From Oidiodendron maius Zn (Eukaryota > Ascomycota > Leotiomycetes > Myxotrichaceae), in NCBI GenBank assembly GCA_000827325.1, contig KN832889.1:62001-126000 (forward strand): a DNA stretch of 64,000 nucleotides. The letters run 5' to 3'. A program made the translations under genes and the position numbers. Of this stretch, positions 1 through 64,000 are shown in pieces; position 1 is the first letter of the stretch, and each line of letters begins with the position of its first letter. Below the pieces are notes generated by a model that ran no database searches, was not told the origin of the DNA, and saw only the letters and a program-made list of their open reading frames with translations.

Positions 1-150
1 GAGCAGGGTGACATCCTGACCAATTTTAGTCTCTTGTTTGATAAGCCACATCGCGGCGAAACAGTATCAGGGAAAGTTACTTGCGCCCCTCTGACCTCAG
101 CGACAGAACTCTCGATCAGCGCCCCCGTGGACGGGCAGTTCCTTTCATGA
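1..150 (+). CDS. 3' end of an unidentified gene entering from the left edge
   Basis: Frame 1 is open from the first base to a TGA at 148-150, giving the last 49 residues of a protein (ending in VDGQFLS). No family is recognisable from so short a tail. The gene lies 139 bp upstream of the O-methyltransferase on the same strand, so it is probably a neighbour in the same locus that continues beyond the window. The reading frame could be fortuitous, but its codon use looks coding and there is no competing frame. Confidence 0.5.
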   Translation, partial: EQGDILTNFSLLFDKPHRGETVSGKVTCAPLTSATELSISAPVDGQFLS

Positions 151-289
151 CTCGTGCGAGATCAGCGGGGATTTATTTTAACTAGTGATATTTACAACCA
201 GAGTTTACTATCAGTAGATAAATTTCTAAGGAAAACTTGACCTACTTTATTGCCTACTGTCCTTACGTATCACTTTCAAAGGCACTAAA

Positions 290-1797
290 ATGGAGAATCT
301 CAAATCTCCCTGGAAACTGTATGCCGAGCAAGTTTCTGCCGCCGCAGAGATAGTCGATTCCTACTACCGCGGGCAAAATTCGCTGGAGCCGACAGCTGAT
401 CATACGCAAAGTGTTTCTTTAAGTCTCCCGCCTTCTGCCCCACAGGATATCTTGGTCGCGCGGCAGACGGTAATAGACTCGGCCTCAAAACTGCAGCAAT
501 TGGCGATTGGACCGAATGAATACTTGCCCTATCTTGCTCTTCAGGTTAGTCCTTCTCTAAGAGACCAAAATCATATTTCATCCGCTCCTGCCTACTTTCT
601 CTCCAGCATCCTCGCAGAAGTCGTAAAATCATAAAAATCTATTCTCTGACCAAATTCCGTAGTATCAATACCTTGGTTGCATCAGATGGCTTTGCCACTT
701 CTCCATTCCTTCCATTCTCCCCGATCAAGGCTCTTTATCCTATACAGAAGTCGCCAATACCGCAAAGATCCCCGAATTGCAGCTGCGGAGAATAGCAGGC
801 ATGGCAATAACTGGCGGTTTTCTCTGCGAGCCCAGTCCCAGCATGCTCGCCCATAACCCAACATCAGTGCTCTTTCGTCGTCAACAGGGCCTCGTGGACT
901 GGGCGCTCCTGTTATCCGAGATATCCGCTCCGACTGCTCAGAAAATGGTAGAAGTCACGGAGCGATATGGAGAGACGTCCAAGAAGACCGAGACGGCATT
1001 CAATGTCCAGTATGACACAGACCTGCCATACTTTGACTACTTCGGCCAGCGGCCCGCGTTGAGAGCCCGCTTTGCTAGCTATATGAAAACTGTCGGGTCC
1101 TTCCCTGGCACCAATATCAAACACCTGATCCATGGCTTTGACTGGGCAAGTTTGGGTGACGCAACCGTGGTCGATGTGTGTAACCCCATTCCGTACAACC
1201 CGCTTTGTTAGTCACTAGAGATATCTCGCTAACATACCGCTTCTCGCTCTGCAGGTTGGTGGATCCAATGGTCACGCCAGTATAGCGATCGTAAACGCCT
1301 TCCCTCAGTTAAAATGCATTGTCCAGGATCTGCCCGAAACGATTGCCAATGCACCACCTCTGCCTGAGTCCCTTCACTCGCGTATCAGCTTCATGAGCCA
1401 CGACTTCTTCAAGTTGCAAGTTGTTGAAGGCGCAGCGGTCTATCTTCTGCGTATGATCTTGCATGACTGGCCGGACGCCGAGGCCAAAAAGATCCTGCAA
1501 AACCACGTTGAAGTCTTACGCAAGGGAGCGCGCCTCATTATCATGGACACGGTGTTACCAACGCCCGGCTCAGTCCCGACGAACGAGGAAAGCTTGCTCC
1601 GATATCGTGATTTGACTATGATGCAGATGTTCAACAGTAAAGAACGCGAGCTGAGCGATTGGGCAGCCCTGTTGGACGGCATAGATGCGGAAGGAGGAAA
1701 ATTAGTCTTGAAAGCGGTGGAGAAACCGTTTGGTAGCGTCATGTCGGTAATGGAAGTAACTTACAGCCCTAACCCGGTTGTGAATGGGACTAGCTAG
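290..1797 (+). CDS. SAM-dependent O-methyltransferase (family 2, PF00891 type)
   Basis: Transfers a methyl group from S-adenosylmethionine to a hydroxyl of a small molecule, the usual tailoring step in fungal polyketide or aromatic pathways. Three exons are inferred: 290-544, 663-1175 and 1255-1797, giving 436 residues, the normal family size. The donors are GTTAGT and GTGTGT, the acceptors CCGTAG and CTGCAG, and both introns are phase 0. The N-terminal dimerisation/winged-helix part contains the family-like YLGCIRWLCHF stretch. The SAM-binding glycine motif VDVGGSNGH spans the second splice junction (about residue 257). The catalytic-base region reads ILHDW, with His near residue 326. The start is the ATG at 290. 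It is convergent with the FAD oxidase, whose stop is about 215 bp away. The specific substrate cannot be told from sequence. Confidence 0.93.
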
Positions 1798-2012
1798 GAA
1801 GTAACACATACAGCGGTTTCGAAACATTCTCTCAAAGCTCTAAGCATTATGCGGAGGTAAAATATTATTCTCGTAAAATATACTGATCTCGCTTCAATGT
1901 TTCATGTACAAAGTTTCTATATATATCAAGATATCCTCACACCGAGATAGAAGACACTTAGCACGACACTCTCCTTCTTGGTTAAGCCTGCATATCCCCA
2001 TGTAAGATAAAG

Positions 2013-3578
2013 CTATGTTGCCGACTTTCCCGTCAGATTATATGATTTGCGAAAGACATTGTTAGGATCGTAAGCCGCCTTGAGCTCTACGAGTCTTGGG
2101 TAGTTTTCGCCAAACACATCTTGTGGGCTTGCCGCTAAGACTAGTAAAAATTAGCATCTAGATATAAGAACGACAGTGTACATAGTCGTTATAATAATTG
2201 GTAACACATACAGTCATAGTTGCCGTACTCTCTGATTTTCTCTCCTTCTTCGGGATTCATGTTCTTTAGCTCTTTGGAGATGGTCTTAGCCATGCCAGAA
2301 GCCCACTGCCGGCAGACATCGTCATATCCGCGGTCTGTCCAAAAGGGAGCAATCATGACGTTGGAGTGCTTTGTGCGTTTGGCAAACGCTGTTGAGGAAC
2401 GCGGTACTTCGCACCACTTGTCTGGACTATAGATCTCTAGGTTGTACAGACTCTTTTTGGCGTCAGGAACCCGGGAATGGAGATCCTCTAATCCAGTCAT
2501 TAAGGTGCGAAGGAAAGAGACACTGAGTGGTGTCATGAAGGATGCCCCCTTAGATAACTTGCATCCCCCCGGTTCCATGAGGTGATTCAGCATTTCATTC
2601 ACCTTTACATACGGTATCATCTTGGTACTGTTGATTATAGGCCCTAGCTCAGCCATCGGACCAAAAATACTCAAAGCTTTCTCTTCGTGGCCGTTATAGA
2701 AGCAAGTCAGGGCTATAGCAAAGCCCCGAACCATTGGCGGCGACACTATCCCAATCACAAGGCCGGCATCCGGGTCATTGCGCTCAGCAAACTCATTGCC
2801 AAAATTGACTACGGCCTTGAGGTTCTTCTCTATTGCAGGGAACAGCATCAGGCCAGCAAAAACAGCATTCTTTTGGTCATATGCTTGGAAAGTGAAATCC
2901 ACAGCCACTCCAAAGGAATGTCCTGCACCGCGAACCGCCCAGAAGAGATCAGGGTTTTCGTCTTTTGAAGCTTTCACGATATTGCCATCGGCGAGCACCA
3001 TGGTTACCTCGAGAAGGTTGTCAATGGTAAGGCCATAGCGACCAGATAGCCAGCCAAATCCACCGCCAAGTGTTAACCCTCCTACGCCAGTGTGATTGAT
3101 AGTTCCTCCAACTGTAGCCAGATCATGTGCTGCTGCCGCTTCATCGACGTCCCTCCATAGTGCGCCGCCTTGAACTCTGAGGGTCTTGGTTGCTGTATCC
3201 ACGTGGACGTGGCGCATCTCAAAGAGGTCAATCACACAGCCTCCGGTCGTCGACGAGGCGCCACTGCTCGAGTGTCTTCCACCACTGACAGAGATTTCCA
3301 GCCCATGCTTCTGCGCGAGAAGCAATGCAGTCGATATGTCCTCGGCGGAGGTCACAAAGACAACTACGCCCTGAGAATACTCAGCAATTAGTACAACTCC
3401 GGCCTAGCGCCAACGCAGAAACGTGGGACAATAAATCATTGAGACGCACAGCTTTCTTCTCCGCTACATCACTCCACCGTTGAATGCTGGCCGCATAGTC
3501 CTCGGAATCAGGGGTTACGACCTTCGAATTTTTGAGTGACGCGCGCAGTTCGTTGATTAATTCCACATTGCTAGCCAT
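2013..3578 (-). CDS. FAD-linked oxidoreductase (PCMH/BBE type)
   Basis: A flavin oxidase of the vanillyl-alcohol-oxidase/BBE superfamily, commonly a tailoring enzyme in fungal metabolite clusters. The inferred exons on the minus strand are 3578-3450, 3370-2212 and 2134-2013, giving 469 residues. The introns are 79 and 77 bp (GTGCGT..CTCAG and GTATGT..CTTAG). The FAD-binding N-terminus carries SGGRHSSSG, where His about residue 76 is the expected covalent flavin attachment site. It continues with [17 protein letters not shown] and the [11 protein letters not shown] loop. The C-terminal BBE motif [20 protein letters not shown] is created across the last splice junction, which supports that intron. 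The position where bicovalent members carry Cys reads TINHTGVGG, so flavin attachment is probably single. No N-terminal signal peptide is evident. Confidence 0.92.
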
Positions 3579-3599
3579 GATGAATCGGTATGGCCGTAG

Positions 3600-6500
3600 A
3601 ATAGATTGACAGGAATTTTGGTGCAGTGGCAGCTAACGGGAATCCCGATTATACCATGTCTTCGCGTCTGCACATATGTCAGCTAACAACTGGGGAGCTA
3701 CCCATGGAGCTCACCTACAGTAGCACGCTTGTTAGCTACCCCACTCTGAGAGGCTGTGGGAGATATTTGTAGAAATTAGTATACAGACCTTATTATAGCT
3801 CTTTGTCAGAGTTTAAGCAATACATCGTTATAATAGCTCGCATAAATTACCTCTTGCTACCTTATCTCGCCCTGTAAACAGCTCAAGCTTCCAATGTCCT
3901 CTCCGAATTCATCATAAGGGGCACATTACTAAAGAACTTTGCCAACCTCGGCACCACGTTACCAGGGGAGAAGAGCCGAAGATCCGTTCACTGCCAAAAG
4001 TTAGGTCAACGGTCTTTACGTGCCGCGCATTAGACTCCAAGCCACGAAGTGATCAACCACCGGGCACAAGAATGACTGTGCTTACCCTACCCTGTGGGCA
4101 CGCTAGACCAGCATGGCGCCCCTGTCTATTCGGAAGCTACTACTGTCAGACTTGGGAAGATTGAAAGCTATCCTAGCTATAGTTGTCATTCTATTGCAGT
4201 AGTGATTCCAACGGAGTGGATCACCAAACATCGTGGATTCCTCACCCTCGTGTATGCATGGTTTCCTCTGTTCTTCCATTTACGTCTACGGCGCATTGAG
4301 TCGGAAATTCTTTGCAGGCGCCAATTCCACTTTCGTTGCTTGGAAGGCCCACTTAGTTGATGGCACGGTGTGTACCTCGGGATAGATGCTGCACAGATGC
4401 GAAGTGCCGTTGGTCTGAGCGAGTCAATGTATATGGTGATGCAGTGGTTTTGATACTTTTTACGTATTCGATGGATTCTCCCCCTGGCGTACCAAATATT
4501 CAAGCTGTCCGTCACATTTGCCACGAAAGAGATCGCCAGGGGTCTCACGACATGATACAACGCTGAGCGCGCTAGCGTGCTGAGTGGTCCCCTCGCAAGC
4601 AAGCCTCAATTCGAATGGTCCTGTATTCGGCAGGTGATGTTTTCAGGTCCCTCGCGCGCCGTAATCCAGCCTGGTCTGGGCCTTTTGAAACAAGAAGCCA
4701 GATACGGCGCAGATTTCGGAGTAATCGGGGTTAATCGTGGGATTCGCTTCGGCTGCGCCACGTTTCGACTCCTCCAACGTCGCATTCATTGCCGAGAAGC
4801 GGCGTCATGTGAAAAAACATACATCGAGCGTAGCATGAGCTATCAGCCCCTACGAAATACCAAATATTGAATATAGATTAATATCAGGTCCTACACTGAT
4901 TGTCGGAGCTAGAATAAATAATATTAAATAATAAGACCGAGAAGAACTAAAATAGTTAATACAAAGCCTCTCTCCGGGCTGTGTAAGCATCTTGTAATCA
5001 GTTTTAAAAGGGATATTTAATTAATCATCTTGAAACTCATTCTAAGCATTGCTACCTTTGAATTCTTTTAATATTACTATTTATTTATTTAATTAATTAA
5101 TTAGTCTATCCTTCCATTTATTTATTACTCTTTAGAGTCAAGTATTATAAACCTCGCATATACTTTAGTCGGCCAAGATACGCCAGCCGACTCTGGATTA
5201 GCTTTCCCTCCAACATTGAGCCCCCGCACATTCTCGGAGCCTGCGGATTCTCGCGCTCAATTAGCTTTCTCTGCGACCTAGGTCAATGCAGAATGGCGGA
5301 GCCATGCCGATTGTCACATTCAATCTATATTCTCAAAGCCTGCGGCACAGCAGAATTGTTGGAGCCCGTCCGACTGTCGCAATCAGTTGGCTTTCTCTCC
5401 AACCTTGAGCCCGCTGGCCGTCGGAGCCGTGAAGTCTATCGCGGGTTCGAGCTTTCAGTTCCGTATAGGCGACCAGGGGATACTAACTTTCTCTCTGGAA
5501 ATACTCTGCAGCCACGTGTCTCCGCCCAGTGCAAATTCATGCCGGTTTAAGATTTTATTCTGCTGAACACTGATTGGTAAGATTTCCTGGCCTCTCGTAG
5601 AAATACGACAGTTACTATTACCTGGTGGACGCGATCAAATGTTCAATGAGTGGTTTCAACTATCGTTTACCTACAAGCTTCTTGAAGAAGAAAGCAGTCA
5701 GCTGGATGATGGAGTCACATCAGCACTACGAGCAAAAATATCGCATACTACAGCACAGCACGTCAGCAGCGCTTTATTCGCAGTCAGTGATTATTGTCTC
5801 TATGGTTTTCCTATTTAGCAGTAAATAAATATAATTGCTTCTCCTTCGAGCTTGACATGCAACTTGAAAGACCCACCTAAGATCATCTCGTCGCCTGTTT
5901 GAGCCATCAAGCGAACCCGATAATCGTCTATCTTCCGCAGTACTTGTGAGATCATTTGAGTCTTACTAACTTTTCATTAGCCACTGCTAGGCCTACTGGT
6001 GGGCTATCTATGTAGTAAGTGTGCTTATCATCACAGAAACGAGAGGGTGGATAAGGCCTTAGCATTCAGCATTTCATAGCTTTCCACAAATTAAATATCT
6101 AAATCATGTCATTAAATTGAGATGTTAGAAGTGTAACATTTTCCACTGCTTGTTAGTGGTCGTATCTTGCTTGATAAGGGTATGAGTAAATCTCCTCAGT
6201 ATCACAACCTTCATCTCGATGATACATTTAGCACAAAGGCTTATTGCGCCAGCAAAACTTTCCAATCTCGCAGTCTAGGTTGCCGGAGGAAACTAACCCT
6301 CGTGTTGGCGGAAAAAGGGAACTTTCTAGCGCTGTGTAAACTATGGCAGACGCACCAGAACTCTCTGGCCACGATTACTACAATCATGATCAAATTTTCC
6401 CTCGTAGAGCCAAAGTCTGGAACAACGGGCAAAGAAGGTGCATTATACTGGAGATAAGATTGATGTCCTGTCTCAGTCAATTCTTAGTAAATAGCTAGCT

Positions 6501-7410
6501 TCGATGGATTTTGATATTTGCGCGAAATTTTACTGTTTTTACATATTTATCCTCATTTGCCATTTCTCTGCAAGAAGGATATTATTATAACCAGAAACTA
6601 GAGAGCATATCATCCAGAATAAAGTCAGTGAGCATGTGATACTCTCATAACCTCACATGCTTCACTCTTGTTTAGCTCAAAAGTGAGTGAAATGATTAAG
6701 AAAGAGAAGCTGATAGAGAGAAGTGGGTGGGAAATAATGTCTATATAGAGTCGAGAGCTGGGATATAATATTTATATAGCTCAGTGAGTGTATATTGCTT
6801 ATATAGTCCCAGAGATTGTATACCTTTTCTGCTGGTGCTGGAGTTGCATCGCAACTCTAATATGGGTGTACTACTACTTTTTCTTATAATTAATTTTTAC
6901 GATATCCGTAAAATTACAGAACCCGATATATATTTGTAAGAAATTGCAGTCTTAGCAGCCTTTACCAGCCTATGATGTGCAGTCTCTCGTCGCGCTGCAT
7001 TCATCTTAGCGCTTCAAACATGTGGCACCCACAAAAGTCTTGGTATCAGATCTCTATAATGGAAGAATGGCGTTACAAATATGACATACAGATAATTGTC
7101 GACTAGGAGTTATTAATTGATGTCATACCTTACGCACCGCCTTTTGGGATATGACTTCAGCTTGAAACTCGTCGTCGGCTCATCCGACGCTGCGACATGC
7201 TTATTTCCTATTTGGGCAATAAGCAGGCCGCATCTCTTCTATATCTAGCAGATCAACCACTAATAAAGGCTACCATGTGCTTAAGGTATAAATAACTAAA
7301 AGTTTCTTTCACCTCGTAGAATAATTTTCATTTTACGGGTAACATTCTAAATCAGATTGGAAAATTATTTGGTAGAGACGCAAATTTCTCTTCCTACGTT
7401 TCAATACACA
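3600..7410. other. Long gene-poor, AT-rich interval
   Basis: No convincing gene is seen. Short open frames occur, for example on both strands between 4094 and 4870, but they lack splice support, domains or coding character. About 4880-5150 is very AT-rich. About 5160-5480 is GC-richer and holds several degenerate copies of a motif resembling AGCTTTCYCTSCRACCTTGAGCCC spaced roughly 60-170 bp apart. About 6480-7000 again contains low-complexity AT sequence with TATATAG-type strings. This looks like decayed intergenic or transposon-derived DNA. Confidence 0.5.
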
Positions 7411-8519
7411 ATGAATCGATATGCTGATGCCCATGCTTCTCGAAATGGCCCTGAGGATAGTAGGCCGTCTGCTCTCCAAGTTGTCCAAGATGAGGCAAAC
7501 GACAGAGCAGCGAGAAATAATCCGCTGCCAAATTTGGTCATCATTATTACCGGTGCAACTTCTGGCATCGGCTTTGAGACTGCGAAAGCCTTATACCACA
7601 CTGGAGCTCGAATTTTAATTACTGCCCGAGATGCCGAAAAGGGCCAAGAAGCAATCCAGAAGATCCAAGAGAGCGTGCCCTATAAGAACAAAGCAAAGAA
7701 TAATATCGAAGCCATTGTCATGGAGTTGGATTCACTGGAATCTGTAAGATCAGCAGCTGAGGAGATTTTGCGCAGAGTGGAGCGAGTTAACATTTTGATC
7801 AATAATGCTGGTATTTGTGCTTTCTACCCTGCCTACAATACTTGACTGAAAAGAGTTCTTCACTGACGTTTGTCATATATCAGGCGTGGCTAGAGTTCCA
7901 TTCAGACAGACTCGAGATGGTTTCGAACAGCATTGGGGGATCAACTATGCTGGCCACTTTTTCTTGACTCACGAGCTGCTCCCTGTCCTTATTAAGAGCA
8001 GTAGCCCCAATTTTGCTTCACGGATTGTCAATATCACGAATACAGGCCACCGGCTGTTCCTTTCTCATTTGCAGGATCGCAACTTTGAGAGGACGAAATA
8101 CGAGCCATTTTCCGCTTATTCCACATCAAAATTGGCTATAATATACCATTCCAACTACATTGACAGACATTTTTCGCTCCACGGTGTGCATGCCGTTGCA
8201 GTACACCCTGGGACTATCAGAGATACGAACATGATCAATTCTTTAGACAATGAGCGAGTGTCGTTTGATGAGATTGCAGGATATAGGGAAGAACTGAAAT
8301 CCGTCTCACAAGGTGCGGCCACAACTGTATGGGCCGCAATCTCCTCTTCTAAGACTCGGGTGGTCTGTACTTGGAGAACTGCACAATTGGTCGGATGGAA
8401 AATCAAAGCATGGGGCCTCTTGATGGCGGATATTCTGCCTCTGTTTTCAGCCGGAGAATGATGACTTACTCTGGGAAGAGACGAGAAAGGACCTCGCTAT
8501 TGAAGAGAAGCTGGTCTGA
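7411..8519 (+). pseudogene. Short-chain dehydrogenase/reductase, two frame shifts near the 3' end
   Basis: An NAD(P)-dependent Rossmann oxidoreductase of the classical SDR/WW-oxidoreductase-like group. The start is the ATG at 7411. A 73-bp intron (7811-7883, GTATTT..ATCAG) lies inside the NNAG motif. The protein shows the cofactor motif TGATSGIG, the LITARD strand end, NNAG, and the active-site pair in YSTSK. The frame is intact to about 8355, where the expected G-G-L-Y-L-E-N-C continuation appears only after a frame change. A second change near 8450 leads to a plausible acidic C-terminus (ENDDLLWEE...) ending with TGA at 8517-8519. Without these shifts the protein would be about 340 residues. 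As it stands translation ends at 8461 with a foreign tail (325 residues). Either the gene is decaying or the assembly has two indel errors. The catalytic core is untouched. Confidence 0.75.
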
Positions 8520-9703
8520 TGTAATTTGATTGAGTTGGCTGCAAAGACTGTCTGCGGATTCAAGAAGCAGTGTTGTTTTCAAGATTGCCTAATTCTCGGT
8601 GAAAGGCTGGCCAAACCCCTCTCACCTCTACTTCTCCAGAAATCTGTCGCAGAAAATAAATCTTCACAACCTGTCAATACACTGGGCCATTGTTTAAAAA
8701 CTCGTCAGTGATTTCCCAATTGCGCACCTCCCACGAATTCTCTCACTAGATCATCATTCTTGGCCGGCCACGACTTAATTGTAAGTCTCCTACTCCAGTG
8801 ATATCTTACAAAGTTCTTGCTCTTTATCCGGATTATTCTGCCATGTCTGAGTCATAAGGCGAAGGACATTATCCCGAAATTGTGCTTAGCGGATCAGATC
8901 TACCAAAGGGTGATGTGAAATACTTTGCTGGGACGCCACAGGCCGCAAGTCATTCGGTAATGATTCCATGCATCGTATTGACAACTGGGAAGAAGGCTGA
9001 TAAAACTCCGAGACGGATTCATCTTGACATATATGCGAAAGGCTTCCCGAGTAAATTGGGTATTAGAGATCAAACCTCGCATGATATTATTATGAACAAT
9101 AACAAGAAGTTGGTGATCTGCAGAAATCTGTGTCCGACTGATGAAGTCGTTGAATAATGCCTCGCAAGAAGTCGTCCCAAAATGCCTAGTTATCGCCGAT
9201 CTGGAGGTGATTTGCGAACTGGTGCCGGACAGTCGCAGAGTACCGACATGCGGTAATACCTCTATACGATCGCCAGGGTTAGGTTTGGCCATGGCCGATA
9301 ACTTGGACATTCCTTTCCGCGGCTTTTTCGCGGCTTGTCAAGTCGAGCGAAGTTACCGATTTATACATGTGTGTAAGAAAACATTCACTGGTGCCCTGGA
9401 GCACCAGCACCAACTATTCAAAAATGTTTCATCAAAATGAGTTTTAGTAGTCATAAGCTAGCATCCCTATTTAAATAGAGGTCCAAATAAAAGATATGCA
9501 AAATAAATCAGAGAGTGGCTGCGCGGATGCGCAACCGAGACAATACATGAAAGTCACAGCAACCTGTGCTCCCTAAATGTTTTGACGATACATATAAACA
9601 ACATCGGAGTGGCAAACTGTGTGGTATTACTGAAGTTATAGTCAGCGATAATGTTCATGGGCAGAGAAACGGTTGTAGTCTTGCAAAGCCGCCACTATTG
9701 AAT
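8520..9703. other. Intergenic stretch left of the copia element
   Basis: No supported gene. A 91-codon open frame at about 8882-9157 and an antisense one overlap each other and neither shows a recognisable domain. The interval ends at the retrotransposon target site TGAAT (9699-9703). Confidence 0.4.
9699..9703. repeat. Left target-site duplication TGAAT
   Basis: TGAAT directly precedes the 5' LTR. The identical pentamer follows the 3' LTR at 15315-15319. A 5-bp duplication is the size expected for LTR-element integration. Confidence 0.9.
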
Positions 9704-9986
9704 TGTTGCGGTATCCCGGAAGCTAGTCCAGTTTCGGTGCTGAGTAACCAACTCAAATGATGATACTTGTGCTCTGAATACTAATGTTATAGACTGTATG
9801 AAGGAGTATATGTTAAGGATGCTGAAACCACTTGATTTGAGTTATTTGAGACTGTATTTGGAATTCTAGTCCTGTCACAAAGTATAAAGGTGGTAGTTGA
9901 ACCTACCCTTAGAAAATACAGAACATCATTACCTGAAAATATAAGCCTATCATATGCACCTACACTAAGCCCCACTCGACGCAACA
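9704..9986 (+). repeat. 5' LTR of copia element (283 bp)
   Basis: Begins TGTTGCGG and ends CGCAACA, so it has the canonical TG...CA ends with a short inverted repeat. By hand alignment it differs from the 3' LTR (also 283 bp) at about 13 positions, all transitions. Several are CA/TA or TG/TA exchanges as produced by RIP, and others are CG/TA or CG/CA exchanges. Confidence 0.93.
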
Positions 9987-10200
9987 GTTATAAGTCCGGA
10001 TTAATGCAAAAAGTACCTTCACACCTAATTTACTACACTACAATACATCAAATCGAAAGCTATAGCTATAAGGTGTTGGATACCACCACTACAAGCCTCC
10101 TAAAAACATCGAAGTGAAGCATGCCAGTCACGTGATCATCGAAATCTCTCAAAAAACACTAAATATATTCGAATATCACAATACAACCACTCAATACAAC

Positions 10201-13200
10201 ATATCGACTAATATTAAGGTTACCCTTATACTAGAGGGTAAAGATAACTGGTTTGAATAGATTAAAACAGTCAAAACAGTAGCTAAAAAGAGTAATATTT
10301 AGGAGTATATTGACCCTGAGGTTAAGGACTCTAAGCTTATAAAGCTAGAGCCTCCAGTTGAACCAAAACTCAAGGATATATATTAAAGGGTAACCCCTGA
10401 ATCGACCGAAACAGCTCAAATAAAGCTGCAGATTATATGGAAGGACCTTACAACCTCCGAATTTCAGTTATACAGCTTCCTTACAAGCCAATATCAATAC
10501 AAAGAAAAGAAATATATAGCTAAGAAGACTCTTATTAAGGATATAAGGTTCCAGATTTAGCAGTCAATATCAAAGGATCACCTTATATACACTACAAACT
10601 ACCTTACAACATATGATATCCTAGTAAGCCTCAAAAGGAGGTTCCAGCCAAGCATAAAGATTAGGGAACAACAGTTGATTAGAGAGTATCAAGCTCTAAA
10701 GACGTTTGATTATACAACCCTGGTTAAGCCCTGGCTTCTAAGGTAGGATATAGTTGTAAGAAAGTATCAAAAGATTGATTTGCTAGAGACCCAGGGCAGT
10801 AGGCCCTTATTTGACTTTATCGAGGCTATCCAGGGCAAATATCCAACCTTCTTCTCGATCTGGAATATCAGGCTAATAGAAGGGAGCCATAATATTGAGC
10901 TATATCAGCTAATCCAGGTATTCCAAGACCACCAGAAGTCCCTAAACCCTAGGGCTATATATATAAAGCACACAGCCTTCTTAGCGTTCAGTAAACTAGG
11001 CCAGCCAGACAGCCAGGATTCAAAGGATCCAGCCAATCAAGAGCCAGAAAAGGCTCAAAACGACCAATCAGGAGCTCGTAATACAAGCAGGACCCCCTAT
11101 ATATATAGGAAGAACCACCTCTATAAGGACTACTAGACTCTAAACCCTAGTAAAAGCCTAGCTGGCTGGATACCTAGCCAAAGGATCGAACAGCTTATCC
11201 AGAATACACTAAGGACGACTGAACGGCTAAAAGACACTATATATAAGGCCACGCCTTACCGGCTTACAGATCAGCCAATACAATCAAATCAGCCAAATAC
11301 AGCTAATACAGACATGAATACAGATACAAATACAGCCGAAAAGAAGGCCCTAAAGCCAGCCTTAAAAGTCGCATTCTATATATATTCAAAGCTAGATTTA
11401 AAGGCTGCATATTCAAAGCTAGACCTAAAGGATACATTCTATACATATTCAGCTTAATCCTTCTTAGCTAAAGAGGGCTCTGATTGGCCACTATATAATA
11501 GCTTCCTCCTAGATTCAGCTGCAAATATCTATATATATTATAATAAATCACGTTTTAAGAGTTACACTCCAAACCTGCATAATATATTAGCTGGCAGAGG
11601 TACTACTAAAATACTAGGAACTGGTGATATCGATATTACAGTTCAATACCCAACAGGGGACTGTAGGGTTACCCTTAACAACGTCTCTTACAGCCCTAAC
11701 TTCCCTACCAACCTAGTCTCCCTAAAGCTAGCTAATAAGAGCGGGATATACTAGGATCAGGCAAATAGCCAGCTAACTGAAGGAGACCAAACCTGGTGTA
11801 TAATCGACAATATCGATAATCACTATATAGTCGAATACCAACCTCCTAGCAGCCAGCCAGCAGCCCTATATATAGGTAAATACACAAAATCAACTAGTCC
11901 TAAGCTTCAACCGGCTATCTCCCTGGATATCCTATACTGACAATTCGCCTATACAGGGCTAGGCACTATCCAACGACTCCCTTACACCACTAAGGGTATC
12001 CAAATCGACTATATAGAGGCTACAGATCAACCTAGCAGCCTAAATCAACCTAAATACAAGGTCTGCTTAGTATCCAAGGCTAAAAAGGTAATTAGCAGGG
12101 TTCCTAACCCTAAACCAAAGGCTCCCTTTAAGGTTATAGCTATAGATTTGATCGAACAAAGCCCCTCAGGTAGCACTAAGTAGGTTCTTCACTTCCTTTA
12201 CAGACTTACAGCTATAAACCATGTTTATATACTCCTGAACAAGATCCAGGAGGCTGTTTTAAGGACTGTAAAAGACTATATAGCCTATATACAGATCCGC
12301 TAGGACTATCAAGTGAGAGTATTTCAGCTAGATAGTGAAAAGGCCCTTGGCTAGGAGTAGGATAACTGGCTAGCCACTAAAGGGATCACTAAAAACCACA
12401 CTACACCTTATACACCAGACCAGAACGGAGCTACAGAACGATCAGGGGGTATAATATTCGAAAGGGCTAGATCAATACAGATTGATTCAAAGCTCCCGGA
12501 TCACCTCTAGCCTGAAATAGTCTGCACAGCAGGTTATATATCCAACCGCTTGCTACAACAGGAAGCTCAGTAGAAGACCCCAATTGAAAGACTCCAGGCC
12601 TATAAGCAGGTCAAAGACCCTAAGCCTTATTATAGCCATATACAGATCTACAGGTATAAAGCTTATACCCTTAAACATAAGATCCCGAGAACTAAGAAGC
12701 TTATCCCTAGGGCTTATATCGGATATTTAGTAGGCTACAACTCAACTAATATCTTCCGAATCTGGGTGCCTAGCTTATAGCAGGTAATACGCTCAAGAGA
12801 CGTAACCTTTAATAAGGCTAGTAGATACAACCCAAGGGATCTAAGCCTAGAACTAGCCTCTAAAGTAGTGGAAACAATCAAATTATACACCCTAGAAGGC
12901 CCTGAATTTAAAGATAAAATTGAGGATTTCCATATATAACTGCTTCAAAATATAAGCCTAAATACAGCTAAATCAGGTATATAAACACAGCCTCCAATTG
13001 AATCAAATAGCCCTGAAAAGACCACTCAAATTCAAGAGGTAGGAGCGCTTCCAACTTCTGAACCTACACCTGAACCAATATCTAAGATTACACCTAAACC
13101 AGCCAATCAAAACACAATTATAGTCGATACTAGTCCTAACGAAGCTAGCCAGTCACCAAAATTGGATGCTATACCTGATTTGTCAGTATTAACACCTATA

Positions 13201-15024
13201 ACACTAAGTCAAAATATCACCAAATCCACTAATACAGGCTGTAAGCCCCGTAAAGCTTATAATATATCACAAGGCCTAGTACAGTCTAATGTAATAGAAG
13301 GTCAAAGGGCTCCAAAACCATATCGCCAGGCCTACCTAGCTCACCTAGAAGAGCTGGAAACACTTACTCCATATTATACTGCCTTTCTTATCAATTATCC
13401 TGCAATTACTAGGACTAGACTACATCAAGACGACCTCCCAGATCCCCCTAGAAGCTAGTCAGACGTCCAGGGACACCTATATACAGCTGAGTTCAAAGCA
13501 GCAGCTCAGAAACAGCTAGAGGACCTGGATAAAAGAGGCACCTGGGCCTTAGTCGACTGCCGAACCATAGACCCGACAATCAAGCCACTCCCTCTAAAGT
13601 AGGTATTTATATACAAATTCGATAAGGACAGCTTTCTAGACCAATATAAGGCTAGGATCTGTATACAAGGTGATTTACAGCCTCCAAGTGATTAGGATAA
13701 GTATACAGCAACACTTGCAGCCCGAATTTTCCGGTGTCTTATAGCTATAACAGTCAAATTCGGCCTGAAAGCAGTATAGCTAGATACTGTAAATATATTC
13801 ATTAATAGCTTACTGGATAAGACTGTATATATATATCAACCAGAAGGATTTGGAGTCCCTGAAAAGGTCTATTAGCTCTTAAGAGCTCTTTATAGCTTAT
13901 ACAGATTACCCCTTATATAGCTTAATAAGTTCAGTAAGACCCTAAAAGAGCTAGACTTGACTCAAGTGCCTGAATCGCCATGTCTCTTTACTAGTAGCCA
14001 ACTAATCGTCTTCTTTTATATAGACAATATAGTGATATTATATCCTCCAGAATACAAAGCCGACTATATTACCTTTAAAGGGCAGCTGCTTAATCGATAT
14101 AAGTTCAAGGACCTAGAAGATCTAAAGTGGTTCTTAGGGATATAAGTAATTCAGAGTAAGACTAAGCTCTAGCTCTGCCAGGACTCATATATTAAGAAGA
14201 TTACAGCCTCTTTTAACCTTATAAAAGGCCCTAGATTCAACACTCCAATAGCTACAGATATAAACGCAGCTTCAGCTAACCAGGATCAAGCTACAGATCA
14301 GCAGATACACCTATATCAGGCCCTAGTAGGCTCAATCGGTTACACTATAATCAATACAAGGCCTGATTCGGCCCAGGCTAATAATAAGCTAGCTGAATTC
14401 TTGACTAATCCAAGTCCTCAATATATTAAAGCAGTATAGCATATTATAAGATACCTATATAAGACACGATATCTGGCTATTGAATATAGCCAAGAAGGAA
14501 GTAGTGATCAGGTCAATCCAGATCTGCACTACTCAGCTAATACAGCCTACACTAACAATACCGATACCCGGAAAAGCACTAAAGGGTTCTTATTCAAACT
14601 ATTCGATAGGCCGATCGACTGGCACTCTAGTAAGCAGAAGGCAGTTACTAGGTCATCAACTGAAGCCGAATTACTAGCCCTCTCACACGCTTCAACTCAG
14701 TTATACTAGTAGCACCGGTTCTTCACTCAAATTAAGCTTCAACTAGACGAATATAAGCTGTTATGTAATAACCAGCAGACTATACGAATCGTCTCAACAC
14801 CAGCAATTAAGCTAGCAACTAAGCTCAAACATATCGACGTTCACCAGCACTGGATGCGGCAAGAAGTAGCTGAAAAGAGGCTTCAAATTAAGTGGATATC
14901 GACTGACAAGATAACTTCTAACGGCTTCACAAAGGCCCTTACAGCTCAGAAACACCAGGCCTTTATTAGGCAGCTAGGATTAGTCGATATAAAACACCTA
15001 ATCGAAGAAAGCAGCCTCAACTAA
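10201..15024 (+). pseudogene. Copia gag-pol polyprotein, riddled with TAG/TAA codons
   Basis: Gag starts near 10201, where ATA stands in the expected start position (possibly an ATG lost by TG to TA change). It reads LEGKDNWFE just before the first stop at 10258. A gag zinc-knuckle remnant, HLYKDY followed by a TAG, lies at about 11117-11136, with Tyr where the last Cys is expected. Protease LLDSAAN is at about 11503-11525. Integrase covers about 12100-12620, with AIDLIE, FQLDSEKA and TPDQNGATERSGG supplying the D-D-E residues. Reverse transcriptase covers about 13560-14160, with QLDTVNIFINS and the active-site box as YIDN instead of Y-x-D-D. RNase H covers about 14520-14960, with STEAELLALSHA. 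Examples of in-frame stops are 10258, 10300, 10384, 10558, 10744, 11134, 11455, 11752 and 11938. All are in one frame with the final TAA. Confidence 0.93.
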
Positions 15025-15031
15025 GGGGGTA

Positions 15032-15314
15032 TGTTGCGGTATCCCGGAAGCTAGTCCAGTTTCGGTACTAAGTAACCAACTCAAATGATGATACTTATGC
15101 TCTGAATACTAATATTATAGACTGTATGAAGGAGTACATGTTAAGGATGCTGAAACCACTTGATTTGAGTTATTTGAGACTGTATTTGGAATTCTAGTCC
15201 TGTCACGAAGTATAAAGGTGGTGGTTGAACCCACCCTTAGAAAATACAGAGCATCATTACCTGAAAATACGAGCCTATCACGTGCACCTACACTAAGCCC
15301 CACTCGACGCAACA
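15032..15314 (+). repeat. 3' LTR of copia element (283 bp)
   Basis: TGTTGCGG...CGCAACA, the same length as the 5' LTR, followed by the target duplication TGAAT at 15315-15319. Preceded by the purine-rich tract at about 15022-15031. Confidence 0.93.
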
Positions 15315-15319
15315 TGAAT

Positions 15320-18232
15320 TCTCTCTTGTCGATCTTCACAGGACAGAGCGGCGGGGACAGTGCTGGCAGGTGCCGAGAGAGAAACTAAAAGTCCTGCAGT
15401 ATTTTCAGGTAGATTGGTGCTGTAGCGGTATTGAGTTAGGTGTTATCGATTTTCAAGTCGTAGACTATGATATATCGTCGTATCAATGGCAAAAATAACG
15501 AGTTGAAAATGAGCTGTCCACCTATAGAACGAACCCTAACTCTTAAAATAATTTCTATGGAGCCTAGGTAAGTCAAAGAAGCATTATTATTATTTTTTTT
15601 CTTCTGGGTTTTCTGGCCTCTGGCTATCGTTGAGCTGATTGTTTAAGATAGCACTGCCCCGGCTGCATCAGACCATTTCTTTCGTAAGTCTTATTCTAGT
15701 GTCCAAGGCATTTAACCGTGCCTATAGGCGATAGGGCTTTTATATTTGGTGTAAGATGATAACTCCTACACTGGGAAGGAATATTAGATATCTGACAATA
15801 TCCCAGCCAGGGAAGCAGCTTGACAAGTACGTATCTGCTGCAGTGTCCTGTACGTCATATCTTGGAGAATTTTAGACGCCTTTCTGTGCATTCTAATCAA
15901 GGAAGTCTTGCTTAAAAGTGGAGTACATTTAAGACCTGTGGTCACGCTCTCCGGCTACCACTGTGCCTCTTGTTTTAGTTTGTATAGTACAGTGGGGAGT
16001 TCTTCGTAAATTCGTTTTTTTAGACAGAACTTTCTGGGTATTAGAGGACGGTCATGCCCCATAAGACTCGGTGGTATGAGAACACCTAATATATAATACA
16101 TAAATTCAATTAGCGCTAGCTACAGTAAAGACCAGTCTCAAGGTAGGGTAATAAGCATACTTCGAGTCCGAGATGATTCCTACAACACATAATCCCCCCC
16201 TCCCAAAATATTATACATATGATATAGGAGCTTGGAAGCTGTAATAATATGTCAAGGGTCAGATGTCTTTGCATACAATTAAGTTAGCAATTAGCAACAT
16301 CAACCCAAAAACACATCCCGGAATAACCATTTGCGATAGCAAGACCGCTGTATCTTGATTTGGGTATAAAGTGGTCAAGCGCCAGGAAAGTCAACTATAA
16401 TAGGACTCTTCTTCTTTTAAACTGCCGAGCCTAATAAAACCTGTGATCTTTGCAGATAGTACTATATATTCTTCTCTCTTACGCTGGGCAAATAAAAGCA
16501 GATGTCGATAGTAGATCTACATTGCTCTCTTCTCGACCAGCCTTTGAGAAGGCGGTAGAGTCAAGAGATAGGCAAGAGTACACGATACATGACAATCATC
16601 GTGCAAGAACTATCTAGAAATAAGCAGAATAAGGGAGTAAGCCTTGAAACAGATGTTAACACTGGCTATCCATATAGAAGTTGATTATTGACTTCTTGCC
16701 TTGTGGGTGCTGCCCGAGAGAGCTAGAGAAAATATGGTCGGGTCAATAGAACTGACCTGCGCAGCAGACTGGGGTATTAAACAGCAATAGAGGGGTTAAA
16801 GGCATAAACATGTGCAGTAATAATGAAATAGGTATACGTTTTCCAAAAACAAAATTGTATTTAGAGGTTAATGTCAAAGTACAACACGAAGGCATGGTAT
16901 ATATCTGAGCCATCTTACCCAGTTAATTAATTAATATAAGGGAGAGATATTATATAGACGTCCTACTAACAAAAGTAGACGCCGCAACTAATAGTAACTT
17001 AGTGAGCAGCGGCCATCCACTTGTTTATTTACTACCCAAAGTAAACCGCTGTGTTCTCAGCTCAAGAAGAGACTCTACTAGTCGTATTAAAATCTTATCT
17101 CTTAATCATAAGTTAAACTGCAATCAGTGCGTTCTGCTAAACACAAGCTGTAGTTATCAAGGATGAATACAAAGCGGCTAGTACCATTTCTGTTAGGCCG
17201 GAGTCCTGGTGACTGTCCCGATATACTTTGTTTGTCTTCAATAATACCCTAAAGTAAATATCTCTAAACCTATATTATGACTTGCGTTACTAACTTACGC
17301 TGTTAGCTGTACAGACTTTTTGCTGGTCCCTACAACGTTCCCAAAAGCGATTAAATACAACTAGTTTGATAGAATTTTCTTGCGCCAGTGAAATTGCCAT
17401 AATTAGATTAAAGCCTCATATACATTATGTCTTTGCCTAGTCTTTATGGAATCTAATATTACTACTATTATAGATGGCTCTACAGTATCTGCTGTCTATA
17501 ATTCCTTTCAGAATAGTTTTGAAGCCCCTTTGTAACTAACGGAGAAGCTTCCTTACGAGATATCTATCCTTATCCAAAGTCCTACATGTATTTCTCTTGA
17601 TGGGAGAAGTGCACTGCTAGAATGCACTGGAGTTGCTCACAAACCGGACATTTCTGAGACAGAATGTTTAAAAGAGTTTGAGAATACTACAAAATGCTCT
17701 TTTTAGTATCAAGATTGGCTCTTCAACGCATGGTTCCACCACTTGCTATCTAAACGTGGTTATATCCTACAAAGTTTTCATCCCCAAAGCGATTCAACAA
17801 TAATTCGAGAGCTCTGCTACTTAACCAACCCAAAAACTACATTGAACGCATCAAACTTATATCTGCCTCCTGTGTGCCGATCATATACAAAAGCCCCATC
17901 CCACCACAATGTGGTACAATTATGCAAGTCGCATCACACGGTCGCACAGTGCGCCACATACCCGCCGGCCGAATTCCAAATCCAAGACATATGCAAAGTC
18001 ATCTTTGCAACCCCCGTTAGAGTCGATCCCACTATTGATAATGGCGGGGGAAAGCAGAGTTGGATACAACCGCAAGATATGACGAAGAGCAGGGTACTTG
18101 CTTCGTGAATCACATTACGCCAGCTTTTGAGCTACACACCTGGAGCTCTGATACGGCTTCTAGAGTACAAGCAATGCTAGGCAGTGCACTACTCTCATAT
18201 GTGTAACGGACTGCTCCGTCGCAGCCACTGTG
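15320..18232. other. Gene-free interval right of the copia element
   Basis: About 2.9 kb of AT-rich sequence without a supported gene. A 121-codon open frame at 17743-18108 has no recognisable domain, and no intron-linked extension is seen. No terminal repeats or tRNA-like structures were noticed. Confidence 0.45.
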
Positions 18233-18685
18233 CTAGTGTTCAAGTTTATTAGAGTCATTGGGAGTTTTAAGTACATAGTCAGAAGACGATAACAACACTG
18301 AGGCTGTAAAAGACTCCAACAAAGTCCTCACGAGACCCCAGCCAGCTGTGGCAAACTGGGTCAAACCAGCGAATCGCAATCCTTCATCCAAATCCCTGTA
18401 CATTGTTGGCGCTCTGATTTGTAGGCTCATGCCGAAGCTGAGAAAACTACCCATGCACGCAGCCGTCAGATCAGCCTTATTAACAACGGGACAAGAACCC
18501 GCACGATTGATATGCCAAGGTCTCACTACTGATAGACCGTCATGCTGACTACCATAGGCGGCTGAGCAAAAGAAACAACGGGTGGGGCCCAAATGGTGGG
18601 TGAGCAAGTCTGTCTTCTTCAACTTTAAGAAGGCTGCTAATCCTTTGCGCTTGAGCGGGCTGCCGTCCAGATAGTTTCTTCCCAT
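18233..18685 (-). CDS. Hypothetical 150-residue open frame
   Basis: Opens with an ATG at 18685 and runs uninterrupted to 18233. It is rich in Leu and Ser and contains a moderately hydrophobic C-terminal half. I recognise no family. It is divergent from the FAD oxidase that starts 124 bp away at 18809, so it could be chance open sequence in that gene's promoter or an exon of a decayed neighbour. Kept only because it has an ATG and a fair length. Confidence 0.22.
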   Translation of the reverse strand: MGRNYLDGSPLKRKGLAAFLKLKKTDLLTHHLGPTRCFFCSAAYGSQHDGLSVVRPWHINRAGSCPVVNKADLTAACMGSFLSFGMSLQIRAPTMYRDLDEGLRFAGLTQFATAGWGLVRTLLESFTASVLLSSSDYVLKTPNDSNKLEH

Positions 18686-18808
18686 TCCAGCATAAAAGCT
18701 CGTATCCTGGCTTACTACAACACCTAGGTAAGAATCTTCATTGCGACGAACCCACCGACTTGTTCATAGACTGATACTGAAGAGGAAGCGTCCCGTTGAA
18801 TTCTAGCC

Positions 18809-20513
18809 ATGTCGGTCCTATCCACCCTATTCAGTTGTTTCCACCACTCGTCGAACACGGCACAAGCGGAGCCTCGGGAAAAAGTGTTGAGCTCGGGGCT
18901 CTTTGGTATTTGCGGTGGCGACTATGTTGTCCTGCCGGGTGATTCGCGTTACGCCGAATGGTCGAAATCGTACAACCTCGATAAGCTCGTCGTCGCGCGA
19001 CCAGCAGCCGTCGTTCGTCCAAAGACTGCACGAGAGGTCGCGGATGTGGTGACGTTTGCGGTCGAGAATGGATACAAAGTGCAGGCCAAGTCTGGGGGTC
19101 ATTCCTATGCCAACTTCTGTGAGTCCGGTGCCTGTTCCTGCCACTAGTCTTCTCTGTATCTGATTCAGTCAGGTCTCGGTGGACCCGGAACCACCAACAC
19201 CGTCGTCGTCGATCTTGCCGAACTCAAGAAGTTTAGTGTGGACAAGGAAACGTGGTATGCCACGATTGGGGCGGGTACTCTGCTCGGGGATGTGACAATG
19301 AAACTACATGATGCGGGTGGCAGGGCCTTTGCCCATGGTGTTTGTCCTGGAGTTGGCCTCGGGGGACATGCGACCATTGTATGGTGACCCTTCGCCCCAA
19401 TCTGTTTTATCTTACCTTCAGCCCTCTCTGACTTACCTGATTTGCTTTGATAGGGCGGGATTGGACCAATGTCCCGTATGTGGGGCACCTGTCTTGACCA
19501 TGTTGTCGAGGTGGAGGTTGTCGTTGCGGATGGCCGTATCCTTCGGGCCAGTGAGACGCAGAACGCGGACCTCTTCTTTGTACGTATCCAGAAGCCACTA
19601 ATACAGGCAACTGATTGTCCTCATACACCCATGCACGCACTAACTTCCCCAACAGGGCATCCGTGGCGCGGGTGCCAGCTTCGGCATTGTCACCGAATTC
19701 GTGATACGCACCCATCCCGAGCCTGGCAATGTTGTGCAATATACTTATACCTTCAGCTTCGGTGAACACGATGTAGCCCAGGTCTTTAAGCAGTGGCGGG
19801 ACTTGGCCTATGACCCCAACGTGGACCGTCGACTCGGCACCCTTATCACTATTACCGGCCATGCAGCGTTCATTGAGGCCATCTTCTATGGTACAGACGA
19901 GGAGTTCCAAGCCAGCGGTTTGCCGCAGCGATTACCAACGCCCTCAGATCTGACCTGCGATGCCAAGGGCTGGGCAGGTCACCTGGTTTACTTTGGCGAG
20001 TCAGAGGCTCTGCACGCAAGTAATATTCGGTCGGCTTTTTATCACAAGAGCCTGGGCTTCCGTCAGCAGGATATACTAAGTGACGGTGCCGTAGATAAGA
20101 TGGTTCATTATATCTTAAATGCGCCAAAGGGGTTCCATGAGGTCAGTTTGTTTATCTTCTCCGCGCAGGGCGGCGCTATCAATGATGTTCCGGTTGAGGC
20201 GACATCGTACGGCCACCGTGATAAGGTCATGTTTTACGAAAACTATATTATCAACACGCCAAATGTATCCCAGGAGAATAAAGACTACTTCATCGGCTTC
20301 CATAAGCTTATGCTTGACGCTCTGGCCGAGCCGAAGTTGATATCCACGACATATGCTGGCTACGTCGATCTGGACTTGGGTACAGGTGTCAAGTCGGGAC
20401 CGGCATACTGGGGGGAACTGTACCCACGGCTGCGAAAGGTTAAGACTACTTGGGACCCAAGAGATGTGTTTCATAATCTGCAAAGTGTTCGGCCCGTGGA
20501 TGATGATAATTAA
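18809..20513 (+). CDS. BBE-like FAD oxidoreductase, probably bicovalent flavin
   Basis: A flavin oxidase of the berberine-bridge/oligosaccharide-oxidase group. Four exons are inferred: 18809-19118, 19173-19378, 19454-19579 and 19656-20513, giving 499 residues. The introns are 54, 75 and 76 bp and each restores a conserved motif. The PCMH-type FAD domain has KSGGHSY with His98, and AHGVCPGVGLGGH with Cys161. These are the two residues that bind the flavin in bicovalent BBE enzymes. It then shows GGIGPMSRMWG and IRGAGASFGIVTEF. The C-terminus ends with the BBE-like YWGELYPRLRKVKTTWDPRDVF. No clear signal peptide is seen. The gene is immediately followed by the decayed GMC oxidoreductase on the opposite strand. 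The substrate is unknown, with a sugar or a phenolic/alkaloid both possible. Confidence 0.92.
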
Positions 20514-20633
20514 ACGACACTTGGTATTCCACACTCGCCTCGAGGGGGAAGGTCGATTTGGGAAAGAATTTAGATATTTAAACATAGATAGGCACCACAT
20601 TAATGAGTACGTGTGTTTCAAACATGTCACCTC

Positions 20634-21440
20634 TTATGCAACATCGGCCGCCTTCTCGGATATCATATAGATTGGCAACGCGATGTAGAATCCAGGAATC
20701 TTGGGAAAGACACTCGCATCTACCACCCTCAAACCCTGCACTCCTATCACTCTGAACTTTGAGTCTAAGACTGCCATTGGATCATTATCGGGGCCGATAG
20801 GTCGGGTACATGATGCGTGATGACCCAAGCCTCGTTCCGGATGAAATTCTTCGTCTCGGCTTCCGTCGTTACATTAGGCCTGACCAAACGTCGGTGAAGG
20901 TACCATCCAGTGGAATTAGATGGGCAGTGCCTGATGGGAGAACTGGATGGCTTCATACACAGCATCCAGACCCATCTCCCAGGCATCGTCGGCCGTGACG
21001 CCGGTATCGAAGGAGTTGAAGTTAATGATAGGCATGTCGCGAGGGTCGGTGGAACGTAGCCGGACGGCCCGGGCATTGTTACGAGAGTGCGCCTTCAAAA
21101 TGATTCAGGCCCAATGTTTCGCGCCGTTCAGTGCAAAGTCTGAGTAGCGGTAATAGCCAGTAAAAAACGCAGGTGCCTCAGTGACCAGGATATCGGGGTG
21201 CTTTCTTCGGCCACAGAGGAGCATCTCACAATGGCAATAGCAATACCGGTCCAACCTCGCTCAGTTTGAGGAATTGAGGAGTGTTGAATGCTCCAGTTGA
21301 ATGAATGACTTTGCGGATAGCATTTACACTTCCAGAGCCAGTCGGCGAGGCAGAAGCAGATCGGCGATCAGCTCTGTAGAGACTCTGGCCGTCAAAAAAA
21401 ATCCACTCCTACAGCGGCAGGTGCTGTCCCATTTTGCGAG
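20634..21440 (-). pseudogene. GMC oxidoreductase, 3' half only, several frame breaks
   Basis: Glucose-methanol-choline flavoenzymes oxidise alcohols with FAD. In the minus strand the C-terminal landmarks appear in order but in different frames. IHSTGAFNTPQFLKLS is at about 21260-21310. The RLRSTDPRDMPIINFNSFDTG stretch is at about 20990-21060. FIRNEAW is followed, after a one-base frame change near 20824, by GHHASCT with the active-site His. RVVDASVFPKIPGF and a terminal LPIYMISEKAADV end at the TAA 20634-20636. A poly-T run near 21395 marks another break. The N-terminal FAD-binding half is absent. It is clearly a relic of a real gene in this locus. Confidence 0.85.
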
Positions 21441-21652
21441 CCGATTGCTTCACGCGTGCTCTCTAGAGCAGAACTAAGCTCTGGTAGCCCAAGCTGCAAG
21501 AGCAGGTTCTATGGCGCGCTGCGTGTGCGTACTGCGGTTATACTTTTGCCTGAGAGCCTCTCAAATATTGAAAACTTGTGCTCACAAAGCTCGGAATCAA
21601 AGCTATTCTCCAAGCTGGTCGCGATCTGGAGCGTCATTAATGCCACGAGCCA

Positions 21653-23485
21653 TCACCACTCCACATACTTCTCCCTCCAAACCGGCCCCCCATCCACCCC
21701 ACCACTCTTAAGCACACACTGTATCAGCGCTCTCCGTTTCTGCGAGTCCTCACTAATCCGTGATATTACTGCCCTTGCCCTCTCCGGAATGATGAACTTC
21801 TTTCCACCTCCGAAGTCCACATCCTCCAGCCCCTCCTCTTCCACTTCCATTATAAACAAACCAATCTGCACAATTAACGCCGGATCCCAAATCCCTTCGA
21901 TATACCACCCCTCTAGCAACTTTATCGCCGTTCGCCGTATAATTGGATCTCGACATCGTGTCACCACCACAAAGAGCTGCGGCGTAAGACCAATATCAAT
22001 CCAAGGCCCTCCTGCCCAAGAATTACTCTTGTTTTGTTGTTGCCTCTGTTTAACAATGACCGAAGCTAGGTCCACAAGTTCTTGGAATCGGGAATTGAAC
22101 TTATCATAGTCCATCTCGTCTTTAATCAGCACGCCTGCAGTCAGTATCGAGGTCGCGATAGCCTGCATCCGCATCATCGCCGCCACATTAGAAGCACAGT
22201 TAAATCCAGCCTGGTTATCTTCCCGCTTAGTACATAAGCTTTCAAAAAATGGCTCAAATAACCGCATCCAATTCGCTATCTCTATAGCGAACTGTACTTG
22301 CTGGGCTCGGATAGTCTCTGTGATCTTAAAGGCTGTGCTATAGATGGCCATACTTGTTATAACAGAGACCTCCTCCATAAGCGTCTCGCCATCGGATTTC
22401 TTCGCGAGCAATATAGACTCGGAGGGAATCTGGATCGTGGCAATGAAGTGGTAGATACGGCAGACGACGAGGTTGAGGTAGACTTGTGCCTCACGGAGGT
22501 CGAAGCAGGTTAAAGGCGCCGTGATAGTGACGCAGTGGTAATTCATTATTTTCTTGTCGCAAATAGCGGAGCGATCATCCCATAATGTTATGATCTGTAT
22601 ACTAAGACTTCGGAAGGCTTCAATAATTTCGTCTTCAATGATTAAGGGAGCAGGAGAGAGTAGTGGGGATTGTTCTTCTTTATGTGCAAGCGTTTGCGTT
22701 CGCCATTGCTGCAAGATTAATGTCCCTGAATGTGCATGCTTGATCGCGAGGTAGCTATTCCCGATAAGCATCTCGAAGCACACAACCAGGATACACCCAA
22801 GCAAGGCTTGGCGTGGGTTACTCGTCCCTACACAGATAGCCTTCTGCATCAACTTAACAGCTCTATCATACTTCACTATCGCAAAATTGCGATGCAGTTT
22901 CGCTATATACGGCATGATAACGGAACGAGGACGCACGCCAGCTAAGTGTGCTGTTTCGTGAGACTTCAATAAAGCGCCGAGGGCGATAATAGAATGTCGG
23001 ACAAACGGCTCCTGGTGGCTAGTCTGTAGCATTAACCAATTCCATAGAGACCAGCCCCAGGCGCCGTCAAGGCCCGTCACAGCCGTTTGTCGGAAGTAGC
23101 GGAAGTAGCGGTTCTCAATCTCGGATTCCCCGAGGAAGATAGAGGAGGGGGCCACTAATGTAAGGGAGCTGGCTGTGTCTTGTAGTAGTAGTAAGGCCTT
23201 AGGTTTTATTAGAGCTTGACGGTAGAGGGCATCTCTGTTGTCTTGCCGCGAGCGCCCTTCTAGATGGATGTAGCCGCCACACGTTCGCTTGGCCTTGATG
23301 CAGCGGATACAATCCGGCTTTCCTTCGTCGCATTTGACCCTTCGATTCCTACAAGCCCTGTTAGATACCAATATGCCAACCAAAAGCCCCGAGGGTAAAG
23401 GGGCCGGATACCTGCACGTGGTGCAACCACCCTTTGATCTAGGCGTAGCCGTTCGGGAGAACCTAGTGATAAAAGCGCCTTCCAT
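21653..23485 (-). CDS. Zn2Cys6 fungal transcription factor
   Basis: A nuclear DNA-binding regulator. The first ATG in frame is at 23485. A 54-bp intron (23411-23358, GTATCC..AACAG) lies inside the zinc cluster. Its removal yields 592 residues with cysteines at about 24, 27, 34, 41, 44 and 51 (CX2CX6CX6CX2CX6C), followed by KAKRTCGGY. The intron length is a multiple of three, so an unspliced frame also stays open but would separate the cluster cysteines. The rest resembles the C-terminal part of fungal-specific regulators, with no named motif visible. The neighbouring oxidase, GMC relic and NAD(P)-binding protein are possible targets. Confidence 0.88.
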   Translation of the reverse strand: MEGAFITRFSRTATPRSKGGCTTCRYPAPLPSGLLVGILVSNRACRNRRVKCDEGKPDCIRCIKAKRTCGGYIHLEGRSRQDNRDALYRQALIKPKALLLLQDTASSLTLVAPSSIFLGESEIENRYFRYFRQTAVTGLDGAWGWSLWNWLMLQTSHQEPFVRHSIIALGALLKSHETAHLAGVRPRSVIMPYIAKLHRNFAIVKYDRAVKLMQKAICVGTSNPRQALLGCILVVCFEMLIGNSYLAIKHAHSGTLILQQWRTQTLAHKEEQSPLLSPAPLIIEDEIIEAFRSLSIQIITLWDDRSAICDKKIMNYHCVTITAPLTCFDLREAQVYLNLVVCRIYHFIATIQIPSESILLAKKSDGETLMEEVSVITSMAIYSTAFKITETIRAQQVQFAIEIANWMRLFEPFFESLCTKREDNQAGFNCASNVAAMMRMQAIATSILTAGVLIKDEMDYDKFNSRFQELVDLASVIVKQRQQQNKSNSWAGGPWIDIGLTPQLFVVVTRCRDPIIRRTAIKLLEGWYIEGIWDPALIVQIGLFIMEVEEEGLEDVDFGGGKKFIIPERARAVISRISEDSQKRRALIQCVLKSGGVDGGPVWREKYVEW

Positions 23486-24157
23486 AGCTAAACCTGCCGC
23501 CAATTCCTGTGTGCATTCCCGTTGCAGTCCACCTCTGATCAGACACGGAAGTTACTGAATTTTAGTATTTGCTCAGATGCTTGCACAGGTGATATGCTGA
23601 CACTTCGTGCCGATACTTGTTGTGCTCAGCAGCAACTGTTCCTCTGCGGGGAAGCGGTGAGATCTTGTCGATTAGTGAGAAATGAGCGCTCGTAGATCTG
23701 GACCAATGACAAGTAGCATATCACGTGAACCCATTATCTCGCCACCCGTCGAATCCAATGATTGCCTCAAAAGTACTGAGTCAGGATGCCTCTTTCAGTA
23801 GGGTGAAGGCGAGCGGTAAATTGATAAGCAAACAGCCTGCGCGTCACTTACTTGCGGTAGCTGAGCAAGCACCAACTAGGCAGAAGCTGGGCCGCGTCGT
23901 AGTAACGCATTTCAACGACTAGTTATGTGTTACAATATGCCTAAGCCCTGACACCCTCGCTAGAGTTTATGCCACAGCTATATAACTGATGGGACTCGTT
24001 GGTTATATGTCATTCCAAAACATCAAGTTCATCATCCGTTGATCTGAACAAGGTCAAAAGTTTCACTAAAAGCATCGTATCCCGTCACAAACCAAGCCGC
24101 CCCATAGCAATTGGGAACAAAGGCAGCATCCTACCACATCACAACAGCATCTTCAAT

Positions 24158-24808
24158 ATGCGTGTCCTTGTTATTGGTGGCAATGGACGGACTGGTCGTC
24201 TCGTCATCGATGAAGCATTGCAGCACGGCCACAAGATTACGGCCTTAATTCGGAATCCCTCTACACTTCCAGCCAAAGAAGGTCTGAACATCGTGAAGGG
24301 CACACCACTGGAACCTTCGAACATTGAAAGCGCTTTTAACGCAGTCCAAGGCGACTTCCCAACTGCTGTAATCGTCACGCTTTCGTCCCCGCAAGAAAAG
24401 GGGACTCGAGTCATGTCTGACGCGCACGAAAACCTCGTCGCTGCTATGAAAAGGCATGGCATTTCCAAAATTGTGACTATGTCTTCATTTGGAGTTGGGT
24501 CTTCTCTCGCGAATATCACTGTGATTATGAGATGGGCTATTTCCAAAACCGGCCTTGGGCATTCATTCGCAGACCATAATCATGTCGATGAGATACTCAA
24601 GAAGAGCGGATTGAATTTCGTGTTGTTGAGGCCATCGAGACTGACTACGGCACGAAAAGCGCGCGTTCAGTTCCTTGGCGACGATGGGAAAGGACTCGGT
24701 GTTTTCGCGGGCATGGGGGGGGTCTCGAGGGCTAGTGTGGCGGCGTGTCTGGTGGAAGCTGTTGAGAAGAGCACTTGGGATCGAAGCACTCCTGTGATAT
24801 CGAACTGA
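24158..24808 (+). CDS. NAD(P)-binding NmrA/atypical-SDR family protein
   Basis: 216 residues from the ATG at 24158, without introns. The N-terminus MRVLVIGGNGRTGR is the glycine-rich Rossmann nucleotide-binding loop. KIVTMSSFGVG in the middle and LLRPSRLT later match NAD(P)H-binding (PF13460-type) proteins used as reductases or redox sensors in many fungal loci. The open frame extends upstream to 23999 but has no ATG there. It is divergent from the Zn2Cys6 regulator, about 670 bp away. The substrate is unknown. Confidence 0.85.
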   Translation: MRVLVIGGNGRTGRLVIDEALQHGHKITALIRNPSTLPAKEGLNIVKGTPLEPSNIESAFNAVQGDFPTAVIVTLSSPQEKGTRVMSDAHENLVAAMKRHGISKIVTMSSFGVGSSLANITVIMRWAISKTGLGHSFADHNHVDEILKKSGLNFVLLRPSRLTTARKARVQFLGDDGKGLGVFAGMGGVSRASVAACLVEAVEKSTWDRSTPVISN

Positions 24809-24809
24809 T

Positions 24810-25761
24810 GGGGCGTCAGGGTATGGGTCTCTGTACACTACAATAGAACAGAATAATCAACCGACTAGAAAAGATACGCCATGAAAGATTGTGCTTTGTG
24901 AAGCCTTACCTATTAGTTTTCAGACATAATATCGTTCTTAACTCCGCATTTGTTTGCGGCTTCTACCTTACTAAGGGGTCTTAGCTGGCTTGATCTCATA
25001 AATATTGTAACATCTGTCCCTGCGTAGAGAGACGCACCCTGTAGCGAGACAAATCGTAGGTACTTCAAGTTCAAGCGACTTTAAATCTGTAAACGCGTTA
25101 CAATTTCTATTTATTTTAATTTCAGTGTATTGTATACCTCCCCTAAACACCCCTGACCTATTAATTCCGAAAATTACGATCGCGTCGTCGCCGCTCACCT
25201 AAATTAGAGAAAGCCTTTTATTATAGTGTAGTAGGACCCTTAACCTGCAACACCACCATTAAGCTCTTTTTGCTTTTTAAACTTATAGAACGATTATATA
25301 TAGGATTTCTAAGTTTTACTATAATGCCAAAAAGTCAATGCTAGTCTTATAGCGGCCAGAGCATACTATGTTATACGACGTCGCTATATAGGCTGATGAT
25401 ACCTCCTCTAATCAAGCAACCAAAGATCCTAGTCAGCGGCGGTGTGGTTTTAGTAAAATTATAACACACCTTTTTACAGAACGTATACACTATTCAACGA
25501 CGGCGGAATGAGTAATACGAAACAAGCCCTAGCTTAGTTCTCTAGGAAAGACTGAGGTAGGGCAGCATAGCCCCACTATATATTCAAATGTAGATATATG
25601 CGATCAATACAATAGATCACTAGTCAAGATGCATTCTAGAAGAAATTGGAAATCAAGTGGCGATCCTAAGCTTGTATAAATACACTAACTTACCTATCCT
25701 TGACTTTTTATGAAATAGAATAAAAAGTAGTAATATAATTTTACAAGGAACTAACTATCGA
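24810..25761. other. Intergenic, AT-rich
   Basis: No supported gene between the NAD(P)-binding protein and the end of the WD40 gene. A 75-codon minus-strand open frame near 24971-25198 lacks recognisable features. Confidence 0.4.
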
Positions 25762-28700
25762 CTATAGCCCTTCCTTAAGTTCAAAAATAGAGATTCTTCC
25801 CGATAAATGCCCTAGTATAATTGTTTCGTTCTGAATAGCTAGACAAGTGGCTCGATAATCCGGAGGAAGCCAGAGAATGTTTTCACCTCGTCTACTTATC
25901 CATTCCTTTGACACTGATAAGTATATATTATCATTGGGTGAGAAGACTGCTGAGCTAACTGAGCCTAAGTGGCCCTCGAGCGTCTGCACCGCCGCGCCCG
26001 TGGCCGCGTCCCAGAGCCGTACAGTTCCATCTTTAGAGCTTGACAAGATCTGCCGGCCATCTGGTAAGAAGGTCACTGAATTAACTTGGCTCGAGTGGCC
26101 CTTAAGTGTCTGTAGCGTAGCACCTGTGGCCGCGTCCCATAGTCGTACTGTCGTATCCCAAGAACCTGACACGATCTGCCGGCCATCTGGTGAGAAGGCT
26201 ATTGAGCTGACTGAGGCTAAGTGGCCCTCAAGCGCCTGCAGTGTAGCACCTATAGCTGCATCCCAGAGCCGCACTATCTTGTCCGCAGAGCTTGACACGA
26301 TCTGCCGGCCATCTAGCGAGAAGGCTACTGAGCTAACTGCGGTCGAGTGGCCTTTGAGTGTTTGCAGCGGCGCGCCTGTGGCCGCATCCCAGAGCCGCAC
26401 TGTCTTGTCCCAAGAGCTTGATACGATCTGCCGGCCATCCGGCGAGAAGGCTATTGAGCTGACCGGGCCCAAGTGGCCGTTAAGTGTCTGTAGCATTACA
26501 CCCGTGGCTGCATCCCAGAGCTGCACAGTTTGGTCAGAAGAGCCTGACGCGATCTGCCGGCCGTCCGGCGAGACGGCCACTGAGCTGACATCGAGCCAGT
26601 GTTCATGGAGTGTTTGTAGCGCTGTGCCCGTGGCCGCGTCCCAGAGCCGTACGGTTTGATCAGCAGAGCCTGACACGATCTGCCGGCCGTCCGGCGAGAA
26701 GGCCACTGAGCTGACCCAGTCTGCATGGCCCTTGAGCGTCTGCAGCGCTGCGCCTGTAGCTGCGTCCCAGAGCCGTATAGTTCTGTCCTTAGAGCCCGAC
26801 ACAATCTGCCGGCCGTCCGGTGAGAAGGCCACTGAGTTGACCCAGTCCGCATGGCCTCTGAGCGTCTGCAGCGCCACGCCTGTAGCCGCGTCCCAGAGCT
26901 GTACAGTTTCATCACTAGAGCCCGACACAATCTGCTGGCCATCTAGTGAGAAGGCGACTGAGTTGACCCAGTCTGCATGGCCCTTGAGCGTTTGTAGCGT
27001 AGCGCCTGTGACTGCGTCCCAGAGCCGTACTGTCTTGTCCCTAGAGCCCGACACGATTTGCTGGCCGTCGGGCGAGGAGGCGACTGAGTTGACCCAATCC
27101 GAGTGGCCCTCCAGCGTCTGCAGACAGGTGCTCCAGGTTTCTCCTACAGCTAGTATGGTATTTATCCAACTTGGCTCTTCCTCCTTGAAGTGACCTTTAA
27201 TCAGGCTCTTAGCCGGGCTGAAGACGAGTGCAGACACATATGTCTGAAGAGGACTGATCTCTATTACCTGTCTATTATACATGATAAACCGGCGGGCGTC
27301 ATGAATAAGGTCGCATAATGCAGGACTCTCTGACCTCCTCTATGTAACATTAGCAGAATATCCAAATCTCGCTAGTCCCAAAGCTGACCTTGACGAGCAT
27401 CTCTAGCTTTGCCATCCCGACCATACCTTGCGCCATACTTCTACAGAGGCTAAGTGTCTCAAGCCAGTACAGAAATCTCCTCCGTATAAAGACCTCAACT
27501 GAACCTCCACTCCGGAGCCCGCTAGATTGGTCCCCGACACTATCGGGATTCCAGTCACATAGATGGTTGATCCAATAGATGCATGAATAGCGTGAAGCTG
27601 CTAATGGGTCTGGATCTGGGGGTTTAACCTCCTTGGACAAGTATCCTAGAGCCTGTAGGTTGTAAACGTCTCGTCTTAGCGTACTAGACATGATTTGTAG
27701 CGATTTCGAAAGTATCACGTGATGAGCATCCCCTTTTCCTGAGGGAAACAAACCCGGCGCCTCTCCAAGAAGATAATCCTGTGCAGACTGGTGTATGACG
27801 TATACAGTGTCCCCACGAATGGTGAGAAATGAGCCACAAAGGCCAACAATCTTCGCTAGCCATTTTGGGCTTCGGGATAATATCTTAGGCATGTCGACAA
27901 GGGAGCTAAGCTCACTCAACGTAACTGGTCGGTACACAGTTGCAACCAAGGCAAGGATCTGCCTACAAAGACTAGCATTTCTAGAGCTGTCGATTTGTTC
28001 CATCATTCGACTATAAAAAGGATCAAGTCCAGGGGGAAGTTTGTCGAGTTCGTTGAAGATGTCCCATGGCTCAACTTTTTAAAGGAACTGATACATCAAT
28101 GCTACCCAGAGAAATGTATTGTCTGCCTTCGAAACTAGATGGCTTAGGATGGCCCCTCGAATCTCTTCGTCGAACTCCTTTTCCTGTGCTAGCTGATTCA
28201 CTTTGTGCTGGATATAAACATTGACGGAAGCAGAGACGAACTCGTTATTAAGCTCGAGGCAGAGCCGCACCTTGTTTCCGGCCTTATCTAGCTGCTCCTC
28301 GATGGGAGGCCAGTTGCGACTCGAGACGATCCATTTGACTCGTGAAGGCAATGACGACTTCTGGACGATGAAGTCCACGAGTTTCAACTGCCCCTCTTTG
28401 CACTCATCGAGCGCATCGATGATCAGATAGGTGCGTATCAAACTTGAATCCAGCAAAATGTTCGTAAAGATGTCAGATAGAGCTACCCAAGCATTTGCAT
28501 CCTCAAAAAGATTCCTGCCCTCGACGTCATAACGTTTCTGAATATGCGAAATAAGGGATGGCTGCTGCTCGATAAGCAAGGATAGGAGACCTCGTAGAAC
28601 CGCTACGGCGTTATTTATTCGTGAATCAGTTGCTTGACAGAAGAAGTACGACAGCTGATATGTTTCAGCCCCTAATTTTTCTAGCTCATTAATAACTCCA

Positions 28701-29650
28701 CAGAGTAGCATGGTTTTCCCCTTGCCCGGATCACCTTTGATCCAAAGGAGGTGGCTCTGCTGGTCTTCACGCCAATGCTTGAAGTCGGGATGATCTAAGA
28801 TCCAGAGGTACGATTTTGCTAGTAAGCCGCCCTTTCCATCCTCGATGCGCTCCTTATCCTTTCGAGGATCAGTGAGATGCAAGGCCTGTTTGCATTTCTC
28901 CAACTTGTCGATTTCCTCCTGCAGCCGCTTATAGGCTCTCACTACGCCTTCGCCGTATAAAGGGTATAAGGAGACACCGAATATGCCAAGTAATGAGTAA
29001 GCTTTGTCCTCTTCGGACGTTGTCTGACGGTGCTCCATCCACAAGAATCGCTCCTTGACCGAGAATTGCGATAAAGGAGTTCCTTCCAGTGCTAGTAGAG
29101 GAATGCAGGTAATCTCGTGAATCTGCTCTCTAAGAGAACCTCTGTCACCAAGTCGTTTGCATTCTTGAGAGAAGAATTCAACAGATTGTGGCGCGAGAAG
29201 TTCCTGAAGCGTCCAACCCCGAGCGAACCATTTACTCCTTCGAAAGGCTTGTTCCCACGAGCCCTGCGTTTCATCATATCCTCTTTTCCTCTTCCTTGTA
29301 GAAACATCTGATAGATAGACGTAGCATCGCGTAGCATTGCGGTACCAGAGAAACATAGATCTTATAGCCTGTGAAAGCTCGGCGTTCATCTCCCTATCGA
29401 TGCAACAGCTGTCTACCCAGAAGTATCGTAAGCCATCATTAGACGCTTGTTTACTGCAGAACTGGATCTTCTTGTAGCCAAGTTTCTCCTTTCCAGTACC
29501 ATTTATCAGATCTTCATAAGTAGGTTCCAGCTCTTTCCCGTCTTGATCCCTGAGCCATGTATGCGAAAGTATTGCATACGGCGGGACCTTATCGTCACGG
29601 AAGTCTTCGAAGCAGATTGTGCCATCCTCACAGAACTCTAATAGACGCAT
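25762..29650 (-). CDS. HET-NACHT-WD40 (HNWD-type) incompatibility/NLR gene with one in-frame stop
   Basis: An intracellular NLR-like receptor of the family that includes Podospora het-d/het-e/het-r, where recognition of non-self triggers cell death. Start ATG at 29650. An N-terminal HET domain (PPYAILSHTWL, YFWVDSCCID) spans about residues 20-170. A NACHT NTPase follows, with Walker A GDPGKGKT at 306-313 and a Walker B TYLIIDALDEC stretch about 100 residues later. An in-frame TAA at 28079-28081 (codon 524) interrupts the expected sequence, and the same frame then continues. A 49-bp intron at 27388-27340 (GTCAGC..ACATAG) joins it to the repeat domain. The C-terminus has nine near-identical 42-residue WD40 repeats plus one degenerate unit (about 27115-25790). 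With the stop read through the product would be about 1,279 residues. The stop suggests a null allele, a read-through or an assembly error. Confidence 0.9.
25780..27120 (-). repeat. WD40 coding tandem array, about 126-bp unit, roughly ten copies
   Basis: Each unit encodes a blade of the type V-N-S-V-A-F-S-P-D-G-R-Q-I-V-S-G-S, then D-x-T-V-R-L-W-D-A-A-T-G-A and L-Q-T-L-x-G-H. Copies are so alike that long open frames also appear on the antisense strand. Differences cluster at a few positions such as the residues after GH (SDW, ADW, LDV, LGP, STA, LAS, SSQ, LGS), as expected for recognition surfaces under diversifying selection. Confidence 0.9.
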
Positions 29651-31855
29651 ATTGTTAGCAGATTGCGGAATGCTCAGAGGAGGACTTATTGATGAAATAG
29701 AGTTACAAAATCGGCATACATGCGAGGTTGGATGGTATGGCTGGACAACGGTTCAGCTGAACGTAGCCTTGCGGCTGTAGCCTACAGCATCGCAAAGCTG
29801 CAAAACGAGCAAATCATTAATCAATCACTGCAGTTTTTTCTTAGACTATTTGGCCACTGTGCATTTTATTCTCTTTTCTGAAGCAATTTGAAACTGTGGG
29901 CTACCTTCTTAAAAAAGCTTGGGCAAGGCTATGACGTCTGTCACGTGATGGGTCCGATTTGCTACACACTGTTGGTGTGCCCGAAGGACTCAATGTACGC
30001 AGGCATACAGTACATTTGGTACTGCTTAGATACTTAATAGGCTTCTCCCACTGTGGTAGCAATTCAAGTCGTCAACTCCAGATCGAGTATTGCAACACAC
30101 ACCTCATCCAAAGCATCAGCGCACTAGAAGCTGAGATGAGACCATTGTACGCCGTGCACATGACTAAGTCTGAGAATCATAGCTAAGCAAAATATAGCGA
30201 GCCCGGGCGTGAATAGTAAATTTTACCTAGGCTAATGTACATTATTAAGCACTCAAACATATAAACTCTCTCATCTCACCGGCGTAACTCCCGGAATGCA
30301 TATTTTTCCTCTCTAAATATCTTTAGAGTTTAGAGCCATATTATTTCGTAATAGGACCTTTCCTCAAGTGCTCGGAGTCTTAAAAAACCTTTAATAGTTG
30401 CAATTAAACTGGGGGGATAACGGAAGCGATAATCAGTAGTGTAATTAAAACAATCAATAGCATAATCAACAGCACTCTTTTTCTTGTTACTAAGTGGTCT
30501 CCTTAGGGAGAAATAGTTAAAGAAAGTGATATATTACTAACAACTTCACAGACTTATTTAGAAAAAATCTATGATTCCAAAACTATAAATTTGTCTCGTG
30601 ATACAGGGCGTCTCGGGACGCAGGGACAGACGTTAATGTAGTCTACAAGTAGACCCTTTTTACTCCTTTATTTCATCTATATCTATTGCTGCGTTTTTCT
30701 TAAGCACACCTTTTATATCGTAAATACATGTATCTCGGTATTGATCGACCGCCACGACAAATATCTGGAGCAAATAAATTGGATACGTCATAGACTCACA
30801 CCGGACTGCTGTGCGGCTCTTCTCGCGGTCTATTGAAAGACTCATGTGCCTCACGGTATCTATAGTATTAATGAGCAGTCACTTGACAAGCGTAATATTT
30901 TAATTACACATGAGAGATATAGACCAACAAATAATGACTCTATTAAACATAAGTTAAAGGCTGTTCCGCATGTCCCGAGCTTGACGCATTATGGTCGGTG
31001 GCAGCGACACACGGCTGAAACCATAAGATCGCCCGATTAAGCTTGGAACATAAGTTAATTATTCAAAATCAGCCTTCCCAAGCTCTAGATTCACACCAAA
31101 ACATGACGTATCACCGAATAACGGCGAGTGTATGAGCAGCTGGTCGGCTGTAGATGGAACATCCCATCTGCCTGAGACAAGTTTGCATTGCCGGGGCTAG
31201 TGTAGACCCCTTTATTGACGACGTCATGCTAGTCACCAGCAAAATACCTTATACGAGGAGTGACGTGAAAGTGCGATGCTTGCTTTCCAATATCGCTCTT
31301 AATTCGTTGACATACGCTGGCACGAATATCGAGGTCCATCATGGTCCTCTGAGCGTCGATTTACGGGGAGGTAAGGCTCATATTCGTCTGGAGGAGATTA
31401 TACGAGCCGCCTAGAATATCTCCCGCCAGTCTACCAGAACTTTCTGCCCTTCTCACATCATCGATTCAGCCTAGTTCCTCAATACGAGCGGCAATTCATC
31501 CGATATGCTGCATTAGCAATGCTATACAAAGCAAGGGCTTGGACGATCGGGTCTGGATGCTGAATATATTTAGACCACCGTGCTTTTACGATAGACATGT
31601 AGATGCGGATTTAGAACAACATGGGATTAGTTGCTTCCTAAAGTTCACTATTATACATAGCGCTTTGAACCAAGAGAGATACAGTACCTTAGTGGCTCGT
31701 ATAATTACAAATGGTTGACATCTGGGCTGAAATTCCACTCTTGCTCATACCACCGTTGGATGGTAGTTATGTGCCGTCTCGTATTGTAATTATGATCCAA
31801 TATTGTCAGCTTTATCACTTCTTAACTCTTGTGACTGCCTTTCTGCTCTCACAGG
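29651..31855. other. Intergenic, AT-rich
   Basis: About 2.2 kb without a supported gene. Small open frames, for example 31154-31414 on the plus strand, have no recognisable domain. Confidence 0.4.
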
Positions 31856-31863
31856 TATATAAA
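31856..31863 (+). promoter_or_regulatory. Probable TATA box of the six-cysteine secreted protein gene
   Basis: TATATAAA lies about 140 bp upstream of the ATG at 32000, the usual distance for a filamentous-fungal gene with a short 5' UTR. Confidence 0.45.
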
Positions 31864-31999
31864 TCTATGGACACCCAACTATGATCTTAATTTTTCAAAC
31901 ATAGAAAACTACTCACCGAGATTGAGTGCTACGCGACACAGTCCGTTCTAATACCTTACTCTACCACCAATTCTATTACTATAAAACCTAGTCAAGAAC

Positions 32000-32311
32000 A
32001 TGAAGATTATTATTCCCGCTGTTGCTCTTATTGCTACAGCATTCGGTAACCCTACCGTGGCCAAGCGTTGGGTGTGCACTCCTGGTACATACTCTTGCAC
32101 GCCTGATAATACGGGGTGGCAGGTCTGTGGTGTGTCAGGCAACTGGGTGGTAAATGGCCTTGAAGCCTCTTGATAAGCTTGATTTATAACGTGATCTATG
32201 TACTAATTAACTTCGCAGTTTGCCGGCGTCTGCCCGCCAAACACCGGCTGTGTTTTTGATGACTCTAACCAGTCACCATACTGTGTTCCACCCGGCTACC
32301 AAATTCCATGA
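32000..32311 (+). CDS. Small secreted six-cysteine protein (80 residues)
   Basis: Two exons, 32000-32149 and 32219-32311, with a 69-bp intron (GTAAAT..TCGCAG, with a CTAAT branch-like element) joined in phase 0. Residues 1 to about 16 (MKIIIPAVALIATAFG) form a signal peptide. A Lys-Arg pair at about 22-23 could be a Kex2 site, releasing a mature chain of about 57 residues. The mature part contains six cysteines in WVC, YSC, QVC, GVC, TGC and PYC contexts, enough for three disulfides. The size and architecture are typical of fungal antimicrobial or effector-like peptides, but I cannot assign a family. The gene is too short and split to stand out as a simple open frame. Confidence 0.8.
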
Positions 32312-32494
32312 ATGGTGTCAGGACCTTAAAGAAAGGTGAAATTCGGGATGCGGAAGAAAAACCTTCAGGACGTCGTATCCATCGTTCTTGCGAAACCTGG
32401 CTCATGTCAATCGCTCTAAAAAGCAATACACTTTCTTTAAAGCTATTATCCTATCTTTCTCTCATTTTTGTACAATTATGATAACATCAAATTC

Positions 32495-32921
32495 CTAATA
32501 CAGATATGTTTGAAAAGTATTTAAAAACCCTTCTGCGATGTTTTCTCTCGTCACAGGGTCTACTACTGCCGGAAATAGCTCTCCTGATCTCATACCCTCA
32601 TCGATGAATTTGAAGTCCGACTTTGAGAGGGCTGGAGCTCTCGACTGGATGGATTCGATGCTCGAAGGATCGGTGGCCATCATTATCACCATGTTGTTTC
32701 CAAAGATGCGTGTAAACTCAGTCTTGATGGCCTTTATGAAACGGGCAATTTCCTGGAAATGGTGCCTCACTACATACTCGAATCTCTCCAGTCACCTTCA
32801 GAGCTTCCATATTTTCATCGCCTTGGTCGTAGGCCGTGCCAGAAGGGTTATGGCTTATCGTAGGCTAACGGGAAAGAGTGTCGAATATGCGTTCTTGGAA
32901 TCATTGATAGAAGCGACCTTC
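32495..32921 (-). pseudogene. Decayed fragment of an unidentified conserved-looking gene
   Basis: The last part (32495 to about 32785) is open and has coding character (HHFQEIARFIKAIKTEF...). Upstream, SHNPSGTAYDQGDENMEALKV continues it after a one-base frame change near 32795. Further upstream FQERIFDTLSR is bounded by in-frame TGA and TAG codons. This is best read as a 3' fragment of a gene with one shift and two stops. I do not recognise the family. It lies between the small secreted protein and the solo LTR. Confidence 0.45.
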
Positions 32922-33412
32922 ATTTTTTTTGTTTTCAGGGTCTTGCTAGACGTGGGCTATTATATATTTGCTTCAGGTTTGCCTCGGAGCCGCGAAATGT
33001 TAACTCTCTCTGTATCGGCAAAAAGAATTTTCTGAAGGATAGGGCAATGCATAGTTTGTAGAGAGAGACACATTACACAAATTAATTTCAAATTAATTAG
33101 GAAGGGATGATAAAATGCGTCTTAGTGTCCTTGAAACATAGTCATGGTCACTCAAACAGGGTTCGTATATATTTGATGTTAGGCGTCCTTTTGTTACCCA
33201 CTCTATAGTCTAATTAAATCCCTGTCTGTCGTTGAATTACACTCGCACTCGACAATAGAATCCTCTTTCACTGGCCATAGATTCTTATCACAAGCGCAAG
33301 TTCTCTCGCCTAATTGAATAAAGGCAGAAGTGTGAAACATAAACGACTTTGTAATACTGTTCGTGTGCCGAGACTTGTTGACGCCTAAATTGCCGTGCAG
33401 TGAGTAGGAATA

Positions 33413-33694
33413 TATTGCGTCGAGTGGGGCTTAGTTCGGTGCACGTGATGGGCTCGTATTTTCAGGTAATAATGCTCTATATTTTCTAAGGGTGGGTTCA
33501 ACCACCACCTTTATACTTCGTGACAGGACTAGAATTCCAAATACAGTCTCAAATAACTCAAATCAGGTGGTTTCAGTATCCTTAACATGTACTCCTTCAC
33601 ACAGTCTATAATATTAGTATTCAGAGCCCAAGTATCATCATTTGAGTTGGTTACTCAGCACCGAAACTGGACTAGCTTCCGGGATACCGCAACA
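33413..33694 (-). repeat. Solo copia LTR with intact 5-bp target duplication GAATA
   Basis: The 282-bp sequence is the reverse complement of the LTRs at 9704 and 15032. It ends in CGCAACA at 33694 and begins TATTGCGT at 33413, where TG has become TA. GAATA precedes it (33408-33412) and follows it (33695-33699). There is no internal element sequence, so it is the product of recombination between the two LTRs of an earlier, independent insertion. Confidence 0.93.
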
Positions 33695-33699
33695 GAATA

Positions 33700-35258
33700 C
33701 ATCTTGAAAAGCCGATTGGATGTCCAAGTAAGAAATGAGGTTCGTGGAAGGCAGGGTTAGCACGATTGTAAATATAAATTTGCAATTGAATCGTGCTTGG
33801 GAATCAGTCGTTAACGATGCCTTATATGGGGTTGGTGTAAACTTTTAAACTATACTTTATAATAACTAAAAATGCGGATGGGGCGCGGGTGCGGTATGCG
33901 CCCCAGAGAAATGTCGGCCCAGGCCGGGAGAGGCGCATCGAAAAAGAACGGGCCCAGGGCGACCACTTTTGCGCCGCCGACGATGGCTCGCTCTGACTGT
34001 AACCGCATTCCCGCCCTTCAAAAACACAGTTTGATGTATTAGACACGTGTCAGAAGGCCTTTAGCTGGCTCAACTATCACCCCGACCCACTATCAAGTCG
34101 GCCCCTATAGCAGTGGCCCCTAGAAGGCCAAGCGGAGCACCACTACCGTCCCTCCTAGGCCTGCTATTGGCGCAGGGGCCAAAGCATAGCGACTCTACTG
34201 TACACCCATCCCGCTTCCGGCTTCCTCCCGCTTCCCTGGCCTTAAGCCTCGTTTTAGGCGGCCGCTATTTAAGCACTGAACTAATAACGTAGTTGTATTC
34301 GTTAAGCTGTACTTTGTAGCATTAGCGATAATAATGGCCGCTGGTTGGACTCCCTGTAGAAACTAGCTAGGGCTATAGTGATGCGTATCAATGCAACTAT
34401 TGTAATAAGCTGCCATTTAACTAAGTTGATAAAAGCTGGGATTCTTAAAGATTGAGATCGTATAAGACCGTGAGCTTTCGCCACAGCAAAGCAGATGCAG
34501 CGGCCATGTTATTACTCTTGAAGGATTGGGTAGCAAACACAGACCTAACGCTGCCCGGAAATGGCATAATGCATTGCATATAACACTTAGCCGCTGCAGG
34601 ACCGACCAATACTCAGATATATTCCTAACAAAATAAGCAAGGTGCATTGCATACTACACCCAGCTAGTATAAGATGCTTTTTGCTTGTGATAGCAAGATA
34701 TAGTGTGCTCATTGGTACATGATTACACAGAATGTAACCATAAAGCGGGGTTTCACCTCTTTAAGACCTGTCCACCAATTATGTACCCGCTAGGAGCTTC
34801 CCGATTAGAGATGAAGAGAAGAACCTGAGGGATATGTGGATTATGCTCAGGTCTGATTAGTCCAAAAAAGGGTTTTTTACGAAAAAAAAGAAAGAAAAAA
34901 AAAGTTCGTTCAGCTGGGTCAGCGGCAGCTGCTCATATTTGGGGAAGTTGACGCAGGATATACAGTAAAAAGCTCGTTTTGGGTCAGAGTAGGATATTTC
35001 AAGCGGCCGAAGCATTAGCCTGCGCCTCCAGAAGATATAAAGCATCGCGGCGGCCGGGCACCTGAAATCTGAACTTTACCTCCAAATTATTAAACATTCC
35101 TCTTACGAAATTCAATCTTCCAACCAAATATTATAACTTATATTACGCAACTTCCAGCTTTGCGTCCGTCATCGTGGCTCAAAAACAAATCGGCAACCTT
35201 CACGAAGCCCTAAACAAACCACATACTCCAATAACAGCAAAAGCACCTCGCCGTCAAT
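33700..35258. other. Intergenic with a GC-rich patch
   Basis: Sequence around 33880-34280 is clearly GC-richer than the flanks and shows an open minus-strand frame without an ATG. It may be a fragment of inserted or decayed coding DNA. No gene could be supported. A TATAAA at about 35036-35041 lies about 220 bp upstream of the secreted protein gene at 35259. Confidence 0.4.
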
Positions 35259-35858
35259 ATGAACCTCGGGATATTTGCACGACTTGCGGCACTCCTGGCC
35301 CTATCTGCTCATGTTACAGGGATGCCATTCGATGTGAGTCCTTTGGGATTGAAAGCTCCAACGGTCGTTCCAACACCGGACAAGCTGGACATGACACCGC
35401 TCTTGGAAGCCCTCCGAGCGCAAGGTCTCAACGCAACATTCGGTGGTATCAAATCCTCTGCTGCTTCCAACACCATCGAGACTGCTGAAAGACGATCGAA
35501 CACACTGCAAAAGCGGGTTATACCAAACTGCATTACTTTTGGTTCAACTCCTTATCAAGATGATTGCAATACCGCCAAGCAAGCAGTCATCGACACGGCT
35601 ATGAACTATGACCTGGCACCATACGAATGCGTTGACATACAATACGGCTCGTGTTCATCATACTTCTGCAACTGGGACCCATGCGCTTATATCAACGCGG
35701 ACACTGATTGGTGGGGTGCAGTGATGGGCGATATCATTTACTGGTGTATCAACCTGGAAGGCCAGTGTGGATTCTATGACGGGACTGGCCCTGCATACCA
35801 GATTGATATTGAGCACTCTGGCACAGAACTTCCACCCTATGTTGCGGCTACTTGTTGA
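35259..35858 (+). CDS. Secreted cysteine-rich protein with propeptide (199 residues)
   Basis: Intronless from the ATG at 35259. Residues 1 to about 21 form a signal peptide (hydrophobic LAALLALSAHVTG). A pro-region without cysteines reaches a Lys-Arg at about 86-87 (LQKR), a likely Kex2 site. The mature domain of about 112 residues has nine cysteines in contexts such as IPNC, QDDC, YEC, YGSC, YFC, DPC, YWC, GQC and a C-terminal Cys. The pattern is loosely reminiscent of Ecp2/Hce2-type or killer-toxin-like secreted domains, but I cannot assign it with confidence. It lies 4.3 kb from the chitinase and 3 kb from the six-cysteine protein, so this part of the window is rich in secreted products. 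Confidence 0.78.
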   Translation: MNLGIFARLAALLALSAHVTGMPFDVSPLGLKAPTVVPTPDKLDMTPLLEALRAQGLNATFGGIKSSAASNTIETAERRSNTLQKRVIPNCITFGSTPYQDDCNTAKQAVIDTAMNYDLAPYECVDIQYGSCSSYFCNWDPCAYINADTDWWGAVMGDIIYWCINLEGQCGFYDGTGPAYQIDIEHSGTELPPYVAATC

Positions 35859-35869
35859 GCTGCAAACAC

Positions 35870-36620
35870 CTTTCGACAATTTGTGAATATAGATTTGGAA
35901 TTGGTAAAGTAAATCTCTTTTCTTTAGTTTGTGATCTGTCAGGACTTGATTGGGCAGATAGGAGCTATAATAGGGTGTCACGAATATGCGTTCTAGGGGA
36001 CCTCATGCTTAGCGTTTATAGGCATACAGTAGAACTCCGGGGGATTCCTAACTATAACATTTTTATGTCATGTATAAGGTCGCTCAGACTAGTTTAGCGA
36101 AAAGGTAGTACAAAATAATTACCCTGCTTATTGTTAGGGGCTCAATATACGCAGCCAAACTGTGGAGTGTTCTAGCCGTAAGAAGGCACATTCTGGGCAA
36201 TTTCGTAATCTGTCGGATCTTGAGAATAGATGCTGGTGACGGACTGGTACTGGCTGGGCGCTGGGCTGGATGCTAGTAATGCTAAGGATCGAAGACAAGA
36301 TGGCGGCTCCGGGTCCTTGCTCAGTCCTAGAGGCTTGTCTAGGTGTAGATGCTGTTGGATAGATGCTGCTAGATTAGACTGCCTGGGATGAATCAGTGCG
36401 GAGCTTGCAGAATATGTAGCTAGGATGTAAGACTGTATCGAGTGTCGCAGCTTTCAGCTAGGAAGAACCGATTAGGTGCTTAATGATTAACAGGAGAGAG
36501 ATGAGATTGATACTTGTATACTTGTATACTTGTAGAAGTTTTAAGAATAGTATAAGAATGTTAGTAATATTAGTATAGATAGGAAGAAATATAGAGTATA
36601 GAGATTAGAAGAAAGGGGCT
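35870..36620. other. Intergenic
   Basis: No gene seen. Contains short direct repeats such as CTTGTATA tandem units near 36513-36532. Confidence 0.35.
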
Positions 36621-36623
36621 AAG

Positions 36624-37560
36624 TGTGATAGCCCGGTTACTATAAGCTTTACAAGGGAGGCAGTAGCTGGCAAAGGTGTTGTATTGACGAAGATATTAAA
36701 GTAAGGAGCAACTAGCTAGGTGCGCAGAGGTTTAATATAAGTGCGCGCACAGACCTCCAGCCAGGTGACGCACGTGCCGTCACATTACCCCCCCTTTTAA
36801 GAAAGCTGGCCACTAGCGTTATATTTCACCCTTTTGCAACCTCTCTAGTTCATCACCAGTATCCCACTCATCATCCGAACTAGTATTCAACACAACTGGG
36901 TCAAGAGCAGCTAGATCAACAGGGTTCTTCCTGAAGGCAACCTGCTTCCTAGCCTCTGGCTTATACAGCTGCAAGGGGCAGGAGCCTACCTAGTGATCAT
37001 ATGAGCCACATCACACACAGCGTCCCTATTCCCGATATTGATCTCTATATACAGGTGATATTAAGCATATATAAGGAGCGTTATTGTTGTTGTTATTGAT
37101 AATAGCACTAGCCACAGCACTAGGACCAGCCTTAAATACTATAATATCAAGGGCATTAATTCCTACAGAGCCGATTTCTATAGGATCATTGCATTGCAGG
37201 ACTTATAGCATACAAGGGTAATAATGATTACTAGAATAGTTACTACAATCAGAGGCAGGGGTAAGCGATACACTTGATAATCCTTAGCCTACAAGTTGCT
37301 GGACGATCCAGACGAAATCAGGATATTTTGATAGAAGGGTTGTAAGGGTGCCTATACAGAGGCTAGCGTAAAGGCAGGGAATCACATGCGTAACACAGGC
37401 GATGATATTATATGGGCTTCTAGGACGACACCAGCGTCCTTAGCAGGAATCAATTCAAAAGACAGACTATTTCTTACAGAACCCTTAGAGAGGGTCACTC
37501 CCTTTTTATCAGAGTCCCACTCCTAGAATCTAGGAGTCGTCGTAGCTAGTGCGTCGCACC
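36624..37560 (-). mobile_element. Remnant of an LTR element: 3' LTR, purine tract and gag zinc knuckle, no pol
   Basis: Read on the minus strand, a 161-bp LTR-like unit (36784-36624) starts TGTGACGG and ends GCTATCACA. It is preceded by a purine tract at about 36800-36786. Upstream of that a gag-like frame ends at 36819. It contains C-V-stop-C-G-S-Y-D-H-stop-V-G-S-C (about 37021-36982), i.e. a CX2CX4HX4C zinc knuckle with two in-frame stops (TGA and TAG) at probable Trp codons. No reverse transcriptase or integrase is present and no second LTR was found. It is therefore either a gag-only non-autonomous element or a deleted one, also with RIP-like damage. Confidence 0.6.
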
Positions 37561-38379
37561 AGCGTCTCAGCTGCGCTCTGTTGGTGGAACTCTCTTATGA
37601 TTGGCTGAAGCAATATATTACTAAGCATATAGGATCGAATACAGCTGATATTTTGACTCTACTCACTAACTACAGAGCGTCTGAATAGCCTCCTTATATA
37701 TTCGAACATTCAGTGATTCCTCCGATATTCGGCGCCGAATATCGGAATGCTCATCCCTTGCGTCCTGGGACTGAGTTCATGTTATCACCACTAAATTAAG
37801 CTATACACGGATGCCAGTGACCCCTTCGCCACCTTAGTCAGCATCCATCAACACGCTCTATGTCTCGCCCTAGCCACGTGACGACCATTCGTCCGTAACA
37901 GGAGCCTTAAACAGGATCTAAAACAGTAAAAGTAGAATGCTGTTACCAATTTGACTATCATCTAGTTATTAACTGGCTGCAATATTACTCACTATCATAT
38001 CTAGATCAATCACTAAAGCCAAGCTGACTAGCCCCTAAATTATAGGATATAAGCAAGATTATCTCCAAGTAATTTTCCGAAGTCTGCAGTACATTGACGA
38101 ATTCGTAGGCCCTGCCTGAACTCTGAGCTAAAGTATCTTAGAGGAACATAGTATGCAAGAGATACAGGGGTTTGTATTGAAAACTTTCTTAGGAGTGTTG
38201 TACAGTACTGTACTATACTGTACAGTATGTGTAACTTGGCGATATATAACCATCAATCACTATTTGGTTCGACACGTACAATCACAACCCGCTAACCTAT
38301 TAGCATTTACAGGATGGCCCCCAGGAATGCTGCACAAACGCTAACAATACGACCCATCACTAACTGTATAGCTCATTAC
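37561..38379. other. AT-rich non-coding stretch
   Basis: No gene supported. Palindromic TACAGTACTGTAC-type sequence lies at about 38199-38230, with a related copy at 38661-38684. Confidence 0.35.
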
Positions 38380-38640
38380 TTAGCCTATATCCCCACCTAG
38401 TTCTGTATATAGCCTACAGCTCGCCACTAGCTCTCTATCCCACTGTTCTGGTATAGTTTCAGGAGTCCTAATAGCACTAGACTGCACGGTTAGTATCGCC
38501 GTGTATCGCTTGTAGTATCCATCATCTACAAGATGGTGCACTGCTTGCAGTTTGCTAGGTGCCAGCCGACATACTACCCATCGCCCCCTAGAGGCTACTT
38601 TGGGGTACTCCACGTTTTGTAGCCCTGTAGTTTGGCTCAT
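38380..38640 (-). CDS. Hypothetical 86-residue open frame between palindromic repeats
   Basis: ATG at 38640, stop at 38380. The composition looks coding (VASRGRWVVCRLAPSKLQ) but no family is recognised. Palindromic repeats flank it (about 38199-38230 and 38661-38684), which hints that it belongs to a small mobile element rather than a host gene. Confidence 0.3.
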   Translation of the reverse strand: MSQTTGLQNVEYPKVASRGRWVVCRLAPSKLQAVHHLVDDGYYKRYTAILTVQSSAIRTPETIPEQWDRELVASCRLYTELGGDIG

Positions 38641-38893
38641 CGGAAATCTGTCTCATCTGTGTACAGTACTGTACAGTACTGTAGTTCGTAATTACAGAAG
38701 ATAAATGGGTTACAGTAGAAATAAAAGTAAAAAATCTTTGCCCCGAAGTAATATCACCAATATGTTATATTAGCTCCAGCAGGAATAGGTAGCGGAGCGT
38801 CATGGCGACAAAAGTTAGAAGTCCGGCATCTTCTGCGATTAACAGATGGAGCAGAAGTTATATCATTGAAAACAAGTTATAATACTATACCAA

Positions 38894-39627
38894 CTAATAA
38901 TTGAATAGTGAACCATATCTTATCGCGATGCGTAATGGTGATATTATTGGTAATCCTTTAAGAGAGCTATTTGTCCGGTAGTGGATCAACACACTCAGGT
39001 CCTCCCCTCCAGGCATCGGCGGCCAATCCATCATGTCCTGATAAGCTGACCCGGCCGAATTCTCATACTTCACTCCAAGCAGGTTCTCATATGCAGGAGT
39101 TTCTTCAGCTTGATTCTCCCCACCCATGATCTCTCGCGTTTCATATTGGGACCAGCTAAATCCAGGCTACACGTAGCTAAATCCAGGCCAGCTGCCTGAA
39201 CCTCAAAACCTACCACACACACCATATCGTTTAGAATATATTCAAAGATGGGGGGTCAGACACCCCCTAAACCCCCCGAGACTAATCCTATCTAACCCTA
39301 ACCTCTAACCTCCTAACCGTTATGTTTTTATAGTTATAATTGTCTTTAAAAAGGCTTTAAAAATACTTGATGCCTTACAGAATCTTATATAATATTTTTC
39401 GTGTAGCTATACAAAAGAGGAAAGGTGGCCTGGATTTAGCTATGTATGGCCTGGATTTAGCTGGTCCCTTCATGTTTCGTTCCCACCCGTGTCCATTCCG
39501 GGACTCGGTCGCCCCTCATCAATCGAACCACTCTATCGTCTATCTTTCCAAACCGACTCTCTTGTTCCGAAAGGCTGTCTTCATCTTCTTGCCGTGATTT
39601 TTTAACGTGATAGGTGCTGCGAGACAT
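38894..39627 (-). pseudogene. Unidentified gene split by a MITE
   Basis: Two minus-strand segments belong to one frame. The first, 39627-39469, starts at an ATG (MSRSTYHVKK...) and ends ...VGTKHE. The second, 39139-38894, continues TREIMGG... to a stop. The 321-bp MITE plus one copy of its target duplication separates them, and removing these restores a continuous frame of about 134 residues. As it stands, translation enters the MITE and stops after three codons. The product is hydrophilic, acidic in the second part, with no recognised domain. It may itself be only part of a larger gene. Confidence 0.55.
39148..39468. mobile_element. 321-bp MITE with 42-bp terminal inverted repeats, hAT-like
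   Basis: The left end reads GGGACCAGCTAAATCCAGGC. The right end is its inverse complement. The inverted repeats match at about 39 of 42 positions, and each holds two direct copies of AGCTAAATCCAGGC. Flanks are TTCATATT (39140-39147) and TTCATGTT (39469-39476), an 8-bp duplication with one transition, the size used by hAT transposons. The interior is C-rich and includes degenerate CTAACCCTAACC-type sequence. There is no coding capacity. Confidence 0.85.
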
Positions 39628-40032
39628 GTCTGGGAAGATGGTCGATGGGGGTGGGGGGACGAGTGGCCCCGTGACGGGCCGACTCCGTGCCCCTGAACAT
39701 GGCTTCTTATCAGCACCATCCCCCAAGGTCTTAGTTGAGAACTGTCTCCGCGTAACGCCTGCGCTCTCGGAGATGGAGGGTTACATGATCATTTCCTTGT
39801 CTGCAGTGGCCCTAGTGCTTGCGATGGCTCGTGAGTTCGAGCTACGGTACCACGCGTTCGCTCTGGCCATGTAACGTCTCCTTTTTATATTCACGCGCTC
39901 CTGATGCTGAGCGTATGCAAGTTGCTTGCGCATGGGAGCGATCTAAAGCTCGTGAGATGTAATGTAACTTGCTCAGCGCTCTCTCGGCCCTGGCAGTATT
40001 GCGGCCTCCGCGCACAGGGAATTGAAGCACGT

Positions 40033-40038
40033 TATAAG
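40033..40038 (+). promoter_or_regulatory. Possible TATA box of the chitinase gene
   Basis: TATAAG lies about 112 bp upstream of the ATG at 40150, followed by a pyrimidine-rich stretch typical of fungal promoters. Confidence 0.35.
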
Positions 40039-40149
40039 AAGCTCTTTTTCTACCTTTTTTCCTCCTAACAGATTGTCCTCTCTCGCAGCCCGTTATTCTT
40101 TCTTGTACATATCTTCATATATACATACATTTTAGTCATTTCTATCAAC

Positions 40150-41569
40150 ATGCGCTTCTCCACTGTACTCACCGGTCTCTGCCTGATGGCCAGCGTAGTT
40201 TGCGCAAGTCCCCACGATCTCTCATCGCGCCAAGCGGCGTCTACTGCCCAAAACGTTGTCTACTGGGGCCAGGACGCGGAGAATAACGACCTCTCCGCCT
40301 ATTGTACATCAACCTCGGGCATAGACATTCTCGTCTTGGCCTTCCTGTACGAGTTTGGCAACGGTATCAATATCCCGTCGGGTGTAATCGGAGACTCATG
40401 CTATATTAGCACCACAGGTGAGGGCCAGGAGTGTGATGCCCTGGCTTCAGCTATTGCCACATGCCAGGCGGCGGGTGTCAAGATCATCCTGTCGTTGGGG
40501 GGAGCGGCTGGCTCGTACTCTCTTCAGTCAAAGGCCGAAGCTGAACAAATCGGCCAGTACTTATGGGACTCTTACGCAAACTCCGGTAATAAGACGGTGC
40601 AACGGCCCTTCGGCAGTACTTTTGTCAACGGCTTCGACTTCGATATTGAGGTAAACCTAGGAAGCAGCCAGTACTATCAGTATATGATCTCCACGCTACG
40701 TTCCAATTTTGCCAAAGACTCATCTAATAAGTATTACATTACTGGAGCTCCGCAGGTGCGTTGTCGGCCTCTGGAAGAGGACCCCAACTTGCGTGGCGTG
40801 TAAGTACTGACGTGTAGCTCCGCAGTGCCCTATTCCTGAACCTAATATGGGAATAATCATTGGTAATTCCACTTTTGACTATCTCTGGGTTCAATTTTAT
40901 AATAACAATAATGGTCTCGATAATAATACCTTCGAATCTTGCGCTCTGGGTATTAACGGTGACGCTCCTTTCAACTTTAATCAGTGGGAGTCTTTTATTG
41001 CTACTACTCCTTCGTCTGGTGCCAAGCTTTTTGTTGGTGTACCTGCATCTAATCTGGCTGCTAATGGTGGGACTTCCGGCGCGGTATACTACGCCACGCC
41101 ATCGCAGCTTGCAAGCGTGATTAGCGGGGTCAGGGACAATTCTCAGTTTGGTGGCATTATGATGTGGGCTGCTGGCTATTCTGATTCCAATGTCAACAAT
41201 GGCTGCACATACGCCCAAGAAGCTAAGAATATCCTCTTGACCGGCGCCCCCTGTGGTGGATCCGCGCCGCCTTCATCTAGTTCTACTACAGCAAAATCAA
41301 CTACTACAGCAAAATCAACTAGCACGGCCACACACACTTCCACAACTTCGTCTACCAGAACTTCATCAACCGCTCCAAGCGCCACATGCCCTGTCGCTGG
41401 AGCTTCGTGCTCTGCTAATGGCGCCTATGCCTGTACCGGCAGTAACTTTGGTATTTGTGACAACGGCGTATGGGTTATTCAGTCTTGTGGCTCGGGAGAA
41501 GTCTGTGTGCCGAATGGAAGCAGCATTTATTGTGGTGTTGCTGGTAGTAGTACTCCTGTTTGCACCTAG
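40150..41569 (+). CDS. Secreted GH18 chitinase (fungal/plant class III type) with CBM19-like domain
   Basis: Hydrolyses beta-1,4-GlcNAc polymers in the cell wall. Two exons, 40150-40755 and 40826-41569, with a 70-bp intron (GTGCGT..CCGCAG), give 449 residues. There is a signal peptide of about 19 residues. The GH18 barrel starts NVVYWGQDAENN and contains ILSLGG. The catalytic motif reads NGFDFDIE at 160-167, so Glu167 is the acid/base, but the first Asp of the usual DxxDxDxE is Asn. FGGIMMWAAGYSD closes the barrel. A Ser/Thr-rich linker (about 325-375) leads to a six-cysteine domain of about 50 residues (CPVAGASC...GICDNGVWV...C) resembling CBM19, as in yeast Cts1 and Aspergillus ChiA-type enzymes. 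It is probably cell-wall associated and O-glycosylated. Confidence 0.95.
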
Positions 41570-42010
41570 GAGGAAAAACTGTAATGCAAACAGCCCTAGT
41601 ATTACATTGAATAAAGACTATTAACTACAATGATTATACTATTACAGTAGCCTGATCTCGTAAATTATTAAATATATAAGATGGAATCGATGGATTCAAA
41701 TCTATCCTACCCTACGTTCTTCGAAATTAATAGTAACATACCATTTCTATTTATCATTACAAACTAAACTTGTGCAAGAAAGTATTTAGTTCATATGATA
41801 TATTATAGAAAATAGTACAAAATAAATATAAGAATGCTGTATAGAGGTTATTTTTGTATAAATGTTTTCCAACACTTTTCGCCTAGTTCTATGATTTCTA
41901 TTGATGGCCGCTCTGCCTCTAAAACAGATACAAGAACATAATGCACAATGCATCTCGGCCGCCCTTCCCGCTGTAGTCTTCTCTCACATAGTTGTCCACC
42001 ACGCCATGAC
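41570..42010. other. Intergenic between convergent chitinase and regulator genes
   Basis: AT-rich. Presumably holds the two 3' untranslated regions. No gene seen. Confidence 0.4.
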
Positions 42011-44524
42011 TCAATTAAATCCCATCCATGACCCCTGAGTCCAATCAATCGTATTCAACCAGTCAACCGTATCCGCATCCAGCGGGACTAGCATCGGATC
42101 GAAAGGGAAAGTGTCTATATTGTTTTCGGTTAAATACTGCTCTGGCTGCGACTCTTGCGGAGGATCCAGAACGTGTTCAACAACCCTCTTCACAACTGTC
42201 TTCAATCTTCTCGCAAGCAAGTAATTCCCATCTGTAGGCCGAATCCACTCCAGGAAACGGATAAAGATGGTAAGTCTCTGGATAGCGTCTGAGCGAGAAA
42301 ATCGTACCCCACCTTGTCCTTTTGCTTGCTTGAGCAGTTCGACACAGACTACTCCCGAACTTGGGATACCATAGCATGTCACCTATGTTTCGTTAGTGAA
42401 GCTCGTGACAGAGTTTGAAGTGCACTTTACGATCCAGTCGAAGCTGTTGTAAAAGGCAGTCAACTGATCTCTTTTGATCCAGTACATATTAGAAAGCTCG
42501 AGCATTTCCATTGCTGTATCGAGAAGCCTTTGATCATTTGCAAATCCGCGAGCAGTAGCCACTCGGTCAATCAGGAATTTGTTTTGAAGGTTGATGAGCA
42601 TGAGATAGGCTTGATCTAGCAATGTTCTTCCGGTGCTTTCCTTCGGTGTTGTTCCATAATCATAATAGTGAATTTGAGGTGGAAGTGAGTCGTAGGCCAG
42701 CTGGCATTGAGAATATAGGTCACTAGTTATAGATTAGTTTTTGAAGTTTGACCAAATGGGGCCATTTACTCTATCTGTTGCGGACTTATATCCAGGTCAA
42801 CAGTGAGTGCTATCTCAATGATCTTCTCAAGATATCTAGAGAGCACTTGAATACCTCGATGTATTGTCACGAAGTAGATTTCCCCATTTCTATTCCATCC
42901 ATTAGAATCTAGCTGACTAACAGCTCTGGCCAGATCTTCCTGGGGTTGAAATAGAGCTTCTTCGGGAAGATCAAGCGGCAGCTGGAGGTGGACAAAATTT
43001 TGGCTCAGGGAAACTGGTATCCCGTTCATAGAGGATTCGTTTTTATCCGTACAATAAATGGCAGAGATGACTCGTCTCTTATATTCTAACGCAGCTGTCA
43101 CTTTGTTTGTGCCACAGTCGAGTCGATGTAAGCCAGCGGCCAATGCACTGACTATAGTATCTGCATGTCGCCGCCGAATCTGAAGACCTGCAATCGAGGT
43201 TAGTTAGTTAAATTAGTTGCTGAATTGGCTGTAATCCATACTTTCGTCGCCTGTACAGTGGCTTTCCAGGATCAAGTTGCATAACATAAGAGCTACTGAT
43301 ATTTCATTGTCTGGAAGGAGATCCACAGTTAGCCAGTCAACACATAGGAAGCGCATGCCACGGTACCCACTTGTCTCCAATATCTTACACTGTCGAGAGT
43401 CAGCATTATAAGACTCAGTATAGAGAAAATTTTCAGAGTCTGATGTAGAGATAACACTCAGGATAAGCACGGAACTTCCATACCATCTTTAAACATATAT
43501 CAGCGCATTCCTTCATCCTCCAAGACGACTGTCTCCTATCCCATCCAGGATTTTCCGGTATTCTAAATCGATGATCACTGTCTGGAAGAGAATGGTACAC
43601 CATGCCAAAAAAGCAGAACAGCATTCCCAGCATCTCAAACCGCAGGCTCAGTCCCGTAAATGTATCCAACCACTCCATTCCATCATCTGGAGCAGGCGGC
43701 AGCGGTTTCTCCTCATTCTTAAAGAGTGTCTCAGCGATCAGAGAAAGCTTTTCAGATGTTCTCGGCACAGACAGCTCTTCTCCAAACGTTGACCACAAGC
43801 TAACTACGGCATGCTTGATCAACACCTCATTCATTGTGATGTTGTATCGTGATTTATATTCGTCCATGAAAGATTCGCATATATCACGGCTTGGTATATT
43901 CCGTAAGGCCATGATGACTTGGTTCATTCGGGCAGTTGGCGTAGACGGACCCTCTCGCCCGAGAAGAGGCTCTCCAAACGGCCATGGCGACTGATATGTC
44001 TGATGCTCTTCATTATTGTCCAAAAGGTCATTCTCTGTAAACACAGAGGAGAAACTTGTGGGGCCATAATATCTAGCTGGCCGTGGAGGGATAGAATCTA
44101 TCTCCCAGTTACGATCATACCAGTTAGGCGTCTCGGGAGCTCTGCGTACGTTCACGGCCTGGGTCTTGTCAACAGTAGGAAGTCTGGAAATTTGAGCAAT
44201 GGGAGACTGTTGTGGGATATGATTTAGGTCCGGACGAAAAGCTGTAGCCATACGGCCTTGAGAAGGTTGACTAGGCTCATTTACTTTGTTGGACGAGTGT
44301 GTTGGAATACGTTCAGGATTTTGTACCGAGCTTTGGGCTGCTCCCGGTCTTGCCCTTGTCATAGGTGCGGGGTGATAAATACACATCGCGGCTTTCTGCT
44401 TCCTAACACATCTTCCACAATGCGGCATTGTGTGATCGCACGCAACCTTCAGTTTTCGACACGGCTCACACGCTTGTTGCTTGCCGTTTCGACGGCTGCC
44501 GCTGACGCTATCGCTAAGAGGCAT
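42011..44524 (-). CDS. Zn2Cys6 fungal transcription factor with fungal-specific TF domain
   Basis: A nuclear regulator of 756 residues in five exons: 44524-43484, 43389-43242, 43187-42770, 42722-42431 and 42382-42011. The introns are 94, 54, 47, 48 bp, with donors GTATGG, GTATGG, GTAAAT and GTAAAG. The zinc cluster near the N-terminus has cysteines at about 19, 22, 29, 36, 39 and 48 (CX2CX6CX6CX2CX8C). A Pro/Ser/Gln-rich linker follows. The middle homology region includes ALAAGLHRLD, and HYYDYG...LLDQAYLMLINLQNKFLI follows. The C-terminus is acidic and Trp-containing (VDWLNTIDWTQG), plausible as an activation segment. It is convergent with the chitinase and may or may not control it. Confidence 0.9.
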
Positions 44525-45327
44525 TGTTCATTTGATGACCGGTAGCTGCTGGACTTCGACGGAGGGGTTCAGGCCCTTGGCATCTCGCAGCTGCCGTTTC
44601 TACGATATATTGTGGACGGTCGATTGCTTAGCGCTTTGCGGATGATACGTCTAAAGTATTGTAGAGGAGTTGTTGCCACTCGGAGGCGCTTCTCACCGAC
44701 TGTGTTTCCCTGCGTTACTAAGTCTTCGCTTAGGCCTCCAATAGTCGGCATAAACCGCCTCTTTAAATCCTTGTACTTCAAAACACCATGAATGTTTATA
44801 TTTAGTGTCCCAGGGTCAGAGCAGAGTATCTGATTTTATGCTACGGGAGGTGGGAGGTGGATAATAAAGCGGTCGTGAGTTGATTTTGACTCATGCGTTG
44901 CTATTGGCTCATGGCGTTATCGTCATGTCATAAATCAAAGATTAACCAGCGATATGAGCTACGAATGACCCGGCACTTCGTGCCAAAAATTTAAATTTAA
45001 AAAGAAAAATAAATAAATAATTTAGGGAAAAGACGTATATTCAGTAGAGTGCCATACTAACGTCCAAAAATTAACACAAGAGTGCTTTTGCTCCACCTGG
45101 GGGCAAGAATATTAGCTCTAGCTTCAAGCCCGAGGCCTATAAACAAACCGTAATTTTATAACACATTACCCCTATACATACTATAACAATGTTTAGCTAC
45201 ATATATCTATCCCTAAGATCAAACAACTGGTTAGCATAAAAAGCTGCTATAAGCCCCGAAAAGTACAGTGCTACGAGGGTAGTCGAATAATGCTATAATT
45301 GTTGCATGCCTAATATGATATTTCCTG
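44525..45327. other. Intergenic
   Basis: About 800 bp with an AT-rich core (about 44980-45030). No supported gene. Confidence 0.4.
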
Positions 45328-46559
45328 CTAAAGCCTGCCCGCCCAAACTTCAGTTAGGAAGTTCTCTATCTGGGTGAATTCGAAATCTGGAACGAGCTGG
45401 TTTATCTCGTTGGACACGTCCCATGCACCCTTTGCACTACTTAGAATAGTGCCAATAAGAACAGTCTTTAGCACCTCTTCGACCTGGTCCCCAGACACAC
45501 TTGAGTGGATCGCCTCCAATCTCCATGATGCCTTTAGAATTCCATTTTCAAGATCTTCGAGTTTGACTCTATCAACAATAAAGGGGCGACCTGCAATGTC
45601 ATGTCAGCAACGTAGTTAATTTATAGGTAAGGCAAAGCACACCTCGAACTTTCTCGCCAATCTTGAGAACCTGGGAGACTGATACTCTATTGCCGCTGAT
45701 GCCACCAATCAAAGGCCACTCGCCATTGAGGTCAACGGTTCTAGCAACAACTGCGGCAAGATCCTTGACCGTAGTGTAAGTCATGATAGAGTCATGACCA
45801 TCAACAACGATGGCACGTCGATTTTGGAAGTCAATCATCGTGTTCAGTGGCTCCAGATGTTTAGCGGTTTTGTACGGAGTAGCCAGGTAGTCCAAGAACA
45901 GGCCTGGTTGGAACAGAGTATAGTCAAGCACCTAAATTTTAAGCCGAGTTGGGATAAATATGAGTTTGGGTAGAAAAGTGTAAGGTGTTGTCCTTACTTT
46001 TCCATTCTCGTTCACCTTTTTCAAATATTCTTTAATCTTATCCTTTCCTGACCACCAAGGCATGCCTGTTGTTGACGCACTTCAGACTTCTCAGATACTG
46101 TGCCTCAAATGTGTAATCTGGTGAACTTACCTTCCCCATTCACTTGGTGCAAAGCGTTTCACGCCAGCGACAATCGCAGCATCTATCAGGTTCTTCTGGG
46201 CCATATTTTCTGGGTCTGCCAAGAGTTGAATGAAAGACAGGAGGGTGTGAGTTCCTTGCAGGGCTTCAATTAATTCATCCTTATCGTCATAATTTACGTA
46301 GCACCATGTGACTCCAGATTTGCTGTCACCAGCGGCAGCTTTCTAAATTAAGTTAGTAACAGGGCAAATGGAAACTCAAGGTATTAAATTTACGCTTTCA
46401 CTACTACTCATAATCATTATCTCGTGCTTGTTCGTAGTCACCAGCGCATCGATGACTTCCCTGCCAACCTCTGTAGGTAAAAGTCAGTGTGATTCATAAC
46501 AGTTGTTGAGCGAAGAGTGTCATACGCCCTGAGCCGCCGGCTACTGCGATTTTAACCAT
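45328..46559 (-). CDS. NmrA-like NAD(P)-binding protein (isoflavone-reductase type)
   Basis: A Rossmann-fold reductase or redox-sensing protein. Six exons are inferred: 46559-46526, 46470-46394, 46342-46131, 46079-45998, 45931-45643 and 45590-45328, giving 318 residues, the normal length. The dinucleotide loop AGGSGQVGR spans the first junction. FAPSEWG in exon 3 joins GMPWWSGKDKIKEYL in exon 4 and LDYTLFQPGLFLDYLA in exon 5, all typical of fungal NmrA-like proteins. Introns are 51-66 bp. The acceptor at 46080 was chosen over the CAG at about 46067 because only it keeps the conserved frame. It is divergent from the AflR-type regulator about 600 bp away, so a shared promoter is possible. Confidence 0.9.
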
Positions 46560-47160
46560 GTTGGATTGTGGTAACGTCTCTAGATAATTAAGGAGAAAAT
46601 GGATGGATAGACATAATTTTTTGAATTGATGATCTCTACTTATGATCATGGCAATGAGCATAATCCCACGTTATGTAGACCATGCGGTGGCCCCCTCTAT
46701 AATGTTTGGCCAATAGGGATTGACTTTCGCTTGCCGAAAATCGCAAGCCAGCCCAAGCTCAACCATCATGTTAGTCATCTTTACGCTAGAAAACCTACCT
46801 TTGAGATCAAATACCCGTTCCTTGCAGGTTGAGACTCATCTATTCGTCAAACTAGTAATACCTCTGGCGGTAGTGGTTTTCTCCCGAGTGGTCAAAATCT
46901 GGGCCTGTGTTAGAACTAGCTCGGAATAGGGAGCCATTAGTCTGCTGCAGGGCCGGGCAAAGTTGTTTCATGATTCGTAACAGCACCACAAACAACACTT
47001 CGATGCTACTCTAACGACCTCTCGCTTTCTTTTAGGTACATTCCTCTTCCGCTGCTTGAAGGACGCCACACCAGCGGCTGACACAAGATATCAATCTGGC
47101 GATCTTGGTTTCCCCAAGAACAGCCTAAGTTGTTCCAACAGGACGTACGACAGTACAGCT
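46560..47160. other. Divergent promoter region of NmrA-like and AflR-type genes
   Basis: About 600 bp between two divergent start codons. No further gene is seen. I did not find a clear TCG(N5)CGA palindrome by eye. Confidence 0.4.
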
Positions 47161-48558
47161 ATGTCTGCATCCCCAACGGCCCTCATGGACCAACTCCCAG
47201 CACGTAAAACCCTGAGGTTGCGATCCTCCTGCGAGGGCTGTGGAGGCGCAAAGGTTAAATGCAATCGTGGTCAGCCTACGTGCAGTCGCTGCGCTACGCT
47301 CAGCCTGACTTGCGTCTATGGGATATCACGCAGATTTGGCAAACCCCCGCGAAAGAGGCTTAGCGCCCGTTTTCACGCACCTGATAGCTTTTTGCACAGG
47401 AAATATACGGCAAAGTCAACTCAGAGCTGCGAGAACCATATGGCTACAGTACTGGAGCGGTCCCAAGGTGTCAGCAATCCTGCTCAGCTTAATTTCTCAG
47501 ATACCGTGGCCGCCAATCTCCCACCGCCTTCTGGTCACAACGCTGAGGCAAGTGTGGAAAATCGCGACGAACTTACAACTATGGGCGTAGGGAAACCTGA
47601 AGGTGCCAACGAAGCCGCGCAGCTTAATTTCTCTGATCCAGGGATCGATGTCTTTCCGGTGCCTTCCAGCATGAACACCACGTCAAACATTTACGAACAG
47701 AACCGGCTTGGTTTGCCGGTCATTCCTCAATTGTCGCTTAATGAATGGTCCCAATTCAACATATGGGATACCGATCTAGAGTTTCCATCGTTCTCAAGAG
47801 GTTCGGGCCTAGAAGGTCAAATCTCAGCTTCCGTGAAAGAGCCTGCCAATAATTTGAGTGCGAGTTTTGACAGTCCCGAGTTTCACAGCTGCCCGAGGGG
47901 TTCATACGAGCTCTTCCGTGACTTGATCTGTCCCAGCCCTTTCCTTCACGCGCCTGAAGCACATTCTGGTACCGTCTCGGCGCGACTAGACGAGGTGCTT
48001 CATTTCAACAGCGAAGCCATCGACCGTCTCAGCCGACTTCTCAAATGTCCATGCGCTAAGTCAGGACATCGTATCATGGTCCATGCATCTATTGTCTCCC
48101 GTATTCTCATCTGGTACCAACAGGCGGCGGGGTGGAACGGTAGCAGTTCCTGGGAGAGTAGACCTTCTTCCCCGACCGTTTCATCACCATCGGATGGCTC
48201 TTCTCCATCCTCGCTGTCTTCATCTATGGAGGTAGCCGATACTGATAGAGCAAGTCTGCCCACATTGGTTCAATCCACCGGGTTTGCCGTCGACCAGGTG
48301 CCTGTTTCGGTGGGAATCTTCAACATTGAGGACCAAAATATGCAGGACGCCTTCAGAGCTCAGTTGGTATTAACCGAGCTTAAAAAGGCAGCCACTGTGA
48401 TCGATCTCTTTATAACCCAGGACTCCAGTAAATCCTCTGCTAGTAGCGCAGCCAGTTTACGCTCTCACTTGGGAGGATGGCTTCAAAGTGAGCATTTCAG
48501 AACCGTAATGATGTTAAGGGCTAGAATTAGGGTGTTAAATCAGAGCCTGGACAATTAA
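47161..48558 (+). CDS. AflR-type Zn2Cys6 pathway regulator
   Basis: 465 residues without introns from the ATG at 47161 (the open frame extends upstream without an ATG). The zinc cluster has cysteines at about 24, 27, 34, 41, 44 and 51 (CX2CX6CX6CX2CX6C, CEGCGGAKVKC), followed by a basic Arg/Lys-Pro stretch (RFGKPPRKR). The C-terminal half has the AflR-domain signature around FNSEAIDRLSRLLKCPCA with SIVSRILIWYQQAA. AflR-family proteins are pathway-specific activators of fungal metabolite clusters, binding TCG(N5)CGA-like sites. An internal duplicate, AQLNFSD, occurs twice about 55 residues apart. It is the strongest sign that a biosynthetic locus lies at 45-59 kb. Confidence 0.9.
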   Translation: MSASPTALMDQLPARKTLRLRSSCEGCGGAKVKCNRGQPTCSRCATLSLTCVYGISRRFGKPPRKRLSARFHAPDSFLHRKYTAKSTQSCENHMATVLERSQGVSNPAQLNFSDTVAANLPPPSGHNAEASVENRDELTTMGVGKPEGANEAAQLNFSDPGIDVFPVPSSMNTTSNIYEQNRLGLPVIPQLSLNEWSQFNIWDTDLEFPSFSRGSGLEGQISASVKEPANNLSASFDSPEFHSCPRGSYELFRDLICPSPFLHAPEAHSGTVSARLDEVLHFNSEAIDRLSRLLKCPCAKSGHRIMVHASIVSRILIWYQQAAGWNGSSSWESRPSSPTVSSPSDGSSPSSLSSSMEVADTDRASLPTLVQSTGFAVDQVPVSVGIFNIEDQNMQDAFRAQLVLTELKKAATVIDLFITQDSSKSSASSAASLRSHLGGWLQSEHFRTVMMLRARIRVLNQSLDN

Positions 48559-49137
48559 GAGATCTAAAGGAAATTCAATCGAGTACTCTTACCCCGACCC
48601 CAGACGATTTGTACTCTTTTCATTGGCCATGAGATGATCTGTCTCCATTGCCGGTCGAAAACTTTGACTATTGTATTGATGAACCAGCCGGCTGCAAGGT
48701 GCTAGTTTGCCTTTCAACGCTGCTCGATCTCACGTCAAGAGCCCGGAGCACAATATGCCCACGTAATGCCAGAGGAAGATTGGTGCTGCCGTAAATATGG
48801 TCACAACCTTATTTGTTATTCTACTATATATAGGTAACAGCCTAGCACGCGACCGTACGCACCTCCCACTCCGCCCCGGCCCAGCCAAGCTTATCCCAGG
48901 CTTTAAATTATACATAGGTGCAGGGCCAAAAAGAAATATGACCAATCCCTTAGTTAATAGAAGCACTGGTTTGTGCAAACATCCTCTAGCACTCGGTATA
49001 TTTACAGTCTTGGAAATGTTCTTGCACAAAATACTTCACCAACTGTATTGATTCTCCGAATATTTACAAACTGCAATCGAGGTGTTAGTTTGTGTAAACT
49101 ACGAGGGAACAGACGATATGGCGTGAGGGATACCAAC
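48559..49137. other. Intergenic between convergent genes
   Basis: About 580 bp. Small overlapping open frames on both strands show no domain and are treated as chance. Confidence 0.4.
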
Positions 49138-51196
49138 TTACCTGCCACAAACTGGGATCCCAAGCAGTTTCAAGCCATTCTCAAGCACCTGTCTCACAGC
49201 CCCATACACCATGCCATCACTGGCCGTAACCTCTGGCGTCTCCTCCTCCGGATCAAAGCACATCGACAACTCGTCCACTAGCCGGAACAGGTAGGTTAGC
49301 ACCCCTCCAGACTCCAGGTTCTTAAACGCTGCTTTAGCAGTGTCGGGATACCGTGCCAGCAGCCGCAGCAGATCACTATAATCCTCCCCATCGACAGCCG
49401 AGTAGTCTGTCACTGCTGGTCCAGCCGCACTTTTTAGCATCTCACATAACCGAGCATGCCAGTACTGCAGATACGGCCCAGTCTCGCCTTCAAACGTCAT
49501 CGCCCGTGTAAGATCGATGGTCCACTGCCCGCTCCGCCTTCCGTGTAAGTCCTGTACCATAAGTGCGCTGGCGCCAATAGCGTCCGCAGCGGCCTGAACG
49601 TCCCCCAGTGGCGCCGCTTTGCCAACATCCACCTTGAGCAGCTCGCTTGCCGCGTTGCTCGAGACGTCAATGAAGTCGCTAAGCAGCTGCGCATGGCCTC
49701 CGCCCTCGAGTTGCAGCTCCTGTACCTTCCCAAAAGGGATATGCTCTAGCTTGGCCGTCAGGTCCGCCCGTCCCATCAGCTCCAGTGCCTTGAACAACCT
49801 CTGGAAATGCATCTCTTGGTCCGATGACACGACGTAGATCATCTTGTCGAAGTTATACTTCTCTGCACGATCCAGCACTGCTGCGATGTCACGCAGCAGA
49901 TACGTTGTCGTGCCTGTGCGGAACCGCAAGGTCCCCTTATCCATGCCTTTCGTACCGCCGTGTTTCCTGAAGTCAATGATCCAGGCGTCATGGCTCTCCT
50001 CATAAACTCCTTTGTCCCTCAATGCAGCCTCGACGCGCTCAATGCTCGCGGCACTGACCTGTGACTCGCCTGCATACTCGTCGAACACGACACCAAGCCG
50101 CGCGTACAGTTTGGTGGATTCCTCGATAGTCACGTCACGGAAGCGCTGCCAGAGTGGCACAGCTTCTTGGTCTCCGTCCTCAAGCTTCTTGAACCAGCTG
50201 TCGCGCTCGGCGTGCAGGCCGTGCGTCTCAATATCTGCCATCCGCGCCTCGACCTCGGCCGAATCACCGCCTTCATCGCGGATGCGCCCCCGCGCGTCCA
50301 GCTCTGCTTTAAACGGCAACTCCATCCGGATATACAGGTCGAGCAGGTGCCGGAGCGGGTCCGCGGCAAAGGCCTCCTCGGAACCAAACCGGGCCCATCC
50401 CGCCGCCAGTAGGCCAATCTGCTTGCCCCAGTCGCCAAGGTAGTTGATGCGTGTGACATCCCAGCCCATACGCTCATGCAGCGCTGCAATGTGCGCTCCG
50501 AGGATAGTGCTGCGGAGGTGTGCGCCACGAAACTCGGTCCCAATGTTCGGCGAGGAGAAATCGATGAGAAGCCTCTTGGGCGTAGAGGCGGGGTCAGAGG
50601 GATCGGACAGCCCCAAGGCTGGGAAGGTGCCATAGGACGCGCCACGATCAGCTATATATGGCAGGATCACGTGGGCAAGACTCTTCAGGGAGAAGAAAAC
50701 GCGGAGGTGGATGCCGTCAGGAACGGGGAGGACAAATAGCGGGGAGGGGGGGAATTTGTGCTAAGGAAGGGAGGCGTTTAGTGGTTTGCTTTCGATACAT
50801 CGTGGGACAGCAAAAGTACAGTGCATGAAGACGTAAAATGAGGTTAGATTGCAGTGTGTGACAGCCAAAGTATCACCACCACAGTGCATAGGGTGTACGC
50901 ACCTGCTGGATGAGCTCAAAGGCCAGTTCCTTTGGGTTCACCGGGCGGTCCTTCAGCTTGAGTTTTGGCAGGATAATATCCAGGTCGCCGTTTGCGATTT
51001 CATTGGATGTTTGGATTGCGTTGAACGCCACCTTTGAGTCGCAGTCGACGAGCCCTACGAGAATAGCGGCCAGCTGCGCGCGGTAGATGTCCACAGGATT
51101 GTGTAGCACATCCGCGCCAGGTACCAGCGGCATCGGCTTCGAGAGAGCCAGCTCCTCTAGCAGTATCTCGAGCTCGTTGAGAGTGTTTGTTGCCAT
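49138..51196 (-). CDS. Arginyl-tRNA synthetase paralog with altered HIGH and KMSKS motifs
   Basis: A class Ia ArgRS-like protein of 638 residues from two exons, 51196-50903 and 50760-49138, with a 142-bp intron (GTGCGT..CCTTAG). A tRNA-binding Add1 N-terminal domain covers about residues 1-110. The catalytic domain keeps IDFSSPNI, YLGDWGKQIGLLA, YAGESQVS, TTTYLLRDIAA, FDKMIYVVSS and GETGPYLQYWHARL. A DALR-like anticodon-binding end finishes LENGLKLLGIP. The ATP-binding HAGH tetrad of normal enzymes is R-G-A-H here (176-179). The M-S-T-R-K-G (KMSKS) site reads E-L-Q-L-E-G (446-451). Normal aminoacylation is therefore doubtful. It is full length with no stops, so it looks maintained rather than decayed. 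It is convergent with the AflR-type regulator. It is probably not the housekeeping copy. Confidence 0.9.
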
Positions 51197-52098
51197 GCTG
51201 TGGGTGGAGAGGCTGTAGAAGCCGGAAAAGTAATCTTACCAGTAGCACCGCTTCTGTGACCGGTCGGGGAGTAGAGAGTCTGCGGCGGGCCAGCTTTGTG
51301 TGCTCGAGGTGGCAGTGCTCTGCTTGATAGTATCACTTGGGCTCTGATGTTGGATAGAGGTGATGACTCTTTTCTTTGGGTAACCGTCGGGCAGCAATTT
51401 GAGAGCCTTAAATCATCACTCAGACCATGGCCGGCAGGCTGTTGTGTGCACAATTGGCTGCGCGCACCCGGGAATGAAGCATGAGCTGGCATCTGTAGAA
51501 CGTCAGTTGATCTCATAGGTTACACCATTGGCGATGATTGGTCAAGAGGAAATGGTGGCCGAATCGCTCGGATTGGCCTCGATTAAGTTTTGTGGCATCG
51601 AGCAACGTCATCCGTCATTTGAATGAGCTATGGTTCTAAAGCCAATGGCTGGCTGGTATTAGCCCGGTAAGAGAATTTGCCCTTAGTTACTATCTTGGGA
51701 TGACTTGTGAACCGTCCAATCTACCTTATGGCCAGGAAATGCATTGCACAATGCGGCGTAATAGAGTCAAAACGCAACAACCACAGGGGCATTTTGGAAG
51801 CGAAAAGCGACCCCGAGGATATCAGGTTCAGTAATAGGCAATTTTCAGCCCCTCAACTTCCCGTTACGCTGTAGACCAGCCAAGATTTCTCAACTGGTAT
51901 TCCTCACTCTTATTTGACGGGCCGTAAGAGTACTTCCTGTCCGCCTAGACTTAGGCGACGCAAGCGTCAAGCAGACACGCTTGAGGCTGCACTGCGGTTG
52001 GCAAGCCATGTTGCCGGTCTACATAGGAGAAATAATGTAGAAGTATACCCTCGTGTCAACTTTCAATTGAGTAGTTGGACCTGCGCTTAATGCGACCA
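51197..52098. other. Intergenic upstream of the ArgRS-like gene
   Basis: About 900 bp. Presumably contains the ArgRS-like promoter. Overlapping short open frames on both strands at 51157-51516 are considered chance. Confidence 0.4.
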
Positions 52099-54462
52099 TC
52101 AAGGGGGGAAAGAGCCTCCTCGCTCAGGATCGGTAGTGTTGCTTCTCCACCCCCGTCCGACGAATTGATCGAAAGTGCTACATCGGCTCTCTAGGGACTG
52201 GATGGATTCCTCAACCTGATTGGTTTGCTTCGTTGGCGTTGGTGGCGTCTCAACCAATGCAGACACCTGCCAGCGCTGCGGCCAGCGAAGGAAGGACATT
52301 GTAATAACACACACAAAGATACTCATGCCAAAGATTGTGGCGATGAATGTCCATGTTGTGACTGGATATGGGATGATCCCCTGAACGTTGAAAATGCCTG
52401 AAACGAGACTTATTGGGAGAAACACCTGGAGATCGCAGAGATATTAGAAAACTGCAAGCTGGCAGAGGGAGCAGGATAATTACAAATGTACCCAGCTGCA
52501 CCATAATCTTGTTGAATTTGGAGTCACTCTGTTGGGAGGTAGTCTTTTCGTTGTCGTCGACTTGCAGGTCCAGTTGGAACTACTGATGTTATCTCTCGCA
52601 CGGTCGGAGACGCGCTGAAGGAATCTATACGCACAGCTCGGGCAAACTGGCTGCAGGTTGTATGCAAATTCTGCAAATCTTTGTGCAACTCGACCAGGGT
52701 ATTGAATGAAATAAAGACCAAGGGGATATAGGCCTTTGCCTTGTCGTTGATGTCCTCGAAGTAATAGATTCCACTCTTGATGAAGTGACCCACACAGTCG
52801 ACCGTCTTGTCAATAAGTCGCGCAAGCTTAGTTAGTAATGGCCTGGTTTGTGCTATCCAGCCCTCTGGCGACAGCCTTTCTTGAATTCGAGGTGTTTCCT
52901 TGAACTGAGAACGGTTCATCTTATAATTTTTGCGACTCTCTATCTATGGAGATTGTTAGTCGACTTTCCAAAGAAAGATAGGGCAGGGATAAAATCAATG
53001 CACTTGCTGCAATCTTTAAATGCATTAGACAGTAATCCAACGCCCTCTCTAATCAAACCTGGCTGTGTAAACATACATAGTCAAGGATATCGTGGGTTAT
53101 CCAGTCGACAAGATTTTCCCACTCCTTCACGATCTGCGCAAGACGACTCTCTAACACTTTCAGGAAATACTCTCTCGGCGTCCAGGTGGGCAGGTTGGTA
53201 GTGTAATCGCCAGCAGGAATGAAGTCCGGCAGGAGAGGGGCGTCGGGTTCATATATATCTTCGAAGTACTTGCAGTCCCGCTTCATTTTCGGATTCTCTT
53301 CGAAGTATGTATCTACCAGGCCAACAGCATCCCATACATAATGGTCAAGTCCGCTAACAAGACAAGTAGTCTGGGCTTCGTAGAGGTATGGCCTCTCTTG
53401 CGATTTTTTATTATCATTGCCATCGTGTATAAAGCCGGCTAGGAATGAGATGTCGATAAATTTTCTCAGCGGTTTTCCTTCACACTGGCGAGTATCAACT
53501 AGCGGTGAAGATGACTTCCTCCAAGCCATGTAAGGGAAATGAAACTCTAAGGAAAACGTGAGTTGGATCTTGCACTGCCAAACAGAGTCAGGAGATGACA
53601 TAATGTATTGTGGGTTGCTGTCGATAAACCGAGAGAAGAATGGCAAAGGAATCATTGGGCATTGGCTCACCTTAATTGCCGGCTTGAAAGAGACGTAACC
53701 GCGGATGGATTCTTCCACGGCTTCCGCTCGCGTGCCCGACGCAGTTATGGTCAGGGCAAGCAAAGCCCATGATGTTGGATCGGGGATGTAGCTAAAGATA
53801 GTCAAATATTTAGTCTGTCATACGTAGCTGAACTGGGAAAGTTATTTTACATTAATCGTTTCCCCCCATCCTGTTCTGGGATATGCCATGCCAACTGTGA
53901 TCCGCGGATGGCCGATTGCTCTTGTGATTTTAAATTTGGAGGTTCTTGAGTGAATCTCTGCCATGAGAATGACTGTCAGCTACCCGACTCGTTGAGACGA
54001 TTCGAAGTAAACGGCTAGGGATTCGCCGATGACAGGCCAACTTACTCTCCTACTCATTTCCTGGTATAGTCGTTGCGAAGTAAGCGCACTTTCTCCCCGT
54101 CTGCTATCTCCTGCATCTACATCAGTGCTAGGCCCAACTCCTCGATGAAGAATTGCAACTTTCATCGTCCCAACTTCTCCCTCGCCATCTTTCAATGCTT
54201 TCATCGTCGCACCACCCCAAAAAGATCGCAACCTCTGCGTCTCGCGGGAACATCGGTCGGCCTGCTCGGACTTTCTCAGGAAGATGAAATCAAAAAGATT
54301 GTCCTCTGTGATTGAGCCCCATTGCTCTTCGATCTGCTCTAAGTTCGACTTATCTTCCCTCTCGTACTTCTGTTCATCGCGAATGAGGAATCTGGGACTC
54401 CATATGCTGGAAGAGCCAAGTAAAAGATCGGGCCGCCCTTTTCGTTGAGCAAGTTCCGTCAT
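52099..54462 (-). CDS. CorA-like membrane protein, fungal subtype
   Basis: A multi-exon gene related to the CorA metal-ion transporter superfamily. Likely exons are 54462-54046, 53972-53851, 53791-53671, 53574-53077, 52943 to about 52618, about 52583-52480, and about 52430-52099. The third and fourth may be one exon, since the 96-bp intervening stretch is in frame but has GTGAGC..CAG borders and a CTGAC branch. The N-terminal two thirds are soluble (GSQLAWHIPEQDG, YIPDPTSWALL, FHFPYMAWR). Two C-terminal membrane helices follow, VFLPISLVSGIFNVQG and TTWTFIATIFGMSIFVCVITM, the first occupying the place of the CorA GMN loop, which is absent (FNVQG). Such proteins are common in filamentous fungi and transport is unproven. 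The donor near 52618 is uncertain. Confidence 0.7.
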
Positions 54463-54599
54463 CTCAGTCCCCAAAAGTAGATTAGCCACTTTGACCCGGC
54501 GCGGCGTTGTGACCTGTCACTTTGCATAAAATGCGGCCCGTCGCGAGCAGAGATTCCCGCTACCTGGGGACAGGGCAGCGATTAGCCGCGTCTTGCCGT

Positions 54600-56064
54600 A
54601 CTAGTCCAAGCAAAGATCTAGGATAAAGTTCAAATAGCGTCTCGTCAGTGCAGTCCTGGATCCTACAAAATGCGGAAAGCGTATGAGAGAGGATGTCCTC
54701 GCACCGCTTGGAAGGTGTAAAAAGAGCAGTTGTCCTGTGTACTTGTATGATAAGTAGTCAAGTGGGGTGCTTTCACCGGGATGGGATAGCAACTGTGGTA
54801 TATTAAGTGCGCCAAATACTTTTGTTCGATAGGTAATGCGGCTACATCTGGATCGGCAAATCCTGGCCCCGGTGGTCCAGCAGTCACGACCCACAGGTAA
54901 GGCTCGAGGTGCATAATGAATTCGAATTAAGTGGAAGGGGTATGCCTGACCCCAAGCTGTGGACTTGTACAAGCTTCTGATGGATTGTTGCCTGACACCT
55001 CTGATGCGGAAGGGACCCATCTTACATATATACAGGTGGCATACCATCCAGCGTCGACGAATAGAAGCTATAAGAATGCTTAACACCCCATGCTCCGCCT
55101 CCAACTACGTGTCCGTTCACTCTCTGCTCGCCCTAAATTTGTGCCAATAACATGTAACATTCGGTCAAACTGTATTCAGAAACTCCACGATGCAAAATAT
55201 CCTTCCGCTCGAGTAGCTCAACTCCGCCGCCCCCGCATTCAGTCCCAAAGCATTTCAAAAAAGAGAGGGTTGAAATGCCTGCATCAAAACCGCCTGCATG
55301 ACGAGCTATATTTAGCATATCGTAAAAGACATGATTTTGGTTGCTGCCCGTTTCTGCAGGTCGGGTAGGATGCCAAATAATACGCGCGGTGGAGGAGGGC
55401 GAAGTTAATGTCGGGCCGGTGAGGTAAATCGGCCAAGCCGAAAAATCTGGGGTTGGACTGAAGTTCTCCATTCTGGAAGAATAGGGTTTGGCATTTGGGC
55501 ATGAATTGGGCACACTTCGTGTTGGTCTGCCTTGAGGATGGTTGTTCATATGTTCGGGCCAGAATCGAAGGCTACCGGCACCACCTCGCAAAACGCGACG
55601 GCGGAGTGTGTGTGTAAGATCATATTCTCAGCAACGTCAGCTTTGGTCGCAAGATGCGGACAAGCTGTTTGATCCGAACCAAGAAAAACAAACGCCAAAC
55701 AAAAAAAAAAAACTAACCATGTCCAGCTGGGTGACTGTGATGTTGTTGGCCACCGAGGCGCAAGGCATTTGGGACTGCCTGGGAAGATCGCATCCCATGC
55801 GCGTAATCCTCCGAGGCTTCAATCGGCCAGTTATTTGTCTCATCGCCCGTATATGGATCCTCTGAGCTGGGCAGTACCCGCATCGCGTCTGCTGACAATT
55901 TGGACAAGCCTCCAAAGTAATCGCAATGTTCGTATACATGCAATTACACTATGATCATCATCAGTATCTGTAACATGTATCACCCCATGCACAGACGTAC
56001 ACATTGCCAGATCCACACAAGGGCCGGTTTCTTGCCCTTCGAGGGACCGCGCTATTGTAAACAA
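54600..56064 (-). CDS. Possible multi-exon hypothetical gene
   Basis: Several minus-strand segments have coding character but lie in different frames. About 56004-55950 and 55909-55713 are joinable by a 40-bp intron to give DDDHSLSKLSADAMRVLPSS. About 55500-55330 includes NPRFFGLADLPHRPDINFALL. About 54914-54663 includes YLWVVTAGPPGPGFADPD. They could be exons of one gene or chance frames. No family is recognised, and exon limits cannot be fixed by eye. A run of 12 A at about 55700-55712 (T on the coding strand) would fall in an intron. Confidence 0.28.
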
Positions 56065-57700
56065 GTAAAAATCAGCAAAGCTTGTATTGGAAGGGACAAA
56101 ACGACCCGACGGGCATTCCTAAACAATATCGTACCGATGCCATGCGCCCCTGGAGCGAATCAAACGGCCAAAACGCGAGCAGAATCAATACTTGACTCGT
56201 ACTACCCGGGTTTCCGTCTCCGATTGGTTCGTACTGGGAATTTTCAGCCGCAGAGTATAGACGTTCGATACTTAAAATGTATACGACTCAGCTGATTCAC
56301 CAATCAATATTGTTCAATGAGTGGATTTGAAAATTTGTTTTTGTTGTCGTTTGTCGACCACGAGGCTGAGGGAATATTGGCGCGTCGGAAAGGTAATTCC
56401 CCCCTCAATCCGGAGAATTGCCGCTTGCGTGATGCTTATCGGTACCGTGTCAAGGTGTCTGCCAACGCTGGACAGCTAAGGCTAATAGTGTTGGTGATGA
56501 GAATGCCTGAGAATTGTTTTCTATGAGGCGTAGCTTCACGCAACGCGACTGAGACCCTATCCGGACGCGTGACAGGGCCTGTGCGATCAAATCTTATTTT
56601 CGATTTCCTTCGTGCGGCTTCAGCAACCGGTTTGGTTATTTAACCACTACAAATTCAGTGTCGCATACTTATTTAGAGCCCACTTTGGAAGGAAAACTTT
56701 TTGGGATTCCATATATTGCTTTAGAGCTCCGCATTGTTTGTTGCCCACTAAGATCCAGGGAGAACCGTGCTTGCTTGGCTCCGCCTTCGTCTTCCTGCAT
56801 TCCTGGTGGAAGGTGCAGGATCATCAAACCATTGGTCATTCAACTCGTCCGTAGCACCGATCTGAAGCTTCGGTCTCGATTACAACATCCGTCCTCCAGA
56901 ACAGATCAACAGCAGAAGGATCGATGACCGCAAGATCACACCCTAGTCTGTGTGTAGGACACGAGGTCAGGTTCTGCTATGTATCCCGTGAAGTGCGAGA
57001 TGGATTGCCATCAATACTCCGACAGCATGCTAATAAAGTGAAAGATCTGTAGCAGCTGATTTCGTCGGTTGTACCGTAATGCGGGCAGAGAGGTTAGCTG
57101 GTGTACAACAGGGCCATAATGCACCCGGCCGACCCGATCTCGATGTTTGTGTTCCAGACCTTGATCTAAGAGCCTTCGGAGTTCTTCACCATAGCGGGAA
57201 AACCTCGTCAAACGACATAATCAATTGCTTTATTAACTTGAGATTTTCGGTAAAAGTGACTCGATTGGAGAGTAAGAGTGTGGGTAGTAGTCTCTTTTTA
57301 TACCTATGGGTTGAAGGCATGACTAATCCTACTCTTAACACGATTCCTAAGTTAGTTACAATATTATGCAGCTATGACAATCAAGGAATCAGATATAGGT
57401 TCCCTGGTTCATAATATACATTGTGCAAAAACATGCCAAAAGTTGTCGGAGTTGAGCTCTGGAGAAGCCAAATACTATCTTCAACATCCTTGTCATGTGA
57501 AGAGGGAGCCATGGCTCGGTGATTGTATGGGTTACATGACCCACAACTATATTTGGTTAGTTGTACTATACCCGGACCGTGGTCACGAGCAAGTCGGAAC
57601 TTCGCGAGCGACTTCGTAAAGCTTCATTCATATTTTTCAATATTCCCCGGATGTAGCGAAAACAGATAGCCTCATACATTGCTTTTGTACAATATCCAAG
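56065..57700. other. Intergenic
   Basis: About 1.6 kb with no supported gene. Short open frames at 56612-56927 and 57079-57414 overlap or lack features. Confidence 0.4.
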
Positions 57701-58934
57701 ATGGCTTCGGACAAACCACAGCAGCTGTCGATGAACCTCCCCGTCATCGACCTCGATGTCTACCTCCACCAGCCCCGCGATTCACCTCAAGTCCGTGAAG
57801 AATGCGCCAAGGCAGCCAACGCACTCATCACCTACGGCGCACTGATTCTCCACGATTCCCGCGTATCTGGAGAGGACAACGACAAATTCCTCGACCTGCT
57901 GGAGGATTACTTCGCCCAGCCAGATGAACAGCTGCGCAAGGATGAGCGCCCTGAGCTGAGCTACCAGATTGGCGTGACCCTCGAGAACACCGAAAAGCCC
58001 AAGTGTGCTGTGGATGAGTCGTGTCTCGATGTGATTCAGAGGCTGCACCCGTCGCAGCGGCCGTTGGATATTAGCGGCCATCAGCCTGATCCAAAATGTC
58101 GCTTCTTTTGGAGGATGGCAGAGGCGCCGCCGTATGAGACGCAGTTTCCGGGGTTGAATGCCCCTAATGTGATTCCGGAGGATCCTAGTATTAAGGAGCG
58201 ATGGGCGCCTATTATGGATAAATGGGGAACTTGTATGAAGAATGCGTGCGTTTTAACACTTGTTCTTTATTAATGCTTGCTTGGTTTTTGACTGACTTGC
58301 TTCCAGGGTGTCCAAATTATCTGAGATGACTGCCGTCGGCCTTGGTCTCCCAGCTGAATACTTTAGCGACGCAGGACGATACGGGTTTGTCTCGACTCAT
58401 CTCACCTCCTTATTATTCGCACTAACAAATGTCATCAGACCTCACCTTCTAGCCCCAACAGCTTCAGACCTCCAAAAATATGGTAACAAGGACACCATCC
58501 TCGCCGGCTTCCACACAGACCTCAACTTCCTGACCATCCACGGCCGCTCCCGCTACCCGGGCCTCAACATCTGGGCCCGCAACACCGGTGACCGCATCGC
58601 CGTCAAGATCCCCCCTGGGAACTATCTCCTCGTCCAGGCCGGCAAACAGCTCGAATACAGCACCGGCGGCCTTATCAAAGCCGGCTACCACGAAGTCGTG
58701 GTCAACGAAATGACTATCGAGATGATGGAAAAGCGTAAGAGGGAAGATAGGCCACTCATCCGCATTTCTAGTACCCTGTTTTGGCATTTGAATTCCGACT
58801 TTGATCTTGCTCCTGTGCCGGAGTTGGCGGAGAGAGCAAGACAGGTTCGGGCGCAACAGGCGAAGATTGGGAGGGATGAGGGTGAGGAGGCCCAGTATCC
58901 TCCTATTAAGGTCGGCCATCAGGTTGAGGGGTGA
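57701..58934 (+). CDS. 2-oxoglutarate/Fe(II)-dependent oxygenase (isopenicillin-N-synthase-like)
   Basis: A non-haem iron oxygenase of 372 residues from three exons, 57701-58245, 58307-58384 and 58439-58934. The introns are 61 and 54 bp (GTGCGT..TTCCAG and GTTTGT..ATCAG). The second intron is in frame but its removal restores AGRYGPHLLAPT, typical of this family. The DIOX_N-like start is NLPVIDLDVYL. Iron ligands are His233 and Asp235 (GFHTDLNFLTIHG) and His292 (GYHEVVV). Arg316 in RISS is the expected 2-oxoglutarate anchor (RxS). This branch is widespread in fungi as a tailoring or uncharacterised oxygenase. It could modify the product of the 45-59 kb locus, but it lies 3.2 kb from the CorA-like gene, so membership is open. 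Confidence 0.92.
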
Positions 58935-60730
58935 GCATTCGGATCCATGGACAGAATTTACAACTCTGTTCAAACATCTATCATCTTGGAAATCCCGCTA
59001 ATGAGGTTAACAGGGAGCTCAAACACATTGCCCTGATGGCATAAACGAAACATTGTATGATAACGACGATTGGAGACACAGCCAAGGATGATTTGAGGGG
59101 AGTCATGTGGCGGGTTCGGCGGAAGGTTTTGGATGATACAGTACAATTTAGCACCCATTTCAGCCAGAGTCTGGAGGCGCACGAACGGCATTTGTTCTAG
59201 TGGCCCCTTAGTTCATAATTTTTCTGGTAGTCAAACTCAAGAATTAAAAACATGCATTAATGTCTTTTTCGCCATTATGACTAGAATGTATACCATACCA
59301 AATCATATCTCGCATATGACAAAATGATCCGCACTGGCAATAATACCACTTCCATTCTCGCTTCTTTTTCTGCGGCTACCACAATAGGAGGCACTGCCCC
59401 TCAGGATACATAGTCGGCATTTGAAGGTCACTTAGAAATTGAAGATTTTTGTAAGACCAGTAGAGGAGGTGTTGGGACAGGTAGAGTTTGGCTGAACCTT
59501 TAAATGAAAATGAGGTTGAGATAAGAGATTAAGTAGGTAGAATGCGTTTTCTAGTAAATTGTGCAGGAAAGAGCCAAGTAGTGTGTGAAGAGGCGGGAAG
59601 AGGCCCCGGAGGCGGGGGCCGGGTGTGTCAAGCCGTTGAGGCTGGATATTGACAACATAAGTATTCCTCACTCCTCGGAATGGGAAATAATTGGCCGTGG
59701 AAACTGCTTGATGGTGCGGCTCGCCCCTGTGCTATGCAAGCTTCACGATCTATTTGACTGTGAATAGTATGCAGGCTCCGGATATATTCTAAAAGCCGCA
59801 ACCATCCCTTCGTCCAAAGTGTCACCCTGTGCTCAATTCCAGGAAAGAGACTCCTTTTTAAGAGAAGAATTAATCTCTCATTGCTGCTATAGCAACCAAT
59901 CCGCATCACCACACTCCAGATATGTCATCACTTTTGCATAGCTTACAATCTTCACCAACCAACCGTTCCAGCCCGTAGTGACGGCGTATTAACGAACAGA
60001 ATTCTTGTTAGATAACTGCAAAGATTAGAAAGAGGCCGTTACTAGAACCAGTAGAGGTGCTCTGCTTGAACCTGCGGGGAGGTTAAGAACCTTTCCTGCA
60101 ATAAAATTGGCGGGATTATCTTTATCCGCGTCCAAATATCAGGTCGGAATCGCTGAGGCATTTCGCATGCGTCAGTGCGTAACTGAATGGACAAAATTTT
60201 GACCGCCCCGCAAGCCTGTCAAGGAGATGTGGCGGAGGGAGCCCGACTCTGCAAGGACAACAGGATTCTCTCCGTCTAGATTGACAGGTCATCCACCAGA
60301 ATGATTAAGGTTATGGCTTCTATTGCATTCAGTTGTTCGTCATACATAATCAATTATCCGGGGCAGAATATAATTCCCCACCTCCCAACTATTCAAGTAA
60401 AGAGTGCGCCAGACGAGGATCGATTATTTAATCTAAACTCTGCGGACTTTGGTCTTGCAGTCTCCTGTATACCGACATAAGTTTCATTTCGAGCTCGCAG
60501 AATCTGGTTTTTCCACTACTCTCGGTGCCTTCCCAGTCTTACACAGCAACATTCATACATATCTAGTTGTGTATGCACCGCTGTATAAGATGAAAATCCA
60601 AAATCTGATAGAACCTAGATGTTCTTGAAATGTTGTAGGCAGTAAGCCGAATTGATATTTGGCGCCAAAGAAAAGGGTTAACGTCTACTCTGTGCAGCGT
60701 AATCTTATCTCTAACCAGAAAGCGGAAGGT
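58935..60730. other. Intergenic
   Basis: No supported gene. A segment at about 59327-59384 is a diverged copy of sequence at about 62190-62247 (same orientation). Confidence 0.4.
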
Positions 60731-60869
60731 ACAGTGGGGTGCAAAAAGTTTGAATACCCCCTCTACTTTTATTCCTGCTTTTGACCAATTAGATGGCTGT
60801 ACAAAGGCGCGCAGCCATCACCGACTTTGTTGTGACAAAGGGGTATTCAAACTTATTGCATCCCACTGT
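60731..60869. mobile_element. 139-bp MITE with 30-bp terminal inverted repeats, Tc1/mariner-like
   Basis: The left end is ACAGTGGGGTGCAAAAAG and continues to ...ATACCCC. The right end is GGGGTATTC...CCCACTGT. The 30-bp arms match at about 28 positions when inverted. The left flank ends in T before ACAG, so a TA target with terminal CAGTGGGG is possible, although the right flank is TC rather than TA. The interior is too short to code. Confidence 0.8.
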
Positions 60870-62138
60870 CGTGTAAAAGCCCCCATGTACATCCGCAATT
60901 GTAAGGGTCTGGGGGACCAGTGCACAGGGATGTAATCGCACCATTCAGGACTAACGAACTCAAATAATCAGGGACCATACCATCAATCACATCCCACCGC
61001 CGCCAACTTACGTCCCAAGGGACAAAATATGTATTTGTGTGGAATCTACTTTCGTAGCATCGCCGCTCATTTACCCAGCCATTCCGTATCACACATCGTT
61101 TTATTCCCCGCCTCTCTCCCCCCCACACTGGCTTAAAATATGTCGCCCTCGACTTGAGCACCAGTTTATGCTCTAGACGAAGGGATGGCCGCGGCTTCTG
61201 TCCGGAACACATCCGCGAAACAGCATACTGTATGTAACACAGCACATAGTACGCGCCCACTAACCACTCTTTTTTACGACCAATTAATCCGTGCAGTGGG
61301 GCATACTTATTTTGCCTAGTACCCAGACTCGATCCAACCCTACCACGCTACTTCGCGCACAATTCATTTTCTTCACACAATCTTCAAAATGGGTCTCGCC
61401 TTCATTCCAAGCCAGCTCAACATAAAACCCGACAATGAACGCGCCAGCAGTCGCGAACGGGAAAATAGCGCCACAACTAATAAGTTAAGCTCCCACTTTG
61501 TGAAGCATCTAGATATCTTGAAGCCTCCTTGGCATCGCAGAGGCATAAACATTTCGCTAAAATTGACATCGAATACGCTATAAGGAAATAATTGCAGATA
61601 AAAAAGTGTCTAAATTCAGGATTGACGGCTCTAGAGACAACACCCTCAGCCTTGGGAAGGCCGCAGTTCGGAATATATGGCGATTCCCCAAGTGCATTCG
61701 CTTTTAAGGAGCTTGGCAGCGTGTCCAAAAGCCAAATCAACCTGAAGGACGCATCTCTCACACAACGAAGAAGTAGAGAATATCTGGGACTCTTGGTAAG
61801 CGACGGGAGGCCGCCTTGCTCCCGCCTCTTGCCCCCCCGTACGGTGTTCCTGCGTCATTTTGTGTCATTTATCGCCGTGATGTAAGGTCCGAACGCAAGA
61901 AGAGCTAACAGATGATGGGAGCGTATTTGAGTTTTTGAAGGTGCATATCCTCTACTGGCTTGAAATTATGTCTCCTCCGGTTCAACTTTCAGGCAGAGTG
62001 CTATCAATAAGAAGGTTTCTGCATCTCTCCCAGGTACGTTTATAATGTCTGTGGTGCTAGGGGAATCGCATACAATATCAGATGCCCACTTGTTCAGCTT
62101 ACCGCGTAGTTTGTATTCGCACATCGCACTCTACACAT
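60870..62138. other. Intergenic
   Basis: No supported gene. A 64-codon plus-strand frame starting with ATG at 61389 in a good start context (TTCAAAATGGG) has no recognised domain and may be chance. Confidence 0.35.
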
Positions 62139-63020
62139 CTAACGTGTGAACACAGTGCGCAATCTTCGACGTGAATCCCATGCCCCCCCGAACCGCACTG
62201 ACAACAATACCACCTCCATTCTCGCTTCCTTTTCTGAGGCTGCCATAACAGAAGGTGTTACTCCAGTTCCTAAAACCAAAAGGGATGCCGAACTTACCAC
62301 GATCTTTACATCTAAGTGGTTGGGGAAGGGCCACAGTTGTACAATTTTGACCGTCCATGGTAGCGACCACCACACGACCAATGAGGCTTGCAACTTATTA
62401 TTCCACTTCAGATAACCAATTATATCCTCTCCATCGTTCGGAAACCAAAACACCCAGGTATGACTCGCAGTCCCCGAAACTATTATGAAAAAGAGACGCG
62501 TCATGCTTTCCAGATCAACATTGCTGTAGGGTCGGTCCTGTGATTCGTGCCCGCTCTCCAATGGCCACACCAATGGCCAGAATGGACTATTCACCACGGG
62601 TTTGGACGCGGCTTCCTCCCAACTATGTATCTTTAGCGTTATGTGACGCATCTCATCGAATACGAACAGGATATCGGCGACTGATATCAGGCTAGATGCG
62701 GCTTCCTCCCAGCTGTGTATCTTTAGTGTTATATGGCGCATCTCGTCGAATAGGAATAGAATATCAGCGACTGATATTAGGCTAGATGCAGCTTCCTCCC
62801 GGCTGTGCATCTTTAGTCTTAAGTGACGCGTCCCGTCGAATATCGCGAACAAGGCATTGACGACCGGTATCAGGCGGAAGAACTGGAACCACACCAGGCA
62901 CGGATACCGCCTAAGAACATCCTCAAGTGGGCCATAAGTGCACCGGGGGCGATGCCACGACGAATGGTTTCGCGGTTCAAAGATGAGGGACTGCGATGCT
63001 GATGGCAATGAAGGACACAT
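62139..63020 (-). CDS. Hypothetical protein with 30-residue tandem repeats
   Basis: 293 codons from the ATG at 63020 without introns. The middle holds nearly three copies of a 30-residue unit (FDEMRHITLKIHSWEEAAS preceded by LISVADILF), encoded by a 90-bp tandem repeat. A later part is Trp- and aromatic-rich (TWVFWFPNDGEDIIGYLKW). I do not recognise a family. Conservation of the frame across the repeat units mildly supports coding, but a repeat whose unit is a multiple of three would show this by chance, so status is uncertain. Confidence 0.42.
   Translation of the reverse strand: MCPSLPSASQSLIFEPRNHSSWHRPRCTYGPLEDVLRRYPCLVWFQFFRLIPVVNALFAIFDGTRHLRLKMHSREEAASSLISVADILFLFDEMRHITLKIHSWEEAASSLISVADILFVFDEMRHITLKIHSWEEAASKPVVNSPFWPLVWPLESGHESQDRPYSNVDLESMTRLFFIIVSGTASHTWVFWFPNDGEDIIGYLKWNNKLQASLVVWWSLPWTVKIVQLWPFPNHLDVKIVVSSASLLVLGTGVTPSVMAASEKEARMEVVLLSVRFGGAWDSRRRLRTVFTR
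62605..62855. repeat. 90-bp tandem repeat, about 2.8 copies
   Basis: TCTCATCGAA at 62651, TCTCGTCGAA at 62741 and TCCCGTCGAA at 62831 mark the same point in successive units exactly 90 bp apart. Units share GCTTCCTCCC followed by TGTGTATCTTTAG-type sequence. Confidence 0.9.
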
Positions 63021-63790
63021 TGCAAGTGCTTGCTGCCGAATGAGACCAATGGGTTCAAATTTGGTTGGTTTTGTGCATGTCTGTGAGGATCTCGCGTCAA
63101 GATTAGGTCCAGTGGTCGCTGCATAAGATCAATTGGAAGGGCGTTGGTTCCCTGAGCTGGATCAGGATTGTCAATGCGAATTTTTAGCTCTGAGACTCCT
63201 CAGACATAGAGAATTTTCAGAGGTCATGAATCACGTGACGGAAGGCTGAGGTCGATCTGCAAGCACCCATTGCCGGAAGCACAGCATCGCCTCCCGAGTG
63301 AATGATTAGCTCGTTAATCAGCTGCTCTGAGGGATGCTGATTCGAGTACTACTCGGCTCCGGACTGGATTTGGGGACGAGCATCCCCAAAATCATTTTGC
63401 TTGCGGATAGGGTCACGAGAGAGGACCTAGCGGGGTTGAATCGGCAGCCTTCCAAAGCTTAGAAGCTCAAGAGCGCTGTTTGGACATAATGGGAGGTATC
63501 AAGATCGATGAGAGTAGGTGGTTGCTTGATCCCTGAGTGCTTAACAGTCAGCCAATATACGTTGTGTGAGGACGAAGAAAAGCCCGCATCGATAACACTG
63601 CGTTGCTGTACCGTAACTATACACAGTATACAGTCTCCGTAGGAGGAAATGAACCACCCAAAGGTAGAGATTTTGGTTCTTCATTGCCGATTTAGACAAT
63701 CTTGGATGCAATACTCTCCGAGGAAAAAATATTAGCAACTTTTTCGACGGATATTGGTCGCGGAGAAAGTTTTCGATAGATATATTTTGG
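63021..63790. other. Intergenic
   Basis: No supported gene. An 84-codon minus-strand frame at 63541-63795 lacks recognisable features. Confidence 0.35.
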
Positions 63791-63791
63791 G

Positions 63792-64000
63792 TCATTCATG
63801 TTCCTGTACAGGGACTGCATCATATTGGACAAATATTAATATTGAGGTGATCATGCCGATGTGGCCTTCCATGGTGTGTGCGATCTGCGAGAGATAGTCT
63901 GGCCGGGGTTCGGAGATGATTCGTGGCAACGGAATAGCTGGTCCGTGGCAGGACACATTGATCAGAGGGTTAGGAGCTGGCATGCCATTACTCGCACTCG
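63792..64000 (-). CDS. Possible exon of a gene entering from the right edge
   Basis: A minus-strand frame is open from the window edge through MPAPNPLINVSCHGPAIPLP and ISEPRPDYLSQIAHTMEGHIG to a stop at 63792. The Pro-rich sequence has coding character but no family is evident. The true exon may end at an internal donor before the stop. Confidence 0.35.
   Translation of the reverse strand, partial: SASNGMPAPNPLINVSCHGPAIPLPRIISEPRPDYLSQIAHTMEGHIGMITSILIFVQYDAVPVQEHE

Follow-up and report, generated by a model that had tools for sequence, protein, structure and literature searches.

Oidiodendron maius Zn (Ascomycota; Leotiomycetes) harbors a gene for a full-length paralog of arginyl-tRNA synthetase (ArgRS), hereafter referred to as pseudo-ArgRS, which very probably cannot activate arginine, retains the residues of the arginine pocket, and belongs to a family of such proteins found in four classes of Pezizomycotina. 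Directly upstream lies a co-oriented gene for a putative membrane protein of the CorA fold, an arrangement that recurs in this genome and in Fusarium. The reading that we favor, with a probability of roughly 0.45, is that pseudo-ArgRS is a pseudo-synthetase which regulates the CorA-like partner and has kept the ability to bind arginine or an arginyl group. The stretch of DNA analysed here (64,000 nucleotides, positions 62,001 to 126,000 of contig KN832889.1; hereafter the window) lies on the contig designated C20 of the 45.9 Mb assembly.

A full-length ArgRS paralog with degenerate catalytic sites

The pseudo-ArgRS gene (positions 51196-49138, minus strand) comprises two exons, which upon splicing encode 638 amino acids with no internal stop codon. 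The preliminary description of a stop-free, 638-residue ArgRS paralog was therefore right with respect to the coordinates and the intact frame. The features of the gene are as follows, with the yeast ArgRS residues given in parentheses.

50903..51196, minus strand: exon 1, encoding residues 1-98, which belong to the N-terminal additional domain; the alignment with yeast ArgRS begins at residue 13
50761..50902, minus strand: intron, GTGCGT...TTAG (GT..AG)
49138..50760, minus strand: exon 2, catalytic and anticodon-binding domains, including the stop codon
50545..50562, minus strand: arginine-pocket stretch with D165 (E148), S168 (S151) and N170 (N153)
50518..50529, minus strand: degenerate HIGH site, R-G-A-H replacing H-A-G-H, residues 176-179
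49888..49902, minus strand: arginine-pocket stretch with Y385 (Y347), R388 (R350) and D389 (D351), all retained
49816..49818, minus strand: arginine-pocket residue Q413 (Q375), retained
49699..49719, minus strand: degenerate KMSKS site, E-L-Q-L-E-G-G replacing G-M-S-T-R-K-G, residues 446-452

The intron coincides, to within two residues, with the first introns of both the canonical ArgRS gene and the C15 paralog of this genome. No repeats of 25 bases or longer were found around the locus (positions 48500-56000). In a phmmer comparison, the match to yeast ArgRS (1bs2) extends over residues 13-634 (E 9e-120); here F-R-G-A-H of the window protein stands against F-H-A-G-H and V-Q-E-L-Q-L-E-G against V-Q-G-M-S-T-R-K-G. 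The replacement of HAGH by RGAH and of MSTRKG by ELQLEG, as reported before, is thus seen in the alignment, and the respective codons could be located. Likewise, the claim that the domain parts of an ArgRS are kept agrees with the structure predicted for exon 2 (pLDDT 89.6), a fold with catalytic and anticodon-binding domains. Its nearest solved structures in Foldseek are those of yeast ArgRS (1bs2/1f7u), and the best 20 matches are all ArgRS structures. Moreover, the NCBIfam model TIGR00456 scores 275.4 bits on exon 2, compared to a cut-off of 261.65.

Class I synthetases activate the amino acid via the HxGH and KMSKS sites, and in ArgRS a lysine upstream of HxGH can compensate for the KMSKS motif. 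In the window protein the equivalent of this lysine, yeast K156, is a threonine, by which a third catalytic feature is gone. As the HxGH glycine, a KMSKS-equivalent loop and a compensating upstream lysine are all missing, activation of arginine by this protein is very improbable. The serine, asparagine, tyrosine, arginine, aspartate and glutamine of the arginine pocket are retained, and E148 is replaced by aspartate.

A sequencing error behind the motif changes is unlikely, since the separate public protein P0001 (510 amino acids, 499 of them identical to the window protein) has RGAH and ELQLESGG as well, and HGAH and ELQLVSGG are found in the next orthologs, P0002 and P0003. The source of P0001 is probably metagenomic.

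Five ArgRS loci in the genome

The ArgRS catalytic family (PF00750) is found at five places in the O. maius genome. In addition to the window gene these are:

C1:2157989: canonical ArgRS, HAGH and GMSTRKG
C15: pseudo-ArgRS, TEAH and KASGQSSGG
C20b: pseudo-ArgRS, second gene on C20 (348 kb), HTKH and RSPHTSDHD; where exon 1 ends is uncertain
C9: ArgRS fragment, KYLH, broken by stops and frame changes

The second, canonical ArgRS for which a check had been proposed is hence found, and as it is encoded separately at C1:2157989, the objection that the window gene might be the only cytosolic ArgRS of the genome falls away. The canonical protein is 89% identical to ArgRS of the leotiomycete Amorphotheca resinae and 68-85% identical to the other 119 rows among the matches listed. 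Its gene has an upstream in-frame stretch, which could serve mitochondrial import; dual targeting from single synthetase genes has been described in fungi (PMC7049704).

The three full-length pseudo-ArgRS copies of the genome fall into different subclades. A topology that unites them in one clade is rejected (AU p 0.0008), and with it an origin of the three by duplication within this genome.

Pseudo-ArgRS proteins form one family

A tree was calculated from 245 rows, namely the matches of two protein searches (120 listed each), four proteins of the O. maius genome and yeast ArgRS. The rows comprise 121 canonical type-1 proteins, 47 canonical type-2 proteins (HAGH with MSSRLG or MSSRMG), 76 proteins without HxGH and the one of yeast, where the counts refer to the matches listed and do not represent frequencies. 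At least 73 of the 120 best public matches listed are without HxGH, to which three proteins of the O. maius genome add. All 76 rows, including the window protein, form one clade (support 1.0), and chance is therefore not an issue. In line with this, a tree calculated under a mixture model from 64 chosen rows, after removal of the motif columns, united 29 of 29 family rows in one clade (SH-aLRT 100); these 29 rows represent the 76 thinned at 80% identity, and the canonical rows of this tree were picked by hand. In the favored reading, the family split from a canonical ArgRS lineage. A position of the family nested inside type-2 ArgRS is not secure, as a tree with monophyletic type-2 proteins was not rejected (p 0.31).

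The family members are mostly full-length proteins, and those that are named belong to four classes of Pezizomycotina: Sordariomycetes (Plectosphaerella, as well as Fusarium and Colletotrichum, which we take to belong to this class), Dothideomycetes (Zopfia), Eurotiomycetes (Talaromyces) and Leotiomycetes (Bisporella). Among the matches listed, a canonical type-1 ArgRS is found alongside pseudo-ArgRS in some of these fungi, for example in Colletotrichum graminicola (P0026/P0158), and both kinds are likewise present in Bisporella sp. PMI_857 (P0080/P0155) and Xylariales sp. AK1849 (P0018/P0190). The replacements of HxGH differ by subclade (QVSH, EGRH, TAAH and GAH), and members from one genus have a motif in common, mostly QVSH in Fusarium and EGRH in Colletotrichum. 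Of the "precise loss at both sites" put forward in the preliminary description the loss stands, whereas its specificity to the window gene does not, as other family members have it in common; orthologs with like changes, for which a search had been suggested, are P0001-P0003.

The extra C-terminal part of the two Colletotrichum proteins P0058 and P0103 gave no Pfam match at E 0.1. In public databases the relatives are named arginine--tRNA ligase, some of them "cytoplasmic". The loss throughout the family, the loss of K156, the further paralogs with the decayed fragment, and the paired membrane-protein gene had all gone unnoticed in the preliminary description.

The ATP site is lost and the arginine pocket is retained

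At and near the HxGH site, given in yeast numbering, H162 is retained in all 76 rows without HxGH, as compared to K156 in 6, H159 in 5 and G161 in none, the last figure being partly a matter of definition given that the rows were sorted by HxGH. There is no row among the 76 that lost the first histidine of HxGH alone and kept the glycine. Within the KMSKS loop M408 is retained in 8, S409 in 26, R411 in 4 and K412 in none of the rows. The anticodon-contact residues of yeast ArgRS, presumably D484, Y488, Y491, R495, R501 and Y565, are retained in 14, 10, 20, 67, 7 and 0 rows, respectively.

The arginine pocket, to which we take Q375 to belong, shows the opposite picture: E148 is found in 71 rows and replaced by aspartate in 5, S151, Y347 and R350 are present in 76, N153 and D351 in 75, and Q375 in 70. 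The Q375H exchange is found in all six rows of a Zopfia-like group, and C20b also carries D351E. According to a docking study, which used a model of human ArgRS and cites the structure of the yeast enzyme, the glutamate and the aspartate form salt bridges with the guanidinium group, the serine and the asparagine hold the amino and carboxyl groups, and the tyrosine and the arginine are placed near the carboxyl group (PMC3824642); the contact numbers of the human model were mapped to yeast for this analysis.

We further considered the 143 sites that are constant in at least 98% of the 169 canonical rows. In the 29 diverged family rows, 49 of these sites are retained at 95% or more, and 38 have dropped to 50% or less. 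ATP-site residues are enriched among the lost sites (6/8, P 0.005), anticodon residues likewise (4/6, P 0.043), and arginine-pocket residues are enriched among the retained ones (5/6, P 0.018, with E148 outside the 143); these P values are uncorrected and modest, and the residue sets were named after the residue table had been seen. The window protein retains 106 of the 143 sites (family range 86-110), compared to 137 in the poorest canonical row. Its own subclade retains two anticodon tyrosines, Y488 in 8 of 10 rows and Y491 in 10 of 10. Changes in the D-loop trio N106/F109/Q111 were dropped as a signal because canonical rows vary there too: N106 and Q111 are variable, and F109 is a histidine in 27 of 47 type-2 rows.

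Given that the pocket for the guanidinium, amino and carboxyl groups is retained, the ability of pseudo-ArgRS to bind L-arginine or an arginyl group has most likely persisted, which we consider moderately supported; alternatively, folding alone may account for the retention of these residues. Taken together, the canonical copy elsewhere in the genome, the single clade of mostly full-length proteins and the selective losses support the earlier suggestion of a protein that has lost catalysis, kept its fold and taken on a new, non-translational role. Of the roles listed at that time, arginine handling or regulation fits best, since the arginine-contact residues are retained, whereas plain tRNA binding suits the family at large less well, the two anticodon tyrosines of the window subclade notwithstanding.

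A putative CorA-fold gene adjoins some pseudo-ArgRS genes

The gene directly upstream of pseudo-ArgRS was modelled by hand:

52099..54462, minus strand: CorA-fold two-TM family gene, co-oriented with pseudo-ArgRS
54462-54046, 53814-53671, 53574-53077, 52943-52635, 52579-52484 and 52425-52099, minus strand: its six exons

The introns of the model are of the GT..AG type, and its uninterrupted frame yields a protein of 596 amino acids with two C-terminal hydrophobic segments, which is homologous to the N-terminus of the public protein P0008. The CorA fold was modelled on its Fusarium relative P0241 rather than on the window partner itself. The prediction, obtained from 33 sequences (pLDDT 72.7), comprises an N-terminal alpha/beta domain, a long stalk helix and a C-terminal helical hairpin. 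Foldseek returned 33 matches at E ≤0.001, namely CorA, CmaX and ZntB (probability 1.00, target TM-score 0.45-0.61), to which P0241 is 8-13% identical. When compared with Pfam, the partner family gave nothing over the cut-off. A GMN signature at the end of TM1 marks the CorA superfamily; the loop after TM1 reads FNVQG in the window partner and FSMQG in that of C15, and hence departs from this signature.

At C15, homologous partner exons are located upstream of pseudo-ArgRS in the same order and on the same strand as in the window. At C20b we observed a partial partner match with stops, seemingly a decayed remnant, and no partner match was found beside the C9 fragment. In total, at least eight genomic places harbor the partner family; two of these adjoin a pseudo-ArgRS gene, six do not, and two further copies (C20:129389 and C20:340006) lie within ~16 kb of one. 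As just two of these places adjoin pseudo-ArgRS, the pairing is to be regarded as a property of some members.

Two public protein models, P0008 (Purpureocillium lavendulum) and P0101 (Fusarium redolens), join the partner and pseudo-ArgRS. A true fusion of both proteins was rejected: at the junction one protein lacks its end and, in P0008, the other lacks its start as well, and we therefore read these as merged gene models. A search with the partner part of P0101 yielded 69 proteins, of which 67 are named (66 from Fusarium and one from [Neocosmospora]). When the locus tags of these partners were compared visually with the tags of the pseudo-ArgRS proteins listed, a positional prefix was common to both lists in five genomes, and the tags are consecutive in four, all from Fusarium:

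IL306_006979/006980 (partner) and 006981 (pseudo-ArgRS)
FSARC_8199/8200 (partner) and 8198 (pseudo-ArgRS)
ACHAPU_008790 and 008791
FDECE_18346 and 18345

In F. torreyae the tags are far apart (NW762_010913 and 000038), and the FSARC genome contains another, non-adjacent copy (FSARC_2870). Among the matches listed, 11 of the 16 Fusarium pseudo-ArgRS rows with positional tags are without a neighbor of the same prefix, for which clustering at 90% may be the reason. The prefixes NECHADRAFT and IWW34DRAFT, likewise common to both lists, were left out as non-positional, and the IWW34DRAFT contigs listed differ. Four more pairs are located on contigs of equal size, in F. beomiforme (239823), F. oxysporum (102463), F. 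oxysporum f. sp. raphani (6689312) and F. vanettenii (4937060), the latter two of which are of megabase size and so carry little weight.

The recurrence of the gene pairing suggests, by genomic context, that the bound state is read out via the CorA-fold partner. In the favored reading, pseudo-ArgRS would sense arginine, or arginyl-tRNA in those subclades that retain tRNA contacts, and would pass the sensed state on to its genomic partner, a two-TM membrane protein of the CorA superfamily; physical contact with the partner and the direction of regulation are inferred from the gene pairing. A more specific version would be novel but is put forward as a tentative and rather doubtful proposal: a two-gene arginine sensor of filamentous fungi, in which a pseudoenzyme that has lost ATP binding and most of its anticodon binding would control the gating of a CorA-type channel according to the presence of arginine or an arginyl ligand.

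Alternative explanations

The strongest rival, which we nevertheless regard as unlikely, is a conflict module of the toxin-antitoxin, self/non-self or antiviral abortive type, in which the CorA-like protein would form a growth-arresting or killing pore and pseudo-ArgRS would act as its partner, sensor or antidote. The diverged copies of the genome, which do not form one clade (AU p 0.0008), would suit such a system, as would the decayed C9 fragment, the seemingly decayed neighbor of C20b, the tandem CorA-like genes next to pseudo-ArgRS in two Fusarium genomes (IL306_006979-006981 and FSARC_8198-8200) and, possibly, a HET-NACHT-WD40 gene ~20 kb away in the window. However, the motifs common within Fusarium and within Colletotrichum, together with the reduction of the 76 rows to 29 at 80% identity, are unlike fast turnover, and an antidote would have no need for the retained arginine pocket.

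Somewhat less probable still is a regulator that would bind uncharged tRNA-Arg or Arg-tRNA and thereby read the arginine supply via charging, for which the tRNA-binding HisRS-like domain of Gcn2 provides a precedent. The predicted fold includes the anticodon-binding domain, R495 is retained in 67 of 76 rows, and the two tyrosines are kept in the window subclade; nevertheless, Y565, R501, Y488, D484 and Y491 are retained in 0, 7, 10, 14 and 20 rows, respectively, which argues against tRNA binding throughout the family.

We give little credence to a different enzyme that would employ the pocket independently of ATP, for instance in aminoacyl transfer or arginine modification. This reading includes the idea, raised in the preliminary description, of a relation to the arginine-containing cyclodipeptide synthases (RCDPS), which are fungal and arginine-related enzymes. 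Class I synthetase folds have been reused in this manner in cyclodipeptide synthases (PMC9437257), and H162, R350 and E294 are present in 76 of 76 rows. Against this, the only new site conserved in the family is V458 to L (at least 90% in the 29 rows and rare in canonical proteins, as assessed in yeast-aligned columns), so that no new conserved catalytic residue was found there, and the HxGH replacements, which vary between subclades, suit a lost rather than a rebuilt site.

Neutral decay of a spare copy is very improbable. The C9 fragment indicates that decay does occur, but the frames are intact in three copies of the genome and in public relatives of several classes, and 49 of the 143 canonical-invariant sites are retained at 95% or more over the 29 diverged rows. 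By the Nei-Gojobori method synonymous sites were saturated in the six pairs of full-length own copies (pS 0.78-0.86), and differences by codon position were therefore used in place of dN/dS. Between the window gene and C15 these amount to 0.41, 0.32 and 0.71 at positions 1, 2 and 3, which suggests coding constraint since both genes split; for the window gene and the C9 fragment a dN/dS of 0.26 was obtained at a dS of 2.06, which is unreliable.

Finally, an ArgRS that works normally or slowly, or else a drug-resistant duplicate, to which the TIGR00456 score above the cut-off and the names of the relatives would point, is hardly tenable in view of the lost HxGH glycine, KMSKS loop and K156 and of the canonical ArgRS in the genome, and the earlier judgement that a spare housekeeping or drug-resistant copy is less likely is upheld.

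Comparison with known systems

Searches of the open-licence literature listed no account of degenerate ArgRS proteins that form a fungal family. The public arginine--tRNA ligase labels hide a family that is very probably unable to do that job. If the pocket works, fungi would possess a novel scaffold for binding arginine. The comparison of seven groups offers a test case for the use of an amino-acid pocket without catalysis. The CorA-fold pairing is a testable lead on what pseudo-ArgRS controls.

Canonical fungal ArgRS, that is, yeast Rrs1 (1bs2/1f7u) and the type-2 proteins of Pezizomycotina (HAGH/MSSRLG), resemble pseudo-ArgRS in domain layout, fold and pocket. In contrast, pseudo-ArgRS has lost the HxGH glycine, K156, the KMSKS motif and most of the anticodon residues, and pairs with a CorA-fold gene. 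Similarly, the partner resembles the CorA/ZntB/CmaX/Mrs2 superfamily in the fold predicted for P0241, but differs from it in an identity of 8-13%, the lack of a Pfam match and the absence of GMN.

Pseudo-synthetases as a kind are already known. One of them is SLIMP, which lost aminoacylation. Like pseudo-ArgRS, SLIMP and other synthetase-like paralogs listed in Table 1 of a 2022 review of duplicated synthetases go back to a duplicated synthetase with a new role, and that table contains no row for ArgRS (PMC9437257). A functional analogy is offered by HisZ, a HisRS paralog without adenylation that regulates ATP-phosphoribosyltransferase and acts in its inhibition by histidine (PMC9437257). Both would work alike as activation-less synthetase paralogs serving as amino-acid-responsive regulatory subunits, where ligand binding by pseudo-ArgRS is deduced from its pocket. 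However, HisZ is a bacterial class II protein with a metabolic enzyme as its partner, whereas pseudo-ArgRS is of class I, fungal, and paired with a CorA-fold membrane protein. We know of no other system that couples the state of an amino acid to ion flux in this way, and a link of this sort with a channel, if it holds true, would make pseudo-ArgRS more than a variant of the known kind.

Genes Surrounding the ArgRS-Like Loci

Besides the CorA-fold family gene located directly upstream of the pseudo-ArgRS gene in the window, contig C20 harbors two additional members of this family of predicted membrane proteins, one of them in the vicinity of C20b, the second degenerate ArgRS paralog of this contig.

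C20:129389-129862, CorA-fold family gene (L031), approximately 16 kb from the window pseudo-ArgRS gene
C20:340006-340659, CorA-fold family gene (L032), approximately 7 kb from C20b
C9:689000-697900, decayed pseudo-ArgRS fragment (L009), close to a Zn2Cys6 regulator gene
Window 47056-48558, plus strand, Zn2Cys6 regulator with an AflR domain, adjoining the pseudo-ArgRS gene
Window 25762-29650, minus strand, NLR-like HET-NACHT-WD40 gene, read as three open frames that may be split by introns or by disruption

Among the open frames inspected, no biosynthetic core gene was recognized. By eye, the regulator near the C9 fragment resembles the one encoded at window 43433-44524, and the HET-NACHT-WD40 gene comprises approximately nine mutually similar WD40 stretches.

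Public Names and a Second Canonical ArgRS Class

The Fusarium CorA-fold family proteins P0273, P0284, P0293, P0294, P0301, and P0302 are publicly named arginyl-trna synthetase and are devoid of a precomputed Pfam domain. This label was perhaps inherited from merged gene models, in which a CorA-fold family part is joined to a pseudo-ArgRS.

The public matches listed also contain a second class of canonical ArgRS, characterized by HAGH together with MSSRLG, which many Pezizomycotina possess alongside the yeast-like class. None of the five places assigned to the catalytic family PF00750 in the O. maius Zn genome represents this class. Among the matches listed, H378 (yeast ArgRS numbering) is replaced by Y in 46 of the 47 rows of MSSRLG-class canonical ArgRS.
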